A stretch of 60,822 nucleotides of DNA from Myxococcaceae bacterium (lineage in GTDB: Bacteria > Myxococcota > Myxococcia > Myxococcales > Myxococcaceae). Each line of letters begins with the position of its first letter. Positions within the stretch are counted from its first letter, which is position 1. Of the stretch, positions 1 through 60,822 are shown one piece after another. A model generated the notes under the pieces. It ran no database searches. It saw only the letters and a list, made by a program, of their open reading frames with translations, and was not told the origin of the DNA. A program made the position numbers and the translations under genes. Location: the NCBI GenBank assembly GCA_019686135.1, contig JADGHL010000014.1, positions 1 to 60,822 of the forward strand. Reading direction: 5' to 3'.

Positions 1-1
1 G

Positions 2-2113
2 GGCGGGATGGGCGAGGTGTACCTGGCGAAGATCACGGGCGCGGCGGGTTTCGAGAAGCCGTGCATCGTGAAGACGATCCTCCCGTCGCTGTTGAGCGAC
101 CGGCAGTTCCTCGACCGCTTCCACCACGAAGCGAAGGTGCTGGTGCACCTGGTCCACTCCAACATCGCTCAGGTCTACGACATGGGCGAGGAGAACGGCT
201 CGTACTTCATGGCGCTGGAGTACGTGGCCGGGGTGGACCTCTCGCAGCTGATGGAGGCCGTGCGCAAGCAGGGCTCGCACATCCCGATCCCGATCGCCCT
301 CTACATCGGCGCGCGGATCGCCGAGGGCCTGGGCTACGCGCACCGCAAGACCGCGCCGGATGGGACGCCGCTGGGGATCGTCCACCGCGACGTCTCGCCG
401 CACAACGTGATGGTCGGCTACGAGGGCGAGGTGAAGGTGATCGACTTCGGGCTGGCGCGCTCTGCCGCCCGCAGCCGCTACACCCTGCCCGCCACGGTGA
501 TGGGGAAGCTGGGCTACATGTCCCCGGAGCAGGCGCGCGCCGAGCCGCTCGATCACCGCACCGACATCTACTCGTGCGGCCTGGTGATGTGGGAGATGCT
601 GGCCGGCCGGAGCGCGTTCAACGCGGGCACCATCGGCGAGATGATGGCGGCGATGGCCAACCCGCAGCTGCCGCCGCTGCGCGAGCTGCGCCCGGAGATC
701 GACCCGGCGCTCGAGGCGGTGGTGGCGCAGGCGCTGGCGCCGGATCCCGCGCTCCGCTACACGCGCGCAGACGAGTTCTCGCGAAAGCTCTCCGAGCAGC
801 TGCTCCGGACCGGATCGTCGATCGGCGCGGAGGAGGTCGGGCAATACGTCCGCACCGCGTGCCCCGAGGCGTTCGCCGAGCAGCGCAAGCTGATCTCCCG
901 GCTCTCCACCGTCTCCACGTTGAAGCGGACGCCGATCCCGCTCAACGAGATGAGCTCGCCACCCGTGCCGTCGACTCCGCCGGGTTCGGATGCGGACGGC
1001 TTCGCCGCAACCCACGTCGCCTCGCTCACCAGCGCGGAGGCGGCGGCGGTGAAGGGTTCGCGCGTGCCGTGGATCGTCGCGGGCGTCTCGCTCGCGCTGC
1101 TGCTCTGCGGCGGCGGCGTCTTGGCGTGGCGGTTGATGCAGGAGCGCGCATCCACGAACGCACCCACGCCAGCGCCGTCTCCAGCCGCCACAGCGACCGC
1201 CCTGGCACCTCCCGCAGCCGAACCGCCGTCGCCTGCTCCCGCTCCCGCTCCGGCGGAGGCGCCCACGGCTCCCACGACCGCGGCCGAGCCAGCACCTGCG
1301 GCGCATGAGGAGAAGTCGGCGGCAAACGACGAGCGGGCGACCGAGGTCGAAGCGGCGAGCGCGCATCGTCGGACCGCAGCCGACGTGGAGCTCGTCGAGG
1401 ACGTGACGGTGCGCCCGCTGATCGTCGATCACTCGGGCACGTATATCCGGGCTGGCGCGGTGGATGGGTTGACCGAGGGAACGGTGCTCAAGGTCGTGGG
1501 CAAACCGAAGGAAGGCGGCAAGCGGCGCGTGTTCGGCACCGCCACGGTGCTGGCCGTGAAGCCGAATCTGTCCCGCGTTGCGCTGGACCATGCGGCGAAG
1601 CGCGCGCGCGGCGCGAAGTTCGTCGCGCTCCCCTCCGCGCCGGTGAAGCCCGCGGTCGAGGTCGTGCGCAAATCCGAGGAGACGCCCGCCTCTCCAGCAC
1701 CCGCGGTGGCAGTCACGGAGCCTTCACCGCCGAATGCCCCGGCAGCTCCTGCCCAGACCGCCCCGACGGAGAAGCCGCCCGCGACGACGCCACCCGCGCC
1801 CGAGCCGCCCGCGCCGCCGAAGCCTGCGAAGCGGGAGCTTTACGGACGGATCACCGTCGGCGGCTCGCTCCTTGGCAAACACCTGGTGATCCACAACGCG
1901 GACTCCATCTCCTGGACCGGGTGCATGGTGTTCATCCGCGAGGACGGCAAGTACCCGGCGAAGTACGCCGCGGGCGCGCCGATCCCCGCCGGAGGTACGC
2001 AAGAGATCCCGCTCAATCGCTTCCACCGCGATCCGACCGCGCGCATGGTCGCGCCGAACATGGTGGGCATCACCTGCAACGAGGGGAGCGTCGACCTGCC
2101 GGCAAGGTGGTGA
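2..2113 (+). CDS. Ser/Thr protein kinase with transmembrane segment and extracytoplasmic C-terminal region (5' partial)
   Basis: Hanks-type kinase that phosphorylates Ser/Thr on target proteins. The frame is open to the left edge and the first residues (GGMGEVYLA) are already the glycine-rich ATP loop, so the true start lies outside the window. Numbering from the ATG at base 8: catalytic Lys22, HRD Asp128 (HRDVSPHN), DFG Asp146, activation segment GYMSPEQ. One hydrophobic segment (about residues 352-375) is followed by a long Ala/Pro-rich linker and a folded tail of about 200 residues that should lie outside the cytoplasm and could sense a signal. The stop codon overlaps the first remnant gene downstream. 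Kinase identity is certain; the tail is not recognised. Confidence 0.95.
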   Translation, partial: GGMGEVYLAKITGAAGFEKPCIVKTILPSLLSDRQFLDRFHHEAKVLVHLVHSNIAQVYDMGEENGSYFMALEYVAGVDLSQLMEAVRKQGSHIPIPIALYIGARIAEGLGYAHRKTAPDGTPLGIVHRDVSPHNVMVGYEGEVKVIDFGLARSAARSRYTLPATVMGKLGYMSPEQARAEPLDHRTDIYSCGLVMWEMLAGRSAFNAGTIGEMMAAMANPQLPPLRELRPEIDPALEAVVAQALAPDPALRYTRADEFSRKLSEQLLRTGSSIGAEEVGQYVRTACPEAFAEQRKLISRLSTVSTLKRTPIPLNEMSSPPVPSTPPGSDADGFAATHVASLTSAEAAAVKGSRVPWIVAGVSLALLLCGGGVLAWRLMQERASTNAPTPAPSPAATATALAPPAAEPPSPAPAPAPAEAPTAPTTAAEPAPAAHEEKSAANDERATEVEAASAHRRTAADVELVEDVTVRPLIVDHSGTYIRAGAVDGLTEGTVLKVVGKPKEGGKRRVFGTATVLAVKPNLSRVALDHAAKRARGAKFVALPSAPVKPAVEVVRKSEETPASPAPAVAVTEPSPPNAPAAPAQTAPTEKPPATTPPAPEPPAPPKPAKRELYGRITVGGSLLGKHLVIHNADSISWTGCMVFIREDGKYPAKYAAGAPIPAGGTQEIPLNRFHRDPTARMVAPNMVGITCNEGSVDLPARW

Positions 2114-2419
2114 GCGCTCGCGCTCCTCCGGTCGCGCTGGACCCCTTCCACCCTGAAGTCGAGCATCGCTCTGTGCTCGAGGACACCCCGCCTGCGGCGC
2201 TGCAGCGGTACGTGGAGTTGCTGCGTTCGATGACGCCGGAGCCGCGCGCGCGCCACGCTCGGGATGTGCCGCGGCGTCCGGCGCGCGGTGATCCTCGGGA
2301 TCCGCGCCCAGCATCCGGACATCGGCGATGAGGAGCTTCGCGTCTGCCTGATGGTCCGCCTGTACGGCCGAAGTGAAGCCCTCCGCGTCTTCGATCATGT
2401 GCCCGATGACGCCTGCTGA
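2107..2419 (+). pseudogene. Frameshifted first gene of a two-gene nucleotidyltransferase module
   Basis: Two frames join into one protein-like sequence of about 100 residues. Bases 2107-2255 read as a start with LRSMTPEPRARH. From about 2258 the next frame reads MCRGVRRAVILGIRAQHPD, then ELRVCLMVRLYGR, and ends at a TGA at 2417. The shift lies near 2250. Small proteins of this type (SMTPExR near the middle, RxxLxxRLYG near the end) are, from memory, often encoded just before an AbiEii-like nucleotidyltransferase, as here. The end overlaps the ATG of that partner (2406), which suggests former translational coupling. Function of the intact family is unknown to me. Confidence 0.6.
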
Positions 2420-2659
2420 TCTCCCGGATGTCTACGAGGTCGCGTGGCGCGTCGGCTCGGCGGTCGAGGCGTTGTCGATCCCCTACTTCCTCGGCGGGTC
2501 GCTCGCCTCCTCCTCGACTTCGTCGTCGATCTTCCGATCGCACTCATCCCCGACCTCGCACGAACGCTCGGCCCCGACTTCGAGGTCGATCAGGAGGCGC
2601 TCGCCGACGCAATTCGGCGGCGGAGCTCCTGGAACATCTACTTCCTGCCCTCCGTTTAG
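2406..2659 (+). pseudogene. Nucleotidyltransferase-like (AbiEii/DUF6036-type) remnant lacking its catalytic centre
   Basis: It starts at the ATG at 2406 (MTPADLPDVYEVAWRVGSA) and reads into IPYFLGGSLAS, the usual substrate-binding GGS motif. It then jumps frame near 2505 to DFVVDLPIALIPDLARTLGP and SSWNIYFLPSV, ending at TAG 2657. In relatives the segment between GGS and DFVVDLP holds a HGxPRxTxDxD-like stretch with the metal-binding acidic residues; that segment of about a dozen codons is missing and the frame is shifted. The C-terminal half of the family is also absent. The relic sits directly behind its frameshifted partner and runs into the end of a minus-strand relic. Confidence 0.65.
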
Positions 2660-3178
2660 ATACGGCTCCGCTCCCACGTCGTTGTTGGAAAGAATCACGT
2701 GCTCGGCAGACAGAAGCACAGCACCGACAGCCGCGCGACGGGCTTCGAGTACAGGCGTTTCGCAAACCGATAACGTAGATGGCACCGAGACCGAAGGAGA
2801 GGAGCCCGGGCAACCTGTAGGAGAACGCAGACACAAGGAACGCGCGGAACGACAGCGCGATCATCCAGAACGGACAGTGGAGCTTGTCCAGCCAGTCCCT
2901 TCCGCGTGCGTACAGGTTCAGGGAATCACCGCTCTCCGCCATCCGGCGCCCAAATCGCAGCGTAGAGCGCCGCGTCGGGTTCCATCACTGTGTTCCATCA
3001 CTGTGGTGAAGATCCCGCTCAGGTTCGCGAGGACTGCGATCACCAGAAACCAGCGAAAGTGCTGGTCAAGCCATGCACTCCACGTCGAGTCTTCGAACGG
3101 CCGCGCTAAGAATGACAAGGCGGAACAGGATAGCGGGGGTGGGCGCAGGCGCAGCGCGTCGGCCCATCGGCGCCGCAC
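2657..3178 (-). pseudogene. N-terminal relic of a GT39/ArnT-like membrane glycosyltransferase
   Basis: Minus-strand pieces in several frames follow the N-terminus of GT39-type lipid-linked sugar transferases. In order they read HFRWFLVIAVLANLSGIF, then MEPDAALYAAI in a second frame, then RMAESGDSLNLYARGRDWLD, FRAFLVSAFSYRLPGLL, YRFAKRLYSKPVARLSVL, and finally LLSAEHVILSNNDVGAEPYL. At least four frameshifts are needed. One is explained by a 13-bp tandem duplication at 2980-3005. Only about 165 of the usual 500 or so residues remain and the rest of the gene is gone. It abuts the nucleotidyltransferase relic tail to tail. Confidence 0.7.
2980..3005. repeat. 13-bp tandem duplication causing a frameshift
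   Basis: TTCCATCACTGTG occurs twice in direct succession (2980-2992 and 2993-3005). In the minus-strand glycosyltransferase relic the duplication repeats the codons around VME and adds 13 bases, which shifts the frame by one. Removing one copy joins GIFTTVME to the DAALYAAI frame. Confidence 0.9.
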
Positions 3179-3544
3179 ACCTGCTCACCCGCGTGCGCGA
3201 TCCGGGACGAGGGAGAGCATCCTGCGCCCGCGACCGGCTTCATTCTGGATGCCGGCCGCGACGTCGACAGGGACGGACCTCCGCGATCTGCCCGGCGCGG
3301 CCGGACCACCAGGCGCCGCCGGCTGCTCGTGGACCGCGGGATTGCGACACCGACGCTGCTCGGGCTCACGCCTCGCGCCATGGAACCGGTCGAGGTACTC
3401 GCCCGTCGAGTGAGCACTGCCGCCGCGGTCTCTGTCACGCGCGCGCCCGGGCGTGCAGAGGGCGCGAGCCGAGCCCGGCCGGTGGTGAGTAGCGGCCGGT
3501 CCCGCTTCGCTCGGCAGATGCGCACGGTCACGGTGGGAGGCGTG
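3179..3544. other. No recognisable gene
   Basis: Between the glycosyltransferase relic and the transporter start I see no frame with protein-like composition on either strand. A frame open from 3329 leads into the transporter, but its first 72 residues are low-complexity Ala/Arg/Val without family resemblance, so I treat it as leader sequence. Confidence 0.4.
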
Positions 3545-4414
3545 ATGGCCGCGAACCTCATCCGTTTCGCAGCGCTGGTGGGCATCGTGCTGTTGATGTT
3601 CTCCGAGGGTCTGCACATCGAGCGGGGCGAGCTGCGCTTCGTGCTTCGCCGGCCCGGGCTGGCGGCGCGTTCGGTGCTCGCCAGCGTAGTCCTCGTCCCG
3701 GCGGCGGCCTGGGTCTGCGCGGTGGTCTTCCGTCCTCCGGCCCCGGTGCAGGTGGGGCTGGCGATCCTCGCGGCGTCGCCTCTCTGCCCGTTCGTCTTCG
3801 AGAAGATCGCACGCGCAGAGGGCGACCGGGTGTTCGCCCGGAGCCTGCACGTCGTGCTGGCGATCGTCGCCATCGTCTCCACGCCGCTCGCGCTCGCCGG
3901 GCTGGGCCGGAGCCTCGCGCTGCCGCTCCACTTCCCGGTCTTCAGAACCGCGATCCAGGTGCTGCTGACCGTGCTCGCACCGATTCTCGCCGGCGTGGTG
4001 ACGTATCGCTTCTCGCCAAAGCGGGCAGCGCGGGTCCGCGAACCGCTCGAAAAGGTGGCGCTCGGGGCCATCGTGCTGGCGTTCGTCCCGGTCCTGACCC
4101 TGCGCATCCGGGTCTTCACCGAGCTCGGGCCGGGCGGCTACCTCGCCTTCGTAGGAATGGTCATCCTGTCGCTGGCGATCGGACACACGCTCGCGGGGCG
4201 CGACGAACGGCGGCGCACCACGCTGGCGCTCGAGTCCGCCGCGCGGAACCCGGGGCTCGCGCTGGCGATCGCCGCGGTCGACTTTCCCGGCGCGCACCCG
4301 GCCGCGGTGCTTTTGCCGTGGCTCGCGGTGTTCGTCCTCGTCACCGGCCTCTATGGTGCGGTCCGCCGTCGCACCACGACGTCCGCCCGCGCGCTCCGCC
4401 CGCCGGCACGTTGA
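3545..4414 (+). CDS. BASS-family (bile acid:sodium symporter fold) membrane transporter
   Basis: Integral membrane protein of 289 residues with eight to ten hydrophobic helices, likely a sodium-coupled carrier for an organic anion. Family signs are the N-terminal LLMFSEGLHIERGELRFV (usual MGL.l....f), AASPLCPFVFEKIARAEGD after helix 3 (usual sCPGG...N...a.GD), and ESAARNPGLALAI near the end (usual E.G.qNp.La). The start at 3545 was chosen because GGGAGG lies 5 nt upstream and the first helix follows at once; the frame is open 72 codons further up without family features. The CPGG-type motif is altered (SPLCPF), so the substrate is unknown. It stands alone between decayed genes. Confidence 0.75.
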   Translation: MAANLIRFAALVGIVLLMFSEGLHIERGELRFVLRRPGLAARSVLASVVLVPAAAWVCAVVFRPPAPVQVGLAILAASPLCPFVFEKIARAEGDRVFARSLHVVLAIVAIVSTPLALAGLGRSLALPLHFPVFRTAIQVLLTVLAPILAGVVTYRFSPKRAARVREPLEKVALGAIVLAFVPVLTLRIRVFTELGPGGYLAFVGMVILSLAIGHTLAGRDERRRTTLALESAARNPGLALAIAAVDFPGAHPAAVLLPWLAVFVLVTGLYGAVRRRTTTSARALRPPAR

Positions 4415-4471
4415 TTCGGCCGAAGCTCATGCGCCACGCGTCAGCGCGCGAGCGACGATCTGCAGGAACTT

Positions 4472-4716
4472 TTAGTCGAGCACCAGCCGCGGCACGACCG
4501 GCAGGGCGAAGGCGGCGAGGAAGACCCTCAGATGCGCGCGGTGCCCCCACGGGAACCAGCGCATCTTCGAAGCTGCCTCGTAGGCGCTGATGATGTCCGC
4601 CTGGGTGGACATGTCCTCGGCGCCGAGCGGGGAAGCGCTCGGGCGGATCGCGAAACCAGCGCGCTTCGAAGTCGCGGCCGTGCTCGGCGATCAGCCGGGA
4701 GAAGCGCGCCTCGCCT
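4472..4716 (-). pseudogene. C-terminal relic of a membrane protein
   Basis: Minus strand, two frames: FSRLIAEHGRDFEARWFRD (about 4716-4640), then after a shift MSTQADIISAYEAASKMRWF and HLRVFLAAFALPVVPRLVLD, ending at TAA 4472. The pattern of a charged segment, an (S)xADIxSxYE..xxMR segment and a last hydrophobic helix resembles the C-terminus of a family of multi-pass proteins of unknown function seen in proteobacteria. Everything upstream of base 4716 is missing and replaced by an unrelated plus-strand relic. Confidence 0.45.
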
Positions 4717-4717
4717 C

Positions 4718-4912
4718 TGCGGCCCCGGACAGGAGTGCTCGGGCGGGTCGGGCGTGCTGACGTGTCACACGGGGCTCTCCAACTGCAACGGCGTCTGCGT
4801 CGGCCTTCAGCGGGATACGCCAACTGCGGCACAGGCGGAAACGCGTGCGACGCGGGCGAGGTCTGTTCCGCCGGCACGCGCGCGCTGTCGCTGGTCGTCG
4901 GGCTTCGCACCG
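4718..4912 (+). pseudogene. Fragment of a Cys-rich repeat surface or lipoprotein
   Basis: Reads CGPGQECSGGSGVLTC and GLSNCNGVCVGLQRD in one frame, then NCGTGGNACDAGEVCSAGT in the next frame, typical of repeats with the pattern CGxGxxCSxGxC..GLxxCxGxCVxLxxDxxNCGxCGxxC. A single missing base near 4815 separates the two frames. Two expected Cys (in NCGxCG and SAGTC) are replaced. Neither start nor end of a gene remains; the homology begins abruptly where the minus-strand membrane relic stops. Confidence 0.6.
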
Positions 4913-4984
4913 TAGGGCGCGCCGATCGAACGAAACGCCTGCGATCTCAAAGCCTCTTCGCTCGACGCGACGGGGGTTCGCAGA

Positions 4985-5099
4985 TCAGCGGCTGTGCTGG
5001 CACACCACCGTGGGCAAACTGGACGCCGGCTTCCGTTGCGGCGCCCTGGACTTCCTCGCCGGCTCCGACTGGGAGCGGGTCCTCTTCCAGGCCGACTGA
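4985..5099 (+). pseudogene. C-terminal fragment of an unidentified protein
   Basis: A short stretch ending at TGA 5099 has ordinary protein composition (WHTTVGKLDAGFRCG, then DFLAGSDWERVLFQAD), unlike the Arg-rich sequence before it. No start is visible. It is probably the last 30 to 38 residues of a lost gene. I do not recognise the family. Confidence 0.3.
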
Positions 5100-5105
5100 G
5101 CGCCG

Positions 5106-5824
5106 CTACGCCTCGTTCTTCCGCGCCGGCTCGATCCCGGCGCGGCGGCCGAGTTCGCGGCGCAACAGCGCGACGCGCTCCACCTGGCCCTTCGCGGGGA
5201 AGCGCTCGTAGAAGCCTTCGACCCGGAAGTCCCGCTGGAGCTCCTCCCACGGCGCGAGCCTCTTCGCCCAGCGCTGGACCCGGTCTTCGGGCTCTCCTGC
5301 GTCGGCCTTCGCGAGATCGAAGCAGACGCGGAGCATCGCCTTCAGCGTCACCGGGCGGGTCACCATGTAGCCCGGGTGCCCCCACGCATCGCCCCAGGCA
5401 CGTTCGGCGGCCTTAAGGAAGTCGCGGACGACCTCGTAGCGCTTACGCGCCTGGGCCTGGGTGGCCTCGGTCACCTTCGCGTCGGAGACCCAGCGGTGCA
5501 GCTCGTTGAAGAGCTCCGCCTGGAGGATCCACTTCTCCTGCTTCGAGATGAACGCCGCGACCTCGTCCTCCGGCGGGACCTCCTCGGCGGCGATCCGATC
5601 GCCCTCGGCGTAGAAGCGGCTGATGACGCGCACCCGCTCGAGCAGGTCCTCCGCGGGATACGCGACCGAAGTAGAAGACACCATCCTTCTGCCGGATCTG
5701 CGCAGCGAGCATCTGCCCCTTCAGAGAGGTGGAGAACGCTACCGCCTTGCGCCGCGGATGGGCGGCCTTTCAGGCGTGGCTCTCGGATTTCTGAGGATCT
5801 GCGGCGTGTGCGGCGCGCACTCAC
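5106..5824 (-). pseudogene. DGQHR-domain protein gene, frameshifted and with its core deleted
   Basis: The probable start is GTG 5824, with GGAGG 8 nt upstream (VSARRTRRRSSEIREPR). After one shift near 5773 it reads AHPRRKAVAFSTSLKGQ and MLAAQIRQKDGVFYF; after an extra G near 5670 it continues VAYPAEDLLERVRVISRFY and AAEEVPPEDEVAAFI. From there it passes directly into KQEKWILQAELFNELHRWV and a helical tail ending at 5106. From memory, intact DGQHR proteins (DndB-like, about 370-400 residues) carry a middle domain with the DGQHR motif between these segments; it is absent here. A 192-residue frame (5106-5684) remains open but lacks the functional core. Confidence 0.65.
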
Positions 5825-5907
5825 GGTGCGTCCCTCCTGCGATGACGCGCACCTGACGGGGGGGCACGGGCGGTGCAGGGTGCGTCGCACGGAATGGAGG
5901 ACGACCC

Positions 5908-6300
5908 TTGAAGCAAATCCTTTCAGGCTCAGGCGTGGTGGTCGCGGTCGCGATGGTTCTTTCCGGCTGTGGCACCAACCCACTGCTCTGCGCCCAGGTG
6001 GCGTGTGACTGCGCACCGCCCATCAACGTGACCGTGCAGAGGGCGGGTGGCGGCGCGATTGCGGATGTCACGCTGGAGGGCGCGGATCTCTCGTCGGCGA
6101 CGTGCTCCGAGGATGCGGCCCAGGGCAAGACGTTCTGCTTCGCCATCGCGGACGTCGGAACGCATGCGTTCGACGTGAAGGCGCCGGGCTTTGAAACGAA
6201 GCACGTGGACGTGACGGTCACCGAGGGCACCAGCACCGGGTGCTGCCAGTGCGCCGGAAGCGACCGCGTCGAGCTGACGCTCGATCCGATGCAGGAGTAG
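5908..6300 (+). CDS. Small lipoprotein, unknown function
   Basis: 130 residues, starting at TTG 5908 with GGAGG 7 nt upstream. A lipoprotein signal (VLSGC, lipid-bearing Cys21) predicts anchoring in the envelope. The mature part is a compact beta-rich domain whose layout resembles carboxypeptidase-regulatory/PEGA-like modules (VTVQRAGGGAIADVTLEGA, then HAFDVKAPGFETKHVDVTV), with several Cys, including a CCQC near the end. It may be a surface accessory protein. No operon partner: a relic follows downstream. Confidence 0.7.
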   Translation: MKQILSGSGVVVAVAMVLSGCGTNPLLCAQVACDCAPPINVTVQRAGGGAIADVTLEGADLSSATCSEDAAQGKTFCFAIADVGTHAFDVKAPGFETKHVDVTVTEGTSTGCCQCAGSDRVELTLDPMQE

Positions 6301-6339
6301 ATGCGCGGGCTGGCCGCCCTGGGCTCGACCGAGCCCGTT

Positions 6340-6613
6340 GCCAGAACGCAAGGCTACGTCCCAGCAGGTTGCAGTCAGGACGGTTGTAGGTGGCGGATAG
6401 GTCGAATCGGGGCATTGTTCCGGGCGAAAGGGCGTCAGCCACGCAAGTTGCACCCAGAGAACGGTCGTTGGAGTACCGGATCCGTCGAATGACGCCGGTG
6501 GCCGCACCAGCGACGAGGCCTGCGACTGCTGCTCGGGGAGCCAGTGCCCGGCGGGATCGCGCTCCTGTGAGACGGAGCCGGTCCACGTCTGGTCGAAGTC
6601 GTACTCTTGCTGA
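6340..6613 (+). pseudogene. C-terminal fragment of a secreted Cys-rich protein
   Basis: In one frame GYVPAGCSQDGCRW, then after a shift (a TAG lies in the second frame near 6395) HCSGRKGVSHASCTQ, NDAGGRTSDEACDCCSGSQC and PAGSRSCETEPVHVWSKSYS, ending at TGA 6611. The eight or more regularly spaced Cys and the clean ending mark the true C-terminus of an exported protein. The start is gone. The stop is only 40 bases before the next gene and in the same frame, as if a deletion had joined the two. Confidence 0.5.
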
Positions 6614-6652
6614 CGTCGACCGTCGCTCCGAAAGCTGCTGCTGACCGCGCAT

Positions 6653-7099
6653 GTGGTCGTGTCGATCGGTTGGTTCGGCGCGGCGGCGTCCGTGCTGGCA
6701 TTGAGCATCGTCGCACTCGCCCGGCCTGGCGGCGCGGGTACGATGTACGAGGCGACGGAGGTCGTCTGGCGCGCGGCGATCGTCCCGTCGAGCCTTTCGG
6801 CCCTTCTCACCGGCGTCGTCCAGGCGCTCGCGACGCAGTGGGGCCTGTTCCGCTACTTATGGGTCGCGACCAAGTTGGTCATCACGGTCGCCGCCGTCCT
6901 GCTGCTCCTGCTGCACACGCAGTCGATGCTGTCGGAGCTGGTGCGCTCGGCGATCGACGGACAGGTCCAGGGTTACGGCGGGATGTCGCCGCGCGTGCAC
7001 CTCGTCGTCGCCTCCGGCGGGACACTGGTGCTGCTCTTCGTCACAACGATCCTGTCCATCTTCAAGCCCTGGGGCCGGACCGGGTTGGGCCGTGCATGA
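6653..7099 (+). CDS. Small integral membrane protein
   Basis: 148 residues with four hydrophobic helices and a short loop (MSPRVH) before the last; ends in KPWGRTGLGRA. I recall similar uncharacterised four-helix proteins in actinobacteria and proteobacteria, usually starting MRKLLLTAHVVVSxGWFG. Here the frame upstream reads SLRKLLLTAHVVVSIGWFG with CTC in place of the expected ATG, so the natural start seems lost. GTG 6653 is the first usable start and cuts into helix 1. The stop overlaps the next start (ATGA at 7096), so the three genes to 8096 are probably one transcript. Confidence 0.6.
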   Translation: MVVSIGWFGAAASVLALSIVALARPGGAGTMYEATEVVWRAAIVPSSLSALLTGVVQALATQWGLFRYLWVATKLVITVAAVLLLLLHTQSMLSELVRSAIDGQVQGYGGMSPRVHLVVASGGTLVLLFVTTILSIFKPWGRTGLGRA

Positions 7100-7617
7100 A
7101 TCCTGACCGGCTTCGCGTGCGGCGAGCAGTTCCGGGCGACGAGCCCGTGCTGCGGCGCCTGCGCATCGAAGCGTTGACCGAGGCACCGGAGGCGTTCAGC
7201 TCCACGCTCGCCCGTGAAAAGGCGCGCACCGAAGCGGACTGGCGGCGCTGGCTGTCGCCGGGCATCACGCTGCTGCTCGAAGAGGCGGGTGTGGCCCGCG
7301 GCCTGGTGGCGGGTGCGCTCGATCGGGACGATGCTCACATCGCGCACCTGATGGCGATGTGGATCGACCCCGCGCTGCGGGGCTCGGGCACCGCCGACCT
7401 GTTGGTCCAGGCGCACTTCGACTGGGCGCGCAGCGCCGGCGCGCGCGTGGTGCGACTGGGCGTCATCGACACCAACGCCCGCGCCCGCCGGCTGTACGAG
7501 CGCCACGGCTTTCGCGTCACGGGCCCGGGGCCGTTCAGCGCCGACGGACGCCGCGAGATCCACATGGAGCGCCCGCTGGATGAGGCGACGGGGTTGTCGG
7601 GAGAGGAGCTTCCATGA
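7096..7617 (+). CDS. GNAT-family N-acetyltransferase
   Basis: 173 residues. GNAT enzymes move an acetyl group from acetyl-CoA to an amine of a small molecule or protein. The fold is visible: RLRVRRAVPGDEPVLRRLR (beta1-alpha1), AHLMAMWIDPALRGSGTADL (beta4 and the acetyl-CoA loop, where RGSGTA replaces the usual RGxGxG/A), VVRLGVIDTNARARRLYERH and GFRVTG (motif B). The start is ATG 7096, overlapping the preceding stop; its own stop overlaps the next ATG at 7614. Substrate unknown. Confidence 0.88.
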   Translation: MNPDRLRVRRAVPGDEPVLRRLRIEALTEAPEAFSSTLAREKARTEADWRRWLSPGITLLLEEAGVARGLVAGALDRDDAHIAHLMAMWIDPALRGSGTADLLVQAHFDWARSAGARVVRLGVIDTNARARRLYERHGFRVTGPGPFSADGRREIHMERPLDEATGLSGEELP

Positions 7618-8096
7618 ACGCGCAGGATTCGGGTTCGCGCCCGGACAACGCGGGCGTCGTGGCACCGCCGCCGGCCCTCTTCGGCACGGCGCTCGCCGCC
7701 GGTCTCGTGCTGCACTGGCTTCGGCCGCTGCCTTTCTCCTTCCCGTTCCCGGTGCGCGCGGCCGGTGGGGCGCTGGTCGTCGCAGGCCTCGTCCTCAGTG
7801 TCCTGGTGATGCGGCACTTCCGCCGGGCGAACACGCCGGTGGTGCCGTGGGGTGAGACGCGGCGGCTGGTGATCTCCGGTCCCTACCGCTTCAGCCGCAA
7901 CCCCGACTACCTGGGCCAGGCGTTCATCGTCGCGGGTGTCGGGCTCCTGTTCGGCGCGCTCTGGGTGTTCGTCCTGCTCGTCCCCGCGCTGCTCCTCGTC
8001 CGATACGGGGTGATCGCCCGCGAGGAGCGCTACCTGGAGCGGCGCTTCGGTGACGAGTACCGCGCGTTTTGGCGCCGCGTCCGCCGGTGGCTCTAG
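7614..8096 (+). CDS. Isoprenylcysteine carboxyl methyltransferase-like membrane protein
   Basis: 160 residues with four to five helices. The C-terminal half carries the ICMT/PEMT signature: GPYRFSRNPDYLGQAFIVAG, then ..REERYLERRFGDEYRAFWRR. These residues form the SAM and lipid pocket in this superfamily of integral-membrane methyltransferases. Bacterial members act on unknown small hydrophobic or lipid substrates. It is third in an overlapping gene set (ATGA at 7614). Confidence 0.85.
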   Translation: MNAQDSGSRPDNAGVVAPPPALFGTALAAGLVLHWLRPLPFSFPFPVRAAGGALVVAGLVLSVLVMRHFRRANTPVVPWGETRRLVISGPYRFSRNPDYLGQAFIVAGVGLLFGALWVFVLLVPALLLVRYGVIAREERYLERRFGDEYRAFWRRVRRWL

Positions 8097-8113
8097 CCCG
8101 GCCGGGCTCGGGC

Positions 8114-9367
8114 TCAGATCCGCGACAGCCGCGCGGTCCGCTGCAGGCGCTCGAAGCCGGTCTTCACCAGCTCCGACTTCACCGCGGGGTGCTTCGCCAT
8201 CAGGCGATCGAAGTCCGCCCGCGACAGGCGCAGCAGCGTGCACTTCGTCTTCGCCCGCACCGACGCGGAGACGTCCTTGCGCAAGAGGAGCGAAATCTCC
8301 CCGAACACGTCACCCTCGCGCATCGGCGGATAGGGCTTCTCGGTCCCGTCCTCGTTCGGATGGAACGCGGTGCACTCGCCGCGGAGCAGCACGTAGAGCG
8401 CTTCGCCCGGCGCGCCGTGGGTGAGCAACATCTCTCCCGCCTCCGCGGTGCGCATCTCGAACGCCTTCGCCAGCTCCTCCCGCGCGGATTCCGGGAGCGC
8501 GGCGAACAGCGGGTTCGACCGGAGCACGTTGGCGAGCAGCCGCTCCCGGTAGAACGCGTTCATCACCTCTTCCACGCCGGGGTGGCGGGCGATGATCTCC
8601 TGCATCTTCTCGCGCGTGAACTCGAGCACCACGCACTTCGCTGCGGCGGTCACGCTGGCCAGGCGCGGCGCGTCGGTGATGAGGGCAATCTCCCCGAACA
8701 CGTCGCCCTCTTTCATCTGCGCCACCGCCTTGCGCCCGCCGCCCTCCTGATGGCGCAGCACGTCCACCACGCCCTCGACGATCGCGTACATCGAGGTGCC
8801 CACCTCACCCTCGCGGACGATGTCCTCGCCCGGCTCGAAGGTGCGGACCTCCATCCCCTCCAGCACGGCGATGAACTCGTCGCGCTTGAGCGAGGAGAAC
8901 AGCGGCACGGACGGCAAGCCGCCCGCGGCGGTGGGCTTCGGAAGCTCGACCTCGATCTCCAGCTCGATCTCCGGCGCCGCGGCAGCGGGTGCGGGCGCGG
9001 CCGGAGCGGCGGTGAGCGGCTGCGCCGCCGGCGCCTGGGCGAGGCCCTGCTTCTGCGCATAGAGTTCGGCCAGCATCGCCTGGGTGCTGGAGTGCTTCGG
9101 GTCGAGCGACAGCACGACCTTGCACGCGGCGATCGCCCTGAGCAGGTGTCCACCCTGCGCGAGCAGCCGGCTCAGCGTCGACCACGCCTTCACCGCCGCG
9201 GCGGTGCGGCCGGTCCGCTGCAAAAGCTCGGCGACCTTCTGCCGGACCGCGAGATCGCCCGGCGCGAGCGCCTCGGCCTTCTGGTAGGCCTCGAGCGCGG
9301 CGTCGTGTTTTCCCTTCGCAAAGAGCTGCGCCCCTTTGTCCTTCAGCTCCCGGACTGCGTCGGCCAT
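8114..9367 (-). CDS. TPR protein with two cyclic-nucleotide-binding domains
   Basis: 417 residues, cytoplasmic. The N-terminal ~105 residues are helical TPR repeats (FAKGKHDAALEAYQKAEALA), then an Ala/Pro linker and an acidic strand, then two Crp-like cNMP-binding domains. In the first the phosphate-binding cassette is complete (DVFGEIALITDAPRLASV); in the second the key Arg is lost (DVFGEISLL...KDVSASV). There is no DNA-binding domain, so it is likely an adaptor or effector that changes partner binding on cAMP or cGMP. It follows the gene ending at 9386 by 18 bp, same strand, and probably shares its transcript. Start at ATG 9367; no strong ribosome site seen. Confidence 0.88.
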   Translation of the reverse strand: MADAVRELKDKGAQLFAKGKHDAALEAYQKAEALAPGDLAVRQKVAELLQRTGRTAAAVKAWSTLSRLLAQGGHLLRAIAACKVVLSLDPKHSSTQAMLAELYAQKQGLAQAPAAQPLTAAPAAPAPAAAAPEIELEIEVELPKPTAAGGLPSVPLFSSLKRDEFIAVLEGMEVRTFEPGEDIVREGEVGTSMYAIVEGVVDVLRHQEGGGRKAVAQMKEGDVFGEIALITDAPRLASVTAAAKCVVLEFTREKMQEIIARHPGVEEVMNAFYRERLLANVLRSNPLFAALPESAREELAKAFEMRTAEAGEMLLTHGAPGEALYVLLRGECTAFHPNEDGTEKPYPPMREGDVFGEISLLLRKDVSASVRAKTKCTLLRLSRADFDRLMAKHPAVKSELVKTGFERLQRTARLSRI

Positions 9368-9385
9368 CGTGTGCGGCTCCGCTCC

Positions 9386-10645
9386 CTACGCGCTGAGCGC
9401 ACGCACGCGCTCGGCCAGAGACGCTGCGAACAGGCGCCATACCTTGAGCGCAGAGGCCTGGTGGGTGTCGAGGAAGCTCTGGAAGTGGTCACGCGAGATC
9501 CGCAGCGCCTCCACCTGGGTCTTCGTCTTCACGTGCGCGGAGGCGGGCTGGTCCTGCAGGAGAGAAATCTCCCCGAGGTACGCGCCGGGCCCGAGCGTGT
9601 TGAGCAGCCGGGCGTCGGGGTCGGGGCCGCTGTAGACCTCCACCTCGCCGCGCAAAAGAACCACCAGCCCATCGTTGCGCGCGCCCTTGTGGATGAGCGT
9701 CACGCCCGCGGGCGCGGAGATCCGCCGGGCGAGCCGGAAGAGGTCCTTCATGTCCGGCAGCCCGAGCTCGGCGAAGAGCGGAATCGCCTTCAGGTAGCCG
9801 TAGCCGTCGCTGGGCGCGGCGTTCTGGGGCGCGGGCGCGGTGGCCACCGGCGCGGCGGCGGATTGCACCTGGCCCTGCAGCATCTTGAGCGCGCGTTCGG
9901 CGTCCTCCGGGCGGCCGCATCGGCGCAGAAGCCGCACGACCTCCGACTGGCAGGCGAAGTCCGCGCGCAGCTTCGTCGATGCCTTCATCTCCGCGCCGAG
10001 CAGCGCCAGTGCCTTCTTCGGGTGGCCGGCCTCATCGAGCAGCTCGCACGCGCGCAGCACCGCGTCGCGCCGCTGCGGATCGCTCGCGGGGACCGCGAGG
10101 AGCTGTTCGAGTTCCGCGTGCGTGTTGCCGAGCGCGCGGTAGGCCTTCGCCGCTTCCATCGGCCGCCCGAGGTGCGCGAGGCACCGCGCCTCCGACTCCC
10201 GGTTCCCGGCCTTGCGGTACAGCTCGAGCGCCTCCTCCGCCCGGCCCAGCCGCTCGAGCGCCGCACCCGCGCGCTGGATGTCGCCCGCCTTCACCCACAG
10301 CGCCGGCGCGCGCTCGAACTGATCGGCCTTCTCCCAGAGCGCCGCCGCGTCCGCCCACGCGCCGAGGTTCTCGGAGAGCTCTGCGGCGGCGGCGAAGTCA
10401 CGCGCACGCTTGAAGACCTCCACCAGCGCGCGACGGGTGGCCACCGAGGAGACCTTCGCCTCCTGCAGGAGCTCGTGCCGCCGGGTGTGCGCCGAGTCCT
10501 CGTACATCCTCGTGGCGGCATCGATGTCTCCGCGCGCAGCAAGTCTGGCCACCTGCTGGAAGCCATTGCCGCCCGAGGCGACGAACTGTCCGCCTGAGTC
10601 GTCTTCGATGAACTCGAACTCCACCGCAAATTCGGCCAAAGGCAT
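9386..10645 (-). CDS. TPR-like protein with C-terminal cyclic-nucleotide-binding domain
   Basis: 419 residues. A long helical solenoid (repeats such as LGAWADAAALWEKADQFERA and LGRAEEALELYRKAGNRESE) is followed by one cNMP-binding domain in which FGE is LGE and the cassette Arg is Ala (LGEISLLQDQPASAHV), so ligand binding is uncertain. The start MPLAEFAVEF at 10645 was chosen because GGAGG stands just before it; the frame is open to 10735, but that would overlap the divergent kinase promoter. First gene of a two-gene unit with 8114-9367, and a partial paralogue of it. Confidence 0.85.
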   Translation of the reverse strand: MPLAEFAVEFEFIEDDSGGQFVASGGNGFQQVARLAARGDIDAATRMYEDSAHTRRHELLQEAKVSSVATRRALVEVFKRARDFAAAAELSENLGAWADAAALWEKADQFERAPALWVKAGDIQRAGAALERLGRAEEALELYRKAGNRESEARCLAHLGRPMEAAKAYRALGNTHAELEQLLAVPASDPQRRDAVLRACELLDEAGHPKKALALLGAEMKASTKLRADFACQSEVVRLLRRCGRPEDAERALKMLQGQVQSAAAPVATAPAPQNAAPSDGYGYLKAIPLFAELGLPDMKDLFRLARRISAPAGVTLIHKGARNDGLVVLLRGEVEVYSGPDPDARLLNTLGPGAYLGEISLLQDQPASAHVKTKTQVEALRISRDHFQSFLDTHQASALKVWRLFAASLAERVRALSA

Positions 10646-10737
10646 TTCCTCCGTGGGCGCGTGACGACGGACCCGAGATATTTGGAGCGCGGAAGCTATC
10701 ATTCGCCGCCCCGGCGAACAGCGGGAGGGAGGCACGG
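10646..10737. promoter_or_regulatory. Divergent promoter region of the cNMP-protein operon and the kinase gene
   Basis: 92 bp between two outward-pointing starts. The right end has GGGAGGGAGG 5-7 nt before the kinase ATG; the left end has GGAGG just before the minus-strand ATG. An AT-rich patch (ATATTTGG, 10678-10685) lies between. No operator palindrome was recognised. Confidence 0.5.
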
Positions 10738-12249
<1,512 letters not shown>

Positions 12250-12319
12250 GAACCGCCCGCACGGAACTTCTCCCCGAGCGTCCGGGATGAGATCCTCCCG
12301 CGCCATTCAGGAGCTGCCT

Positions 12320-14617
<2,298 letters not shown>

Positions 14618-14643
14618 CGTCCGCCTCACGACGGGAGGTGCGG

Positions 14644-15018
14644 ATGATTCAGATCAAACGGACCTATGACCCGCCCGCGCGCAGCGACGGCCGACGATTC
14701 TTGGTGGAGCGGCTCTGGCCGCGCGGAGTGAAGAAGGAGGCGCTGGCGATGGACGGTTGGGCGAAGGAGGTGGCGCCCAGCACGGAGCTCCGCAAGTGGT
14801 TCGGCCACCGCCCGGAGCGCTGGGAGGAGTTCCGCCGCCGCTACCGCGCGGAGCTGGACGCGAACCCGGACGCGTGGACGCCCCTGCTGGAGGACGCCCG
14901 CCGCGGGACGCTCACCCTGCTCTACAGCGCGCGCGACGAGGCCCACAACGGCGCACTGGTCCTGCGCGACTATCTCTCGGAACGGCTGAAGTCCGGCTCC
15001 CGGGCAAAAAAACGCTGA
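14644..15018 (+). CDS. DUF488 family protein
   Basis: 124 residues. Family pattern: IQIKRTYDPP near the start, RFLVERLWPRGVKKEALAMD, then WFGHRPERWEEFRRRY and LLYSARDEAHNGALVLRDYL. DUF488 proteins are small and soluble; their role is unproven, with a proposed link to nucleic-acid or stress functions. The start ATG 14644 has GGGAGG 6 nt upstream. It lies 26 bp after the hybrid kinase and is probably co-transcribed, but the two functions need not be linked. Confidence 0.9.
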   Translation: MIQIKRTYDPPARSDGRRFLVERLWPRGVKKEALAMDGWAKEVAPSTELRKWFGHRPERWEEFRRRYRAELDANPDAWTPLLEDARRGTLTLLYSARDEAHNGALVLRDYLSERLKSGSRAKKR

Positions 15019-15078
15019 GCTCCGCCGGCACGATTCCCCGCGGCCGCTCCGGCGGTCCGCGCTACGCTCGTCCCTGCC

Positions 15079-15456
15079 ATGCCCAAGGTCCTGCTGGTCG
15101 AAGACAATGAGATGAATCGCGACATGCTCTCCCGCCGGTTGATCCGCCGCGGCTTCGAGGTGGAGTTGGCGGTCGACGGTCAGGAGGGCGTGGACAAAGC
15201 CAACACCGCGAACGCGGACATCATCCTGCTCGACCTCAGCCTGCCCATCATCGACGGCTGGGAGGTGGCGCGGCGGATCCGCCAAAACCCTGCGCTGAAT
15301 CAAACGCCGATCCTCGCGCTCACCGCGCACGCGCTCAACGAAGACCGCGACAAGGCGCTGGAGGCCGGCTGCGACGACTACGACACCAAGCCGGTCGAGC
15401 TGCCGCGGCTGTTGGAGAAAATCGAGGCGCTATTGGCGAAGAAACGGAGCGCGTAG
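15079..15456 (+). CDS. Single-domain response regulator (DivK/CheY-like)
   Basis: 125 residues, one receiver domain only. Acidic pocket VEDNEMN, phospho-acceptor Asp52 (LLDLSLPIIDGWEVARRIR), switch Thr in LTAHALNEDRD, Lys in DTKPVELP. It has no output domain, so it must act by binding another protein or passing on phosphate. It sits between the hybrid kinase and the cyclase that carries its own HisKA-like and receiver domains, which are the natural candidates for partners. Confidence 0.93.
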   Translation: MPKVLLVEDNEMNRDMLSRRLIRRGFEVELAVDGQEGVDKANTANADIILLDLSLPIIDGWEVARRIRQNPALNQTPILALTAHALNEDRDKALEAGCDDYDTKPVELPRLLEKIEALLAKKRSA

Positions 15457-15472
15457 GCTCCCGGACGCGCCT

Positions 15473-17242
15473 TCAACGCAACAGTTCGGCGATCCGCGCG
15501 CGCGCGCCGGCCGGCACGGACGTGAAGCGCACCAGCCAGCCTCGGTCTTCCGGCTGCTTCACCTTGGCGTAGACGTCGTCCTCGAGCACCGAGCCGTCTT
15601 TCCCGGTGAGCCGCAGCCGCACGTCGTCGAACGGCTTGAGCCCCAGCGCCGCGCGCAGCACGCCGCCCTTCTCGCCCACGCGGAGCAGCTCGCCGGGCAC
15701 CTCCTCCTCCGAGAGAAGCTTCCCCGCCACCGGCGTCAGGCGGATCGGCAAGGGCGCGGGGAGTGACCGGAGCGCATCCTCTTCGCGGGTGACGAAGAGG
15801 TTCGCATCCCGCAGCCCGAGTATCTCCCGCACCTCCACCGGATCGGCGAAGCCTTTGGCGTTGAACGTCGTGCCGGGCCCGGTCACCACGTCGGGGCCGG
15901 CGCGTTCCACGGTGGCGGTGGTGGCGAGGATCTGCCCGCCGACGCCGAAGGACTCCACGCGCGCGGTGAGGTTCACGTGCCGCCCGACCACGCCGTACTT
16001 GGAGCGCTTCATGCTGCCGATGTTCCCGACGATGACCTCGCCGGTGTTCAGCGCGATGCCCATCTCCAGCCCGGGCAGCCCGCGCTCGGCGAGCTGGGCG
16101 TTGAGGGTCCCCATCGCCTGCTGCATCGAGATGGCGCAGGCCACGGCGCGGCGGGCGTCGTCCTCGCGGCGCAGCGGCGCGCCGAACAGGACGAGGATGG
16201 CGTCGCCGATGAACTCGATGATGGTCCCCTGATGACGGTCAATCACCTCGACCATCACGCCGAGGTACTCGTTGAGCAGCCGCATCACCTCGTCCGGCTC
16301 GAGCCGGTCGGCCGCCGAAGTGAACCCCCGCAGATCCGACATGAGGATGGTGACCTCGCGCCGCGTACCGCCCAGGCTGAGGCCTTCTGGCGTCTCCAAC
16401 AGCGCCTGCACCACGTCCTCGCTCATGAAGCGGCCGAACGCGGACCGGATGAGCCGGTTGCGCGCGTCGAGATCCTGCGCGAGCCGTTCGATCTCCTCCC
16501 GCGCCCGCTTGAGCTCGAGCTGGGTCCTAATCCGCGCGAGCACCACGGGGAGATCCAGCGGCTTGGTGACGTAGTCATTGGCGCCGAGCTGCAGCGCCTT
16601 GACCACGTCGTCGCTGCGGTCGAGCGCGGTGGCCATCACGACCGGGAGCTCGGCGGCGGAGCGCTGCGCGCGGATCTGCTCCAGCACCTCCAGCCCGCTG
16701 ATCCCCGGCATCATCACGTCCAGCAGCACCAGGTCGAAGCGTGTGGATTCGATGAGCCTCAGCGCCTCGGATCCGGAGTGGGTCACCGTGACCTGGAAGG
16801 CGCGGCGTTCGAGCTGCCGCGAGAGGAAGTCGACGTTGCGCGGCTGGTCGTCCACCACCAGCACGTGCCGCCCGGCGCCGAAGTCGGCCGGCAGGCTGCG
16901 CACCGCGGCCGCGCCCTCCTCGGTGCCGGTGATGTCGCGGATGGCGGTCGGCGGTGCGCCGGGATGGGCCGAGGGTTCGTGTGCCGCGTCGTCGAACGAA
17001 GCGAGCGGCTTGACCGCGTCCGCGGCGAAGAGCTGCTCAATCAATTCCAGCAGCGTGCGCGCAGCGGCGGTGATCCGCTGGAGGTCCGGCAGAAGCCGCT
17101 CCTGACCGAGGTCGGTGACCTCCTCCTGGAGCAGCTCGCTGTAGCCGATGATCTGGTTGAGCGGCGTGCGCAGCTCGTGGCGCAGCTTGCGGCGTCCCGG
17201 CAGCGGCGCGGGTGCTCCGCCGCCTTCAGGCGGGGTGGACAT
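15473..17242 (-). CDS. HisKA-like / receiver / class III nucleotide cyclase protein
   Basis: 589 residues, cytoplasmic. Residues 15-70 resemble a HisKA dimerisation helix pair ([19 protein letters not shown], His22) but no ATPase domain follows. A receiver occupies about 125-245 (Asp175, LLDVMMPGISG). A coiled coil leads to a class III cyclase at about 290-470, with metal Asp303 (MSDLRGFT) and Asp347 (EFIGDAILVLFG) and VNLTAR. The residue that usually sets purine choice (Asp in GDxVN) is Arg here (GRHVN), so ATP or GTP use cannot be read off. The last ~90 residues resemble a degenerate PilZ domain. Likely makes cAMP or cGMP under phosphorelay control. Confidence 0.9.
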   Translation of the reverse strand: MSTPPEGGGAPAPLPGRRKLRHELRTPLNQIIGYSELLQEEVTDLGQERLLPDLQRITAAARTLLELIEQLFAADAVKPLASFDDAAHEPSAHPGAPPTAIRDITGTEEGAAAVRSLPADFGAGRHVLVVDDQPRNVDFLSRQLERRAFQVTVTHSGSEALRLIESTRFDLVLLDVMMPGISGLEVLEQIRAQRSAAELPVVMATALDRSDDVVKALQLGANDYVTKPLDLPVVLARIRTQLELKRAREEIERLAQDLDARNRLIRSAFGRFMSEDVVQALLETPEGLSLGGTRREVTILMSDLRGFTSAADRLEPDEVMRLLNEYLGVMVEVIDRHQGTIIEFIGDAILVLFGAPLRREDDARRAVACAISMQQAMGTLNAQLAERGLPGLEMGIALNTGEVIVGNIGSMKRSKYGVVGRHVNLTARVESFGVGGQILATTATVERAGPDVVTGPGTTFNAKGFADPVEVREILGLRDANLFVTREEDALRSLPAPLPIRLTPVAGKLLSEEEVPGELLRVGEKGGVLRAALGLKPFDDVRLRLTGKDGSVLEDDVYAKVKQPEDRGWLVRFTSVPAGARARIAELLR

Positions 17243-17318
17243 GGGCGGACGATCTCACAGGAGCGGCGGCCGGTCACCGGACCGCGCGCGGCCCGGGCGG
17301 ACCTGCTTCGGAAACAGC

Positions 17319-18458
17319 TCAACCCGACGCCGGACCCTCCCCGCGGGCCTCCACCGTGCAGGTGCCGCCGACGACCCGGTACCAGACCGTGTCCGCGCTC
17401 GCCGCCTTCTCCACCAGCGCCGCGTCCGTCGTGGTGAGGAACGTCTGCGCGCCGGAGGCGGCGAGATAGTCCATCAGGTAGGCGTTGCGCTCCGGATCCA
17501 GCTCGCTGGAGACGTCGTCCAATAGCAGCAGCGGAAGAAAGCCGAGCGCCGCGTGGAGGTTTTCGATCTCCGCGATCTTCCACCCGAGGATGAGCGCGCG
17601 CTGCTGGCCCTGGGAGGCATACGTCCTCGCCAACCGCTCGCCGAGGCGGATCTCCAGGTCATCCGCATGCGGCCCTACCGAGGTGAAGCCGCGCTCGAGA
17701 TCGCGCGCCCGCCGCCGCACCAGCGCCTCGTGGAGCGCCCGGGCCAGCGCCGGCTCAGCGGCGGACTGAAAGTCCACGTCGTCGAGGTGCGCCGGCGCAT
17801 AGGTGTACGCCGCCGGATCGACCGTGCGGCCGATGGCGGCGAACGCGGCCACCGCGCGCGGAGCCAGCTCCGTCAGCAGCGCCCGCCGGCGTGTCCACAG
17901 CCGCGCGCCGGTCTGCGACAACGTCACGTCCCAGCTCTCCAGGTAGTCGGGCGCGACGTGGTCCTTCAGCAACCGGTTGCGGCCCTTGAGCGCGCGGCCG
18001 TAGGCGCGGCTCTCGCGCAGGTACGCCGGGAAGCGGTTGAACACCGCGCGGTCGAGGAACTGCCGGCGGCCTTCGGGACCGCCCTTCACCACGTCGAGAT
18101 CGTCCGGCGTGAACGCCACCACCGCCACGCCGCCGAAGTACTCCTCTAGGGACGACGCGCGCTTGCCATCGACGTACGCCTGGCGCAGCCCGCCGGAGAC
18201 TTCCACGGCGATCTCCCGCTCCGCGCCGCCGAGGAGGAACGTCCCCGCGACCCGCGCGCGCTCGGCGCCGAAGCGGACGAGCTCCTGCAACCGGGACGCG
18301 CGCAGCGGCTTGAGCGTCACCAGGAAGAACAGCCCCTCGAGCAGGTTGGTCTTCCCCTGCCCGTTCTGGCCCACGGCGATCGTCGCGTGCTCGGAGGGCG
18401 CGAGCTCCACGTCGGCGAGGTTGCGGAAGTCGCTGTAGCGCAGGCGCAGGAGTCGCAC
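17319..18458 (-). CDS. recF: DNA replication and repair protein RecF
   Basis: 379 residues, an SMC-like ABC ATPase that loads RecA at single-strand gaps with RecO and RecR. Walker A GQNGQGKT (residues 30-37), ABC signature region YASQGQQRALILGWKIAE, Walker B LPLLLLDDVSSELD; the N-terminal LRLRYSDFRNL is typical. Length is normal. In many bacteria recF follows dnaN directly; here it comes 35 bp after a lipoprotein gene, and dnaN is 7 kb upstream on the same strand. The next gene (cyclase, 17242) is 76 bp downstream. Confidence 0.96.
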   Translation of the reverse strand: MRLLRLRYSDFRNLADVELAPSEHATIAVGQNGQGKTNLLEGLFFLVTLKPLRASRLQELVRFGAERARVAGTFLLGGAEREIAVEVSGGLRQAYVDGKRASSLEEYFGGVAVVAFTPDDLDVVKGGPEGRRQFLDRAVFNRFPAYLRESRAYGRALKGRNRLLKDHVAPDYLESWDVTLSQTGARLWTRRRALLTELAPRAVAAFAAIGRTVDPAAYTYAPAHLDDVDFQSAAEPALARALHEALVRRRARDLERGFTSVGPHADDLEIRLGERLARTYASQGQQRALILGWKIAEIENLHAALGFLPLLLLDDVSSELDPERNAYLMDYLAASGAQTFLTTTDAALVEKAASADTVWYRVVGGTCTVEARGEGPASG

Positions 18459-18492
18459 GGCGCGCGTGCTCTACCAGCGGGCCAGCGGCCCG

Positions 18493-20961
18493 TCACTGTG
18501 GCTTCGGCTTCGGCACCGCGATGTCGACCACGCGCAGCACGCCGCCCTGCTCGTCGAAGAGGTAGAGCGTCTCGTTGTCGAACGAGACGTCCCTCGGCTC
18601 GCGCAGGCTGTGCAGCGTGCCGGGGACGAACGGCCCGGCGTCCGCGGGGAGCTCGACCGGCTTCCAGGTCCACAGCACGTAGCGTTCGGGCGAGTCCTCG
18701 GGCAGAGTCTGGTCGCCCGGCTCGGCGACGAACAGTCCCTCGGCGGTGATGGCGAATGGGCGGCCGTAGACGTGCTCGAAGTCCAGGACCCGCGCGCTCC
18801 CGGACGGCGTGTTCAACGGCGGCGCCAGGAGGAAACCGCTCGGCAGGGTGAACACGGTGCCGTCGCGGTACATCACCCGCCCGTACACGCGCGTCGGCGT
18901 CTGCATCGCCACCTCGACCGGCTCGCCGGCGGGGAGCTGGATCTGCTTCACCGACCAGCGGTGGCTCTCGTCCAGCCGGAAGTCGAACAGGTTGCGCGAG
19001 GTGACGAGGTAGCCCTGCGCGAGGTCGGTGCCCTCGGGGTTGTCGTTCACCGCCAGCGACCGGATGGGGAAGTTTGGCTCGGGCGTGAGCACCGACACCA
19101 GCGCGTTCATCGGATCGGGCGCGGTCTCGGCGGGCGTCTTGAAGTGCTCGTCGAAGTAGAGGCTGTCGTTCGCGGTCGCCACGAGCTGCGCGTCCGTGCC
19201 CGGTGACTCCGGAATCCGGTACGCGAGGAACGGACCGGACGCGCTCCCGCCGGACGGCCCGGCCAGGCGCACGCCGAACGTCACCTCCGCTTCCGAATCC
19301 GTTCCGCCGTCCGCGTCCTTCGGCGTCACCTGCACCACGTCCGCCGAGGGCAACACGAACAGGCCCTCGCCGTTCTCCACCACGGCGCTCGGGCGCTCCT
19401 GCGGCGGCTGGATGGCCGGGACCATCCCGTAGCCCGGGAACTCCACGGCCACGTAGCGGTCGGTCAGCGCCATCAGCCGCCCGCCGAGACGCGTCACCGC
19501 GGTCGGCGCGCGATCCAGGAACCGCGGCTGCGCGTCGCCGAGCGTGTCGCCCAGCCAGATCTGCCCGTGCGTTCCGCCCACCACCACCAGGCCGTTCACC
19601 GGCGCGCTGGCCACCGCCACCGAGGTGGGGTCGAGCGACGCGGGCGTCTCGTCCACCTCACACGCGCCACCCGACAGCGCGCCCACCACCCGGACCACGG
19701 TCTGCCGCGCGCCCTGTTCGGCGTCGAACGCGCAGAGCACGTCCGCGTGTACGCCTCCGCGCGAAGAGGGCGTCACCAGCTCGGCGCGGCCGCGGCGACA
19801 GGGCTCGCACGAATCGAACGCCGGGGTCACCTCCAGCCCAGTCGGCGTCTCGTTCACCCGGAGCGAGTGGAGGATCCAGTGGTCCGCACCGTCCAGTCCC
19901 TTCGACCGCGTGAGCACCGACCACACGCCGCGATCGGCGCTCACGCCCAGCGACACCGGGCGGCCGGTGTTCCAGGTGGGAGCGATCGGCAGCCACGTCT
20001 CCGGTCCGCTTCCCTCGCAGCCGGAGAAGATGCCCGCGTCGGCCGGTCCGGGGAACGCCCGGGAGGTACAGCGCAGATAGAGGCCCTCGTCCGCCAGCAC
20101 CAGCGGTGCCCGGCGCTTCGCCCACAGCGTGGAGCGGACGTCGCGGACGTTCGGCGTGCCGCCATCCGCCAGCGCCGGCAGCTCGAAGGGGGCGAACGCG
20201 ACGCCGGAGGGACGGAGCACCAGCTCGCCCGCCTCCCGCGCCGGCGAGGCCGCTCCGTCGGGAGCGCGCAGCACCAGGGCAAGCTGCTCCAGCCCCGGCC
20301 CGAGCTGGTTCTTCGCCGGCGCGAACGGCTCGAGCTCGACGGCGCCTGTGAGCCCGGACACGGGCGCGCTCACCGTCTCTGGCCCGGTGCCCGGATCGAA
20401 CGTGCCCTCGACGAAGATGGTGCCGCCGTCCCCATCCAGCCACGCGTGGCCGTCCAGCGCCTCCTCCCCGGACTGGAAGGAGAAGCCACCCGCAGGCTGC
20501 GCCACCGCCTCCGGCACGGGCGCGCCGGGCCCAAGGGTGTGGGCCACGAAGTCCACGCGCTGCAGCGAACGCGAACCGGCGTAGACGAGCTCGAGCGCGG
20601 TGGGTGGCCCGTCGCCTTCGAAGTGGGGGAGTATCGCGGCGATGGGCTGAGTGGGCAGCAGCGGATACAGCCGCGCGGCGCGGCTGAAGTCCAGCTTCGG
20701 CAACGGCGGCGGATCGACGCGCGGGTCGTATTCGCCGAAGAAGATCTCATCCCGCTTGAAAGGCCGGCAGAGATCGTCCACGCCGCACACCCAGGACCCG
20801 ATGCCCTCCGGATCGCGATAGCAGGCGAGATCGCGCGTCTCCGGCGGATCGGCGAACCGGCACGGATAGGCGTTGCCGCCCTCGAGGTGGATGCCGCCTT
20901 CACACGCCACTCCGGCGGCGATCGCCGCGGCCACCGCACCCAACAACCAGGTCCGCTTCAT
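18493..20961 (-). CDS. Large Cys-containing lipoprotein (A' copy of the duplicated pair)
   Basis: 822 residues. Lipobox GVAC with lipidated Cys20, then a short Cys-rich module (YPCRFADPPETRDLACYRD, WVCGVDDLCRPF) and a long beta-rich body of unknown fold, possibly a propeller. The C-terminal part resembles the 913-residue protein at 22708-25449 (compare RDGTVFTLPSGFLLAPPL with RDGTIVSLPSGFVLAGPI, and GRPFAITAEGL with GRPWVVTAEGV). ATG 20961 was chosen because it overlaps the preceding stop in ATGA; ATG 20967 also exists. Last gene of the lipoprotein operon, 34 bp before recF. Confidence 0.8.
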   Translation of the reverse strand: MKRTWLLGAVAAAIAAGVACEGGIHLEGGNAYPCRFADPPETRDLACYRDPEGIGSWVCGVDDLCRPFKRDEIFFGEYDPRVDPPPLPKLDFSRAARLYPLLPTQPIAAILPHFEGDGPPTALELVYAGSRSLQRVDFVAHTLGPGAPVPEAVAQPAGGFSFQSGEEALDGHAWLDGDGGTIFVEGTFDPGTGPETVSAPVSGLTGAVELEPFAPAKNQLGPGLEQLALVLRAPDGAASPAREAGELVLRPSGVAFAPFELPALADGGTPNVRDVRSTLWAKRRAPLVLADEGLYLRCTSRAFPGPADAGIFSGCEGSGPETWLPIAPTWNTGRPVSLGVSADRGVWSVLTRSKGLDGADHWILHSLRVNETPTGLEVTPAFDSCEPCRRGRAELVTPSSRGGVHADVLCAFDAEQGARQTVVRVVGALSGGACEVDETPASLDPTSVAVASAPVNGLVVVGGTHGQIWLGDTLGDAQPRFLDRAPTAVTRLGGRLMALTDRYVAVEFPGYGMVPAIQPPQERPSAVVENGEGLFVLPSADVVQVTPKDADGGTDSEAEVTFGVRLAGPSGGSASGPFLAYRIPESPGTDAQLVATANDSLYFDEHFKTPAETAPDPMNALVSVLTPEPNFPIRSLAVNDNPEGTDLAQGYLVTSRNLFDFRLDESHRWSVKQIQLPAGEPVEVAMQTPTRVYGRVMYRDGTVFTLPSGFLLAPPLNTPSGSARVLDFEHVYGRPFAITAEGLFVAEPGDQTLPEDSPERYVLWTWKPVELPADAGPFVPGTLHSLREPRDVSFDNETLYLFDEQGGVLRVVDIAVPKPKPQ

Positions 20962-21848
20962 GGCCACACCCCCACCAGCGCCGCACCGCCGGCCGAGGGC
21001 ACCAGCGCCACGCGCGGACCGCCCTGCTCGGGAGGTGGCAGGAGGAGGATCCCCGCTCCAATCAACGCCGTCCCCACACCGAGCATCGCCAGCGAGACGG
21101 TCTTCTGTACGCCGAGCGCCTGGTTCTCCGCCTGGTACGCCGCCATCGGCAGGAGATTCTCACCGTGACAGGAGCCGTCGGAAGCGGGCACGCCGGAGGG
21201 AGGACAGAGCTGCTGGTTGAGCACCGCCTGCCGCGAGAGCGCCATCATCCCGACGAAGCCACCACCGACGACGAGGCCCGCACCGCCCGCCATCATCGCG
21301 TACTGGGCCACACGCGAGCGCGGCGGCGGCAGGGGCGATCCGGTGGCCTCGGCCGCGGCATACGGCACCACGGCGATGAGCGTCTGGAGATCGCCCGCGA
21401 GGCGCAGGCTGCGGCCCACCACCGTGCCCTTCACCGTGTCCAGCGTCTGCAGGTTGAGCTGGTACGCGGTGCCGATCTTCGAGAGCGATCCCGTCATCAC
21501 GAACGGCGCACCGAGCAGCTCGCCGAGATCCGTCGCGCACGAAGGCGGATCGCCCGGCCCGCGGGCGCACTGGCCGAGAAGCTGCCGGTTGCGCGCGGCG
21601 GCGACGACCGACTCGATGTCCTTCGAGGAGAGGACCTGGAACAGCGCGCGTTCGGTCAACGAGGAGACCACCGCGTCGGTGACCGCGGCCGCATCGGTCG
21701 GCTCCACGCCCTGGGCTTCGAGCTGACTGACCGCCAGCCGTGGCTTCTCGTCCGCGCGGGTCCGCATCCGGTCCGCCGATGGTGCCTGCGCGAACGCCAG
21801 CGCCGGACACAACCACGCCGCGAGGACCACGCGTCTTCTCAGGTTCAA
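20958..21848 (-). CDS. Exported protein with FlgO/CsgG/TolB-N-like domain and C-terminal membrane helices (B' copy)
   Basis: 296 residues. Start at TTG 21848, with GGGAGAG 7 nt upstream, opening a signal peptide ending near ALAFAQA. The domain that follows (VVSSLTERALFQVLSSKDIE, then GAPFVMTGSLSKIGTAYQLN) resembles myxobacterial proteins related to CsgG/FlgO or the TolB N-domain, which bind envelope partners. Two hydrophobic segments near the C-terminus. Clearly paralogous to the neighbouring 279-residue protein: both share AYQLxLQTLDT and VPxAxxEAT. Stop overlaps the next ATG (20961). Confidence 0.75.
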   Translation of the reverse strand: MNLRRRVVLAAWLCPALAFAQAPSADRMRTRADEKPRLAVSQLEAQGVEPTDAAAVTDAVVSSLTERALFQVLSSKDIESVVAAARNRQLLGQCARGPGDPPSCATDLGELLGAPFVMTGSLSKIGTAYQLNLQTLDTVKGTVVGRSLRLAGDLQTLIAVVPYAAAEATGSPLPPPRSRVAQYAMMAGGAGLVVGGGFVGMMALSRQAVLNQQLCPPSGVPASDGSCHGENLLPMAAYQAENQALGVQKTVSLAMLGVGTALIGAGILLLPPPEQGGPRVALVPSAGGAALVGVWP

Positions 21849-21871
21849 CGTCGGACTCTCCCTTCCCGGCC

Positions 21872-22711
21872 TCACCGCCAGATCCCGACCAACGCCACGC
21901 CGTTCGCCGTGGGCACCAGCGACGCATGCGGCACCGCGCCGCCCGGATCCGCGGGCAGGGTGACGACGCCGGTCGCGATGAGCGCCGCCCCGGCCACCAC
22001 CGCGCCGAGGGCGATGAGCTTGTCCCGGTCGATCGCCTCCTTGCGGCGCTCGTAGCTGGCGAAGGTGTCCAGCGTGCCCGGGAAGCGTTCGCCGCGGAGC
22101 AGCTCGGACTGGAGCGCTGCCTGCTGGCTGAGCGCGGACTGGCCGAGGATGCCTCCGGCGACCACCGCCAGCGCGCCGGCGCCCATCAACCCGTACTGCA
22201 GGACCTTCGACGGCGCGGGAGGCGGCGGCGTGGCGGTCGCCTCCGAGACCGCGAACGGCACCAGCGCCCGGAGGGTGGAGAGGTCCTTCGCCAGCCGGGT
22301 GGCGCGCGCGAGCGTCTGCGCCTTCTGCGTGTCGAGCGTCTGCAGCGTGAGCTGGTACGCCTCGCCGAGGCGCGCCAGCGTGCCAGAGAGGACGAAGCGC
22401 GCGCCCAGCGCCCCCGAGAGCTCGGCGAGGCACGCGCTGCCGTCGTCGCTGCAGCCCAGAAGCTGCTTCTGCCGTTCCATCCCCAGCAGCGTCTGTACCT
22501 CGCGGGCGGAGATGACCTGGTAGTAGCCGCGCGTGCCGATCTCCGAGGCGATCGACTCCGAGAGCGCCCCCGCCACGGTGGGGTCGATCCCGCCCGCGGC
22601 AGAGAGCTCGAGGACGATCAGCTTCGGCGCCTCGCTGGAAGCGGCGACGGCGGGCGCCGCGGCGAGCGCGGCGACGATGGCGCAGGGAACGAGAAGCGTG
22701 CGGCAGCTCAT
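21872..22711 (-). CDS. Exported protein with FlgO/CsgG/TolB-N-like domain and C-terminal membrane helices (B copy)
   Basis: 279 residues, signal peptide ending near APAVAASSEA. Core IASEIGTRGYYQVISAREVQ, GARFVLSGTLARLGEAYQLT and TLDTQKAQTLARATRLAKDL. Two hydrophobic segments at about 165-190 and 230-250. Paralogue of 20958-21848 at an adjacent position, 23 bp apart. The start ATG 22711 overlaps the stop of the large lipoprotein upstream (ATGA), so the A and B proteins are probably made in a fixed ratio and may form a complex in the envelope. Function unknown. Confidence 0.75.
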   Translation of the reverse strand: MSCRTLLVPCAIVAALAAAPAVAASSEAPKLIVLELSAAGGIDPTVAGALSESIASEIGTRGYYQVISAREVQTLLGMERQKQLLGCSDDGSACLAELSGALGARFVLSGTLARLGEAYQLTLQTLDTQKAQTLARATRLAKDLSTLRALVPFAVSEATATPPPPAPSKVLQYGLMGAGALAVVAGGILGQSALSQQAALQSELLRGERFPGTLDTFASYERRKEAIDRDKLIALGAVVAGAALIATGVVTLPADPGGAVPHASLVPTANGVALVGIWR

Positions 22712-25449
22712 GGCGCTCCTTCGCCGTGGCAGTCCGGCACGGTGAATTCGATCACGTCTCCCACCGCGCTGAAGAGGAGCACCCGCTCATCGCCCACGCC
22801 GAGCCGCGCCGAGCCGAGCCCCTGCACCGTCCAGCCGCCCACCTGGTCGCCCTCCGCGAGGAGTTGTTCCCACTGTCCCACCGCCGAATCCGCAGCGGGC
22901 ACGAGCTGGTAGACGCCCTCCGCGGTCACCACCCACGGGCGCCCGCACACGTCCGCGAAGTCCGCCACGCCGACCTCTTCGGCGATCGGCCCGGCGAGGA
23001 CGAAGCCGGAGGGCAGAGAGACGATGGTCCCGTCCCGGAACCCCGCGCGTCCGCGCCCGAAGCGGTCCACCCACACCTTGCGGATCTCCCCGTCCGGAAG
23101 CGACAGCTCCTGCGTGCGCCACTTGCGATCCGTCTCCGCCCAGAACCGCCACGCACGCTCCTGCGTGGCGAGATAGCCGCCGGCGAGCGCGACCCCGCCG
23201 TCTGGCAACGCCGCGGTGGGCGTGGCGGCGAGCGCGACGATCGGATTCCCGGCGAAGGGCGTCAGGCGCAGGTCGAGCGTCACCGCGTCGGTGCCGCCGT
23301 CCATCCCGCCCGGGGCCGGCTGCGGCCCGTTGGCGGCGGCGTCGTCGATCCGCGCGCTCAGCACATGGTCGAAGGCGGTGACGGTGAGGTACCCGCCGTC
23401 GCCGCTCTGGTGCGGGAGGAAGTCGGCGTTGAAAGGCGGCTCGAACTCGTGGACGGTGGTGTCGAGGTACGCCAGAAGGCGTGTGTCCGGGAAGTGCGTG
23501 ACGAGCCCGGCGCGGTGGACCGTCCAGGGCTGGCGCCCGACCGCGGCGACGAACTCGAGGTACTCGTCGACGTCGGCGGGGAACTCGGTGATGCCCAGCG
23601 CGGTGTTCAGCGCGACGCCGCGGTGGAAGACCGGGACGACGTCGTACCCGGTGACGCCGTGCACGAAGAAGTCCGGGCTGCGCGTGAGCGTGAGCGACTG
23701 GGCGTCATCGAGCGCGGTGCCCACGAGAAATTGCCCGTGCCCGCCCACCGACGCCAGCACTCCGCCAGAGAGCGGCGAGGTGCGCAGGTGGTCGAGCGAC
23801 GTGCCGCTCTCCGGGAGGGAAATCGGCGTGGCCACGCACCCGCTCAGCAGGCCGCGGGTGAGCCGGAACGCCGCGGTCGCGCCCTGCACACCCGGCGGCG
23901 CGCACTCCACGTCGATCGCCCCGCCGGAGAGATCCCACGTGCGCAGCGGCATGAACTGGCGGAGCTCCATCTGCGCGTCGAGGCAGGGGTTCTTACAGGG
24001 ACCGAGGAGGACGTCCTGCGGGAGCTGCGCGGGATCGCAGTACTGCCCGCCGCTGGCGATGCGGTTGGAGACGCCCAGCAGCCAGAGGTGGTCGATGGTC
24101 ACGGGGACGAAGCCGCTTTCGTCGATGCTGAGGCTTCGCACCGCCAGCGCACCACCCGGCGGTATCCCGAACTGGTGTTGCGGCGTCGCCCGCAGCTGGA
24201 CCGTCCGATCGCCCGTGCCACCCAGCATCACCGAATTCGCGTCCTTCTCGAAGACGCACATCTCCGGGTTTGCCGGAATCCCCCCGGGTGCGGCCTCGTC
24301 GAGGTGGTAGGCGTAAAAGCCATCCGGCGTGGCGACGATCAACCAGCGCCTCGGGCTGGGCCGCGCGATCGGGTAGGTCCAGCTGATAAAGCTGGTGGCG
24401 TCGAGCAGCTTCGGGTGGGCAAGGTCCTTGGGGAGGTCCAGCGCCTGGGTGCTGACCATGGAGATCAACGTGCCGCCCTGAGCGCCCGGGCTGAAGGCGA
24501 AGCCGGTGAACGGGGTGCGCTCCATCACGCGCAGCTCGCTCGCGTTGACGGGCCACGTCTTGAGCACGACGAGCGAGCCGTCGTCGTTGGCGTGATAGCG
24601 GAAGACCCTGGGGCCGGAGCCATCGTCCCCCAGCGCCACCGGCCCGAGGTTGGTGGTGGCCAGCGAGAACACCTTCCCGGCGAACGTGCCCTGGGCGGAG
24701 ACGAAGCCCGGCTCGGCGTCCGGGTCCGGGTTGCTCTTGTTCGGCTCGCGAGCGCGGACGTGCGCGAGGGTGCTGCTCTTGTCGTTGGAGCGCGGAAACA
24801 CCATCGCCGCCGCGAAGTCCTCGTCCCAGCCGGGCTCAGTGCGGTCCGAGGGAGAGACCGGATCGTCCGGGCCGGCCACGGCCACGAGCGAAGGCGGAGA
24901 CGAGATGAAGCGCGGGTTCACGCGCTGGTAGCCCATGCTCGCGGGCAGCTCGTCCCAGGGGATGGCCTCCGCCGACGGATCCTGGCAGCGCCCGTCGATG
25001 CCACAGCGCCACCCGCCCTCGCAGTCCGGGTCCGCCGCGCACGGCCACGGGCCCGGTTCGCGCGGATGACAGCGGCCGTCGATGCCGCAGCGCCAGCCCT
25101 CGCAGAGCTCGTCCGAGGTGACTCCCGCGTCGACGAGCACCGCGGGCAGGCCTCCGTCGATCGCGCAGGCCCACGCCCCCGGTTCGCGCCGACGGCAAAC
25201 GCCGGAGAGATCGCACCGCCAGGAGGGCGCGCAGTCGTCCGCGCCCTGGACGCACGGAAGCTCCCCCGCGTCCGCGCGGTCGTAGCAGTACCCCTGCACG
25301 CCGCAGTGGAGCCCGAACGGGCACTGTTCGTCCGGGTTCTTCCCCGAGCGATCGCACGCGTAGAAGTTCGGCCCGATCTCCAGCGTGTCGCAGGCGACCA
25401 GGCCGATCCCCGTCAACGCACCGAGCAGGACGAGTGCACGAATCTGCAT
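22708..25449 (-). CDS. Large lipoprotein with N-terminal Cys-rich repeats (A copy)
   Basis: 913 residues. Lipobox LVAC (Cys20), then about 150 residues with four Cys modules of the type WRCGIDGRCHPREPGPWPCA, then a long beta-rich body of unknown fold with blade-like repeats. C-terminal third matches the 822-residue A' protein, which has fewer Cys modules. First gene of the operon 25449-18493; 109 bp separate it from the dnaN stop, so it may have its own promoter or be read from dnaN. Confidence 0.8.
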   Translation of the reverse strand: MQIRALVLLGALTGIGLVACDTLEIGPNFYACDRSGKNPDEQCPFGLHCGVQGYCYDRADAGELPCVQGADDCAPSWRCDLSGVCRRREPGAWACAIDGGLPAVLVDAGVTSDELCEGWRCGIDGRCHPREPGPWPCAADPDCEGGWRCGIDGRCQDPSAEAIPWDELPASMGYQRVNPRFISSPPSLVAVAGPDDPVSPSDRTEPGWDEDFAAAMVFPRSNDKSSTLAHVRAREPNKSNPDPDAEPGFVSAQGTFAGKVFSLATTNLGPVALGDDGSGPRVFRYHANDDGSLVVLKTWPVNASELRVMERTPFTGFAFSPGAQGGTLISMVSTQALDLPKDLAHPKLLDATSFISWTYPIARPSPRRWLIVATPDGFYAYHLDEAAPGGIPANPEMCVFEKDANSVMLGGTGDRTVQLRATPQHQFGIPPGGALAVRSLSIDESGFVPVTIDHLWLLGVSNRIASGGQYCDPAQLPQDVLLGPCKNPCLDAQMELRQFMPLRTWDLSGGAIDVECAPPGVQGATAAFRLTRGLLSGCVATPISLPESGTSLDHLRTSPLSGGVLASVGGHGQFLVGTALDDAQSLTLTRSPDFFVHGVTGYDVVPVFHRGVALNTALGITEFPADVDEYLEFVAAVGRQPWTVHRAGLVTHFPDTRLLAYLDTTVHEFEPPFNADFLPHQSGDGGYLTVTAFDHVLSARIDDAAANGPQPAPGGMDGGTDAVTLDLRLTPFAGNPIVALAATPTAALPDGGVALAGGYLATQERAWRFWAETDRKWRTQELSLPDGEIRKVWVDRFGRGRAGFRDGTIVSLPSGFVLAGPIAEEVGVADFADVCGRPWVVTAEGVYQLVPAADSAVGQWEQLLAEGDQVGGWTVQGLGSARLGVGDERVLLFSAVGDVIEFTVPDCHGEGAP

Positions 25450-25558
25450 GCGGAGTTCGACGTTATCAGGCCCGCGGGGCGACAGCAGACCACCCCGGTC
25501 CGTCAGCCGTTTCGTCGCCGCCTGATTCCGCCGCGGCCCGCTCGGGGCGGCCCGACGC

Positions 25559-26665
25559 TCACACGCGCATCGGCATCACGACGGCGGTGTACGAGCGATC
25601 GCCCGGCGCGTGGAGGACACCCGGGCTGTGCTCGTCACCCAGTTCGAACACCACCTCGTCGGCGTCGACGACGGAGAGGACGTCGGTGAGGTAGCGCGCG
25701 TTAAAGCCGATGTTGAGCTCCGGGCCGCGGTAGACGGCCTCGAGATCGTCCCGGGCCTCGCCCAGGTCCGGGTTGTGGCTGGTGATCCGCAGCGCGTTGT
25801 CCCCCAGTCGGATCTTCACGGCGTTGGATTTGTCGGCGGAGAGCAGCGCGATGCGCCGCAGGCCTTCGAGGAACCGCAGCCGCGGGAGGGTGACCTGCTT
25901 CTCGCCCTCCTTCGGGATGACCCGCTGGTACTCCGGGAACTGCCCGTCGATGAGGCGCATCACCATGGTGAGACCCGGCTTCTTGAAGAGCGCGGAGTTC
26001 TCCGCGAAGCCGAGGTGGCACTCCGCATCCGGCGCTTCGTCGAGCAGCCGCTTGAGCTCGAACAGGCCCTTGCGCGGGATGATCACCCCGCTCTTGAGCT
26101 TGAAGTCGCCGTCCAGCTCACGCTCGATCAGCGCCAACCGATGGCCGTCGGTGGCCACCATGCGGATCTTCCCGCCCTCGCGCGGCTCGAAATACACGCC
26201 GTTGAGGATGTAGCGGGTCTCATCGGTGGAGATGGCGAACTGGGTCTTCTTGATCATCTCGAGGAGGACCCCGCCGTTGACCTTCACCAGCGGCGCGCTC
26301 TCCTCGCGCGGGAGCTTCGGATACTCCTCCGGCGCCATCCCCACGATCTTGAAGTGCGAGGGGCCGGAGGTGATTTCGACATAGTTGTTCTGCAGTCGCT
26401 TGAGCGTGACGAACGGCTCGGGGGCGGTCTGCACGATGTCGAAGACGTACTTGGCCGACACCGTCACCGCGCCCGGCTTCATCACCTCCGCCGGGTGCTC
26501 GGAGACGATGCCGATGTCCAGGTCGAACGCGGTCACCGTCACGCCACTCTTGCTGGCGTTGATGAGCACGTTCGCCAGAATGGGCATGGTGGTCTTGCGT
26601 TCGACGATGCCCTGCGCCCGGTAGAGCGCCTTTTTCAGCTCGTCGGCGGCAATCTTGAATTCCAT
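25559..26665 (-). CDS. dnaN: DNA polymerase III beta subunit (sliding clamp)
   Basis: 368 residues. DnaN forms the ring dimer that tethers replicative polymerase and other repair factors to DNA. Typical features: MEFKIAADELKKALYRAQGI at the start, TTMPILANVLI, the central YILNGVYFEP and ATDGHRLALIE, and the C-terminal YTAVVMPMRV. ATG 26665 was chosen to begin with MEFKI, with GGGAG about 8 nt upstream; an in-frame start 7 codons earlier is less likely. dnaA is not in the window: a Cys-rich lipoprotein gene lies upstream. Confidence 0.97.
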   Translation of the reverse strand: MEFKIAADELKKALYRAQGIVERKTTMPILANVLINASKSGVTVTAFDLDIGIVSEHPAEVMKPGAVTVSAKYVFDIVQTAPEPFVTLKRLQNNYVEITSGPSHFKIVGMAPEEYPKLPREESAPLVKVNGGVLLEMIKKTQFAISTDETRYILNGVYFEPREGGKIRMVATDGHRLALIERELDGDFKLKSGVIIPRKGLFELKRLLDEAPDAECHLGFAENSALFKKPGLTMVMRLIDGQFPEYQRVIPKEGEKQVTLPRLRFLEGLRRIALLSADKSNAVKIRLGDNALRITSHNPDLGEARDDLEAVYRGPELNIGFNARYLTDVLSVVDADEVVFELGDEHSPGVLHAPGDRSYTAVVMPMRV

Positions 26666-26745
26666 CGCACCTACTCCCGCGGGCACCGGACAACTGGTTG
26701 AAAAGACAGGGTGATGTAGCCCGCTGCGTCTGTTCCGTCAAACAG

Positions 26746-26785
26746 GGACGGCCGGCCCCAAAGGCCGCTCAGGGGCCGGTCGTCC
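26746..26785 (-). terminator. Strong hairpin between the Cys-rich lipoprotein gene and dnaN
   Basis: GGACGGCCGGCCCC (26746-26759) pairs with GGGGCCGGTCGTCC (26772-26785), a 14-bp stem with one G-T pair and a 12-nt loop. It follows the stop of the minus-strand gene at 26801 and precedes dnaN. No U-run follows on the minus strand, so termination would be imperfect or factor-assisted. Confidence 0.45.
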
Positions 26786-26800
26786 GCTGCCGGCGTTCCG

Positions 26801-28921
26801 CTACGGGCAGATCGTCAGGCCGCAGACCAGATCGACCTCGTCGACGCACTGGCTGTCCCACTGGTTGGTGCAGCAGTAGGAGTCTTCGTCGCAGATGAGC
26901 GACACGCACACGTCGCAGGTGTCGTTCAGGGCCGAGCCGGCGGAGCAGATGCTGTGGGCACAGGCGCAGGACAGCCCACACAGGCCGTTGGCTTCGCTGA
27001 CACACTGTTCGTCCCAGTCGGTGTTGCAGCAATAGGGGTCCACGGCGCAGACCTGCGTCGCGCAGGAGTCACAGCCGCTCGTGAGGGGTCCGCCGGTGGG
27101 GCTGCACACCGGGTGCGCGCACATCCCGCATCCGGGAATGGGCGCGTGGTTCGGGGTCCCGGCCAAGCAGGTGTCGGTGGTGCAGGAATTGCCGTCGTCC
27201 ACGCTCACCCCGCACCCGCCGCAGTTGTTGAGGTCGCTGGTGATGTTCACCTCGCACCCAGTGGCCGCGGACGAGTCGCAGTTGGCGAAGCCGGTGTCGC
27301 AGGTGACCACGCACGACGCGTTGTTGCAGGTCCCCGTGGCGTGCGGCCCGGAGCAGGCGTTGCCGCAGGTGCCACAGTTGTTCGCGTCGACGAGCACGTT
27401 GCTCTCGCAGCCGTTCGACGGGTCGGAGTCACAGTTCGCGAAGCCGACGTTGCAGATCATGCCGCACAACCCGCCGTTGCAGACGGGCGCCCCGTTGGCG
27501 CCGCCGGTGCAGCCGTGGTTGCACGCGCCGCAATGGTTCACGTCCGTCGCGGTGTTCACCTCGCAGCCGTCGCTGACGTCCGAGTTGCAGTCTCCGCGGC
27601 CGGCCGCGCAGGCGCTGCAGGTTCCGCCGGCGCAGTCGACGGTGGCGATGCAGTCCGCGTTGCTGCTGCAGCTCTTCCCCCAGGCGCACTTCTGCGGACA
27701 GCCCGCGCCGCAGTCCACGTCCGCCTCGTTCCCGTTCTTCACGCCGTCGGTGCAGCTCGCCGCCTGGCAGATGTTCCCCGTGCACAACAGGCTCTGGCAA
27801 TCGCTGGGGTTGACGCAGGCGCGGTTGGCCGCGCACGCCGGGCAGGTGCCGCCGCCGCAGTCCACGTCTGTCTCGTTCCCGTTCTTCACGCCGTCGGTGC
27901 ACGACGCCGGCTGGCAGGCCCCGCCGGTGCACACGCCGCTGGCGCAGTCGCCGGACGCCGTGCAGGCCTTTCCGTCTCCGCAGGCCGGGCAGGCGGGGCC
28001 ACCGCAGTCGACGTCCGTTTCACCGCCGTTCTTCGCCCCGTCCATGCAGTTGGCCGCTGCGCACACGCCGCCGGAGCAGTTGCCGCTCTGGCAGTCCAGG
28101 CCGGTGGTGCAGGCCTGGCCGAGATCGCATTTGGCGGTGCACGTCCCGCCGCAGTCCACGTCCGTCTCGCTGCCGTTCTTCAGGCCGTCGGTGCAGGAGG
28201 GCACGGCGCAGACACCGTTGGTGCAGATGCCGGTGTCGCAGTCGGTCGCGTTGCTGCAGGCCTGACCGAGGGTGCACGGGCCGCAGCCGGCGCCGCCGCC
28301 GCAGTCCACGTCCGTCTCCATCCCGTTCTTCAGGCCGTCGGTGCAGGAGGGCGCGGCGCACACACCGTTGTCACAGTTGCCGCTCTGGCAGTCCGCGTCC
28401 GAGTGACAGCTCTTGCCCGGCACGCAGCGCTCGCAGCCCGGGCCGCCGCAGTCGATGTCGGTCTCGTCGCCGTTCTTGATTTCATCCGTACAGGACGGAG
28501 TCGTGCACACGCCCTGCGCACACGTCCCGCTCACGCACTCCGCGTTGCCGGTGCAGGACTTGCCGTCCGCGCACGGCGGGCACTCGGCGCCGCCACAGTC
28601 CACGTCGCTCTCGGTGCCGTTGCGGATCCCGTCGTCACAGGACGGCACGCTGCACACTCCGTCCGCGCAGTAGCCGCTGGTACAGTCCGGATCCGCGGCG
28701 CACGCCTTGCCGGTGACGCACGGAGAGCAGATGCCGCCGCCACAGTCGACGTCCGTCTCCTTGCCGTTGCGCACGTGGTCGGTGCACGACGGCGTCTCGC
28801 CGCCCGGGCCCGGGTCCGGAGGAAGCGGATCCGGCTTGGTCGGGCCGCAGCCGGCGACGATGAGGAACAGGGCAAAGGGTGCAATGCGCCGGAGCGCGCT
28901 CGGTACGAGGTGGGTGCGCAA
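26801..28921 (-). CDS. Cys-rich repeat lipoprotein
   Basis: 706 residues. TTG 28921 was chosen because AAGGAGG stands 7 nt upstream and the lipoprotein signal follows directly (lipobox IVAGC, Cys25). Eight tandem repeats of about 46 residues follow, with the pattern CTDGxKNGxETDVDCGG, CxxGxxC, DCxSGxC, GVC. Then come three units of CDSxxxxGCExN...NCGxCG, and finally two copies of a motif with CCxTxWDxQCVxE. Such proteins are common on myxobacterial surfaces; disulfide-rich stalks or adhesins are plausible. Function unknown. Adjacent dnaN is probably unrelated. Confidence 0.85.
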   Translation of the reverse strand: MRTHLVPSALRRIAPFALFLIVAGCGPTKPDPLPPDPGPGGETPSCTDHVRNGKETDVDCGGGICSPCVTGKACAADPDCTSGYCADGVCSVPSCDDGIRNGTESDVDCGGAECPPCADGKSCTGNAECVSGTCAQGVCTTPSCTDEIKNGDETDIDCGGPGCERCVPGKSCHSDADCQSGNCDNGVCAAPSCTDGLKNGMETDVDCGGGAGCGPCTLGQACSNATDCDTGICTNGVCAVPSCTDGLKNGSETDVDCGGTCTAKCDLGQACTTGLDCQSGNCSGGVCAAANCMDGAKNGGETDVDCGGPACPACGDGKACTASGDCASGVCTGGACQPASCTDGVKNGNETDVDCGGGTCPACAANRACVNPSDCQSLLCTGNICQAASCTDGVKNGNEADVDCGAGCPQKCAWGKSCSSNADCIATVDCAGGTCSACAAGRGDCNSDVSDGCEVNTATDVNHCGACNHGCTGGANGAPVCNGGLCGMICNVGFANCDSDPSNGCESNVLVDANNCGTCGNACSGPHATGTCNNASCVVTCDTGFANCDSSAATGCEVNITSDLNNCGGCGVSVDDGNSCTTDTCLAGTPNHAPIPGCGMCAHPVCSPTGGPLTSGCDSCATQVCAVDPYCCNTDWDEQCVSEANGLCGLSCACAHSICSAGSALNDTCDVCVSLICDEDSYCCTNQWDSQCVDEVDLVCGLTICP

Positions 28922-29025
28922 GGTGAATCCTCCTTCGACCCACATCCTACCACGTTCGACACCGCGCCTGCCCGGGGGGCAGGCCGGGCGTCACCCCGGC
29001 GTTGCGCGCGACCTGTCGTTTCGGA

Positions 29026-29529
29026 CTACCGGCCGGCCCGAGCGCCTTCGTACGCCGCCCGCAGCGCCGCGATGTCCAGCTTGACCATCTTCAGCATCGC
29101 GTCCGTCACCCGCTTCGAACGGACCGGGTCCGGGTCACGCATCATCTCGTCGAACATCGCGGGGACGATCTGCCAGGACAGCCCGTAGCGGTCGCGCAGC
29201 CAGCCGCACTGCTCCGCCTGGCCGCCCTCGAGGAGCGCGTTCCAGTAGCGGTCCAGCTCCTCCTGGGTGTCGCAGAGCACCACCATGGAGATCGCGTGGT
29301 TGAACGGCTCGAGCGGCCCGGCGCTGATCGCCTGGAACCGCTGCCCGAACAGCGTGAAGTCGACCACCTTCACGGAGCCCGGCGGGCCGCTGGGGGACTC
29401 GGACTGCAGCGTCGTGATGTGATCGATGCGCGAGTCCGGGAAGATGGAGGTGTAAAAGGCCGCCGCCTCCTCGGCCTCCTTCGTGTACCAGAGGTGGGGG
29501 AAGATCTTCGCGCTCTCCTTGAGGGCCAT
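29026..29529 (-). CDS. VOC-superfamily protein (PhnB / 3-demethylubiquinone methyltransferase-like)
   Basis: 167 residues with the PhnB-type vicinal-oxygen-chelate fold: FPHLWYTKEAEEAAAFYTSI and FPDSRI at the start, VDFTLFGQRFQAISAGP in the middle, EQCGWLRDRYGLSWQIVP near the end, and VTDAMLKMVKLDIAALRAAY as the final helix. Despite frequent naming as a methyltransferase it has no SAM site. ATG 29529 has GAGGAG 6 nt upstream. Divergent from the DUF2249 gene, with 70 bp between them. Confidence 0.9.
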   Translation of the reverse strand: MALKESAKIFPHLWYTKEAEEAAAFYTSIFPDSRIDHITTLQSESPSGPPGSVKVVDFTLFGQRFQAISAGPLEPFNHAISMVVLCDTQEELDRYWNALLEGGQAEQCGWLRDRYGLSWQIVPAMFDEMMRDPDPVRSKRVTDAMLKMVKLDIAALRAAYEGARAGR

Positions 29530-29599
29530 ACGCGTCTCCTCGATTCGGGGTTCAGCGGGTTAGACTGCGCGGCGCTCCGAAACTCATCGGTCCCGCAGC

Positions 29600-29857
29600 A
29601 TGAGCTCGCATCCACTGCCCCTCGTCCAGGACACCGTCTTTCCATTCGACGCCCGGGGGATCGCCAAACGCTTCCGGCACGCGGCGATCTTCGGTGCGCT
29701 CGATGCGCTCGAGCCCGGCGAGACGATGCGGTTCATGAACGATCACGATCCGCTCCCGCTGCTCAAGCAGATGCAGGAGCGCTACGGCGAGGGGATCGCG
29801 ATCGAGTACCGGAAGAACGAGCCGGGCGGGGTGATCATCGACTTCACCCGGAAGTAG
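29600..29857 (+). CDS. DUF2249 domain protein
   Basis: 85 residues. DUF2249 proteins are small TusA/SirA-like folds, often near nitrosative-stress or hemerythrin genes. Family pattern: FDARGIAKRFRHAAIFGALD, then LEPGETMRFMNDHDPLPLLK and QMQERYGEGIAIEYRKNEPG. The conserved MxxxNDHDPxPLxxQ motif is complete. Single gene with its own start region, shared with the divergent VOC gene. Confidence 0.85.
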   Translation: MSSHPLPLVQDTVFPFDARGIAKRFRHAAIFGALDALEPGETMRFMNDHDPLPLLKQMQERYGEGIAIEYRKNEPGGVIIDFTRK

Positions 29858-30156
29858 CGGCCGGCTTGCCGATGGCAGCTTCACGGTGAGGAGCGGTGCT
29901 GTGTGTGCGATCCGCCGTGTGCCGGCCCGACCGCACGGCGAGCGCGACCACTCCGCCGCCGTCCACGACGACGCGATACGGGTGCGGATGATTCGGTGCG
30001 CCAGCGCCGCACGCGTTGAGTCATCGAGCGCCTTGTCGCGGATAACGACTTCATCTCGAGATCGCGGCGACGCGATGGCGCACTCCGCGCGACACGCCCG
30101 ATGGGCCAGGGTTCACCCGCCACTTCGCGCTTCGCCTGGCCCTTGCGCGACATTCC
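29858..30156. other. No recognisable gene
   Basis: About 300 bp between convergent genes. One minus-strand frame contains a short protein-like stretch (RDEVVIRDKALDDSTRAALA near 30030-30060), but it has no start and is interrupted on both sides. It could be another relic; no family is recognised. Confidence 0.35.
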
Positions 30157-31110
30157 TCAGATCCGGCGCCTGCCCCTTCCTCCGCGGACATCACGCGAGC
30201 GCCGGCGCCAAAGCAGCATCACCGCCGGCCACGCGAGCAGGGCCCACGCCGGCGCAGACCCCGCCGAGGCACAGCTCACGCCGGTCAGCTCACCCTTCGC
30301 CTCGCCGTTGAGCGACCACTGCACGGTCGAGGAGGACTCGCAGTCCGTAGCGCCGTCGTAGGTGATGACCACCGTGTCGGAGCCGCCGGTGAGCGTCGTC
30401 GTCCCGGAGATCGCCTCCGAATCGCAGACGCTCATGTCGATGACCTCGTCCTTCGTCTCCACCGTGGCCACGCCGATCTTCGAGCTGCCGACGCGCCCGC
30501 TGCCGGACCAGGTGTTCTTCGAGGATCCGTCTTCGACGACCGTCCCGGTGTAGTCCCACGCCATGCTCTCGTCACTCACCGCGCAGTCCGCGTCCTCGTC
30601 GGGCCCGGTGAAGTCCGTGCGCACGTCGATGTCGAAGTGAATCTCCTCCTCGGTGCCGGTGACGTCCACCACGCCCTCGAAGATCCACTTCCCGGCGATC
30701 TCCTTTCCGCCGCAGGTGTCGGTGCCCTCGTAGCCGAAGCCTTCGTAGACGAACCGGCCAGTGTCGGAGCCCGCGGCCTCGCTCTCCCGGCGCGCCTTGC
30801 CGACCCACTTGCGGCCCTCGCTGTCCGTGCAGTCGCCCTCGAGCCACAGGGTGTTCCCGTCCTGATTCCGCTTCGGACAGGTGGTGTCCTCGGCCTGGCC
30901 CTGGCCGTTGAGTCCGGTGATCCCGAGGACCGCGGTGCTGGAGAGATACACGTTCGGCGCGCTGGCGTTCTTCGCCCAGCGTTTGGCGTCCTCCGGCGTG
31001 TTCACCGTGGCCGGTTTGTACGAGTCGAGCGCGGACGACGCGGCGCCGCCGCATGCGGTGAGACCGAGCACGCCGATCCCGAGACACGACAGCATCACAC
31101 CCGTCTTCAT
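30157..31110 (-). CDS. Lipoprotein with MYXO-CTERM-like C-terminal anchor
   Basis: 317 residues. Lipobox GLTAC (Cys20) at the N-terminus. The body is acidic, rich in Thr/Ser/Asp, and beta-strand-like (GTTTLTGGSDTVVITYDGAT), with paired Cys. The C-terminus has GVSCASAGSAPAW, a hydrophobic helix and RRRSRDVRGGRGRRR, the tripartite layout (Cys, helix, Arg cluster) of MYXO-CTERM sorting signals. ATG 31110 has GGAGGG 5 nt upstream. Having both an N-terminal lipid site and a C-terminal sorting tail is unusual. Function unknown. Confidence 0.75.
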   Translation of the reverse strand: MKTGVMLSCLGIGVLGLTACGGAASSALDSYKPATVNTPEDAKRWAKNASAPNVYLSSTAVLGITGLNGQGQAEDTTCPKRNQDGNTLWLEGDCTDSEGRKWVGKARRESEAAGSDTGRFVYEGFGYEGTDTCGGKEIAGKWIFEGVVDVTGTEEEIHFDIDVRTDFTGPDEDADCAVSDESMAWDYTGTVVEDGSSKNTWSGSGRVGSSKIGVATVETKDEVIDMSVCDSEAISGTTTLTGGSDTVVITYDGATDCESSSTVQWSLNGEAKGELTGVSCASAGSAPAWALLAWPAVMLLWRRRSRDVRGGRGRRRI

Positions 31111-31211
31111 GCGTTCCCTCCGTTTCCCACGACCGTAGCGGGCCGAGAGGCGATCGCCAAAGCGCAGCGCCGAAGGGTGGCGGCAACGGAAGTTGTACGC
31201 TGTGATGCGGC

Positions 31212-31747
31212 ATGACCGAGGAACGCGTTGAGTTCGAACAGCCGGCGGACGGGCTGTTCCGGGGAGCGCTGCAAGCGCACGAGGACGCGGGCCTGGTCGA
31301 GAAGCTGCGCGCCGCCGGGCTCGATCTCCCGGAAGCTGGACCCGGCCCTATCCCGCCACGGACTTCTACCAGTGCATGAAGATCGCCGCGCGCCAGCGCT
31401 TCCCGGAGCTCTCCGAGGAGGAAGAGTGCCGGGAGGTCGGGCGCGGGCTCAACAGCACCTTGCTGGGCAAGGCGGTCCTCACCGCGATGCAGCTGTTGGG
31501 CGTGCGGCGATCGCTCCAGCGGATCGGCACGACGTTCCGGCAGGGAAACAACTACATCCAGGCCACGGTCAAGGTGCTGGCGCCGACGTCGATCGAAGTC
31601 GAGCTCGGTCCACTGGTCGGGCCATCGGCGTACTTCGAGGGCGTGCTGGAGGAGGGGCCGCGTCAGATGGGCGCCAAGACCATGCAGGTGACGCGCACCC
31701 GCACGACGGGCGAGCACATCACCTGGCGCGTCGACTGGACCGAGTAG
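31212..31747 (+). pseudogene. DUF2378 (TIGR02265) family gene with two frameshifts
   Basis: ATG 31212 reads MTEERVEFEQPADGLFRG through EKLRAAGLDL. An extra C near 31330 moves to SRKLDPA, and another near 31350 to YPATDFYQCMKIAARQRFPE, which stays open to TAG 31747 (GTTFRQGNNYIQAT, SAYFEGVLEEGP, ITWRVDWTE). Joined, these give a normal DUF2378 protein of about 178 residues. The family is typical of Myxococcales; its role is unknown. Both extra bases are in runs of C, so sequencing error is possible as well as real inactivation. ATG 31376 would give a 123-residue fragment. Confidence 0.75.
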
Positions 31748-31753
31748 CCCGGC

Positions 31754-32566
31754 TCAGGGAAAGCCACCGTCAAACCAGGGGAACCCGCCGTCGAAGCTCG
31801 GGAACCCTCCATCGAAGCCCGGGAAGCCGGCGTCGAAGCCGAGCCCGCAGCCGGCGGTACAGAACAGGCTGGCCATGGTCACGCAGGTGCTGTCCCAGGC
31901 GGTGGTGCAGCAGGAGGAGAAGAACGCGCACACCTGCGCCGCGCACGGGTTGCAGGTGATGGCCATCGGCCCGCTCATCGGCACGCAGGGATCGCCGCAG
32001 CCCATTCCGGCGTCGCTCCCGGAACCACCGTCTTCGCCAGTCGTCCCGCCGTCTCCTTCTTCACCGCCATCGGTGGAGCCCGCGTCGGGCGGCAGCGTGG
32101 AACAGAACCCGAGGAACGAGCAGCGGCCGTCGCAGCACTCGGCGTCGCTGGTGCACGCGATGCCGAGGTCCTTGCAGATCTTCTGGCACGCGCGGTTCAC
32201 GCACAGCTCGTTGGACGCGCACGCCACGCAGACTTCGCTGTTCCCGCCGCAGGCGGCGTTCGAGGTCCCCGCCACGCAGGCGCCGGTCCCGTCGAGGCAG
32301 CCGTTGCAGCCCTGGGGCGCAGCGCAGATCCCGAGGTTGCAAGCGGTGCCCGCGGCGCACGCTTCGCAGGATGCGCCCTGCCGGCCGCATTGGGTGTCGG
32401 CGATACCGGTCTGACACAGCCCGTTCGAGTCGCAGCAGCCCATGCAGGTGCCGGGGCCGCAGGCCTGTTCGTGCGTCGGACCACAAGCGGCAACGACCAG
32501 CACCACCGCCGCCGCGACGCTCAGCACCGCGGACGCGAGCACACGGGAACGACGCTCGAGCTGCAT
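31754..32566 (-). CDS. Cys-rich lipoprotein with Asp/Gly-rich linker and FDGGFP tail
   Basis: 270 residues. Lipobox VVAAC (Cys28); ATG 32566 has GGGAGG 5 nt upstream. The N-terminal ~125 residues have about 25 Cys in pairs (CMGCCDSNGLC, CEACAAGTACNLGIC), then a Gly/Asp/Ser linker, then a CNPCAAQVCAFFSSCCTTAW DSTCV module also found at the end of the 706-residue protein (26801-28921). The end is four repeats of F-D-A/G-G-F-P. Probably a surface-exposed structural protein. Its stop is 6 bp from the stop of the DUF2378 relic. Confidence 0.8.
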   Translation of the reverse strand: MQLERRSRVLASAVLSVAAAVVLVVAACGPTHEQACGPGTCMGCCDSNGLCQTGIADTQCGRQGASCEACAAGTACNLGICAAPQGCNGCLDGTGACVAGTSNAACGGNSEVCVACASNELCVNRACQKICKDLGIACTSDAECCDGRCSFLGFCSTLPPDAGSTDGGEEGDGGTTGEDGGSGSDAGMGCGDPCVPMSGPMAITCNPCAAQVCAFFSSCCTTAWDSTCVTMASLFCTAGCGLGFDAGFPGFDGGFPSFDGGFPWFDGGFP

Positions 32567-32722
32567 GGAATCCTCCCCTCGCCCGAGCCGGGCGGCTCGC
32601 GGCGGCGCCCTCCTAACGGAGCCCGCGGTGCGCGGTCAAACCGGGCGGCGAAGTTCCCTCCTTGCGAGAAAGCGAGAGCGACAGTAGGCGGAAAGCTCCA
32701 CCCTTCCCGAGGAGGAGCAGCC

Positions 32723-33472
32723 ATGGCGCGCCAGCGAATCGAGATCCGCACCGAAGACGGAGTGTGTCCGGCCTGGGAGCTCCACCCGGACGGCAAGGGG
32801 CCGCTGCCCGGGGTCATCCTCTTCATGGACGGGATCGGCATGCGCCCGGCGCTGGTGGAGATGGGCGAGCGCCTGGCGAACGGCGGGTACCACGTGCTGC
32901 TCCCGGACATGTTCTACCGCGCCGGCCCCTACGAGCCGATGAACGCGAAGACCGTGTTCACGGATCCGGCGCAGCGCGCCGAGCTGTTCTCCCGCTTCAT
33001 ACCCACCGTGACCGTGGCCAACGTGATGCGGGACACGCGCGTGTTCCTCGATCACCTCGCCCAAAGCCCGCAGGTGAATCAGAAGGCCGGCGTGGGCACC
33101 ACCGGCTACTGCATGGGCGGGCGCCTGTCGTTCCTGGCCGCAGGCAACTTCCCCGATCGGATCGTTGCGGCGGCGGCCTTCCACCCGGGCGGGCTCGTGA
33201 CCGACGCACCGGACAGCCCTCATCTGCTCGCGCCGAAGATCCACGCGCGCATCTACGTGGCCGGAGCGATCGAGGACGCGAACTTCACCGACGAGCACAA
33301 GGCGCGGCTGGTGAAGGCGCTGACAGCCGCCAACGTTCGCCACGTCGTGGAGACGTACCCGGCCCGGCACGGCTGGGTGCCCCCGGACACGGCGGTGCAC
33401 GATCCGGAGCAGGCCGAGCGGCACTGGAAGGCGCTGTTCGAGCTCTTCGGGTCGACGCTCAGCGCCGGGTGA
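32723..33472 (+). CDS. Dienelactone hydrolase family protein
   Basis: 249 residues, alpha/beta hydrolase. Dienelactone hydrolases open lactone rings in chloroaromatic breakdown, but most chromosomal members act on other esters. Catalytic Cys130 sits in GYCMGG (nucleophile elbow), Asp in AGAIEDANF, His216 in ARHGW. The early motif PGVILFMDGIGMRPAL is typical. ATG 32723 has GAGGAG 7 nt upstream; the frame is open further up but without family features. The end overlaps the convergent MerR-TPR gene by 14 bp. Confidence 0.9.
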   Translation: MARQRIEIRTEDGVCPAWELHPDGKGPLPGVILFMDGIGMRPALVEMGERLANGGYHVLLPDMFYRAGPYEPMNAKTVFTDPAQRAELFSRFIPTVTVANVMRDTRVFLDHLAQSPQVNQKAGVGTTGYCMGGRLSFLAAGNFPDRIVAAAAFHPGGLVTDAPDSPHLLAPKIHARIYVAGAIEDANFTDEHKARLVKALTAANVRHVVETYPARHGWVPPDTAVHDPEQAERHWKALFELFGSTLSAG

Positions 33473-34286
33473 GGTTGCGGTAGGCGATCAACGCGCGCAG
33501 CGCCGCGGCTCGCTCGCCCCGGCGCTCGTAGATGCGTGAGAGGTTGAAGTACGCGTCCTCGGCGTTGGGGTCCGCGGCGATGGCGGCCTGATAGGCGCGG
33601 ATCGCCTCGTCCTCCTGCCCGAGATCCTCCAACGCCACGCCGAGGTTGAAGCTGAGCAGCGCGTTCGGCCCCTGCTCCAGCGCGCGACGCCACACCTCCA
33701 CCGCTTCGGCGGGCCTTCCTGCTTCGTGCAACAGCCCGCCCAGGTTCACCGCGGCGTCCACGTGCGCCGGATTGGCCTCGAGCACGGCGCGGTACGCGCG
33801 TATCGCCGCGTCCGGATCCACCTCTTCGAGCGCGCACGCCTTCTGGTACAGCGCCTCCACGCTCTCGCCCCGCGGTGCGCGGGCGGCCACTTCCAGCTTC
33901 GCCGGAGCGGCGTTCCTGCGCGCGGAGTCGTCTGGCATCTGGAAGTCAAAGTGGATCTGCCCGGACAACGGGTCCCAGACCTTCTCTCCGTCGCGCGCGA
34001 CGATCGCCCTGCCCTCGGCGGTGACCTCGACCCCGGAGAGCGGCGCGCCGTTTGGCACCTGCGCCTTGAGGCGCGTGAACGCGGCGCGGACGCGGTGCGG
34101 TTTGATCCGCGCGGAGATGAGCTGCGCGTGCTGCTTCAACAGCACGAGGTCCTGGAAGGTGAAGCGGGGCTCGCCGTCCGGGCCGGGCGTGGCGGTGAGG
34201 AAGCCGGCGCGCGCGCAGCGGCGGACCTCGGCCTCGGAGAGGCCCAGAAGCTTCGCGACCTCGCGAGCGGTGCGACCTTCGCTCAT
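33459..34286 (-). CDS. MerR-like DNA-binding domain fused to TPR repeats
   Basis: 275 residues. The N-terminal ~70 residues form a MerR-type winged helix (REVAKLLGLSEAEVRRCARA, then FTFQDLVLLKQHAQLISARI). A linker domain follows (RAIVARDGEKVWDPLSGQIH), then four to five TPR repeats (AIRAYRAVLEANPAHVDAAV, AIRAYQAAIAADPNAEDAYF). No metal-binding Cys is seen, so it is probably a protein-responsive rather than metal-responsive regulator. It lies 12 bp before the Ku stop codon on the minus strand and may be read together with Ku. Confidence 0.88.
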   Translation of the reverse strand: MSEGRTAREVAKLLGLSEAEVRRCARAGFLTATPGPDGEPRFTFQDLVLLKQHAQLISARIKPHRVRAAFTRLKAQVPNGAPLSGVEVTAEGRAIVARDGEKVWDPLSGQIHFDFQMPDDSARRNAAPAKLEVAARAPRGESVEALYQKACALEEVDPDAAIRAYRAVLEANPAHVDAAVNLGGLLHEAGRPAEAVEVWRRALEQGPNALLSFNLGVALEDLGQEDEAIRAYQAAIAADPNAEDAYFNLSRIYERRGERAAALRALIAYRNLTRR

Positions 34287-34298
34287 CCGCGGCGAAGA

Positions 34299-35210
34299 CT
34301 ACTTCGCGCGCTTGCTCGCGGCGGTGGTGTTCTTGCGGGGCGCGCGCTTCGGACCCTTGCGCTCGGCCTGCGCGTCCGCCTCCGGTGCGGGCACGGCGCT
34401 GGAGGTATCGGCCGCCGGCGCGGAGGAAGTCTTACCGGCGAGGCTGGCCTTGAGCGCCTCCATCAGATCGATGATCTGCGCCTGCGGCGCGGGCGCGGCG
34501 GAGATCGACTCGCCGGCGATCTTCCGCTGGATCTGCTCCTGGATGCGGGCGCGGACCTCGTCCTTGTACTTCTCCGGCTGGAACTGCTCGTTGCTGCCGT
34601 GGGCGATGAGCTGGGTGGCCAGCTTGAGCTCCGCCTCCTTCACTTCGGCGGCGTTGCCGAGGTCGATCTCCTTGAACGACTTCACCTCGTCCGCGTAGCG
34701 GAGCTCCTGCATCACCAGGCCCTCCTCGAACGGGCGCAGGAGCACCAGCGACTGCTTGCCCCGCGCCGCGTAGCGGGCCAGCGCGCAGCGGCCGGTCTCG
34801 CGCAGCGCCAGCCCCAGCAGCCGGTACGCCCGCTCGGCGCCCTTGTCCGGACCCACGTAGTAGGCCTTCTCGAAGTACAACGGGTCCACGCGGTCGAGCG
34901 GGACGAACTCGGTGATTTCGATCGTCTTCGTCGCCTGCTCCTCGAGCGCCTTGAGCTCCTCCTCGGTGAAGATGACGTACTGGTCCTTGGCGAACTCGTA
35001 CCCCTTCACGATGGAGCCGCGGTCGACGATCTCGTTGTTGTCGCGGGGGCAGATGTACTGCTGCTTGAGCCGCCCCTTGCACTTGTCGTGGAGCAGGTTG
35101 AACGAGATCCCTGAAGACGACTCGCTGGTCGAGTACAGCTTGATGGGAATGGAGACCAGGCCGAAGGAGATCGTCGCGGTACCGGTCGAGCGGGCTGCCA
35201 TGGCAGCCAT
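34299..35210 (-). CDS. ku: Ku protein (non-homologous end joining)
   Basis: 303 residues. Bacterial Ku binds DNA double-strand ends as a ring homodimer and recruits LigD. Features: TATISFGLVSIPIKLYSTSE at the start, VDRGSIVKGYEFAKDQYV, ITEFVPLDRVDPLYFEKAYY, then LVLLRPFEEGLVMQELRYAD and a basic C-terminal tail (KGPKRAPRKNT, SKRAK) as in other bacterial Ku proteins. Start at ATG 35210 or 35201; neither has a clear ribosome site. The frame continues upstream antisense to ligD but has no Ku features there. Divergent from ligD. Confidence 0.96.
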   Translation of the reverse strand: MAAMAARSTGTATISFGLVSIPIKLYSTSESSSGISFNLLHDKCKGRLKQQYICPRDNNEIVDRGSIVKGYEFAKDQYVIFTEEELKALEEQATKTIEITEFVPLDRVDPLYFEKAYYVGPDKGAERAYRLLGLALRETGRCALARYAARGKQSLVLLRPFEEGLVMQELRYADEVKSFKEIDLGNAAEVKEAELKLATQLIAHGSNEQFQPEKYKDEVRARIQEQIQRKIAGESISAAPAPQAQIIDLMEALKASLAGKTSSAPAADTSSAVPAPEADAQAERKGPKRAPRKNTTAASKRAK

Positions 35211-35225
35211 ATTAGGAGCCACTTC
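35211..35225. promoter_or_regulatory. 15-bp gap between divergent ku and ligD starts
   Basis: Only 15 bp (24 if ku starts at 35201) separate two outward-facing start codons. It contains AGGAG (35214-35218), fitting as a ribosome site for the TTG of ligD. There is no room for two separate promoters, so each promoter must overlap the other gene or the transcripts may be leaderless. Confidence 0.7.
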
Positions 35226-37793
35226 TTGAAGCCCGCCAATCCGCAGCCACCGGAGGCCGACGCGCTCGCCCGCTACAGGGCCAGGCGTGACGCGGAGCGG
35301 ACATCCGAACCGTTCGGAGGGTCGGGTCCACGACGGCCGGGCCTCTTCGTCGTGCACAAGCACTCGGCCACCCGGTTGCACTACGACCTGCGCCTCGAGC
35401 ACGACGGCGTGCTGCTCTCGTGGGCGGTGCCGAAGGGCCCATCGCCGGATCCGGACGAGAAGCGCTTCGCCGTGCACGTGGAGGATCACCCGGTCGAGTA
35501 CGCCGACTTCGAGGGCGTCATCCCCGCGGACAACTACGGCGCCGGCCCGTCGATCGTCTGGGACCGCGGGTACTGGGTGAACCTCCCCGGCGAGAAGCAC
35601 GGGCTCGAGCACGGCAAGCTGCTCTTCGACCTGTACGGCCACAAGCTGAAGGGGCGCTGGACGCTGGTGCGAACCAGAGCGCCGGGTGCGAGGGAGTGGC
35701 TGCTCATCAAGAAGCCGGACGCCTTCGCGCGGAAGGGGGAGGCGCAGAAGCTGCCGGAGACGTCCATCTACTCCGGGCTCGAGGTGCACGAGCTGCCGGA
35801 CCTTCCGGCGCGCCGCGAATCCCTCCGCGCCGAGCTGGAGGCGCGCCGGCTTCCGCGCGCGCGCGTCGATCCGCGCACGGTGGAGCTGATGCTGGCGGAG
35901 ACCGCGGACGCGCCGTTCTCCCGGCCGGGATGGTTGTTCGAACTCAAGTACGACGGATTCCGAATGGTCGCGGCGCGGGAGGACGGGAAGGCCACGTTGC
36001 GCTACCGCCGCGGCAACGAGGTGTCCCGCACCTTCCCGGAGCTGGCGGTGGCGGTGAAGGCGCTGGCGTACGACTGCGTCCTCGACGGCGAGCTGGTGGT
36101 GCTCGACGAGCGCGGGCTGCCCAGCTTCGGGCGGCTGCAACAGCGCACACAGCTCGAGCGCGAAGCGGACATCGCCCGGATGCAGGTGACCCACCCCGCC
36201 ACGCTGTTCGCGTTCGACCTGCTCTCGCTGGAGGGTTACGACCTCCGGGGCCTGCCGCTCCGCGAGCGGAAAGCGCTCTTGCGGCGCGTGCTGCCCGAGG
36301 TGGGGCCGATCCGCTACGTCGAACACTTCGAGGAGCGCGGCCGCGAGATGTACGAGGAGGTCCGCAAGCTGGGCCTCGAGGGCGTCATGGGCAAGCGCGC
36401 GGACGCTCCCTATAAAGGAGGACGGCGCCCGGACTGGCTCAAGGTGAAGGGCGAGTACACCGGCGAGTTCGCCGTGGTGGGCTACACGCTGCCGAAGGGC
36501 AGCCGCACCGGCCTGGGCGCGCTCGACCTCGCCGCGCGCGATGGCGAGCGGTGGATCTACGTCGGCAGCGTGGGCACCGGGTTCACCGATCGGCTGCTGC
36601 AGGGGCTGCGCGCGCGTCTCGAACCGGAGGCGATCCCGAAGCCGGTGTTCGTGGGCACGCCGACGCCGGGACGAAAGCACGTCTGGGTGAACCCTTCGCT
36701 GGTGGTGGAGGTCGCGTTCGGCGACTGGACGGCCGACGGAATGCTGCGCCACCCGAAGCTCGTGCGACTGCGCGAGGACAAGGCGCCGGAGGAGTGCCGG
36801 CTTCAGGATGCGCCCGGGCATCCAGATTCGAGAGAGCCGCCGGCGGTTCCCGAGCCCGCGCCTGCGGTCGCCCCCGCCGCGCGCGCTGACGCCAGGACCT
36901 TCACCGTCACCCACCCGGAGAAGGTCTTCTGGCCGGAGGACGGCTACACCAAGGGAGACCTCGTCGCGTACTACCGGGCCATCTCCCCGTGGTTGTTGCC
37001 GTGGCTGAAGGATCGCCCGCTGGTGCTGACGCGGTACCCGGACGGTATCCGCGGCAAGTCGTTCTTCCAGAAGGACGCGCCCGCGTTCGTGCCGGATTGG
37101 ATCCGGCGCCAGCGCATCTGGAGCGAGAGCGTGGAGCGCGACGTCGACTACTTCCTCTGCGACGACGAGGAGTCGGTCGCGTACCTCGCCAACCTCGGCA
37201 CCATCCTCCTGCACGTGTGGGCCAGCCGGGTGCAGACGCCGCAGGCGCCGGACTGGGCGAGCATCGATCTCGACCCCAAGGGCGCGCCGTTCGCGCACGT
37301 GGTCCAGGTGGCGAGGAAGATCCGCGAGATCTGCGAGGCGATCGATCTGCCCACGGTGGTGAAGACCAGCGGGTCGACCGGGCTCCACGTGTTGATTCCG
37401 CTCGGCGCGCGCTGCACCCACGCCGAGGCGCGCGGGCTCGCCGAGCTGATCAGCCGCGTGGTCGCTTCGACGCTGCCGGACATCGCAACGCTCGAGCGCG
37501 TCATCGCCGAGCGCGGCGGCCGGGTGTACCTCGACTATCTGCAGAACGGCTACGGCAAGGTGCTGGTGGCGCCCTACAGCGTGCGCCCGCTGCCCGGCGC
37601 GCCGGTGTCGATGCCGCTGAGCTGGCGTGAGGTGACGGAGAAGAACGGCCCGAAGGCGTTCAACATCAAGAACGCGGTGAGGCGCGCGGAGAAGTGGAAG
37701 GCGGATCCGCTGCTCGCGGCGCTCGGGCCGGCGCCCGACTTCGGGAAGGTGCTGGCGCGCCTGGGCGACGAGTTGCAGCGGCTGATGCGGTGA
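35226..37793 (+). CDS. ligD: Multifunctional ATP-dependent DNA ligase LigD
   Basis: 855 residues with domain order phosphoesterase, ligase, polymerase, as in Pseudomonas rather than mycobacteria. Phosphoesterase (about 38-190): FVVHKHSATRLHYDLRLEHD and a WAVPKGPS motif. Ligase (about 215-520): nucleotidyl Lys241 in ELKYDGFR, GVMGKRADAPYKGGR and WLKVKG motifs. Polymerase/primase (about 565-850): metal Asp681 and Asp683 in IDLDPKG, plus KTSGSTGLH. Start TTG 35226 with AGGAG 8 nt upstream. Works with divergent Ku in non-homologous end joining: end processing, gap filling, sealing. Confidence 0.97.
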   Translation: MKPANPQPPEADALARYRARRDAERTSEPFGGSGPRRPGLFVVHKHSATRLHYDLRLEHDGVLLSWAVPKGPSPDPDEKRFAVHVEDHPVEYADFEGVIPADNYGAGPSIVWDRGYWVNLPGEKHGLEHGKLLFDLYGHKLKGRWTLVRTRAPGAREWLLIKKPDAFARKGEAQKLPETSIYSGLEVHELPDLPARRESLRAELEARRLPRARVDPRTVELMLAETADAPFSRPGWLFELKYDGFRMVAAREDGKATLRYRRGNEVSRTFPELAVAVKALAYDCVLDGELVVLDERGLPSFGRLQQRTQLEREADIARMQVTHPATLFAFDLLSLEGYDLRGLPLRERKALLRRVLPEVGPIRYVEHFEERGREMYEEVRKLGLEGVMGKRADAPYKGGRRPDWLKVKGEYTGEFAVVGYTLPKGSRTGLGALDLAARDGERWIYVGSVGTGFTDRLLQGLRARLEPEAIPKPVFVGTPTPGRKHVWVNPSLVVEVAFGDWTADGMLRHPKLVRLREDKAPEECRLQDAPGHPDSREPPAVPEPAPAVAPAARADARTFTVTHPEKVFWPEDGYTKGDLVAYYRAISPWLLPWLKDRPLVLTRYPDGIRGKSFFQKDAPAFVPDWIRRQRIWSESVERDVDYFLCDDEESVAYLANLGTILLHVWASRVQTPQAPDWASIDLDPKGAPFAHVVQVARKIREICEAIDLPTVVKTSGSTGLHVLIPLGARCTHAEARGLAELISRVVASTLPDIATLERVIAERGGRVYLDYLQNGYGKVLVAPYSVRPLPGAPVSMPLSWREVTEKNGPKAFNIKNAVRRAEKWKADPLLAALGPAPDFGKVLARLGDELQRLMR

Positions 37794-37867
37794 AGCTTCG
37801 GGCTTCGACGGTTGTGGGAGCCGGCCTCTGGTCTTGGGGGGCGCGGCCGCTGCAGACTCGTCCGGCC

Positions 37868-38257
37868 ATGGACGCTGTCTTCCGCCTCCCCTCCGCGGTG
37901 AAGCACGACCCTGCCGTCGACACCTGGCTGCGGGCGCAGCGGGTGGATTTGCGCCCGCTGGTGGAGAAGTGGTTCCAGAGAATTCGGGCGTGCGGCGACG
38001 ACGTGCGGGAGTTGATGCACGACGGATGTCCGACGGCCTGTGTCGGCGATGCAGCGTTCGCCTACGTCGGCGCTTTCAGGGACCACGTCAACGTCGGATT
38101 CTTCTACGGCGCGCTCCTCGAAGACCCGGCCCGGTTGCTGGAGGGATCGGGCAAGCGCGGGCGCCACGTCAAACTCTGACCGGGCACCGGCATCAATGAG
38201 AATGCCCTCGCCCGACTGATCGACTCGGCCTATGCGCTTGCGAAAAGCATGAAGTGA
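37868..38257 (+). pseudogene. DUF1801 family gene interrupted by an in-frame TGA
   Basis: ATG 37868 starts a DUF1801 protein (VRELMHDGCPTACVGDAAFA, YVGAFRDHVNVGFFYGALL). It reaches GKRGRHVKL and meets TGA at 38177. The same frame then continues PGTGINENALARLIDSAYAL AKSMK to TGA 38255. In the family this position is usually Arg (HVKLRPG), so one C-to-T change (CGA to TGA) explains it. The 103-residue product before the stop lacks the last helix. Selenocysteine is unlikely: no known Sec in this family and no hairpin sought or seen nearby. Confidence 0.75.
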
Positions 38258-38475
38258 GTGGTGGGGGCCCAAACTCCGGTGGTATCTGGACTGCGGTGAG
38301 CTGAGCTGCCTCCTCGCATTTCATCGGTCCGGTTGCTCAGGCAGATCGGGCTCTCGCGGCTTTCGACGACCTCGTTCGGACGGTTCCGGGCGCGGCATCG
38401 GCGTCGTTCCGGGCGGCGCGACAGTACCGCGCTGGCACTGGTCCGATGCTCTGAGATTTGCCTGCCGGGCGCTTC

Positions 38476-41400
38476 TCAGGTGGCTGGTGCGGGCGTCGGG
38501 GCGGTGGCGCTTTCGCGCCGCCCCTCCCGGTGCTGGCGGGCGATCAGCACGTAGAGCGACGGGACCACGAAGAGGGTGAACAGCGTTCCGATCGTCATCC
38601 CGCCCACCAGCACGAAGCCGATGGAATTCCGCGCCTCCGCGCCGGGGCCGTGGACTAGGGTGAGCGGGAAGTGCCCGGCCACGGTGGCGGTGGTGGTCAT
38701 GATGATCGGCCGGAAGCGGATCCGCGCGGCCTGGCGGATCGCCTCCAGCTTCGAGAGCCCCGCGAGCTGCTGCACGTTGGCGAACTCGACCAAAAGGATT
38801 CCATTCTTGGCGATCAACCCGCAGAGAGTGACCAGCCCCACCTGCGAGTAGATGTTGACCGTGGTGGTCCAGCCCTCGGTCAGCGGGAACTGCACCTGCG
38901 GCGGGCCCTGGAACTTGAGGAACATGAAGATCAGCGCGCCGAACATGCTCAGCGGCACCGAACCGCCCAGGATCACCAGCGGGTCCCGGAAGGAATTGAA
39001 CTGCGCCGCCAGCACTAGGAAGATCAGCACCAGCGCCAGGCCCATCGCGGGGAGGAACCGCCCGGACTCTTCGCGCAGCTGCCGCGACTCGCCGGTGTAG
39101 TCGATCTGGTAGCCGGGCGGCAGCGTCCGCGCGGCGATGGTCTCCAGCAACGTGAGCGCGTCGTTCAACGACCGCGTGGGGACGCCCGAGATCTTCACCG
39201 AGTTGAGCTGCTGAAACCGGTTCAGCGTCCGCGGCTCCACCGTGGTCTTCACCGAGGCGATCGCGCTCAGCGGGATCAGCTCGCCGGTGGGCCCGCCGGG
39301 GCCGGTGAGACGCAGGCCGGGCAGCTGGGACGCCTCGAGCCGCGCCGTCCGCTCCAGCTGCGGAATCACCTTGTAGCTGCGACCGTCGAGGTTGAAGCGG
39401 TTGACGAAGTCGCCGCTCAGCATCGCGGAGAGATCGGCCCCGACCTGCTGCATGGTCAGCCCCAGCGCCGCCGCCTTGTCGCGGTCGATCACCAGCTCGT
39501 CCTTCGCTTGGTCGATCCGCACATCGACCACCGGCGGGAAAGCGAACTGTCCGCTGGCCGTGGCCTCCTGGACGATCTGGTTGGCGTAGCGCACCAGGTC
39601 CTCGTGGTCCGCGGTCGAGGAGATGACGAACTCCACCGGGAAGAGCCCGGGGCTGGGCAGCGCCGGCGGGAGGAACACCGGCGCGCGGATCCCGCTGATG
39701 GTGGCCAGCTTCGGGTTCAGCTCCTGGTCGATCTGGAAGATGTCCCGGTCGCGCTCGGTCCAGGGCTTCACCAGCATCCCGCCGAAGCCGCCGGAGGGCG
39801 TGGTGAGCTGGAAGCTGTTCATGAACTCCGGCGTCTCGGCGAAGCGCTGGTAGACCTTCTCGGTGTAGAAGCTCACCTGCTCCAGCGACGCATTGGCGGG
39901 CGCTTCGATCGCCCCGAACACCACGCCCTGGTCCTCGGTCGGCGCGAGCTCCTTCGGCGCGAAGAAGTACATCGCCGGCACCAGCAGGGTCAGGAAGATC
40001 CAGATCCCGTACACCGCTGGCCGCATCCCCAGCGTCACGTCCAGCGCGCGCAGGTAGAGCTCCCGCACCTTCTCGAACGCGCCGGTCAAATGGCGCTGGA
40101 CCCAGTTCTCCCTGGGCTCGGAGCGGATCAGCTTCGACGACATCACCGGCGACAGGGTGAGCGCCACGAAGCCGGAGACCATCACCGCGCCGGCGAGCGT
40201 GAACGCGAACTCGCGGAACAGCGCCCCGGTGAGCCCGCCCTGCAGCCCGATCGGCGTGTAGACCGCGGCGAGCGTGATGGTCATCGAGATGATCGGCCGC
40301 ACCAGCTCGCGCGCCCCGCGCAGCGCCGCGTCGAAGGGGTGCTCGCCCGTGTGCACCCGGCGCTCGACGTTCTCCACGACGACGATCGCATCGTCCACCA
40401 CGAGGCCCACGGACAGGACGATCGCCAGAAGCGTCAGCAGGTTGAGGGTGAACCCGAACAGCTGCATCAGGAACACCCCGCCGATGAGCGAGACCGGGAT
40501 CGCCACCACCGGGACGATCGACGTCCGCAGCGAGGCGAGGATGAGCGAGATGACGATGATGACGATCACGATGGTCTCGGTCAGCGTCTGCACGACCTCC
40601 TTCAGGGCGTCGTCGATGTAGGTGGTGGAGTCGAAGGCGATCTTCGCCTCCATCCCCGCGGGCAGGTCCTTCTGGATCTGCGCGAACTCCTCGCGGACGC
40701 GCTTGATGACGTCCAGCGAGTTGGCGTTGGGCAGCACCCACACGCCCATGAACACCGCCTTCTCTCCCGAGAAGCGGACGTCCTCGTCGTAGCTCTCCGC
40801 GCCGAGCACCACCTCCGCCACGTCCTCGAGGCGGACCACCGCGCCGGCCTGTTCGCGGACGATCAGCCGCTTGAACTCCTCGAGCGTGCGCAGGTCGGTA
40901 TCCGCGGTGAGGTTGGCCTGGACCAGCGCGCCTTTGGTCTGTCCCACCGCGGTGAGCGCATGGTTCGTGGAGAGCGCGGCGCGGATCTCCGAGGCGCTCA
41001 CGTTCAGCGCCGCCATCCGCTCCGGCTTCAGCCAGGCTCGGAGCGCGAAGGTCCGGCCGCCGAGGATGTCCGCCCGCTGCACGCCGTCCAGCGCGGACAG
41101 GCGCGGCTGGACGATCCGGATGAGGTAGTCGGTGACCTGGTTGTCCTCGAGGATGTCCGAGCGGAAGCTCAGGTACATCGCCGCCACCGCCGCGTCCGAC
41201 GGTTCGATGGTGATGGCGGGGATCTCCGCCTCGGGCGGCAGGTCCGCGCGCACCTGGTTCACCCGCGAGGAGATGTCCGCCAGCGCGTCCGCCGCGTTGA
41301 AGTTGAGCTTGAGGCGGACGTTGATGGTGGAGAGCCCCTGCGTGCTCTGCGACTCGATGTAGTCGATGCCGTCCGCGGCGGCGATCGCCCGCTCCAGCGG

Positions 41401-41598
41401 CGTGGTGATGAATCCGCGGACCAGATCTGCGTTGGCGCCCACGTAGACGGTGCGCACCACCACCGTGGCGCTCTCCAGCTTCGGGTACTGGCGCACGTTC
41501 AGCGTGCGGATCGCCTGCAGCCCGCCGATCACCACGATCAGGTTCACCACCACCGCCAGCACCGGGCGCTTGATGAACGTGTCGGTGAACGAGGCCAT
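38476..41598 (-). CDS. RND-family multidrug efflux transporter (AcrB/MexB-like inner-membrane pump)
   Basis: 1,040 residues, normal for the HAE1 family, with twelve expected membrane helices and two large periplasmic loops. Signs: IKRPVLAVVVNLIVVIGGLQ in helix 1, GLVVDDAIVVVENVERRVH with the proton-relay Asp pair in helix 4, and GGMTIGTLFTLFVVPSLYVL in helix 12. Proton-driven export of drugs, dyes, detergents or lipids. It starts one base after the adaptor stop (41600), so the two are co-transcribed. No outer-membrane channel gene is nearby, so a TolC-like protein encoded elsewhere is required. Confidence 0.95.
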   Translation of the reverse strand: MASFTDTFIKRPVLAVVVNLIVVIGGLQAIRTLNVRQYPKLESATVVVRTVYVGANADLVRGFITTPLERAIAAADGIDYIESQSTQGLSTINVRLKLNFNAADALADISSRVNQVRADLPPEAEIPAITIEPSDAAVAAMYLSFRSDILEDNQVTDYLIRIVQPRLSALDGVQRADILGGRTFALRAWLKPERMAALNVSASEIRAALSTNHALTAVGQTKGALVQANLTADTDLRTLEEFKRLIVREQAGAVVRLEDVAEVVLGAESYDEDVRFSGEKAVFMGVWVLPNANSLDVIKRVREEFAQIQKDLPAGMEAKIAFDSTTYIDDALKEVVQTLTETIVIVIIVISLILASLRTSIVPVVAIPVSLIGGVFLMQLFGFTLNLLTLLAIVLSVGLVVDDAIVVVENVERRVHTGEHPFDAALRGARELVRPIISMTITLAAVYTPIGLQGGLTGALFREFAFTLAGAVMVSGFVALTLSPVMSSKLIRSEPRENWVQRHLTGAFEKVRELYLRALDVTLGMRPAVYGIWIFLTLLVPAMYFFAPKELAPTEDQGVVFGAIEAPANASLEQVSFYTEKVYQRFAETPEFMNSFQLTTPSGGFGGMLVKPWTERDRDIFQIDQELNPKLATISGIRAPVFLPPALPSPGLFPVEFVISSTADHEDLVRYANQIVQEATASGQFAFPPVVDVRIDQAKDELVIDRDKAAALGLTMQQVGADLSAMLSGDFVNRFNLDGRSYKVIPQLERTARLEASQLPGLRLTGPGGPTGELIPLSAIASVKTTVEPRTLNRFQQLNSVKISGVPTRSLNDALTLLETIAARTLPPGYQIDYTGESRQLREESGRFLPAMGLALVLIFLVLAAQFNSFRDPLVILGGSVPLSMFGALIFMFLKFQGPPQVQFPLTEGWTTTVNIYSQVGLVTLCGLIAKNGILLVEFANVQQLAGLSKLEAIRQAARIRFRPIIMTTTATVAGHFPLTLVHGPGAEARNSIGFVLVGGMTIGTLFTLFVVPSLYVLIARQHREGRRESATAPTPAPAT

Positions 41599-41599
41599 C

Positions 41600-42808
41600 T
41601 CAGCGGTTCTCCGGCGTCGGGTGCAGCTTCGGCTTCGGCTGCGGCGACTCGTCGATCACCACCGGCGCGTTGTTGCGCAGCTTGAAGGCTCCCGCGCTCA
41701 CGACGCGGACGCCCGCCTTCAGCCCCTGCAGCACCGCCACGAAGTCCCCGCGCGGCGGCCCGAGCCGGACGAACTGCTGCCGCGCGATGAAGACCTGCCG
41801 GCCGTCGGGCGTTCGGTCCAGCCCCGGCGTCCCGGGCTTCTTCTCCTCGATCACGAACACCGAGTCGCCGTAGGGCGCGTGGACGACCGCCGTCGCCGGG
41901 ATGACCACCGCCGTCAACTTCTGCGGCATGACCAGCGTCACCTCCACGAACGTCCCCGGCTTGAGCGCGCTCCGCGTGTTCGACAGCCCCTCCACCCGTG
42001 CTCGGAGCCCGAGGTTGCGCGTGGTGGGATTGACCGTGGGCGCGGTGGCCACCACCTCACCCGCGAGCGTCCGTTCGGGCGCGGCGCGCAGGGTGACGCG
42101 CACCGGCGTGCCGGGCGCGACCTTCGCCGCGTCCTCCTGCGGCAGCGAGAAGTCGACGAAGCCGCCGCCCACCGCGTCCAGCACCGTGATGCGCGTGCCC
42201 ACATTCAGCACCTGCCCCACGCTGACCTCGCGGATCCCCAGGCGGCCGGCGAACGGCGCGCGGATCGTCTTCTTGTCCACCTGCGCCTCCAGCGACGAGA
42301 CCTCGCCCTGCGCTGCGGTGAACTCCGAGGTCGCCTGGTCCAGCGCCGCGCGGGAGATGGCCCCGGCGCTCATCAGCCGCCGCGAACGCTCGAGCGTGAC
42401 CTTCGCGAGATCGCGCCGCGCCCGGGCGGCCTTCAGCTGCGAGCGCTCCATGTCCGCGTCCAGCTCCACCAGCAGCGCGCCCGCCTTCACCTCTGCGCCC
42501 GAGTTGAAGGCGATCCGCTTCACCGTGCCGGCGACCTCGTTGCGGATCTCCACGGTCTGTGGGCTGGAGACGGTGCCCACCGCCTGGAGCGTGCGCTCCC
42601 AGGTCTGCTCCTGCGCCACCGCCACGCCCACCGCCTCCGGCGGCGGCCCCGCCTGCTCCATCTGCGCGCCGAAGGCCATCAGGTGGCTGATCTGCAGGAA
42701 CTTGATCCCCGCCAGCGCCACCACCACCAGCAGCACGCCGACGATCGCCACGAGGTAATGGAGCACGCGGCGGCGACGACCGCTTCGGTGGGGGAAGGTG
42801 CTGGACAC
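41600..42808 (-). CDS. RND efflux periplasmic adaptor (membrane fusion protein)
   Basis: 402 residues. One N-terminal membrane helix (residues 16-37), then the adaptor pattern: barrel-sandwich half motif VEIRNEVAGTVKRIAFNSGA, a coiled-coil hairpin (LKAARARRDLAKVTLERSRR), and the second half motif TIRAPFAGRLGIREVSVGQV. It links the inner-membrane pump to the outer-membrane channel. Start at GTG 42808 with GAGG 7 nt upstream. First gene of the two-gene pump operon; divergent from the PilZ gene, 139 bp away. Confidence 0.95.
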   Translation of the reverse strand: MSSTFPHRSGRRRRVLHYLVAIVGVLLVVVALAGIKFLQISHLMAFGAQMEQAGPPPEAVGVAVAQEQTWERTLQAVGTVSSPQTVEIRNEVAGTVKRIAFNSGAEVKAGALLVELDADMERSQLKAARARRDLAKVTLERSRRLMSAGAISRAALDQATSEFTAAQGEVSSLEAQVDKKTIRAPFAGRLGIREVSVGQVLNVGTRITVLDAVGGGFVDFSLPQEDAAKVAPGTPVRVTLRAAPERTLAGEVVATAPTVNPTTRNLGLRARVEGLSNTRSALKPGTFVEVTLVMPQKLTAVVIPATAVVHAPYGDSVFVIEEKKPGTPGLDRTPDGRQVFIARQQFVRLGPPRGDFVAVLQGLKAGVRVVSAGAFKLRNNAPVVIDESPQPKPKLHPTPENR

Positions 42809-42947
42809 AGGGGTCCTCTGGGAGGACCGAAGCTAGGTGCGGAAAGCGACGCCGGGACCCGGGACCGCGGTCGGAACGAAGCGTCGTCCGGCCTCCATCG
42901 ACGCGGGCTTGCGCGGGGCGGACCCGCTGCGCACCTTGCCGCGGAGA

Positions 42948-43247
42948 ATGTCGAACAAGCGCGCCCTCCCCCGCACCCGCCGCCGGCTCCGGATCGAATT
43001 CGCCGGCACTCCAGCGTTCACGGTCGACGTGTCGCCGGGCGGCTTCTGCACCGAGGCGATGCGGGTGCTGCCACCGGGCAGCCCGGTGAGCGGGCGGATC
43101 CGCGTCCACGGACGCGACGTCGAGTTCCACGGCGTGGTCGCCTGGGCGAAGCCGGGCGATCCACGGCTGCAGCTCCGCGGGCGGATGGGCGTCAAGCTCT
43201 CGCATCCGGCGGCGCCGTACCTCGAGCTGTTCGGTCCGCCGGCGTGA
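42948..43247 (+). CDS. PilZ-domain protein
   Basis: 99 residues, nearly all one PilZ domain. Both cyclic-di-GMP contact motifs are present: an Arg motif (RTRRRLRIEF) and VDVSPGGF, matching D/NxSxxG. Myxobacterial PilZ proteins of this size are small effectors in motility, exopolysaccharide or transcription control. ATG 42948 was chosen because the frame upstream is Arg-rich without domain features; GGAG lies just before. Convergent with the M16 gene. Confidence 0.85.
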   Translation: MSNKRALPRTRRRLRIEFAGTPAFTVDVSPGGFCTEAMRVLPPGSPVSGRIRVHGRDVEFHGVVAWAKPGDPRLQLRGRMGVKLSHPAAPYLELFGPPA

Positions 43248-43253
43248 ACGCGC

Positions 43254-44810
43254 CTACTTCTTCGCGGCCGGCGCAGCGCCCTTCGGCGGCTGCCGGACGA
43301 CGAGCTCGCCCAGACCGAGCGGCTGGACCTGCTTCGTCACCAGATCCGGATCGCCGACCAGCACCACATCCAGCAGGACGGGGTTGAAGTACTTCTCCGC
43401 CACCTGCTGCACCTGCGCGGAGGTGGCGGCCTCCAGCTTCGTCACCAGCTGCTGGTAGTGGTCGAGCGCCTTGTCCTCCCAGTACAGCCCGGCGGCAGCG
43501 CGCGTCAGATCCTCCACGGTGGCGAAGGATCCGGGCAGCGACTGGATCAACCCCTCGCGCGCGGCGGAGAGCTCGTCGTCCGTGATGGGCCGGACCTGCA
43601 GTCCCTTGAGCTCCTCGAGGAACACCTGCAGCGCGGGCCCGGTCACGTCCGCGCGCACCTTCGACGAGGCCACCAGCGGCCCCTCGCCGCGCCGCGGGTC
43701 GACGTAGGCGTAAGCGCCGTACGAGTACCCCTTCGCCTCGCGGAGGTTCATGTTCAGCCGGCTGCCGAAGAAGCCGCCGAAGATGGTGGAGGCCAGCTGC
43801 AGCGCGGGCTCGTCCGGGTGCCCGGAGGGGATCGCCACCCGGCCCATCGCCACGATGGTCTGCACCAGCCCGGCCTTGGGGACGAGGACCAACTGCCGCG
43901 TGGCGTCCGGCTGCACAGCGGGCGGCACCGGCGGTCGCGCGGCCTTCCCCTTCCATTTGCCGAAGTACTTCGCCGCCCACTGCTTCGCCTGGTCGAGCGT
44001 CACGTCGCCGGTCACCACCAGCGCCGCGCCCTTCGGCCCGGACCACTTCGCCCAGAAGTCCCTCGCGTCCTTCAAGGTCAGCGCGCTCACGCTCTCCGGC
44101 GTGCCGGAGCCGATCTGCCCATAGGGATGGTTCGTTCCGTACAGCTCCTGCGCGAACGCCCACTGCGCAAGCCAAGTCGGATCGCCCGCGAGCTGCGCGA
44201 GCGTGTCGAGCATCTGTTTCTTCTTCAGCTCGAAGCCAGCCTGCTTCATCTGCGGGTGGAGCGCGATGTCCGAGAGCAGCTCGAGCGCCCGCGGCGCGTT
44301 GCGTGTCAGGACCCGCGTCCCCACCAGCGCACCGTCGGCCCGGGTCTGCGTGTACGGCTGACCGCCGAGATCGCTGAAGGCCTCCTCGAGGGCGATCGCA
44401 TCACGCTTGCCGGCGCCCTCGAGCAACAGCCGATAGGTGAGGTCCGCCAGCCCCGCCTTGCCCTCCGGATCCTGCGCCGTGCCTGCGCTGAAGGCGACGG
44501 CGAGTGAGACCAGGGGAAGATCGTGCCGTTCGCTCACCAGCACGGTGAGGCCGTTGGGGAGCACCGCCTTCTGGAAGGTCGGGATGACGAGCTCGGGCGA
44601 CGGACCGGGCTTCGGAGGCTGGGCGCGCCAGGGCTCGATGTCCGTGGGCGGTTGCGCGGTCTTCGCCTCGGCCGGAGCGGGCTTCGCCGCTGGCTCGACC
44701 TTCTGCTCCGGTTCGGCCGGCTTCTGCTGCTCGGCGGTGGTGGCGCAGGCACAGAGCGCCAGGACCGCGGCGACGAGCGCACGGCGCAGGGAGGTGTCGG
44801 TGCGATTCAC
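43254..44810 (-). CDS. M16-family metallopeptidase-like lipoprotein, non-catalytic subunit
   Basis: 518 residues. Lipoprotein-like signal (LCAC, Cys22), then an Ala/Pro/Lys linker and two M16 domains. The zinc motif HxxEH is replaced (GLADLTYRLLLEGAG), so this is the inactive partner in a heterodimer, like the mitochondrial alpha-MPP. C-terminal M16 features remain: GGFFGSRLNMNLREAKGYSY and YGAYAYVDPRRG. ATG 44810 overlaps the stop of the active subunit (ATGA), which suggests equal production. Likely in the envelope, degrading peptides together with its partner. Confidence 0.92.
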   Translation of the reverse strand: MNRTDTSLRRALVAAVLALCACATTAEQQKPAEPEQKVEPAAKPAPAEAKTAQPPTDIEPWRAQPPKPGPSPELVIPTFQKAVLPNGLTVLVSERHDLPLVSLAVAFSAGTAQDPEGKAGLADLTYRLLLEGAGKRDAIALEEAFSDLGGQPYTQTRADGALVGTRVLTRNAPRALELLSDIALHPQMKQAGFELKKKQMLDTLAQLAGDPTWLAQWAFAQELYGTNHPYGQIGSGTPESVSALTLKDARDFWAKWSGPKGAALVVTGDVTLDQAKQWAAKYFGKWKGKAARPPVPPAVQPDATRQLVLVPKAGLVQTIVAMGRVAIPSGHPDEPALQLASTIFGGFFGSRLNMNLREAKGYSYGAYAYVDPRRGEGPLVASSKVRADVTGPALQVFLEELKGLQVRPITDDELSAAREGLIQSLPGSFATVEDLTRAAAGLYWEDKALDHYQQLVTKLEAATSAQVQQVAEKYFNPVLLDVVLVGDPDLVTKQVQPLGLGELVVRQPPKGAAPAAKK

Positions 44811-46168
44811 GGCTTCACCTCGGGCACGGCGAAGGTCACCACCCGGTTCGGGGTGAGGACGTTTTTCACGAACGCCGCCACGTCCTTCGGCGTCACCTGC
44901 TCGTAGCGGGCAAGGTCGCGGCCGAAGCTGTCGGGTTCGCCGAAGAAGTGGTTGTAGGCCTGCAGAAGATCCGCCTTCTCGCCGATCGACTGCAGGCCGC
45001 TGACGAAGCCGGTCTCGATCCGGTTGCGGGTGCGCAGCACCTCTTCGGCGGTGACGCCCTTCTGGCGGATGTCATCGAGCACCGCGTCGATCTCCTTGAG
45101 CACCTCCTCGGGCGTGTGCCCGGGCGCCACGGTGGCTTCGATGCCGAAGACCGACTGCTCCTGGAGCGACTGCTGGTGTGCGCTCACCGCCTGGGCGATC
45201 CGCTTCTCACGGACGAGCCGCCGCTGCAGCCGGCTGGCCTTGCCGTTGGCGAGGATCGACGCGAGCACGTCCGCCTCGGCGTCCCCGGGCTCGAACAACG
45301 CGGGCGACAACCAGGCCACCGACACCATCGGCAGCGTCGCGACCTGCTCGACGTGGTCGATCCGCACCGGGTGCTCCAGCGTCACCTTCGCCACGTTCGG
45401 CGGGTTGGGCTTCGGCGGCGAAGGCAGCGTCGCAAAGTACTTCTCGATGACCTCCTTGATGTGCGCCTTGTCGATGTCCCCTGCCACGGTGAGCGTGGCG
45501 TTCGACGGCGCGTACCAGGTGCGGAAGAACTGGCTCACGTCTTCGAGGCTGGCCGCGTCGAGGTCCTTCATCGAGCCGATGACCATGCCGTGATACGGGT
45601 GCGGCGCGGGGAACAGCGCCTGCCACTCCTTCTCCCGCGCGAGGCCATAGGGCGAGGTCTCGTAGCGCTGGCGGCGCTCGTTCTTCACGACCTCCTGCTG
45701 CGTCTTCAGCTTCTCGGGCGTGAGCGCCTGGAGGAGGAAGCCCATCCGATCGCTCTCCAGCCACAGCGCGGTCTCCACCTGGTTGGCGGGGAGGGTCTCG
45801 AAGTAGTTGGTGCGGTAGAAGTTGGTGGTGCCGTTGAGGTCGGTCGCGCCGAGCCGCTCCAGCATCGAGATGTGCTGGTCGTCGGCCACGTGCTGCGAGC
45901 CCTGGAACATCATGTGCTCGAACAGGTGGGCAAACCCGCTGCGGCCGGGCACCTCGTTGAGCGCGCCCACGTGGTACCAGACGGAGACGGTGACCAGCGG
46001 GAGCCGGTGATCCTCATGGAGGATGACCTCCAGCCCGTTCTTCAGCGTGTACTTCTCGTACGGCACATGGAGCTGCGCCGAGGTGGGCTCCGCTGCCGGG
46101 GCGCCTGTGCTCTGCGCGAACGCGAGCGCTCCGGCCAGAAGCGCCGCCACGAGTGTGAGTCGTTGCAT
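44807..46168 (-). CDS. M16-family zinc metallopeptidase, catalytic subunit
   Basis: 453 residues. Signal peptide (MQRLTLVAALLAGALAFAQS). Active-site HLFEH (His81, Glu84, His85) binds zinc, within GFAHLFEHMMFQGS; C-terminal domain with NGKASRLQRRLVREKRIAQA. ATG 46168 has GGAGA 8 nt upstream; an in-frame GTG at 46195 is less likely. Cleaves peptides or unfolded proteins in the periplasm as a pair with the inactive subunit. It follows the rhodanese gene by 23 bp. Confidence 0.94.
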   Translation of the reverse strand: MQRLTLVAALLAGALAFAQSTGAPAAEPTSAQLHVPYEKYTLKNGLEVILHEDHRLPLVTVSVWYHVGALNEVPGRSGFAHLFEHMMFQGSQHVADDQHISMLERLGATDLNGTTNFYRTNYFETLPANQVETALWLESDRMGFLLQALTPEKLKTQQEVVKNERRQRYETSPYGLAREKEWQALFPAPHPYHGMVIGSMKDLDAASLEDVSQFFRTWYAPSNATLTVAGDIDKAHIKEVIEKYFATLPSPPKPNPPNVAKVTLEHPVRIDHVEQVATLPMVSVAWLSPALFEPGDAEADVLASILANGKASRLQRRLVREKRIAQAVSAHQQSLQEQSVFGIEATVAPGHTPEEVLKEIDAVLDDIRQKGVTAEEVLRTRNRIETGFVSGLQSIGEKADLLQAYNHFFGEPDSFGRDLARYEQVTPKDVAAFVKNVLTPNRVVTFAVPEVKP

Positions 46169-46191
46169 CGGTCGTTCTCCGTCGTCGTGGA

Positions 46192-46476
46192 TCACCAGGC
46201 GGACATCGCCCCGAGGTTGAAGACGTCCTCGAAGCCCGAGCGCCGGAGCACCTCGCAGGCGGCCGCCGCGCGCATCCCGCCCGCGCAGTAGACGACCACC
46301 GGGGTCGATTTCGGCCCGACCTCGTCCAACCGGCGTTGCAGCTCCTGCACCGGGATGTTCTTCGCGCCCTCGAGGTGACCCGCCATGAACTCCTGGGGCG
46401 TCCGCACGTCCAAAAGCACTGCGCCCGCGGCCACCTTGCGCCGCGCGATGGCCGACACTTCCTTCGGATCCGGCAT
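46192..46476 (-). CDS. Rhodanese-like domain protein
   Basis: 94 residues, a single rhodanese domain. Active-site Cys in VYCAGGMRAAAA; other conserved parts are VLLDVRTPQEFMAGHLEGAK and NIPVQELQ. Such small proteins act in sulfur transfer or as redox/arsenate-type handlers. ATG 46476 gives a normal-length domain; the frame is open 37 codons further but reads Arg-rich. First gene before the M16 pair and probably co-transcribed; no functional tie is evident. Confidence 0.9.
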   Translation of the reverse strand: MPDPKEVSAIARRKVAAGAVLLDVRTPQEFMAGHLEGAKNIPVQELQRRLDEVGPKSTPVVVYCAGGMRAAAACEVLRRSGFEDVFNLGAMSAW

Positions 46477-46864
46477 AGGCCGCTGGTCGTTACCACAGCC
46501 GCCGCAGGGCTGAACGCGAAGTTGCAGGCCCCGCGGTCGCTGTCGACGAGCAGACGCTGTCCTTTGGCAGGGCGCTGGGACGTGCACATCTTCCGGGAAG
46601 CGCCGGCTCCAAGGAGGCGGTCACAGCGTCGGTGGGAGGAAGCATCCGGGTCGATGTCGTGGGCTGCCCGATGGGCCGGCTGCAGGGAGGATGCGGCGGA
46701 AGCGGACCGGGTCGAGCCCGGGGCGCAAGACGGCGCGACCTGCAGGGCAGTCACCGTCCCCGGATGCTCCCACCGGCGATCCGTGGGGCGTTGCGAATTC
46801 ATCGTGAACCCGTGCTAGGAGAGCGGCTCCGTTCAGGGCCGAACTTTCCAGCTCACAGGTGCAC
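46477..46864. other. Intergenic region without recognisable gene
   Basis: 388 bp between divergent rhodanese and repeat-lipoprotein genes; both promoters should be here. No protein-like frame was found. It holds one long-spaced imperfect inverted repeat (46631-46774, listed separately). Confidence 0.45.
46631..46774. repeat. Imperfect inverted repeat
   Basis: GGTGGGAG-GAA-GCATCCGGG (46631-46650) is complementary to CCCGGATGCTCCCACC (46759-46774) apart from a 3-base insertion, with about 108 bp between the arms. Chance is possible in GC-rich DNA but a 16-bp match is notable. Confidence 0.5.
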
Positions 46865-49800
46865 ATGCTTCGTCATTCCTGGCTGCTCCTTGCCGCGCTC
46901 ACCGTGCTGTCCGCGTGCGGACCCGAAAAACCCACTCCCGATGGAGGCACTCCCGCCGAAGACGCCGGGGTGAACCCCGCCTGCGACGACAGGATCCAGA
47001 ACGGAGACGAGACCGGCGTCGACTGCGGCGGGAGCTGCGCGACGAAGTGTGCCAACGGCGGCACCTGCGCGACCGACACCGACTGTGCCAGCGGCATCTG
47101 TTCCAACGGCGTCTGCGTGGAGTGCACCGAGGCGTCGCAGTGTCCCGGCTCCGACACCGAGTGCGCGGTGCGCGTGTGCGAGAACAACACGTGCGGCGTG
47201 AGCAACGTCCCGGCGGGAACCCCCGTTGCGGCGCAGACCGAAGGCGACTGCCAGGTCCAGCAGTGCGACGGGAACGGGCAAATCGTCGGCGTCAACGACG
47301 ACTCGGACGTGCCGGCGGACGACGGCAACGAATGCACCGACGAGGTCTGCATGGACGGTGTGGCCTCGCACCCGCCGAAGGCGGTCAACACCGCCTGCAC
47401 CCAGGACGGCGGCGCGTACTGTGACGGCGCCGGCGCGTGCGTCGCGTGCAACACCGCCGACCAGTGCCCGGGCACCGACACCGAATGCCAGACGCGGACC
47501 TGCACCGCCGGCGTGTGTGGCTTCAGCTACGCCGCAGAGGGTACCCCGGTCAGTACGCAGACCCCGGGCGACTGCCAGGTCGCGCAGTGCGACGGCGCGG
47601 GCGCAGTCGTCAGCGTCGCCGACAACAGCGACCTGCCCGTAGACGACGGCATCGAGTGCACGGATGAGGTCTGCACCGCCGGCGTGCCGTCGCATCCGGC
47701 GAAGCCGGTGGACACTGCCTGCAGCCAGAACGGCGGCTCGTTCTGTGACGGCGCCGGCGCGTGCGTGGCGTGCAACACCGCCGACCAGTGCCCGGGCACC
47801 GACACCGAGTGCCAGACGCGGACCTGCACCGCCGGCGTGTGTGGCTTCAGCTACGCGGCCGCGGGCACCCAGGTCAGCGCGCAGACGCCGGGGGACTGCC
47901 AGGTCGCGCAGTGCGATGGCGCGGGCGCGGTCGTCAGCGTCGCCGACAACAGCGACCTGCCCGCGGACGACGGCATCGAGTGCACGGATGAGGTCTGCAC
48001 CGCCGGGGTGCCGTCGCATCCGGCGAAGCCGGTGAACACCGCCTGCAACCAGAACGGCGGCGCGTTCTGTGACGGCGCCGGCGCCTGCGTGGCGTGCAAC
48101 ACCGCGTCGCAGTGCCCGGGCACCGACACCGATTGTTCGTTCCGCACCTGCCTGTCGAACACCTGCGGAATGGAGAACGTGAACGCGGGCGTGCCGGTCG
48201 CCACGCAGACTCCGGGGGACTGCCAGGTCATCACCTGCGACGGCTCCGGCGGCACGGCGACCCAGGCGGACGACACCGACGTCCCGGCGGACGACGGCAA
48301 CCAGTGCACCGAGCAGGTGTGCGTCGCGGGCGTGCCCTCGTTCCCGCCCTCCGCGCCCGACACGGCGTGCAACCAGAATGGCGGCGCGGTGTGTGACGGT
48401 GCCGGCGCCTGCGTGGGCTGCACGACTGCGTCGCAGTGCCCGGGCACCGACACCGAGTGCCAGACGCGGACCTGCGAGAACGGCGCGTGCGGCTTCAGCT
48501 ACGCGGCGGCGGGCACGGTGGTGTCGACGCAGACCGCGGGCGACTGCTCGAGCAACCAGTGCGATGGCGCAGGCCAGATGGTGGCGGTCGCGGACGACAC
48601 CGACGTGCCGGCCGACGATGGCAACGAGTGCACCGCGGAGGTCTGCACCAGCGGCACTGCCGAGCACGCGCCGGTGGTGGCGGGCACTCCGTGCAGCCAG
48701 AACGGCGGCACCGTGTGTGACGGCGCCGGCGCCTGCGTGAGCGCTCCGACCGTGGCCTCGACGGACCCGGCGGACAGCACGACCGTGGCCGCGTCGACGG
48801 CCATCAGCGTGACCTTCAGCACGGCGATGGATCCGTCGACGCTCACCGCACAGACGATCGCCGGCGCGTGCTCCGGGTCGGTGCAGGTGTCGGCCGACGA
48901 CTTCGCCACCTGCGTGGCGTTCGCCAGCGCGACCGCGACCATGAGCGGCGGCGACACCGTGGCGACGTTCACGCCCGCGCCGGGGCTCCTGGTGAACCGG
49001 ACGTACAAGATCCGCGTCACCACCGCGGCGGAAGGCGCCAGCGGCGTGGCGCTGGCTTCGGAGTTCACGCAGGCCACCGGGTTCACCACCCTGGTGCCGG
49101 GGATTGTCGTGATGAGCCAGGTCTACGGCGGCGGCGGCAACTCCGGCGCTCCGCTCGACCACGACTTCGTCGAGCTCCACAACCGGGGCGCGGCGCCGGT
49201 GAGCCTCAACGGCATGTCGCTGCAGTACGCGTCGCAGACCGGGACGACCTGGGGCAACGTGCTGGCCCTCAGCGGCACCATCCCGCCGGGCGGCTACTTC
49301 CTCGTGCAGCTGTCCGGAGGGAGCAACGGCGCGGCGCTCCCCACCCCGGACCAGACGGGCAGCATTTCCGTGTCCGGAACCAACGGGAAGTTCGCCCTGA
49401 TGGCCACGACCACCCAGAACCCGAACGGCGCCTGCCCGCCGCGCGCGCTCACCCTCGACATCGTCGGGTTCGGATCGGCGAACTGCTTCGAGGGCAGCGC
49501 GGGAACCCCGGCGCTCTCGAACTCCACCGCGGCGCTCCGCAAGCAGGACGGGTGTCAGGACACCGAAGACAACTCGAACGACTTCGTCGTGGGAAACCCG
49601 GCGCCGCGGAACTCCAGCAGCCCGCCGGTGCTGTGCACGAGCGTGACCAACGAGTCCAACACTCCGGCGGAGGCGGACTACTGCAACGTGCAGTTCCCGC
49701 TCTCGCTGTCCGTGACCTCTGGCGCGAACACCGGCTCCATCTACGGGCGGATCTTCGAGGCGGGCGTCACCGAGGCCGGCGGCGCTTCGTCGAGCGTGAA

Positions 49801-50083
49801 GGCGCAGCTCGGCTTCGGTCCGGAGACCGCGAACCCGCAGTACGAGCCCGGCTGGACGTGGATCCCGGCGACCTTCAACGTCCAGAACGGGAACGACGAT
49901 GAGTACCAGGCGTCGTTCAACGCTCCGGCTCCGGGCAGCTATCGGTACGCGTACCGCTTCAGCCTCGACGACGGCGCGAGCTGGACCTACTGCGACGCCA
50001 AACAGGGCGACCTCGGCGCGGGCTCCAACCCGAACCTGAGCTTCTCGCTCGGGGATCTGCCGGTGCTGACGGTCACGCCGTAG
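46865..50083 (+). CDS. Large Cys-rich repeat lipoprotein with Ig-like and lamin-tail domains
   Basis: 1,072 residues. Lipobox TVLSAC, then one NGDETGVDCGG-type unit, then five repeats of exactly 108 residues with eight or more Cys (CNTADQCPGTDTECQTRTC, DDGIECTDEVCTAGVPSHP). Then an Ig-like Big_5 domain (VASTDPADSTTVAASTAISV), a lamin-tail domain (IVVMSQVYGGGGNSGAPLDH, DFVELHNRGAAPVSLNGMSL) and a C-terminal beta domain. Lamin-tail domains in bacteria are extracellular and may bind other surface parts or DNA. ATG 46865 was chosen; GTG 46859 is also possible. Followed by a strong terminator. Confidence 0.9.
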   Translation: MLRHSWLLLAALTVLSACGPEKPTPDGGTPAEDAGVNPACDDRIQNGDETGVDCGGSCATKCANGGTCATDTDCASGICSNGVCVECTEASQCPGSDTECAVRVCENNTCGVSNVPAGTPVAAQTEGDCQVQQCDGNGQIVGVNDDSDVPADDGNECTDEVCMDGVASHPPKAVNTACTQDGGAYCDGAGACVACNTADQCPGTDTECQTRTCTAGVCGFSYAAEGTPVSTQTPGDCQVAQCDGAGAVVSVADNSDLPVDDGIECTDEVCTAGVPSHPAKPVDTACSQNGGSFCDGAGACVACNTADQCPGTDTECQTRTCTAGVCGFSYAAAGTQVSAQTPGDCQVAQCDGAGAVVSVADNSDLPADDGIECTDEVCTAGVPSHPAKPVNTACNQNGGAFCDGAGACVACNTASQCPGTDTDCSFRTCLSNTCGMENVNAGVPVATQTPGDCQVITCDGSGGTATQADDTDVPADDGNQCTEQVCVAGVPSFPPSAPDTACNQNGGAVCDGAGACVGCTTASQCPGTDTECQTRTCENGACGFSYAAAGTVVSTQTAGDCSSNQCDGAGQMVAVADDTDVPADDGNECTAEVCTSGTAEHAPVVAGTPCSQNGGTVCDGAGACVSAPTVASTDPADSTTVAASTAISVTFSTAMDPSTLTAQTIAGACSGSVQVSADDFATCVAFASATATMSGGDTVATFTPAPGLLVNRTYKIRVTTAAEGASGVALASEFTQATGFTTLVPGIVVMSQVYGGGGNSGAPLDHDFVELHNRGAAPVSLNGMSLQYASQTGTTWGNVLALSGTIPPGGYFLVQLSGGSNGAALPTPDQTGSISVSGTNGKFALMATTTQNPNGACPPRALTLDIVGFGSANCFEGSAGTPALSNSTAALRKQDGCQDTEDNSNDFVVGNPAPRNSSSPPVLCTSVTNESNTPAEADYCNVQFPLSLSVTSGANTGSIYGRIFEAGVTEAGGASSSVKAQLGFGPETANPQYEPGWTWIPATFNVQNGNDDEYQASFNAPAPGSYRYAYRFSLDDGASWTYCDAKQGDLGAGSNPNLSFSLGDLPVLTVTP
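47123..48742 (+). repeat. Five in-frame tandem repeats of 324 bp
   Basis: The marker TGC of each unit falls at 47123, 47447, 47771, 48095 and 48419, exactly 324 bp apart. Units 2 and 3 are almost identical in DNA and units 1, 4 and 5 are more diverged, so at least one duplication is recent. Confidence 0.95.
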
Positions 50084-50112
50084 CGGACGCTCCGCATCCG
50101 GTCGTTTCCACG

Positions 50113-50154
50113 CCGGCGCGCTTCCCTCACGGAGGCGCGCCGGTCTTCTTTTTT
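50113..50154 (+). terminator. Intrinsic terminator after the repeat lipoprotein
   Basis: CCGGCGCGCTTCC (50113-50125) pairs with GGAGGCGCGCCGG (50131-50143), a 13-bp stem with one T-G pair and a CTCAC loop, followed by TCTTCTTTTTT. It lies 30 bp past the stop at 50083. Textbook form. Confidence 0.9.
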
Positions 50155-50196
50155 CCGGCGCATCCGCAGTTCCGGCGCGGCGGCGTCCGGTCCAAC

Positions 50197-50871
50197 ATGC
50201 GCCGCATGAGAATCGTTCTCCGACTGCTCGCTCTCGTCGGTCTGGTCCTTGGAGCAGGCGCCTGCTCGCACGGTCACGGGCACCACGACGCCACCGTCCA
50301 CCACCGCTTCGACGACGCGGAGATGTGGGCGAAGGAGTTCGAGGATCCGGAGCGCGATGCGTGGCAGAAGCCCGACGAGGTCATCGCCGCGCTGAACCTT
50401 CCACCGCAGGGGCGGGTCGCGGACATCGGCTCGGCGACCGGGTACTTCACCGTGCGGATCGCCCGCAGCCACCCGGACGCGGTCGTGTACGGCGCGGACG
50501 TCGAGCCGTCGATGACCGACTATCTCCGCGCGCGCGCCGCACGCGAGGGGCTGGCGAATGTGCGGGCCATCACCGCCGCCCCCGACGATCCGAAGCTGCC
50601 CGAGCCGGTGGACGTGGTGCTGGTGGTCGACACGTTCCATCACATCGACGCGCGGCCCGACTACTTCCGGCGGCTCCGCGAGCACACGCTCCGCCCTGGC
50701 GGGCGGGTGGCGATCGTCGACTTCAAGAAGGGCGCGCCGCGCGGCCCGCCCGATTCGCACAAGCTTGCGCCGGAGCAGGTCATCGCCGAGATGGCCGAGG
50801 CGGGCTTCGAGCTGGCGGACCGGCCCGACCTTCTGCCGTATCAGTACCTGCTCATCTTCCGCGCGCGATGA
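50197..50871 (+). CDS. SAM-dependent methyltransferase with lipoprotein signal
   Basis: 224 residues. The N-terminus is a lipoprotein signal (LGAGAC, Cys23), then a His-rich linker (SHGHGHHDATVHH) and a class I methyltransferase domain: SAM motif I VADIGSATGYFTVRIA, acidic Asp after beta2 (YGADVEPSM), motif IV VDVVLVVDTFHHID, and RPGGRVAIVDFKKG. An envelope-anchored methyltransferase is odd, since SAM is cytosolic; related lipoproteins are nonetheless annotated in several myxobacteria and proteobacteria. ATG 50197 or 50206. Convergent with the next gene. Confidence 0.85.
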   Translation: MRRMRIVLRLLALVGLVLGAGACSHGHGHHDATVHHRFDDAEMWAKEFEDPERDAWQKPDEVIAALNLPPQGRVADIGSATGYFTVRIARSHPDAVVYGADVEPSMTDYLRARAAREGLANVRAITAAPDDPKLPEPVDVVLVVDTFHHIDARPDYFRRLREHTLRPGGRVAIVDFKKGAPRGPPDSHKLAPEQVIAEMAEAGFELADRPDLLPYQYLLIFRAR

Positions 50872-50889
50872 CCTTGAGGCGGAAGCGCG

Positions 50890-52203
50890 TCATGGCCACA
50901 GCAGGCCCGAATCGGTCGTTCCGCCGATGACCACGGTTTCATCGCCCGGCATTACCTTCCACTCACTGCCCGTCCAGCGGCGGAGGATGGGCGCGCTGAA
51001 GGTGAGCTCGATGGGGACCTCGCCGTCGTCGACGAAGTAGGCGCGCACCTCGGCCACCTCCTGGTCCGGACCGACGGGGATGGCCACGCGCACCTGGCCG
51101 GTGCGGTTCAGCCGTCCCGCCTGACCGAGGTCCGCCTCGCTGCGGAAGACGTCGCCGCGTTCCGTGCGCGCCTCCAGTCCCCACAGGCGGCGCTCGCCGA
51201 GGCCCGCCGACGCGCTCACGGTGACGTCGACGTACGCGTAGCACTTCGCCAGCCACACCTTCGACGGATCCGCGCACGCCGGGTCGATTTTCCCCTCCCG
51301 CATGCCTTCGTCGTCGATCAACGCCACCGCGCCGGGCACGTCGTCCACCACCGCCTCGCGCGGGCGACCCGGGCCCGGCTCGAAGGCCACGACCGGCAGG
51401 CCGATCCGGAACGGTGAGGCTTCGCCGTCGTCCGCGAACACACCGTTGTTGGTGGCGACATTGAGGAGCGCGTGCTCGCCCTCCATCGGCCCGGCGAAGG
51501 AAAGGCTGCCGTGAAAGATCCCCTGGAAGGTGCGGGCCGTGGCGTTCCCGTCCGCGTCGCGCTCGACCGTGAGCGCCCACTCGATGTCCGAGAGCCGCCC
51601 CCACTCGGCGACCAGCACCTTCGGCTTCGCCCCGGTGCCGCCGTCCTCGTTGGAGAAGACCACGGTGTACTCGAGCGCGCCGTCGGAGCGCTCGTGGCCG
51701 TAGAGGATGAGCGGTACATCGGTGAACGCGCTGTCCTCGCGGCCCAAAAGGATTGGCGCGAAGCGGGCGAGGGTCTGTTCCGGGCTCAGCGTCAGCGAAG
51801 TGCCGGTCACCCGCAGCGTGGCCTCATGCGCGCGGGTCTGCTCCGCCACGCGGGTCAGCCGGACGGTGTGGTCGCCCGCGCCGAGCCGGCCCACCGCGGC
51901 TCGGTGCGTCCCCGCGGGCGTATCGGTCCAGATCAGATGACGCCGCACCTTGCGGTCGACGATCACCTCGATCGTCACCGACTCCGCGTTCGCGGTCCTC
52001 CACGCTACGCCGTCCAGCTCACCCTCCAGCGCGAGCACCGCCTCTCCTTCCGCGTCCAGCGTGAGCGTCACCTCGTGGCGTTCGCCGTCGGCGAGGGAGA
52101 ACGGTTCGAACGCGGGCGGGCCGGGTGGTGGTGGCGGCGGACCGCAGGCGATCGCCGCGAGAAGGAGGACGAGCGCGGGAGAAGGTCGGCGAAGCAGAAG
52201 CAC
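50890..52203 (-). CDS. Lipoprotein of unknown function
   Basis: 437 residues from GTG 52203; this start gives a compact lipoprotein signal (LLLAAIAC, Cys20). ATG 52239, in frame, would add 12 residues ahead of it. A Pro-rich stretch (GPPPPPPGPP) follows the Cys. The mature protein is beta-rich, with an N-terminal domain (HEVTLTLDAEGEAVLALEGE) and a central part (FAPILLGREDSAFTDVPLIL, YGHERSDGALEYTVVFSNED) that reads like a ligand or phospholipase-type domain, but no active-site motif is evident. No partners: both neighbours are in the opposite direction. Confidence 0.7.
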   Translation of the reverse strand: MLLLRRPSPALVLLLAAIACGPPPPPPGPPAFEPFSLADGERHEVTLTLDAEGEAVLALEGELDGVAWRTANAESVTIEVIVDRKVRRHLIWTDTPAGTHRAAVGRLGAGDHTVRLTRVAEQTRAHEATLRVTGTSLTLSPEQTLARFAPILLGREDSAFTDVPLILYGHERSDGALEYTVVFSNEDGGTGAKPKVLVAEWGRLSDIEWALTVERDADGNATARTFQGIFHGSLSFAGPMEGEHALLNVATNNGVFADDGEASPFRIGLPVVAFEPGPGRPREAVVDDVPGAVALIDDEGMREGKIDPACADPSKVWLAKCYAYVDVTVSASAGLGERRLWGLEARTERGDVFRSEADLGQAGRLNRTGQVRVAIPVGPDQEVAEVRAYFVDDGEVPIELTFSAPILRRWTGSEWKVMPGDETVVIGGTTDSGLLWP

Positions 52204-52654
52204 GCACGCGTTGTACCGGATGCATGCGCCATCGGTCATCGCGAGGACCCTCGGTCATCGGGCGGAGGGTCCCCTGTCGGCCGATGAGCGCGACCGCGAT
52301 CGCGCGCACCCTGCCGCCACCACGTCCCGTCACAGAGGGAGCCAATGAATCGCCGCGCTGAGCACCTCTCAACGCTCGAGGGCGAGCTAATGCGCGAAGT
52401 GGCCTATGGGGCGGAGATGGATCAACTCGCGGCCGAGCGGGCTGAGTCGCAGATGGCGCCAGCCACGCCCCCATCGGCTCAGGTCGCTGCTCGCCGTGCA
52501 GCCAGGGCGGCGGCCGGTGCGCAGCCGCCTGGTGCGTCGGACTTCTCTCCGCGGGCAACGGCGTACTCTGCGCGGCGAGTCGCCGGGCTGGGCGGCTGGG
52601 CGAGCGGACGGTCGCGTCGTTGCGCTTCCCCGCTTCGTCCGCAGACTCAGACGC
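52204..52654. other. Intergenic region, no convincing gene
   Basis: About 450 bp between divergent genes. A plus-strand frame from ATG 52345 (MNRRAEHLSTLEGELMREVA, with GGAG upstream) looks protein-like for about 35 residues and then becomes Ala/Arg-rich as it enters the next gene out of frame. Might be a broken or very short gene; not supported enough to call. Confidence 0.4.
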
Positions 52655-52999
52655 ATGAGAGACGACGTCGTCGAGGGACAGCTGGTGCGCAGCGCGGATG
52701 GACACGAACTGGGGCGCATCGCGCGACGGACCGGCGATGGGTTCCTCATCGAGCACGGGCGGTTCGTCCCGCACGAACATCTGGTCCGCGAAGACCAGAT
52801 CTCCGAGGTCCGAAACGGTGAGGTCTGGCTGTCCGTCCCCAGTTGGCGACTGCTCGCGTCGCCTCCACACCCCGAAGAAGTGGATCGCGGCCACCGACCC
52901 TCGCGCCCTGAGTCCGAGGAAGAAGGACCCGTGCGCCGGGCGATCTCCGAAGCGGAGCGGATTCTCTCCGTCCCCGGCAGCGATCCGGACAAGTACTGA
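52655..52999 (+). CDS. PRC-barrel/DUF2171-like small protein
   Basis: 114 residues. The first 70 residues have a beta-barrel pattern (VEGQLVRSADGHELGRIARR, FLIEHGRFVPHEHLVREDQI, VRNGEVWLSV) like PRC-barrel or DUF2171 domains, which bind partners or RNA-processing factors. The tail is acidic and helical. ATG 52655 was chosen because the frame before it is Arg-rich. Single gene, no strong ribosome site. Confidence 0.65.
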   Translation: MRDDVVEGQLVRSADGHELGRIARRTGDGFLIEHGRFVPHEHLVREDQISEVRNGEVWLSVPSWRLLASPPHPEEVDRGHRPSRPESEEEGPVRRAISEAERILSVPGSDPDKY

Positions 53000-53034
53000 C
53001 CCGTGCTGGTACGCGCCTTGCTGCTCCTCGCTGC

Positions 53035-53187
53035 ATGCGGCTCTTCGTGTACCTCGGGCTGATCGGCGCGGCACTGCTCGCAGGCTCCCAGGCATCCCGC
53101 GCCACGTCACCGCGCCGAACGCATGCCCGGTCTCATCACGCGACCTCAGCGTCGCAGCCGACACCGGCCCCAGCGCCACAGCGCTGA
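53035..53187 (+). CDS. Possible short secreted peptide
   Basis: 50 codons from ATG 53035: a plausible signal sequence (MRLFVYLGLIGAALLAGSQA) and a tail rich in Arg, His, Ser and Pro. No ribosome site or homologue is recognised. It may equally be chance in GC-rich DNA. Confidence 0.25.
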   Translation: MRLFVYLGLIGAALLAGSQASRATSPRRTHARSHHATSASQPTPAPAPQR

Positions 53188-53536
53188 GCTTCCGGCAGCG
53201 CATCCGCCGTCGATGGCGGGCGGGCGTCGCGTCACCGTTCGGCCATCAGCTGATCGGCGAGGAGTCTCGCCAGGTCCGTGCAGATGCAGCGGCGCTTCCG
53301 CGTGCGGAGCGCGATGCTCAGACGGGAAGACCGGACCTTCACGGCTCGGCCGTCGTCCATCAGTGGGGAGCCTCACCGGGTCCGCTCGCCGGATCGGTCC
53401 TGCGCCGACAGACGCGCCGCGAAGTGCCTACGTGCGCCGGCGTGGCAGCGCTTCCGGCTGCGGGTAGCGCTGCGCTGGTGGCGGCACCACGCAACGATTT
53501 CGGGAAGCGTTCGCGGGTTCGGACGTAGAAGAAGCT
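53188..53536. other. No recognisable gene
   Basis: About 350 bp before the DUF1615 gene. A 42-codon minus-strand frame (53232-53360) has reasonable composition but no support. The promoter of the DUF1615 gene should lie at the right end. Confidence 0.35.
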
Positions 53537-54715
53537 GTGAGCTCGTTCGCTTCCCGGCTGCTGATTCCCGCACTGTGCGCGCTGTGGGCGGCGGGGTGTA
53601 CCCGGCAGGTCCGCCCGACGGAACCGTCGACGCCCAGGCTGACGCCGGAAGAGGCGACGGCGCTGGTCCCCGAGTCCGTGCCGGACCGTGAGGGCTGGGC
53701 GCTCGATACGCTCAACGCGCTCGACCGGAATCACCTGCCCGCCGATCTCCCGTCGGTCTGCGCGGTCTTCGCGGTGGTCGAACAGGAGTCGAACTACCAC
53801 GCCAACCCGGTGGTCCCCGACCTGGCGCGCATCGTCCGTCGGCGGCTGGAGAGCTACGCGGAAAAGTTAGGGCCGCTGGGCGCCACGGCGCTGGAGCAGC
53901 TGCTTCAGGCCCGCGCGCGAGGCTCGAAGGCGACCTTCGGCGAGCGGCTGCGGCAGGTCCGGACCGAGCGGGATCTCGACCTCGTCTTCCGCGACCTCAT
54001 CCGCTACTCGAAGGAGGAGCATCCGATCCTCTTCGGCGCAGCAGACCTCGCCAGCGAGCTCACCGGGCGCGGGTCGCTCTCGCAGCTGAACCCCATCACC
54101 ACCGCCGGCTCGATGCAGGTCAGCGTGCGGTTCTCCGTCGAGTACGCGGCGCGCCAGAGCGGGGATGGTGAGGCCGACGAGTGGGTGGTGCGCGATCGGC
54201 TCTACACCCGCGCCGGCGGCCTCTACTTGGGCAGCGCCCGGCTGCTCGGGTACGACGCCGGCTACGACGCGCCGGTGTACCGCTTCGCCGACTACAACGC
54301 AGGCTTCTACGCCTCGCGCAACGCCGCCGTGCAGGACGCGCTCTCCCAGCTCACCGGGCGTCCCCTCGTCCCCGACGGCGATCTGCTCGCATACGACGAG
54401 GACGGGGACGCGCGCGATGAACCTTCCAACACGGAGAAGGCCCTCCGGCTCTTCACGGCGCGATACGCGACCTGGATCTCCGACGGGCACCTGCGCGCGG
54501 ATCTGCTCCAGGAGAAGTCACACGGCTTCGAAGAGACCGACACGTACCGGGCGCTCGCAGCGACGTGGCTCAAGAAGACGGGCCGGCCGCTCCCCTACGC
54601 GCGGCTCCCGGAGGTGGCGATCGTCTCTCCCAAGATGAAGTCGAAGCGCACGACGAAGTGGTTCGCGCAGAGCGTGCTGCGGCGCTACGAGGCGTGCCTC
54701 CGGCGTGCGCGATGA
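53537..54715 (+). CDS. DUF1615 lipoprotein
   Basis: 392 residues. Lipobox WAAGC (Cys21). Family features: the N-terminal VPDREGWALDTLNALDRNHL, SVCAVFAVVEQESNYHANPV (Glu-Ser as in lytic transglycosylases), NPITTAGSMQVSV and YRFADYNAGFYASRNAAVQD, which together recall the goose-lysozyme/SLT fold. It may act on peptidoglycan, but this is inference. Start GTG 53537, which begins the signal sequence. Length matches the family. Confidence 0.85.
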   Translation: MSSFASRLLIPALCALWAAGCTRQVRPTEPSTPRLTPEEATALVPESVPDREGWALDTLNALDRNHLPADLPSVCAVFAVVEQESNYHANPVVPDLARIVRRRLESYAEKLGPLGATALEQLLQARARGSKATFGERLRQVRTERDLDLVFRDLIRYSKEEHPILFGAADLASELTGRGSLSQLNPITTAGSMQVSVRFSVEYAARQSGDGEADEWVVRDRLYTRAGGLYLGSARLLGYDAGYDAPVYRFADYNAGFYASRNAAVQDALSQLTGRPLVPDGDLLAYDEDGDARDEPSNTEKALRLFTARYATWISDGHLRADLLQEKSHGFEETDTYRALAATWLKKTGRPLPYARLPEVAIVSPKMKSKRTTKWFAQSVLRRYEACLRRAR

Positions 54716-54821
54716 CCCGGGGCCGAAGCCGGTCCCGCGGACGTTTGTTCTCCCCATATCCGGCGCACATCATCGTCAGCCTGTGCGGCTGACCGGCGTC
54801 TCGCTGGCCGGGTAGGCGACC

Positions 54822-56159
54822 ATGAGCTGGAAAGCGACTCTCGAAAAGGTGGAGGAGGGCCACTACGTCCTCCCGAAGCTGAAGACGATGCGGGTCCACG
54901 CGGACCTGTTCCTCTCCGACGTGCTGCTGGAGAGCCTCGAGGAGAGCGTCTTTGCGCAGATCGTGAACGCGGCCTCGTTCCCCGGCGTGACGCGCGTCGC
55001 GGTGACGCCCGACTGCCACGTCGGCTACGGCGTGCCGATCGGCACGGCCATCGAGACCGAGGGCGTCCTGCTCCCCACCGCGGCGGGCTACGACATCGGC
55101 TGCGGCATGGTGCAGCTCAAGACCACGCTCACGCTCGACGACGTGCGCGACGTGAAGAAGCGCCGCGCGTGGATCGACGAAGTGGAGAAGCGCATCGCCG
55201 TCGGCGTGGGCGCGTCGCGGGCGCAGCGGCAGCGGAAGATCGACGAGCGCACCTTCGCCGAGGTGGTCCGCCACGGCGCCAAGGCGCTGGGCCGCACGTC
55301 GAATGTCACCGAACGCGCCTTCATCCCGGTGGAGGACGACCGCGTCGACATCCCGGAGCGCGCGTACGACAAGCGCGGACAGCTCGGATCGCTCGGCGGC
55401 GGGAACCACTTCACCGAGATGCAGGTCGACGACCAGGGCCGGGTGTGGGTGATGCTGCACACCGGTTCGCGCGGCTTCGGCTGGAACATCGCGAAGACGT
55501 TCTTCGTCCAGGGCGCGCAGGAGCTCGGGCTCCGGGGCGGCCGCGCCAGCGAGGACTTCATCTGGCTGGATGCCGACTCGCCCACCGGCAGGGCCTACTG
55601 GAACCTGCACAACATGGCGGCCAACTTCGCCGTCGCCAACCGGCTCATCATCGGCGAGGCGGTGTGCGAGGCGCTGGAGACGGTGTTTGGCGGGACGGCG
55701 GAGATCTACTACGAGATCTCCCACAACCTGATCCAGAAGGAGGACGGACGCTTCGTGGCCCGCAAGGGCGCGACCCGCGCGTTCCCGGCGCATCACCCCG
55801 CGCTGCGCGGCACCGTGTGGGAGCAGACCGGGCACCCGATCCTCATCCCCGGATCGATGGAGACGGGCTCGGCGATCCTCTTCGCCGAACCGGGCGCGCA
55901 GAGGTCCATCTACTCGGTGAACCACGGCGCCGGCCGCCGGCTCTCCCGCGGCGAGGCGCGGCGTTCGCTGGACCAGCACCAGACGGATCGCCGCATGAGG
56001 GCGCGCGACATCCTGCTCAACACCCGGCAGACGCCGCTCGACGAGAGCGGGCCCTGCTACAAGGAGCTCGAGGAGGTCCTGCAGACGGTGGAGCGGGCGG
56101 GCCTCGCGAAGGTCCACAAACGGCTGCGGCCGATCGCCTGCATCAAGGGCGCGGATTGA
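54822..56159 (+). CDS. rtcB: RNA-splicing ligase RtcB
   Basis: 445 residues. RtcB joins RNA 2',3'-cyclic-phosphate or 3'-phosphate ends to 5'-OH using GTP and Mn2+, in tRNA or rRNA repair. Motifs: TPDCHVGYGVPIGTAI, AAGYDIGCGM, GSLGGGNHFTEMQ, MLHTGSRGFG, and the guanylylated His368 in SVNHGAGRR. The bacterial RtcA cyclase gene is not nearby, nor is an RtcR regulator. It stands alone, with 106 bp before it. Confidence 0.97.
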   Translation: MSWKATLEKVEEGHYVLPKLKTMRVHADLFLSDVLLESLEESVFAQIVNAASFPGVTRVAVTPDCHVGYGVPIGTAIETEGVLLPTAAGYDIGCGMVQLKTTLTLDDVRDVKKRRAWIDEVEKRIAVGVGASRAQRQRKIDERTFAEVVRHGAKALGRTSNVTERAFIPVEDDRVDIPERAYDKRGQLGSLGGGNHFTEMQVDDQGRVWVMLHTGSRGFGWNIAKTFFVQGAQELGLRGGRASEDFIWLDADSPTGRAYWNLHNMAANFAVANRLIIGEAVCEALETVFGGTAEIYYEISHNLIQKEDGRFVARKGATRAFPAHHPALRGTVWEQTGHPILIPGSMETGSAILFAEPGAQRSIYSVNHGAGRRLSRGEARRSLDQHQTDRRMRARDILLNTRQTPLDESGPCYKELEEVLQTVERAGLAKVHKRLRPIACIKGAD

Positions 56160-56165
56160 CGGGGC

Positions 56166-56209
56166 AAAAAAATCGCCGCGGGTGTCGGAGGGGGTCGCCA
56201 CCCGCGGCG
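56166..56209 (-). terminator. Intrinsic terminator for the minus-strand Kelch lipoprotein gene
   Basis: CGCCGCGGGTG (56174-56184) pairs with CACCCGCGGCG (56199-56209), an 11-bp perfect stem. On the minus strand it is followed by seven T (A7 at 56166-56172). It stands about 150 bp past the stop at 56362 and just behind rtcB, for which it lacks a U-run. Confidence 0.8.
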
Positions 56210-56361
56210 GACTGCGCACGAGGATGAGTGCGCAGCTTCGTCACCAGACAGCGCGCAAGATGTGCGGACCACCCCGGGCGCTCAATCCGCCCGCGGGACG
56301 ATCGACGAGCGCTGTTGGCCGGCGCGGGGCAGAGCGCCCCGCCTCGCGGTGAGAGGTCGAA

Positions 56362-57936
56362 TCAGTCGGCGACGACCATCGTCGCGTCGAGCTTACCGGG
56401 GGGCGCGCCCGGCGCTCCGGTCGGCGCAAGCTGGGTCCACACCCGCGCGGCCGGGTCGTACTCCCACAAATCGTCGAGCAGAATGGTGTCGACGCCGACC
56501 GGCACCGCGCCTCCGAAGACGTAGCGGTGGCCAGCGTTGAACGCGCCGACCGCGAGGGCGCGCGGAATCGGGAAGCCCATCGTGCCCGACGAGGGCGACT
56601 CCTCCGTCCACGCCGGAGGCGTGGCCGCGAGATCGAGCACCTGCACGTCCTTGAACACCTCGATTCCGAGGCCCGGCTCGATATTGAAGCCCCCGAAGAG
56701 CGGCAGCGGCGATTGGTCGCCCAGGAAGAGAGCGCCGGCCCGGGGGGTGGGCGGGTTGGTGGCGTCCACCCGGGTCCACACCGGCGTCGCCGCGGTCGGG
56801 TCGATGGTCCAGAGCGCGCCGGATATCTCCAGGTCGAGTTTGATCCCCCCGAACATCACGAACTGCCCCAGATCCGACAGGAACGCACAGCTCCCCGGGG
56901 TACTGACCGGCGGCGGATTCTCCGGCCCGGTCAAGTCGCCATGGATCTGCGTCCACGACCCGCTGGCGAGATCGAGGCTCCAGAGGTCATTGTGGAAAGC
57001 GTTCTGCGCGTCGAGTCCGCCGAACATGTAGACGGTCCGGTGCGCGCGATCGACGCCGAAGCAGTTCGCCGTGCGGGCACCGGGCGAGGCCGTGCCGGCC
57101 GGGAGCTTGTTCCAGACCGGAGGATCCTGGCTGAAGTCGAGCGCCCACACCGCGGGGGCGGCGAACAGCAGCGACGGTGACGCGCTGACGGTCCCGCCGA
57201 ACACGACCATGCGGGAGGCTTCCCGATCCCAGGCGGCCAGATGGTTGGCGCGCGGCTCCGGAGCTCCATCCGGTCCGGCCATCGCGGTGATCTCTTCGAA
57301 GGTCTTCGAAACCGGATCGAACCGGACCAGCGACGACAGTCCCTGGGAGTCGTTGGGGTCCGCGGCTCCGCCGTAGATGATGAGCGGCGCCGCGTGGCAT
57401 TCGCCGGCCTCGCACCACTGGTCCTCTCCGCACGAATGTCCACACGCGCCGCAGTGCTGGGGATCCGACTCCAGCGCCACCTCACAGCCGTTGGCCGCGT
57501 CCCCGTCGCAGTCGCCGAAGCCGGCGTGACACGTACCGATGCCGCAGCTCCCCGCAGCGCACGCCGCTTCGGCATTGTCGACCGTGCACACCATGCCGCA
57601 GGCGCTGCAGTTGTTCGCGTCGTCGAGCAGGCTCACCTCGCAGCCGTTCGCCGCATTGCCATCGCAATCCGCGAAGCCCGTGTGACACGCGCCGACGTGG
57701 CAGCTCCCCGCAATGCACGCAGGTTCCGCACTGTCAGCCGTGCAGACCGCGCCGCACGCGCCGCAGTTGTTCACGTCGGCGGTGACGTCGATGCACTCGC
57801 CGTCGCAGCAGCGCTGGCCATCGCTCCCGCAGTCCGAATCGCTCGTGCAGGTGGTCGGGTTGGGTGTCGGAGTGGTGTTGGGACAGCCGCACAGGGCGAG
57901 CGCGGCGACGACGAACAAGGAACGTAAGGTCTTCAT
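56362..57936 (-). CDS. Kelch-repeat lipoprotein with Cys-rich N-terminal repeats
   Basis: 524 residues. Lipobox ALCGC (Cys18); ATG 57936 has GGGAG about 9 nt upstream. Residues 28-190 hold three Cys repeats (ADCDGNAANGCEVSLLDDAN, NCSACGMVC) as in the 706-residue protein at 26801-28921. Then five to six Kelch blades (RMVVFGGTVSASPS, HRTVYMFGGLDAQNAFHNDL, GQFVMFGGIKLD, HRYVFGGAVPVG), forming a beta-propeller. Likely a surface-exposed binding protein. A terminator lies downstream. Confidence 0.88.
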   Translation of the reverse strand: MKTLRSLFVVAALALCGCPNTTPTPNPTTCTSDSDCGSDGQRCCDGECIDVTADVNNCGACGAVCTADSAEPACIAGSCHVGACHTGFADCDGNAANGCEVSLLDDANNCSACGMVCTVDNAEAACAAGSCGIGTCHAGFGDCDGDAANGCEVALESDPQHCGACGHSCGEDQWCEAGECHAAPLIIYGGAADPNDSQGLSSLVRFDPVSKTFEEITAMAGPDGAPEPRANHLAAWDREASRMVVFGGTVSASPSLLFAAPAVWALDFSQDPPVWNKLPAGTASPGARTANCFGVDRAHRTVYMFGGLDAQNAFHNDLWSLDLASGSWTQIHGDLTGPENPPPVSTPGSCAFLSDLGQFVMFGGIKLDLEISGALWTIDPTAATPVWTRVDATNPPTPRAGALFLGDQSPLPLFGGFNIEPGLGIEVFKDVQVLDLAATPPAWTEESPSSGTMGFPIPRALAVGAFNAGHRYVFGGAVPVGVDTILLDDLWEYDPAARVWTQLAPTGAPGAPPGKLDATMVVAD

Positions 57937-57981
57937 ATCGCGGAACTCCCGCTTGCGCTTAGCAAGGCGGGGCAGATCCGT

Positions 57982-59529
57982 CTACGGCGCGCACGCAGGC
58001 TCGAGGAACGCGCCCTCGTCGCTCACTGCGCCATCGCCGAGACGGACACCCCCGGCACGGAAGATCCGCCCCCCGAGCACGGCGAGCGCGGCATCGGAGG
58101 TGGGTGTCGGCGGGGGCGTCGCCGGAACGAAGCGCTCGCTGGCAAAGTCGAACCACTCCGCTGCGGTGCCGTCACGCGCCTCCACGTAGACCCAGCCGTT
58201 CCCGAGCTCCACCGCCACGGGATCGGCGATCGCCTGGTGCAGCTCGCCGGCCAACCGCAGGCTCACCGATTCTCCCTGCGCGGAGAAGACGTACGCGGAG
58301 GTCATCCCCTCCCCGTCCGGTCCCTCTCCGCCCACGAGCAGCGCGGCCCCTCCGGGCAGTGGCAAAAGCGCGGCGCCCGCGAGCGCGACCGGAAGGCCGG
58401 GGCCGATCGCCACCTCGCCCTCTTCGGACAGAAGCTCGGTGAGCTCCGTCGCCGTCGGACCGGACGCGAACAACACCCGGCCGTCGGCGAGACGGACCGC
58501 GGCGGAACGGGCACGGGCGAGCGTCACCCGCTTCTGCTGCGACCACGCCGGGCTCCCCGCATCCAGTGGCCGGAGCGCGACGACGTCGGCGCCGAGCGAG
58601 CCGCCGAACAGAAGCCAGCCGTCGGCCTGCTTCAACGCACGCGCGTCGCTGAAGGCGAGCTCCGGAACCAACGCGCCCTCGGTGGATTGGAGCGAGCCGA
58701 GGTCGAGCACCTCGATGGGCAGCGGATCCCGATCGCCCGCCGGCACCGTCACGCCGCCGGCGACCAGCACGCTGCCATCGTCCGTGACCAGGAAGGTCGC
58801 GTCGGTCCGTGCGACCTGCAGTGTGATGGTCTGCAGCGCGATGCCGGGGCGGTACAGCTCCACGACGCCGGTGGGCTGACCGTCGGCTCCGGTGCCACCG
58901 GCAAGCAGCACCGCGCCGGCGGCCGGTCCCTTGTCGAGCGCGATCGCCTGCGCTCCGCTGCGCGCGGCGAAGCCGGACACGGGCGTCCACCACACGCCGA
59001 GCGGCGCTCCGCCAGGACAACCGCACGCGCCCATCACGCACCGGCGGCCACCGCTGCCGCAGACGCTCGCCTCGCAGTCCGGGTCGGCGCAGTCGGCGAG
59101 CCCGTCGCCGTCGTCGTCGACGCGGTCATCACAGACTTCGACGATGCCACCGTCCGGCGCCGCCGGAATCGCCGGCAGCGTGAGCCGGAGCGTTTCGCCC
59201 TCGCCCCGTCGCAGCACGCCGGTCCCACGCGCGGCCGACACCACCTCGCCGGCGCGCTCGGCGGAGGCCAGCACTTCCACCTTCGTGCCCTCGGGCGTTC
59301 CCGGGCCGGAGAGGAGGTTGAAGCTCACCGGCAGATCGGGCGCATCCAGCGAGTCCGAGTAGAGCGGCGTGCCGTCGTCCGCGAGGTACGCCACCAGCGA
59401 GAGGCGATCGAAGTCCGTCCCCGGCACCAGCGGTCCGTCGATCTCCACGTGAAGGCCCGCCTGCGGCTCGCGGCAGCCGGCGACGACCAGGACCAGGAGT
59501 GCGGCGAGCGCCGCCCGAAGTGAAGGCAT
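57982..59529 (-). CDS. Lipoprotein with a Cys/Asp-rich insert and propeller-like body
   Basis: 515 residues. Lipobox VVAGC (Cys19). An N-terminal beta domain follows, then an acidic DDRVDDDGDGLADCADPDCE calcium-site-like stretch (common in myxobacterial surface proteins) with CGSGGRRCVMGACGC. The rest has repeats like AGAVLLAGGTGADGQ, DGSVLVAGGVTVP and ADGRVLFASGPTATE, like Kelch blades. ATG 59529 was chosen (GGAGG 12 nt upstream); ATG 59541 touches the GGAGG. The frame continues antisense over the kinase, which is not real. Divergent from the kinase. Confidence 0.8.
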   Translation of the reverse strand: MPSLRAALAALLVLVVAGCREPQAGLHVEIDGPLVPGTDFDRLSLVAYLADDGTPLYSDSLDAPDLPVSFNLLSGPGTPEGTKVEVLASAERAGEVVSAARGTGVLRRGEGETLRLTLPAIPAAPDGGIVEVCDDRVDDDGDGLADCADPDCEASVCGSGGRRCVMGACGCPGGAPLGVWWTPVSGFAARSGAQAIALDKGPAAGAVLLAGGTGADGQPTGVVELYRPGIALQTITLQVARTDATFLVTDDGSVLVAGGVTVPAGDRDPLPIEVLDLGSLQSTEGALVPELAFSDARALKQADGWLLFGGSLGADVVALRPLDAGSPAWSQQKRVTLARARSAAVRLADGRVLFASGPTATELTELLSEEGEVAIGPGLPVALAGAALLPLPGGAALLVGGEGPDGEGMTSAYVFSAQGESVSLRLAGELHQAIADPVAVELGNGWVYVEARDGTAAEWFDFASERFVPATPPPTPTSDAALAVLGGRIFRAGGVRLGDGAVSDEGAFLEPACAP

Positions 59530-59616
59530 CCCGCCGTCCATCCTCCAACGGAGCGGCCCGGGCGCCAAACGCCGGGCACCCCACGCCGGGGCTATAGTCG
59601 AGGGGCACCTCCCGCC

Positions 59617-60822
59617 ATGGCCGCCCCACTCCTCACGCACGCGCCGGACGAACACAGCGGCCGCAAGCTGGGCAAGTACGAGATCCTCTGCCGGCTCTCC
59701 ACCGGCGGGATGTCGGAGATCTTCCTCGCGTTCCAGCGCGGGCTGGCGGGCTTCCGCAAGTACGTGGTGCTCAAGCAGATCCTCCCCGACATCAAGGGCG
59801 AGGAGGAGTTCGTCCGGATGTTCCTCGACGAGGCGCGCATCACCGCCGCCTTCAACCACCCGAACATCGCGCAGGTGTTCGACCTCGACATCCAGGACGG
59901 CGAGCTCTTCCTGGCGATGGAGTTCGTCCCCGGCGCCACGCTGGTGGAGGTGGCCCGCGCCACGCGCCAGCGCAACGAAGCCATCCCCATCGGCTTCACG
60001 CTCCAGGCGGTGCGGGACACCGCGCTGGCCCTCCACTACGCGCACACGTTCACCGATCCGCTCGGGCGGCCGCAGACGGTCATCCACCGCGACGTCGCGG
60101 AGAAGAACATCATGGTGACATACGAAGGCGTCACCAAGCTGCTCGACTTCGGGATCGCCAAGGCGCTGGGGCATTCGTCGCGGACCAGCGTGGGGATGGT
60201 GAAGGGGACCTCCGGCTACATGTCCCCCGAACAGATCCTCGGCGAGCCGCTCGATGCGCGCAGCGACATCTTCGCCCTGGGCGTGGTGCTGCACGAGTGC
60301 CTCACCGGGATGCGCCTGTTCCATGGCCGCACGCCCGAAGAGGCGATGATGCAGGCGCTCAAGGGCGAGGTGCTCCCGCCGTCGGCGCAGAACGCCGCGC
60401 TGCCGCCCGAGCTGGACCAGGTGACGCTCAAGGCGTTGCAGCGCCGGCGCGACGATCGCTACGCCACCGCGCTGGAGCTCGCCCGGGCCATCGAACGCGC
60501 CGCCGGGCCGCACATCTGGCACCCCGAGCAGAGCGGCGAATTCGTCACGCGCCTCTTCGCCCAGCGGCGCGATGCCACGCGCAAGCTGATGAGCGAGGCC
60601 CAGGCGATGGCCAGCGAGCTCACCGGTGACTTCCAACTCGCGAAGCTGCTCGGCAACGAGCCGCCCGCGGAGCCTCCCCCGCAGCGCGCGCGCTCCGCGC
60701 CACCGTCGAAGGCCCCGCCACCCGAGCCGAAGACCATCGCCACGCAACGGCGCGAACCGCCTTCCGTCGAGGAGCCACCACCGCCGCCGCCGAAAGCACC
60801 GGAACGTGCCCCGCCCCGCAAG
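59617..60822 (+). CDS. Ser/Thr protein kinase (3' partial)
   Basis: 402 codons without a stop to the right edge. Kinase domain: Gly loop STGGMSEIFLA, Lys53 (VVLKQIL), catalytic HRD Asp159 (IHRDVAEKNIMV), DFG Asp177, GYMSPEQ and DARSDIFALGVVLHECLTG. After about residue 300 comes an acidic helical segment, then a Pro/Ala/Lys-rich linker to the end. A membrane segment may follow outside the window. ATG 59617; TATAGT at 59593-59598 might be part of the promoter. Divergent from the Cys/propeller lipoprotein. Confidence 0.95.
   Translation, partial: MAAPLLTHAPDEHSGRKLGKYEILCRLSTGGMSEIFLAFQRGLAGFRKYVVLKQILPDIKGEEEFVRMFLDEARITAAFNHPNIAQVFDLDIQDGELFLAMEFVPGATLVEVARATRQRNEAIPIGFTLQAVRDTALALHYAHTFTDPLGRPQTVIHRDVAEKNIMVTYEGVTKLLDFGIAKALGHSSRTSVGMVKGTSGYMSPEQILGEPLDARSDIFALGVVLHECLTGMRLFHGRTPEEAMMQALKGEVLPPSAQNAALPPELDQVTLKALQRRRDDRYATALELARAIERAAGPHIWHPEQSGEFVTRLFAQRRDATRKLMSEAQAMASELTGDFQLAKLLGNEPPAEPPPQRARSAPPSKAPPPEPKTIATQRREPPSVEEPPPPPPKAPERAPPRK

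Follow-up and report, generated by a model that had tools for sequence, protein, structure and literature searches.

A predicted Cya2-type guanylyl cyclase with an orphan HisKA segment, a receiver and a PilZ-like tail in a Myxococcaceae bacterium

To our knowledge, few bacterial guanylyl cyclases have been established. Cyclases that are driven by a receiver and by histidine kinase parts in one chain are represented by the CyaC-type adenylyl cyclases of cyanobacteria, which contain a full kinase with an ATPase domain and residues of the ATP type. A HisKA-type helical dimer that carries a His but has no working kinase is found in the Spo0B-like phosphotransferases. The Synechocystis guanylyl cyclase Cya2 (2w01; phytochrome chimera 6fht) is preceded by a CHASE2/transmembrane input. 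The substrate preference of Cya2 lies in turnover and not in affinity, and a Tyr residue has been reported to favour its guanylyl cyclase (GC) activity. Moreover, the E488K replacement converts Cya2 to an adenylyl cyclase (PMC5995499), and the pattern described for guanylyl cyclases consists of a Glu at the ATP-selecting Lys site and a variable second residue (PMC4215837). The 2018 optogenetics study also revealed that a C-terminal extension of 118 residues strongly raises the activity of Cya2 and is needed for full activity; the extension was structurally uncharacterised (PMC5995499). In a literature search, neither a later characterisation of this extension nor a pairing of PilZ with Cya2 was found.

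Here, we describe a related protein encoded in a window of 60,822 nucleotides, the whole stretch of DNA that was analysed. The minus-strand gene (15473-17242, ATG at 17242, stop codon at 15473-15475) specifies 589 amino acids (P0001), in which a HisKA segment, a receiver (REC), a class III cyclase and a PilZ-like tail follow one another. The cyclase could be aligned with Cya2 over residues 264-487, and the two proteins share the Glu at the Lys site, a non-Asp residue at the second site and the same type of C-terminal extension. However, HisKA-REC takes the place of the Cya2 input. Taken together, the protein is probably a Cya2-type guanylyl cyclase under phosphorelay control that ends in a non-canonical PilZ tail, and its product would be read by neighbouring cNMP-binding proteins.

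Domain order and the HisKA-REC input

Only four codons separate the ATG from a preceding in-frame stop codon, and thus no sensor domain is missing from the N-terminus; the protein has neither a sensor nor a membrane part. A recF-like ORF (17319-18458) precedes the cyclase gene on the same strand, with 76 bases between its end and the start of the cyclase, and cotranscription of the two genes is possible. A Pfam scan identified a HisKA domain (residues 20-71, 17030..17185, minus strand; 5e-10, over the cut-off), a receiver (residues 127-238, 16529..16864, minus strand; 5e-30) and a Guanylate_cyc domain (residues 295-446; 4e-25). The scan detected no HATPase domain, so the protein is not a histidine kinase, and no Hpt domain (PF01627) was present among the matches up to E 1. 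The missing ATPase domain and the GC-type residue set the protein apart from CyaC. The initial annotation had proposed an orphan HisKA segment with a phospho-acceptor His, followed by a receiver, a cyclase and a degenerate PilZ-like end; the Pfam results and the analysis of the tail agree with this order.

The HisKA segment belongs to the HisKA/DHp family (PF00512) by its Pfam score, by His22 in the H-box RHELRTP and by its two-helix hairpin. In the full-chain AlphaFold model, the helices comprise residues 17-45, which include His22, and 48-76. This model was built from only three sequences; its HisKA and receiver parts are usable, its cyclase part is poor, and contacts between the domains were not read from it. 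The receiver (PF00072) has all of the expected residues (D131, D132, D175, T205 and K227). Among seven aligned HisKA-REC proteins, His22, Thr26 and Asp175 are invariant and the acidic residue following His22 is also kept, although most of the segment varies. His22, the acidic residue and Thr26 recur in an eighth HisKA-REC protein, which was read separately. The seven proteins include one in L055 whose output is a Ser/Thr kinase and not a cyclase, and HisKA-REC is thus a reusable input unit. The L055 gene (L055:144-2519) adjoins an HPt-less hybrid kinase. One genome, G156, encodes a second HisKA-REC protein (L229:1456-2880) with a different C-terminal part, which is ended by the edge of the locus.

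Searching for the same domain order uncovered HisKA-REC-cyclase proteins in seven genomes (the window's, G056, G156, G195, G378, G423 and G366), which belong to the window's phylum and to the Acidobacteriota, and the His is kept in all of them. The tail was seen in five of the seven, the other two genes being incomplete: that of G156 is ended by a contig edge at the cyclase start and that of G366 is cut before the tail. Judged from these sequences, the HisKA-REC-cyclase-tail architecture is real and conserved. The scan of genome contigs matched mostly via receiver motifs and yielded few full relatives, and no relative of the protein was found among viral contigs.

Cyclase domain and predicted substrate

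The cyclase domain (residues ~267-476, 15815..16444, minus strand) belongs to the class III nucleotidyl cyclases (PF00211). The catalytic set is complete: the metal-binding residues Asp303 and Asp347 as well as the transition-state residues Asn424 and Arg428 are invariant in an alignment of 43 relatives that includes the window protein. The nearest solved structures by sequence are the Cya2 constructs 2w01 (E 2e-61) and 6fht (E 8e-70).

It had been noted from the sequence that the usual Asp of the GD-x-VN motif, regarded as the purine-selecting residue, is replaced by Arg, here Arg421 (KYGVVGRHVN). The replacement is real, but the site is not the telling one. Across the same 43 proteins, it is occupied by Ser (24), Ala (6), Arg (4), Asn (4), His (2), Thr, Pro or Gly (1 each); homologues with the ordinary Asp were looked for, and there were none. 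By this alignment, position 421 is freely variable in the tail family, and the telling residue, which had been missed, is Glu343 at the ATP-selecting Lys site, the purine determinant that is better documented. Of the 43 tail-family cyclases, 41 have a Glu at this site, while it is absent from all 19 tail-less homologues (7 of them from the window's genome), which mostly have a Lys paired with an Asp. The two remaining tail-family cyclases carry Asp or Lys at this site, and therefore the clade is not wholly of the GC type. They are cyanobacterial, tail-bearing natural variants (L160:1504-2511, Asp; L162:1453-2466, Lys).

The substrate, ATP or GTP, had been called unclear. Because of Glu343, the E488K switch at the equivalent site of Cya2 and the described guanylyl pattern, we predict that GTP is the likelier substrate. 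Two residues argue against a guanylyl cyclase of the Cya2 type: the second site is Arg421 in the window protein and Ala in Cya2 (in the alignment used), and Ala427 occupies the position of the Cya2 Tyr. The loss of the Tyr and the fact that Cya2 discriminates by turnover leave room for a dual enzyme. An adenylyl or dual cyclase, in which Arg421 or other residues override Glu343, would also suit the observation that one of the four proteins with Arg at position 421 has Lys at position 343. However, Glu343, the clade shared with Cya2 and the effect of a single residue in Cya2 all speak for GTP, and we consider an adenylyl or dual cyclase unlikely.

A PilZ-like tail shared with Cya2

A segment matching residues 485-589 (15476..15790, minus strand) recurs in the tail-family relatives, with the end of the L143 protein being cut off. 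Single tails are poor matches to PilZ (PF07238): 16 of 42 gave a match (best 1.4e-6), the window tail alone stayed below the threshold (E 0.085), and only that of L160 exceeded the Pfam cut-off when ten tails were checked individually. A comparison of profiles by hhalign was clearer. The tail profile scored 38.0 against the 22 PilZ domains of the window's genome, while 60 column shuffles did not exceed 13.6 and the reversed alignment scored 16.9. When modelled alone (pLDDT 86.8), the tail formed six strands and a C-terminal helix, as in the PilZ barrel. PilZ structures were at the top of a Foldseek search with this model, and a second aligner gave Z scores of 10-12 to many of them. A sequence search of the PDB with the tail profile gave no match, and a pattern search was precluded by the variability of the tail alignment. 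By profile and model, the tail has the PilZ fold and PilZ descent, and the suspected degenerate PilZ-like end was thus borne out both as a fold and as homology.

The PilZ motifs had been described as poor, and indeed RxxxR and [D/N]xSxxG are absent from all 42 tails, which places them outside the canonical c-di-GMP-binding PilZ domains. A link to c-di-GMP, which had been considered possible, is therefore unlikely by the known motifs. The fold would be in line with a tail that binds c-di-GMP and couples two messengers. However, the homology to PilZ begins only after the RxxxR region, and the invariant residues of the tail, the Lys of a GK pair and a Tyr-x-Lys (YxK) motif, lie away from the motif positions. 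Binding of c-di-GMP by the tail is thus very improbable.

The tail can be equated with the extension of Cya2 because the L158 protein, which is nearly identical to Cya2, carries the same domain. A tree of the cyclases groups those of the tail family in a single clade (support 100/99), with members from Cyanobacteria, Acidobacteriota, one Syntrophobacteraceae genome and Myxococcota-like relatives of the window. HisKA-REC, REC-only and other inputs are intermixed inside this clade, and thus the input domains were exchanged during its history, whereas the cyclase kept its tail.

Candidate phosphodonor, possible readers of the product and rival explanations

Two plus-strand neighbours of the cyclase gene may be its partners. 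A single-domain response regulator (15079..15456; REC 4e-26) is convergent with the cyclase gene, and a relative adjoins the cyclase in G056, G011 and G423. The second gene (12287..14617, with a start codon chosen in this analysis) encodes a membrane hybrid histidine kinase with the order HisKA-HATPase-REC-REC and no HPt domain, a candidate phosphodonor. Between both genes lies a small ORF (14644-15018) that is DUF488-like by the look of its sequence. HPt-less kinases of the same domain order are found at five loci (the window gene, G056, G156, G011 and L055), and most HisKA-REC-cyclase genes adjoin such a kinase and/or a single-domain regulator. The neighbouring genes suit a relay from the kinase via a receiver and His22 to Asp175. 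Against this speaks that hybrid kinases lacking an HPt domain are generally common.

It had been left open whether the HisKA part acts as an Hpt-like site or only as a dimer interface. An Hpt-like phosphotransfer site is favoured because His and Thr are invariant and because of the partner genes; like the Spo0B-like proteins, the segment has a His and no working kinase and could relay phosphate, but it is fused to a presumed receiver and a cyclase, and the relay is putative. Alternatively, the helices might only hold the dimer together and the kinase might pass phosphate straight to the receiver. Class III cyclases act as dimers, and in G011 the HisKA segment is absent from a relative (P0003, L046) that has the REC-cyclase-tail order and, next to it, a regulator and a hybrid kinase. 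Thus, the HisKA part is not indispensable to the module and direct phosphotransfer to the receiver is possible. However, a mere dimer interface does not fit well with the conservation of His22, the next acidic residue and Thr26 in all eight HisKA-REC proteins, and we regard this alternative as rather doubtful. According to the preferred phosphorelay model, the hybrid kinase, probably that of 12287-14617, would supply phosphate that reaches Asp175 via His22 or directly. Phosphorylation of the receiver may then alter the geometry of the linker helix (~231-269) and switch the cyclase dimer. The tail would pack on the linker or on the cyclase and support activity like the Cya2 extension, without binding c-di-GMP, and the cGMP formed might be read by the neighbouring cNMP-binding proteins.

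These proteins are encoded by three consecutive genes (8114-12249): a TPR protein with two cNMP-binding domains (8114..9367, minus strand), a protein with a C-terminal cNMP-binding domain that lacks the Arg of the phosphate-binding cassette (9386..10735, minus strand) and a Ser/Thr kinase with a cNMP-binding domain (10738..12249, plus strand). This Arg is present in only some of the domains. The genome of 5.5 Mb has 23 matches to cNMP-binding domains, of which four are at the cyclase locus. TPR proteins with similarity to cNMP domains, relatives of the one in the window, are encoded less than about 5 kb from the cyclase in G056 and G378; none was found there in G423. A role of the three proteins as readers of the cyclase product is suggestive only. 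The kinase, a candidate target of the product, carries in its cNMP-binding domain a 16-residue RTAT motif, which resembles that of the eukaryotic cGMP-dependent kinase (PKG). It was also considered as a conserved partner of the cyclase and rejected as such, its one close relative (in G011) being located elsewhere in that genome. It is quite unlikely that the locus encodes a complete bacterial cGMP pathway, with a hybrid kinase, a relay via the orphan HisKA segment, a PilZ-tailed guanylyl cyclase, cNMP effectors and a bacterial counterpart of PKG.

The protein adds a candidate bacterial guanylyl cyclase with a putative phosphorelay input, and Glu343 together with the PilZ-fold tail provides sequence markers for the whole cyclase clade. 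Moreover, with a predicted fold assigned to the C-terminal extension of Cya2, its role is directly testable.
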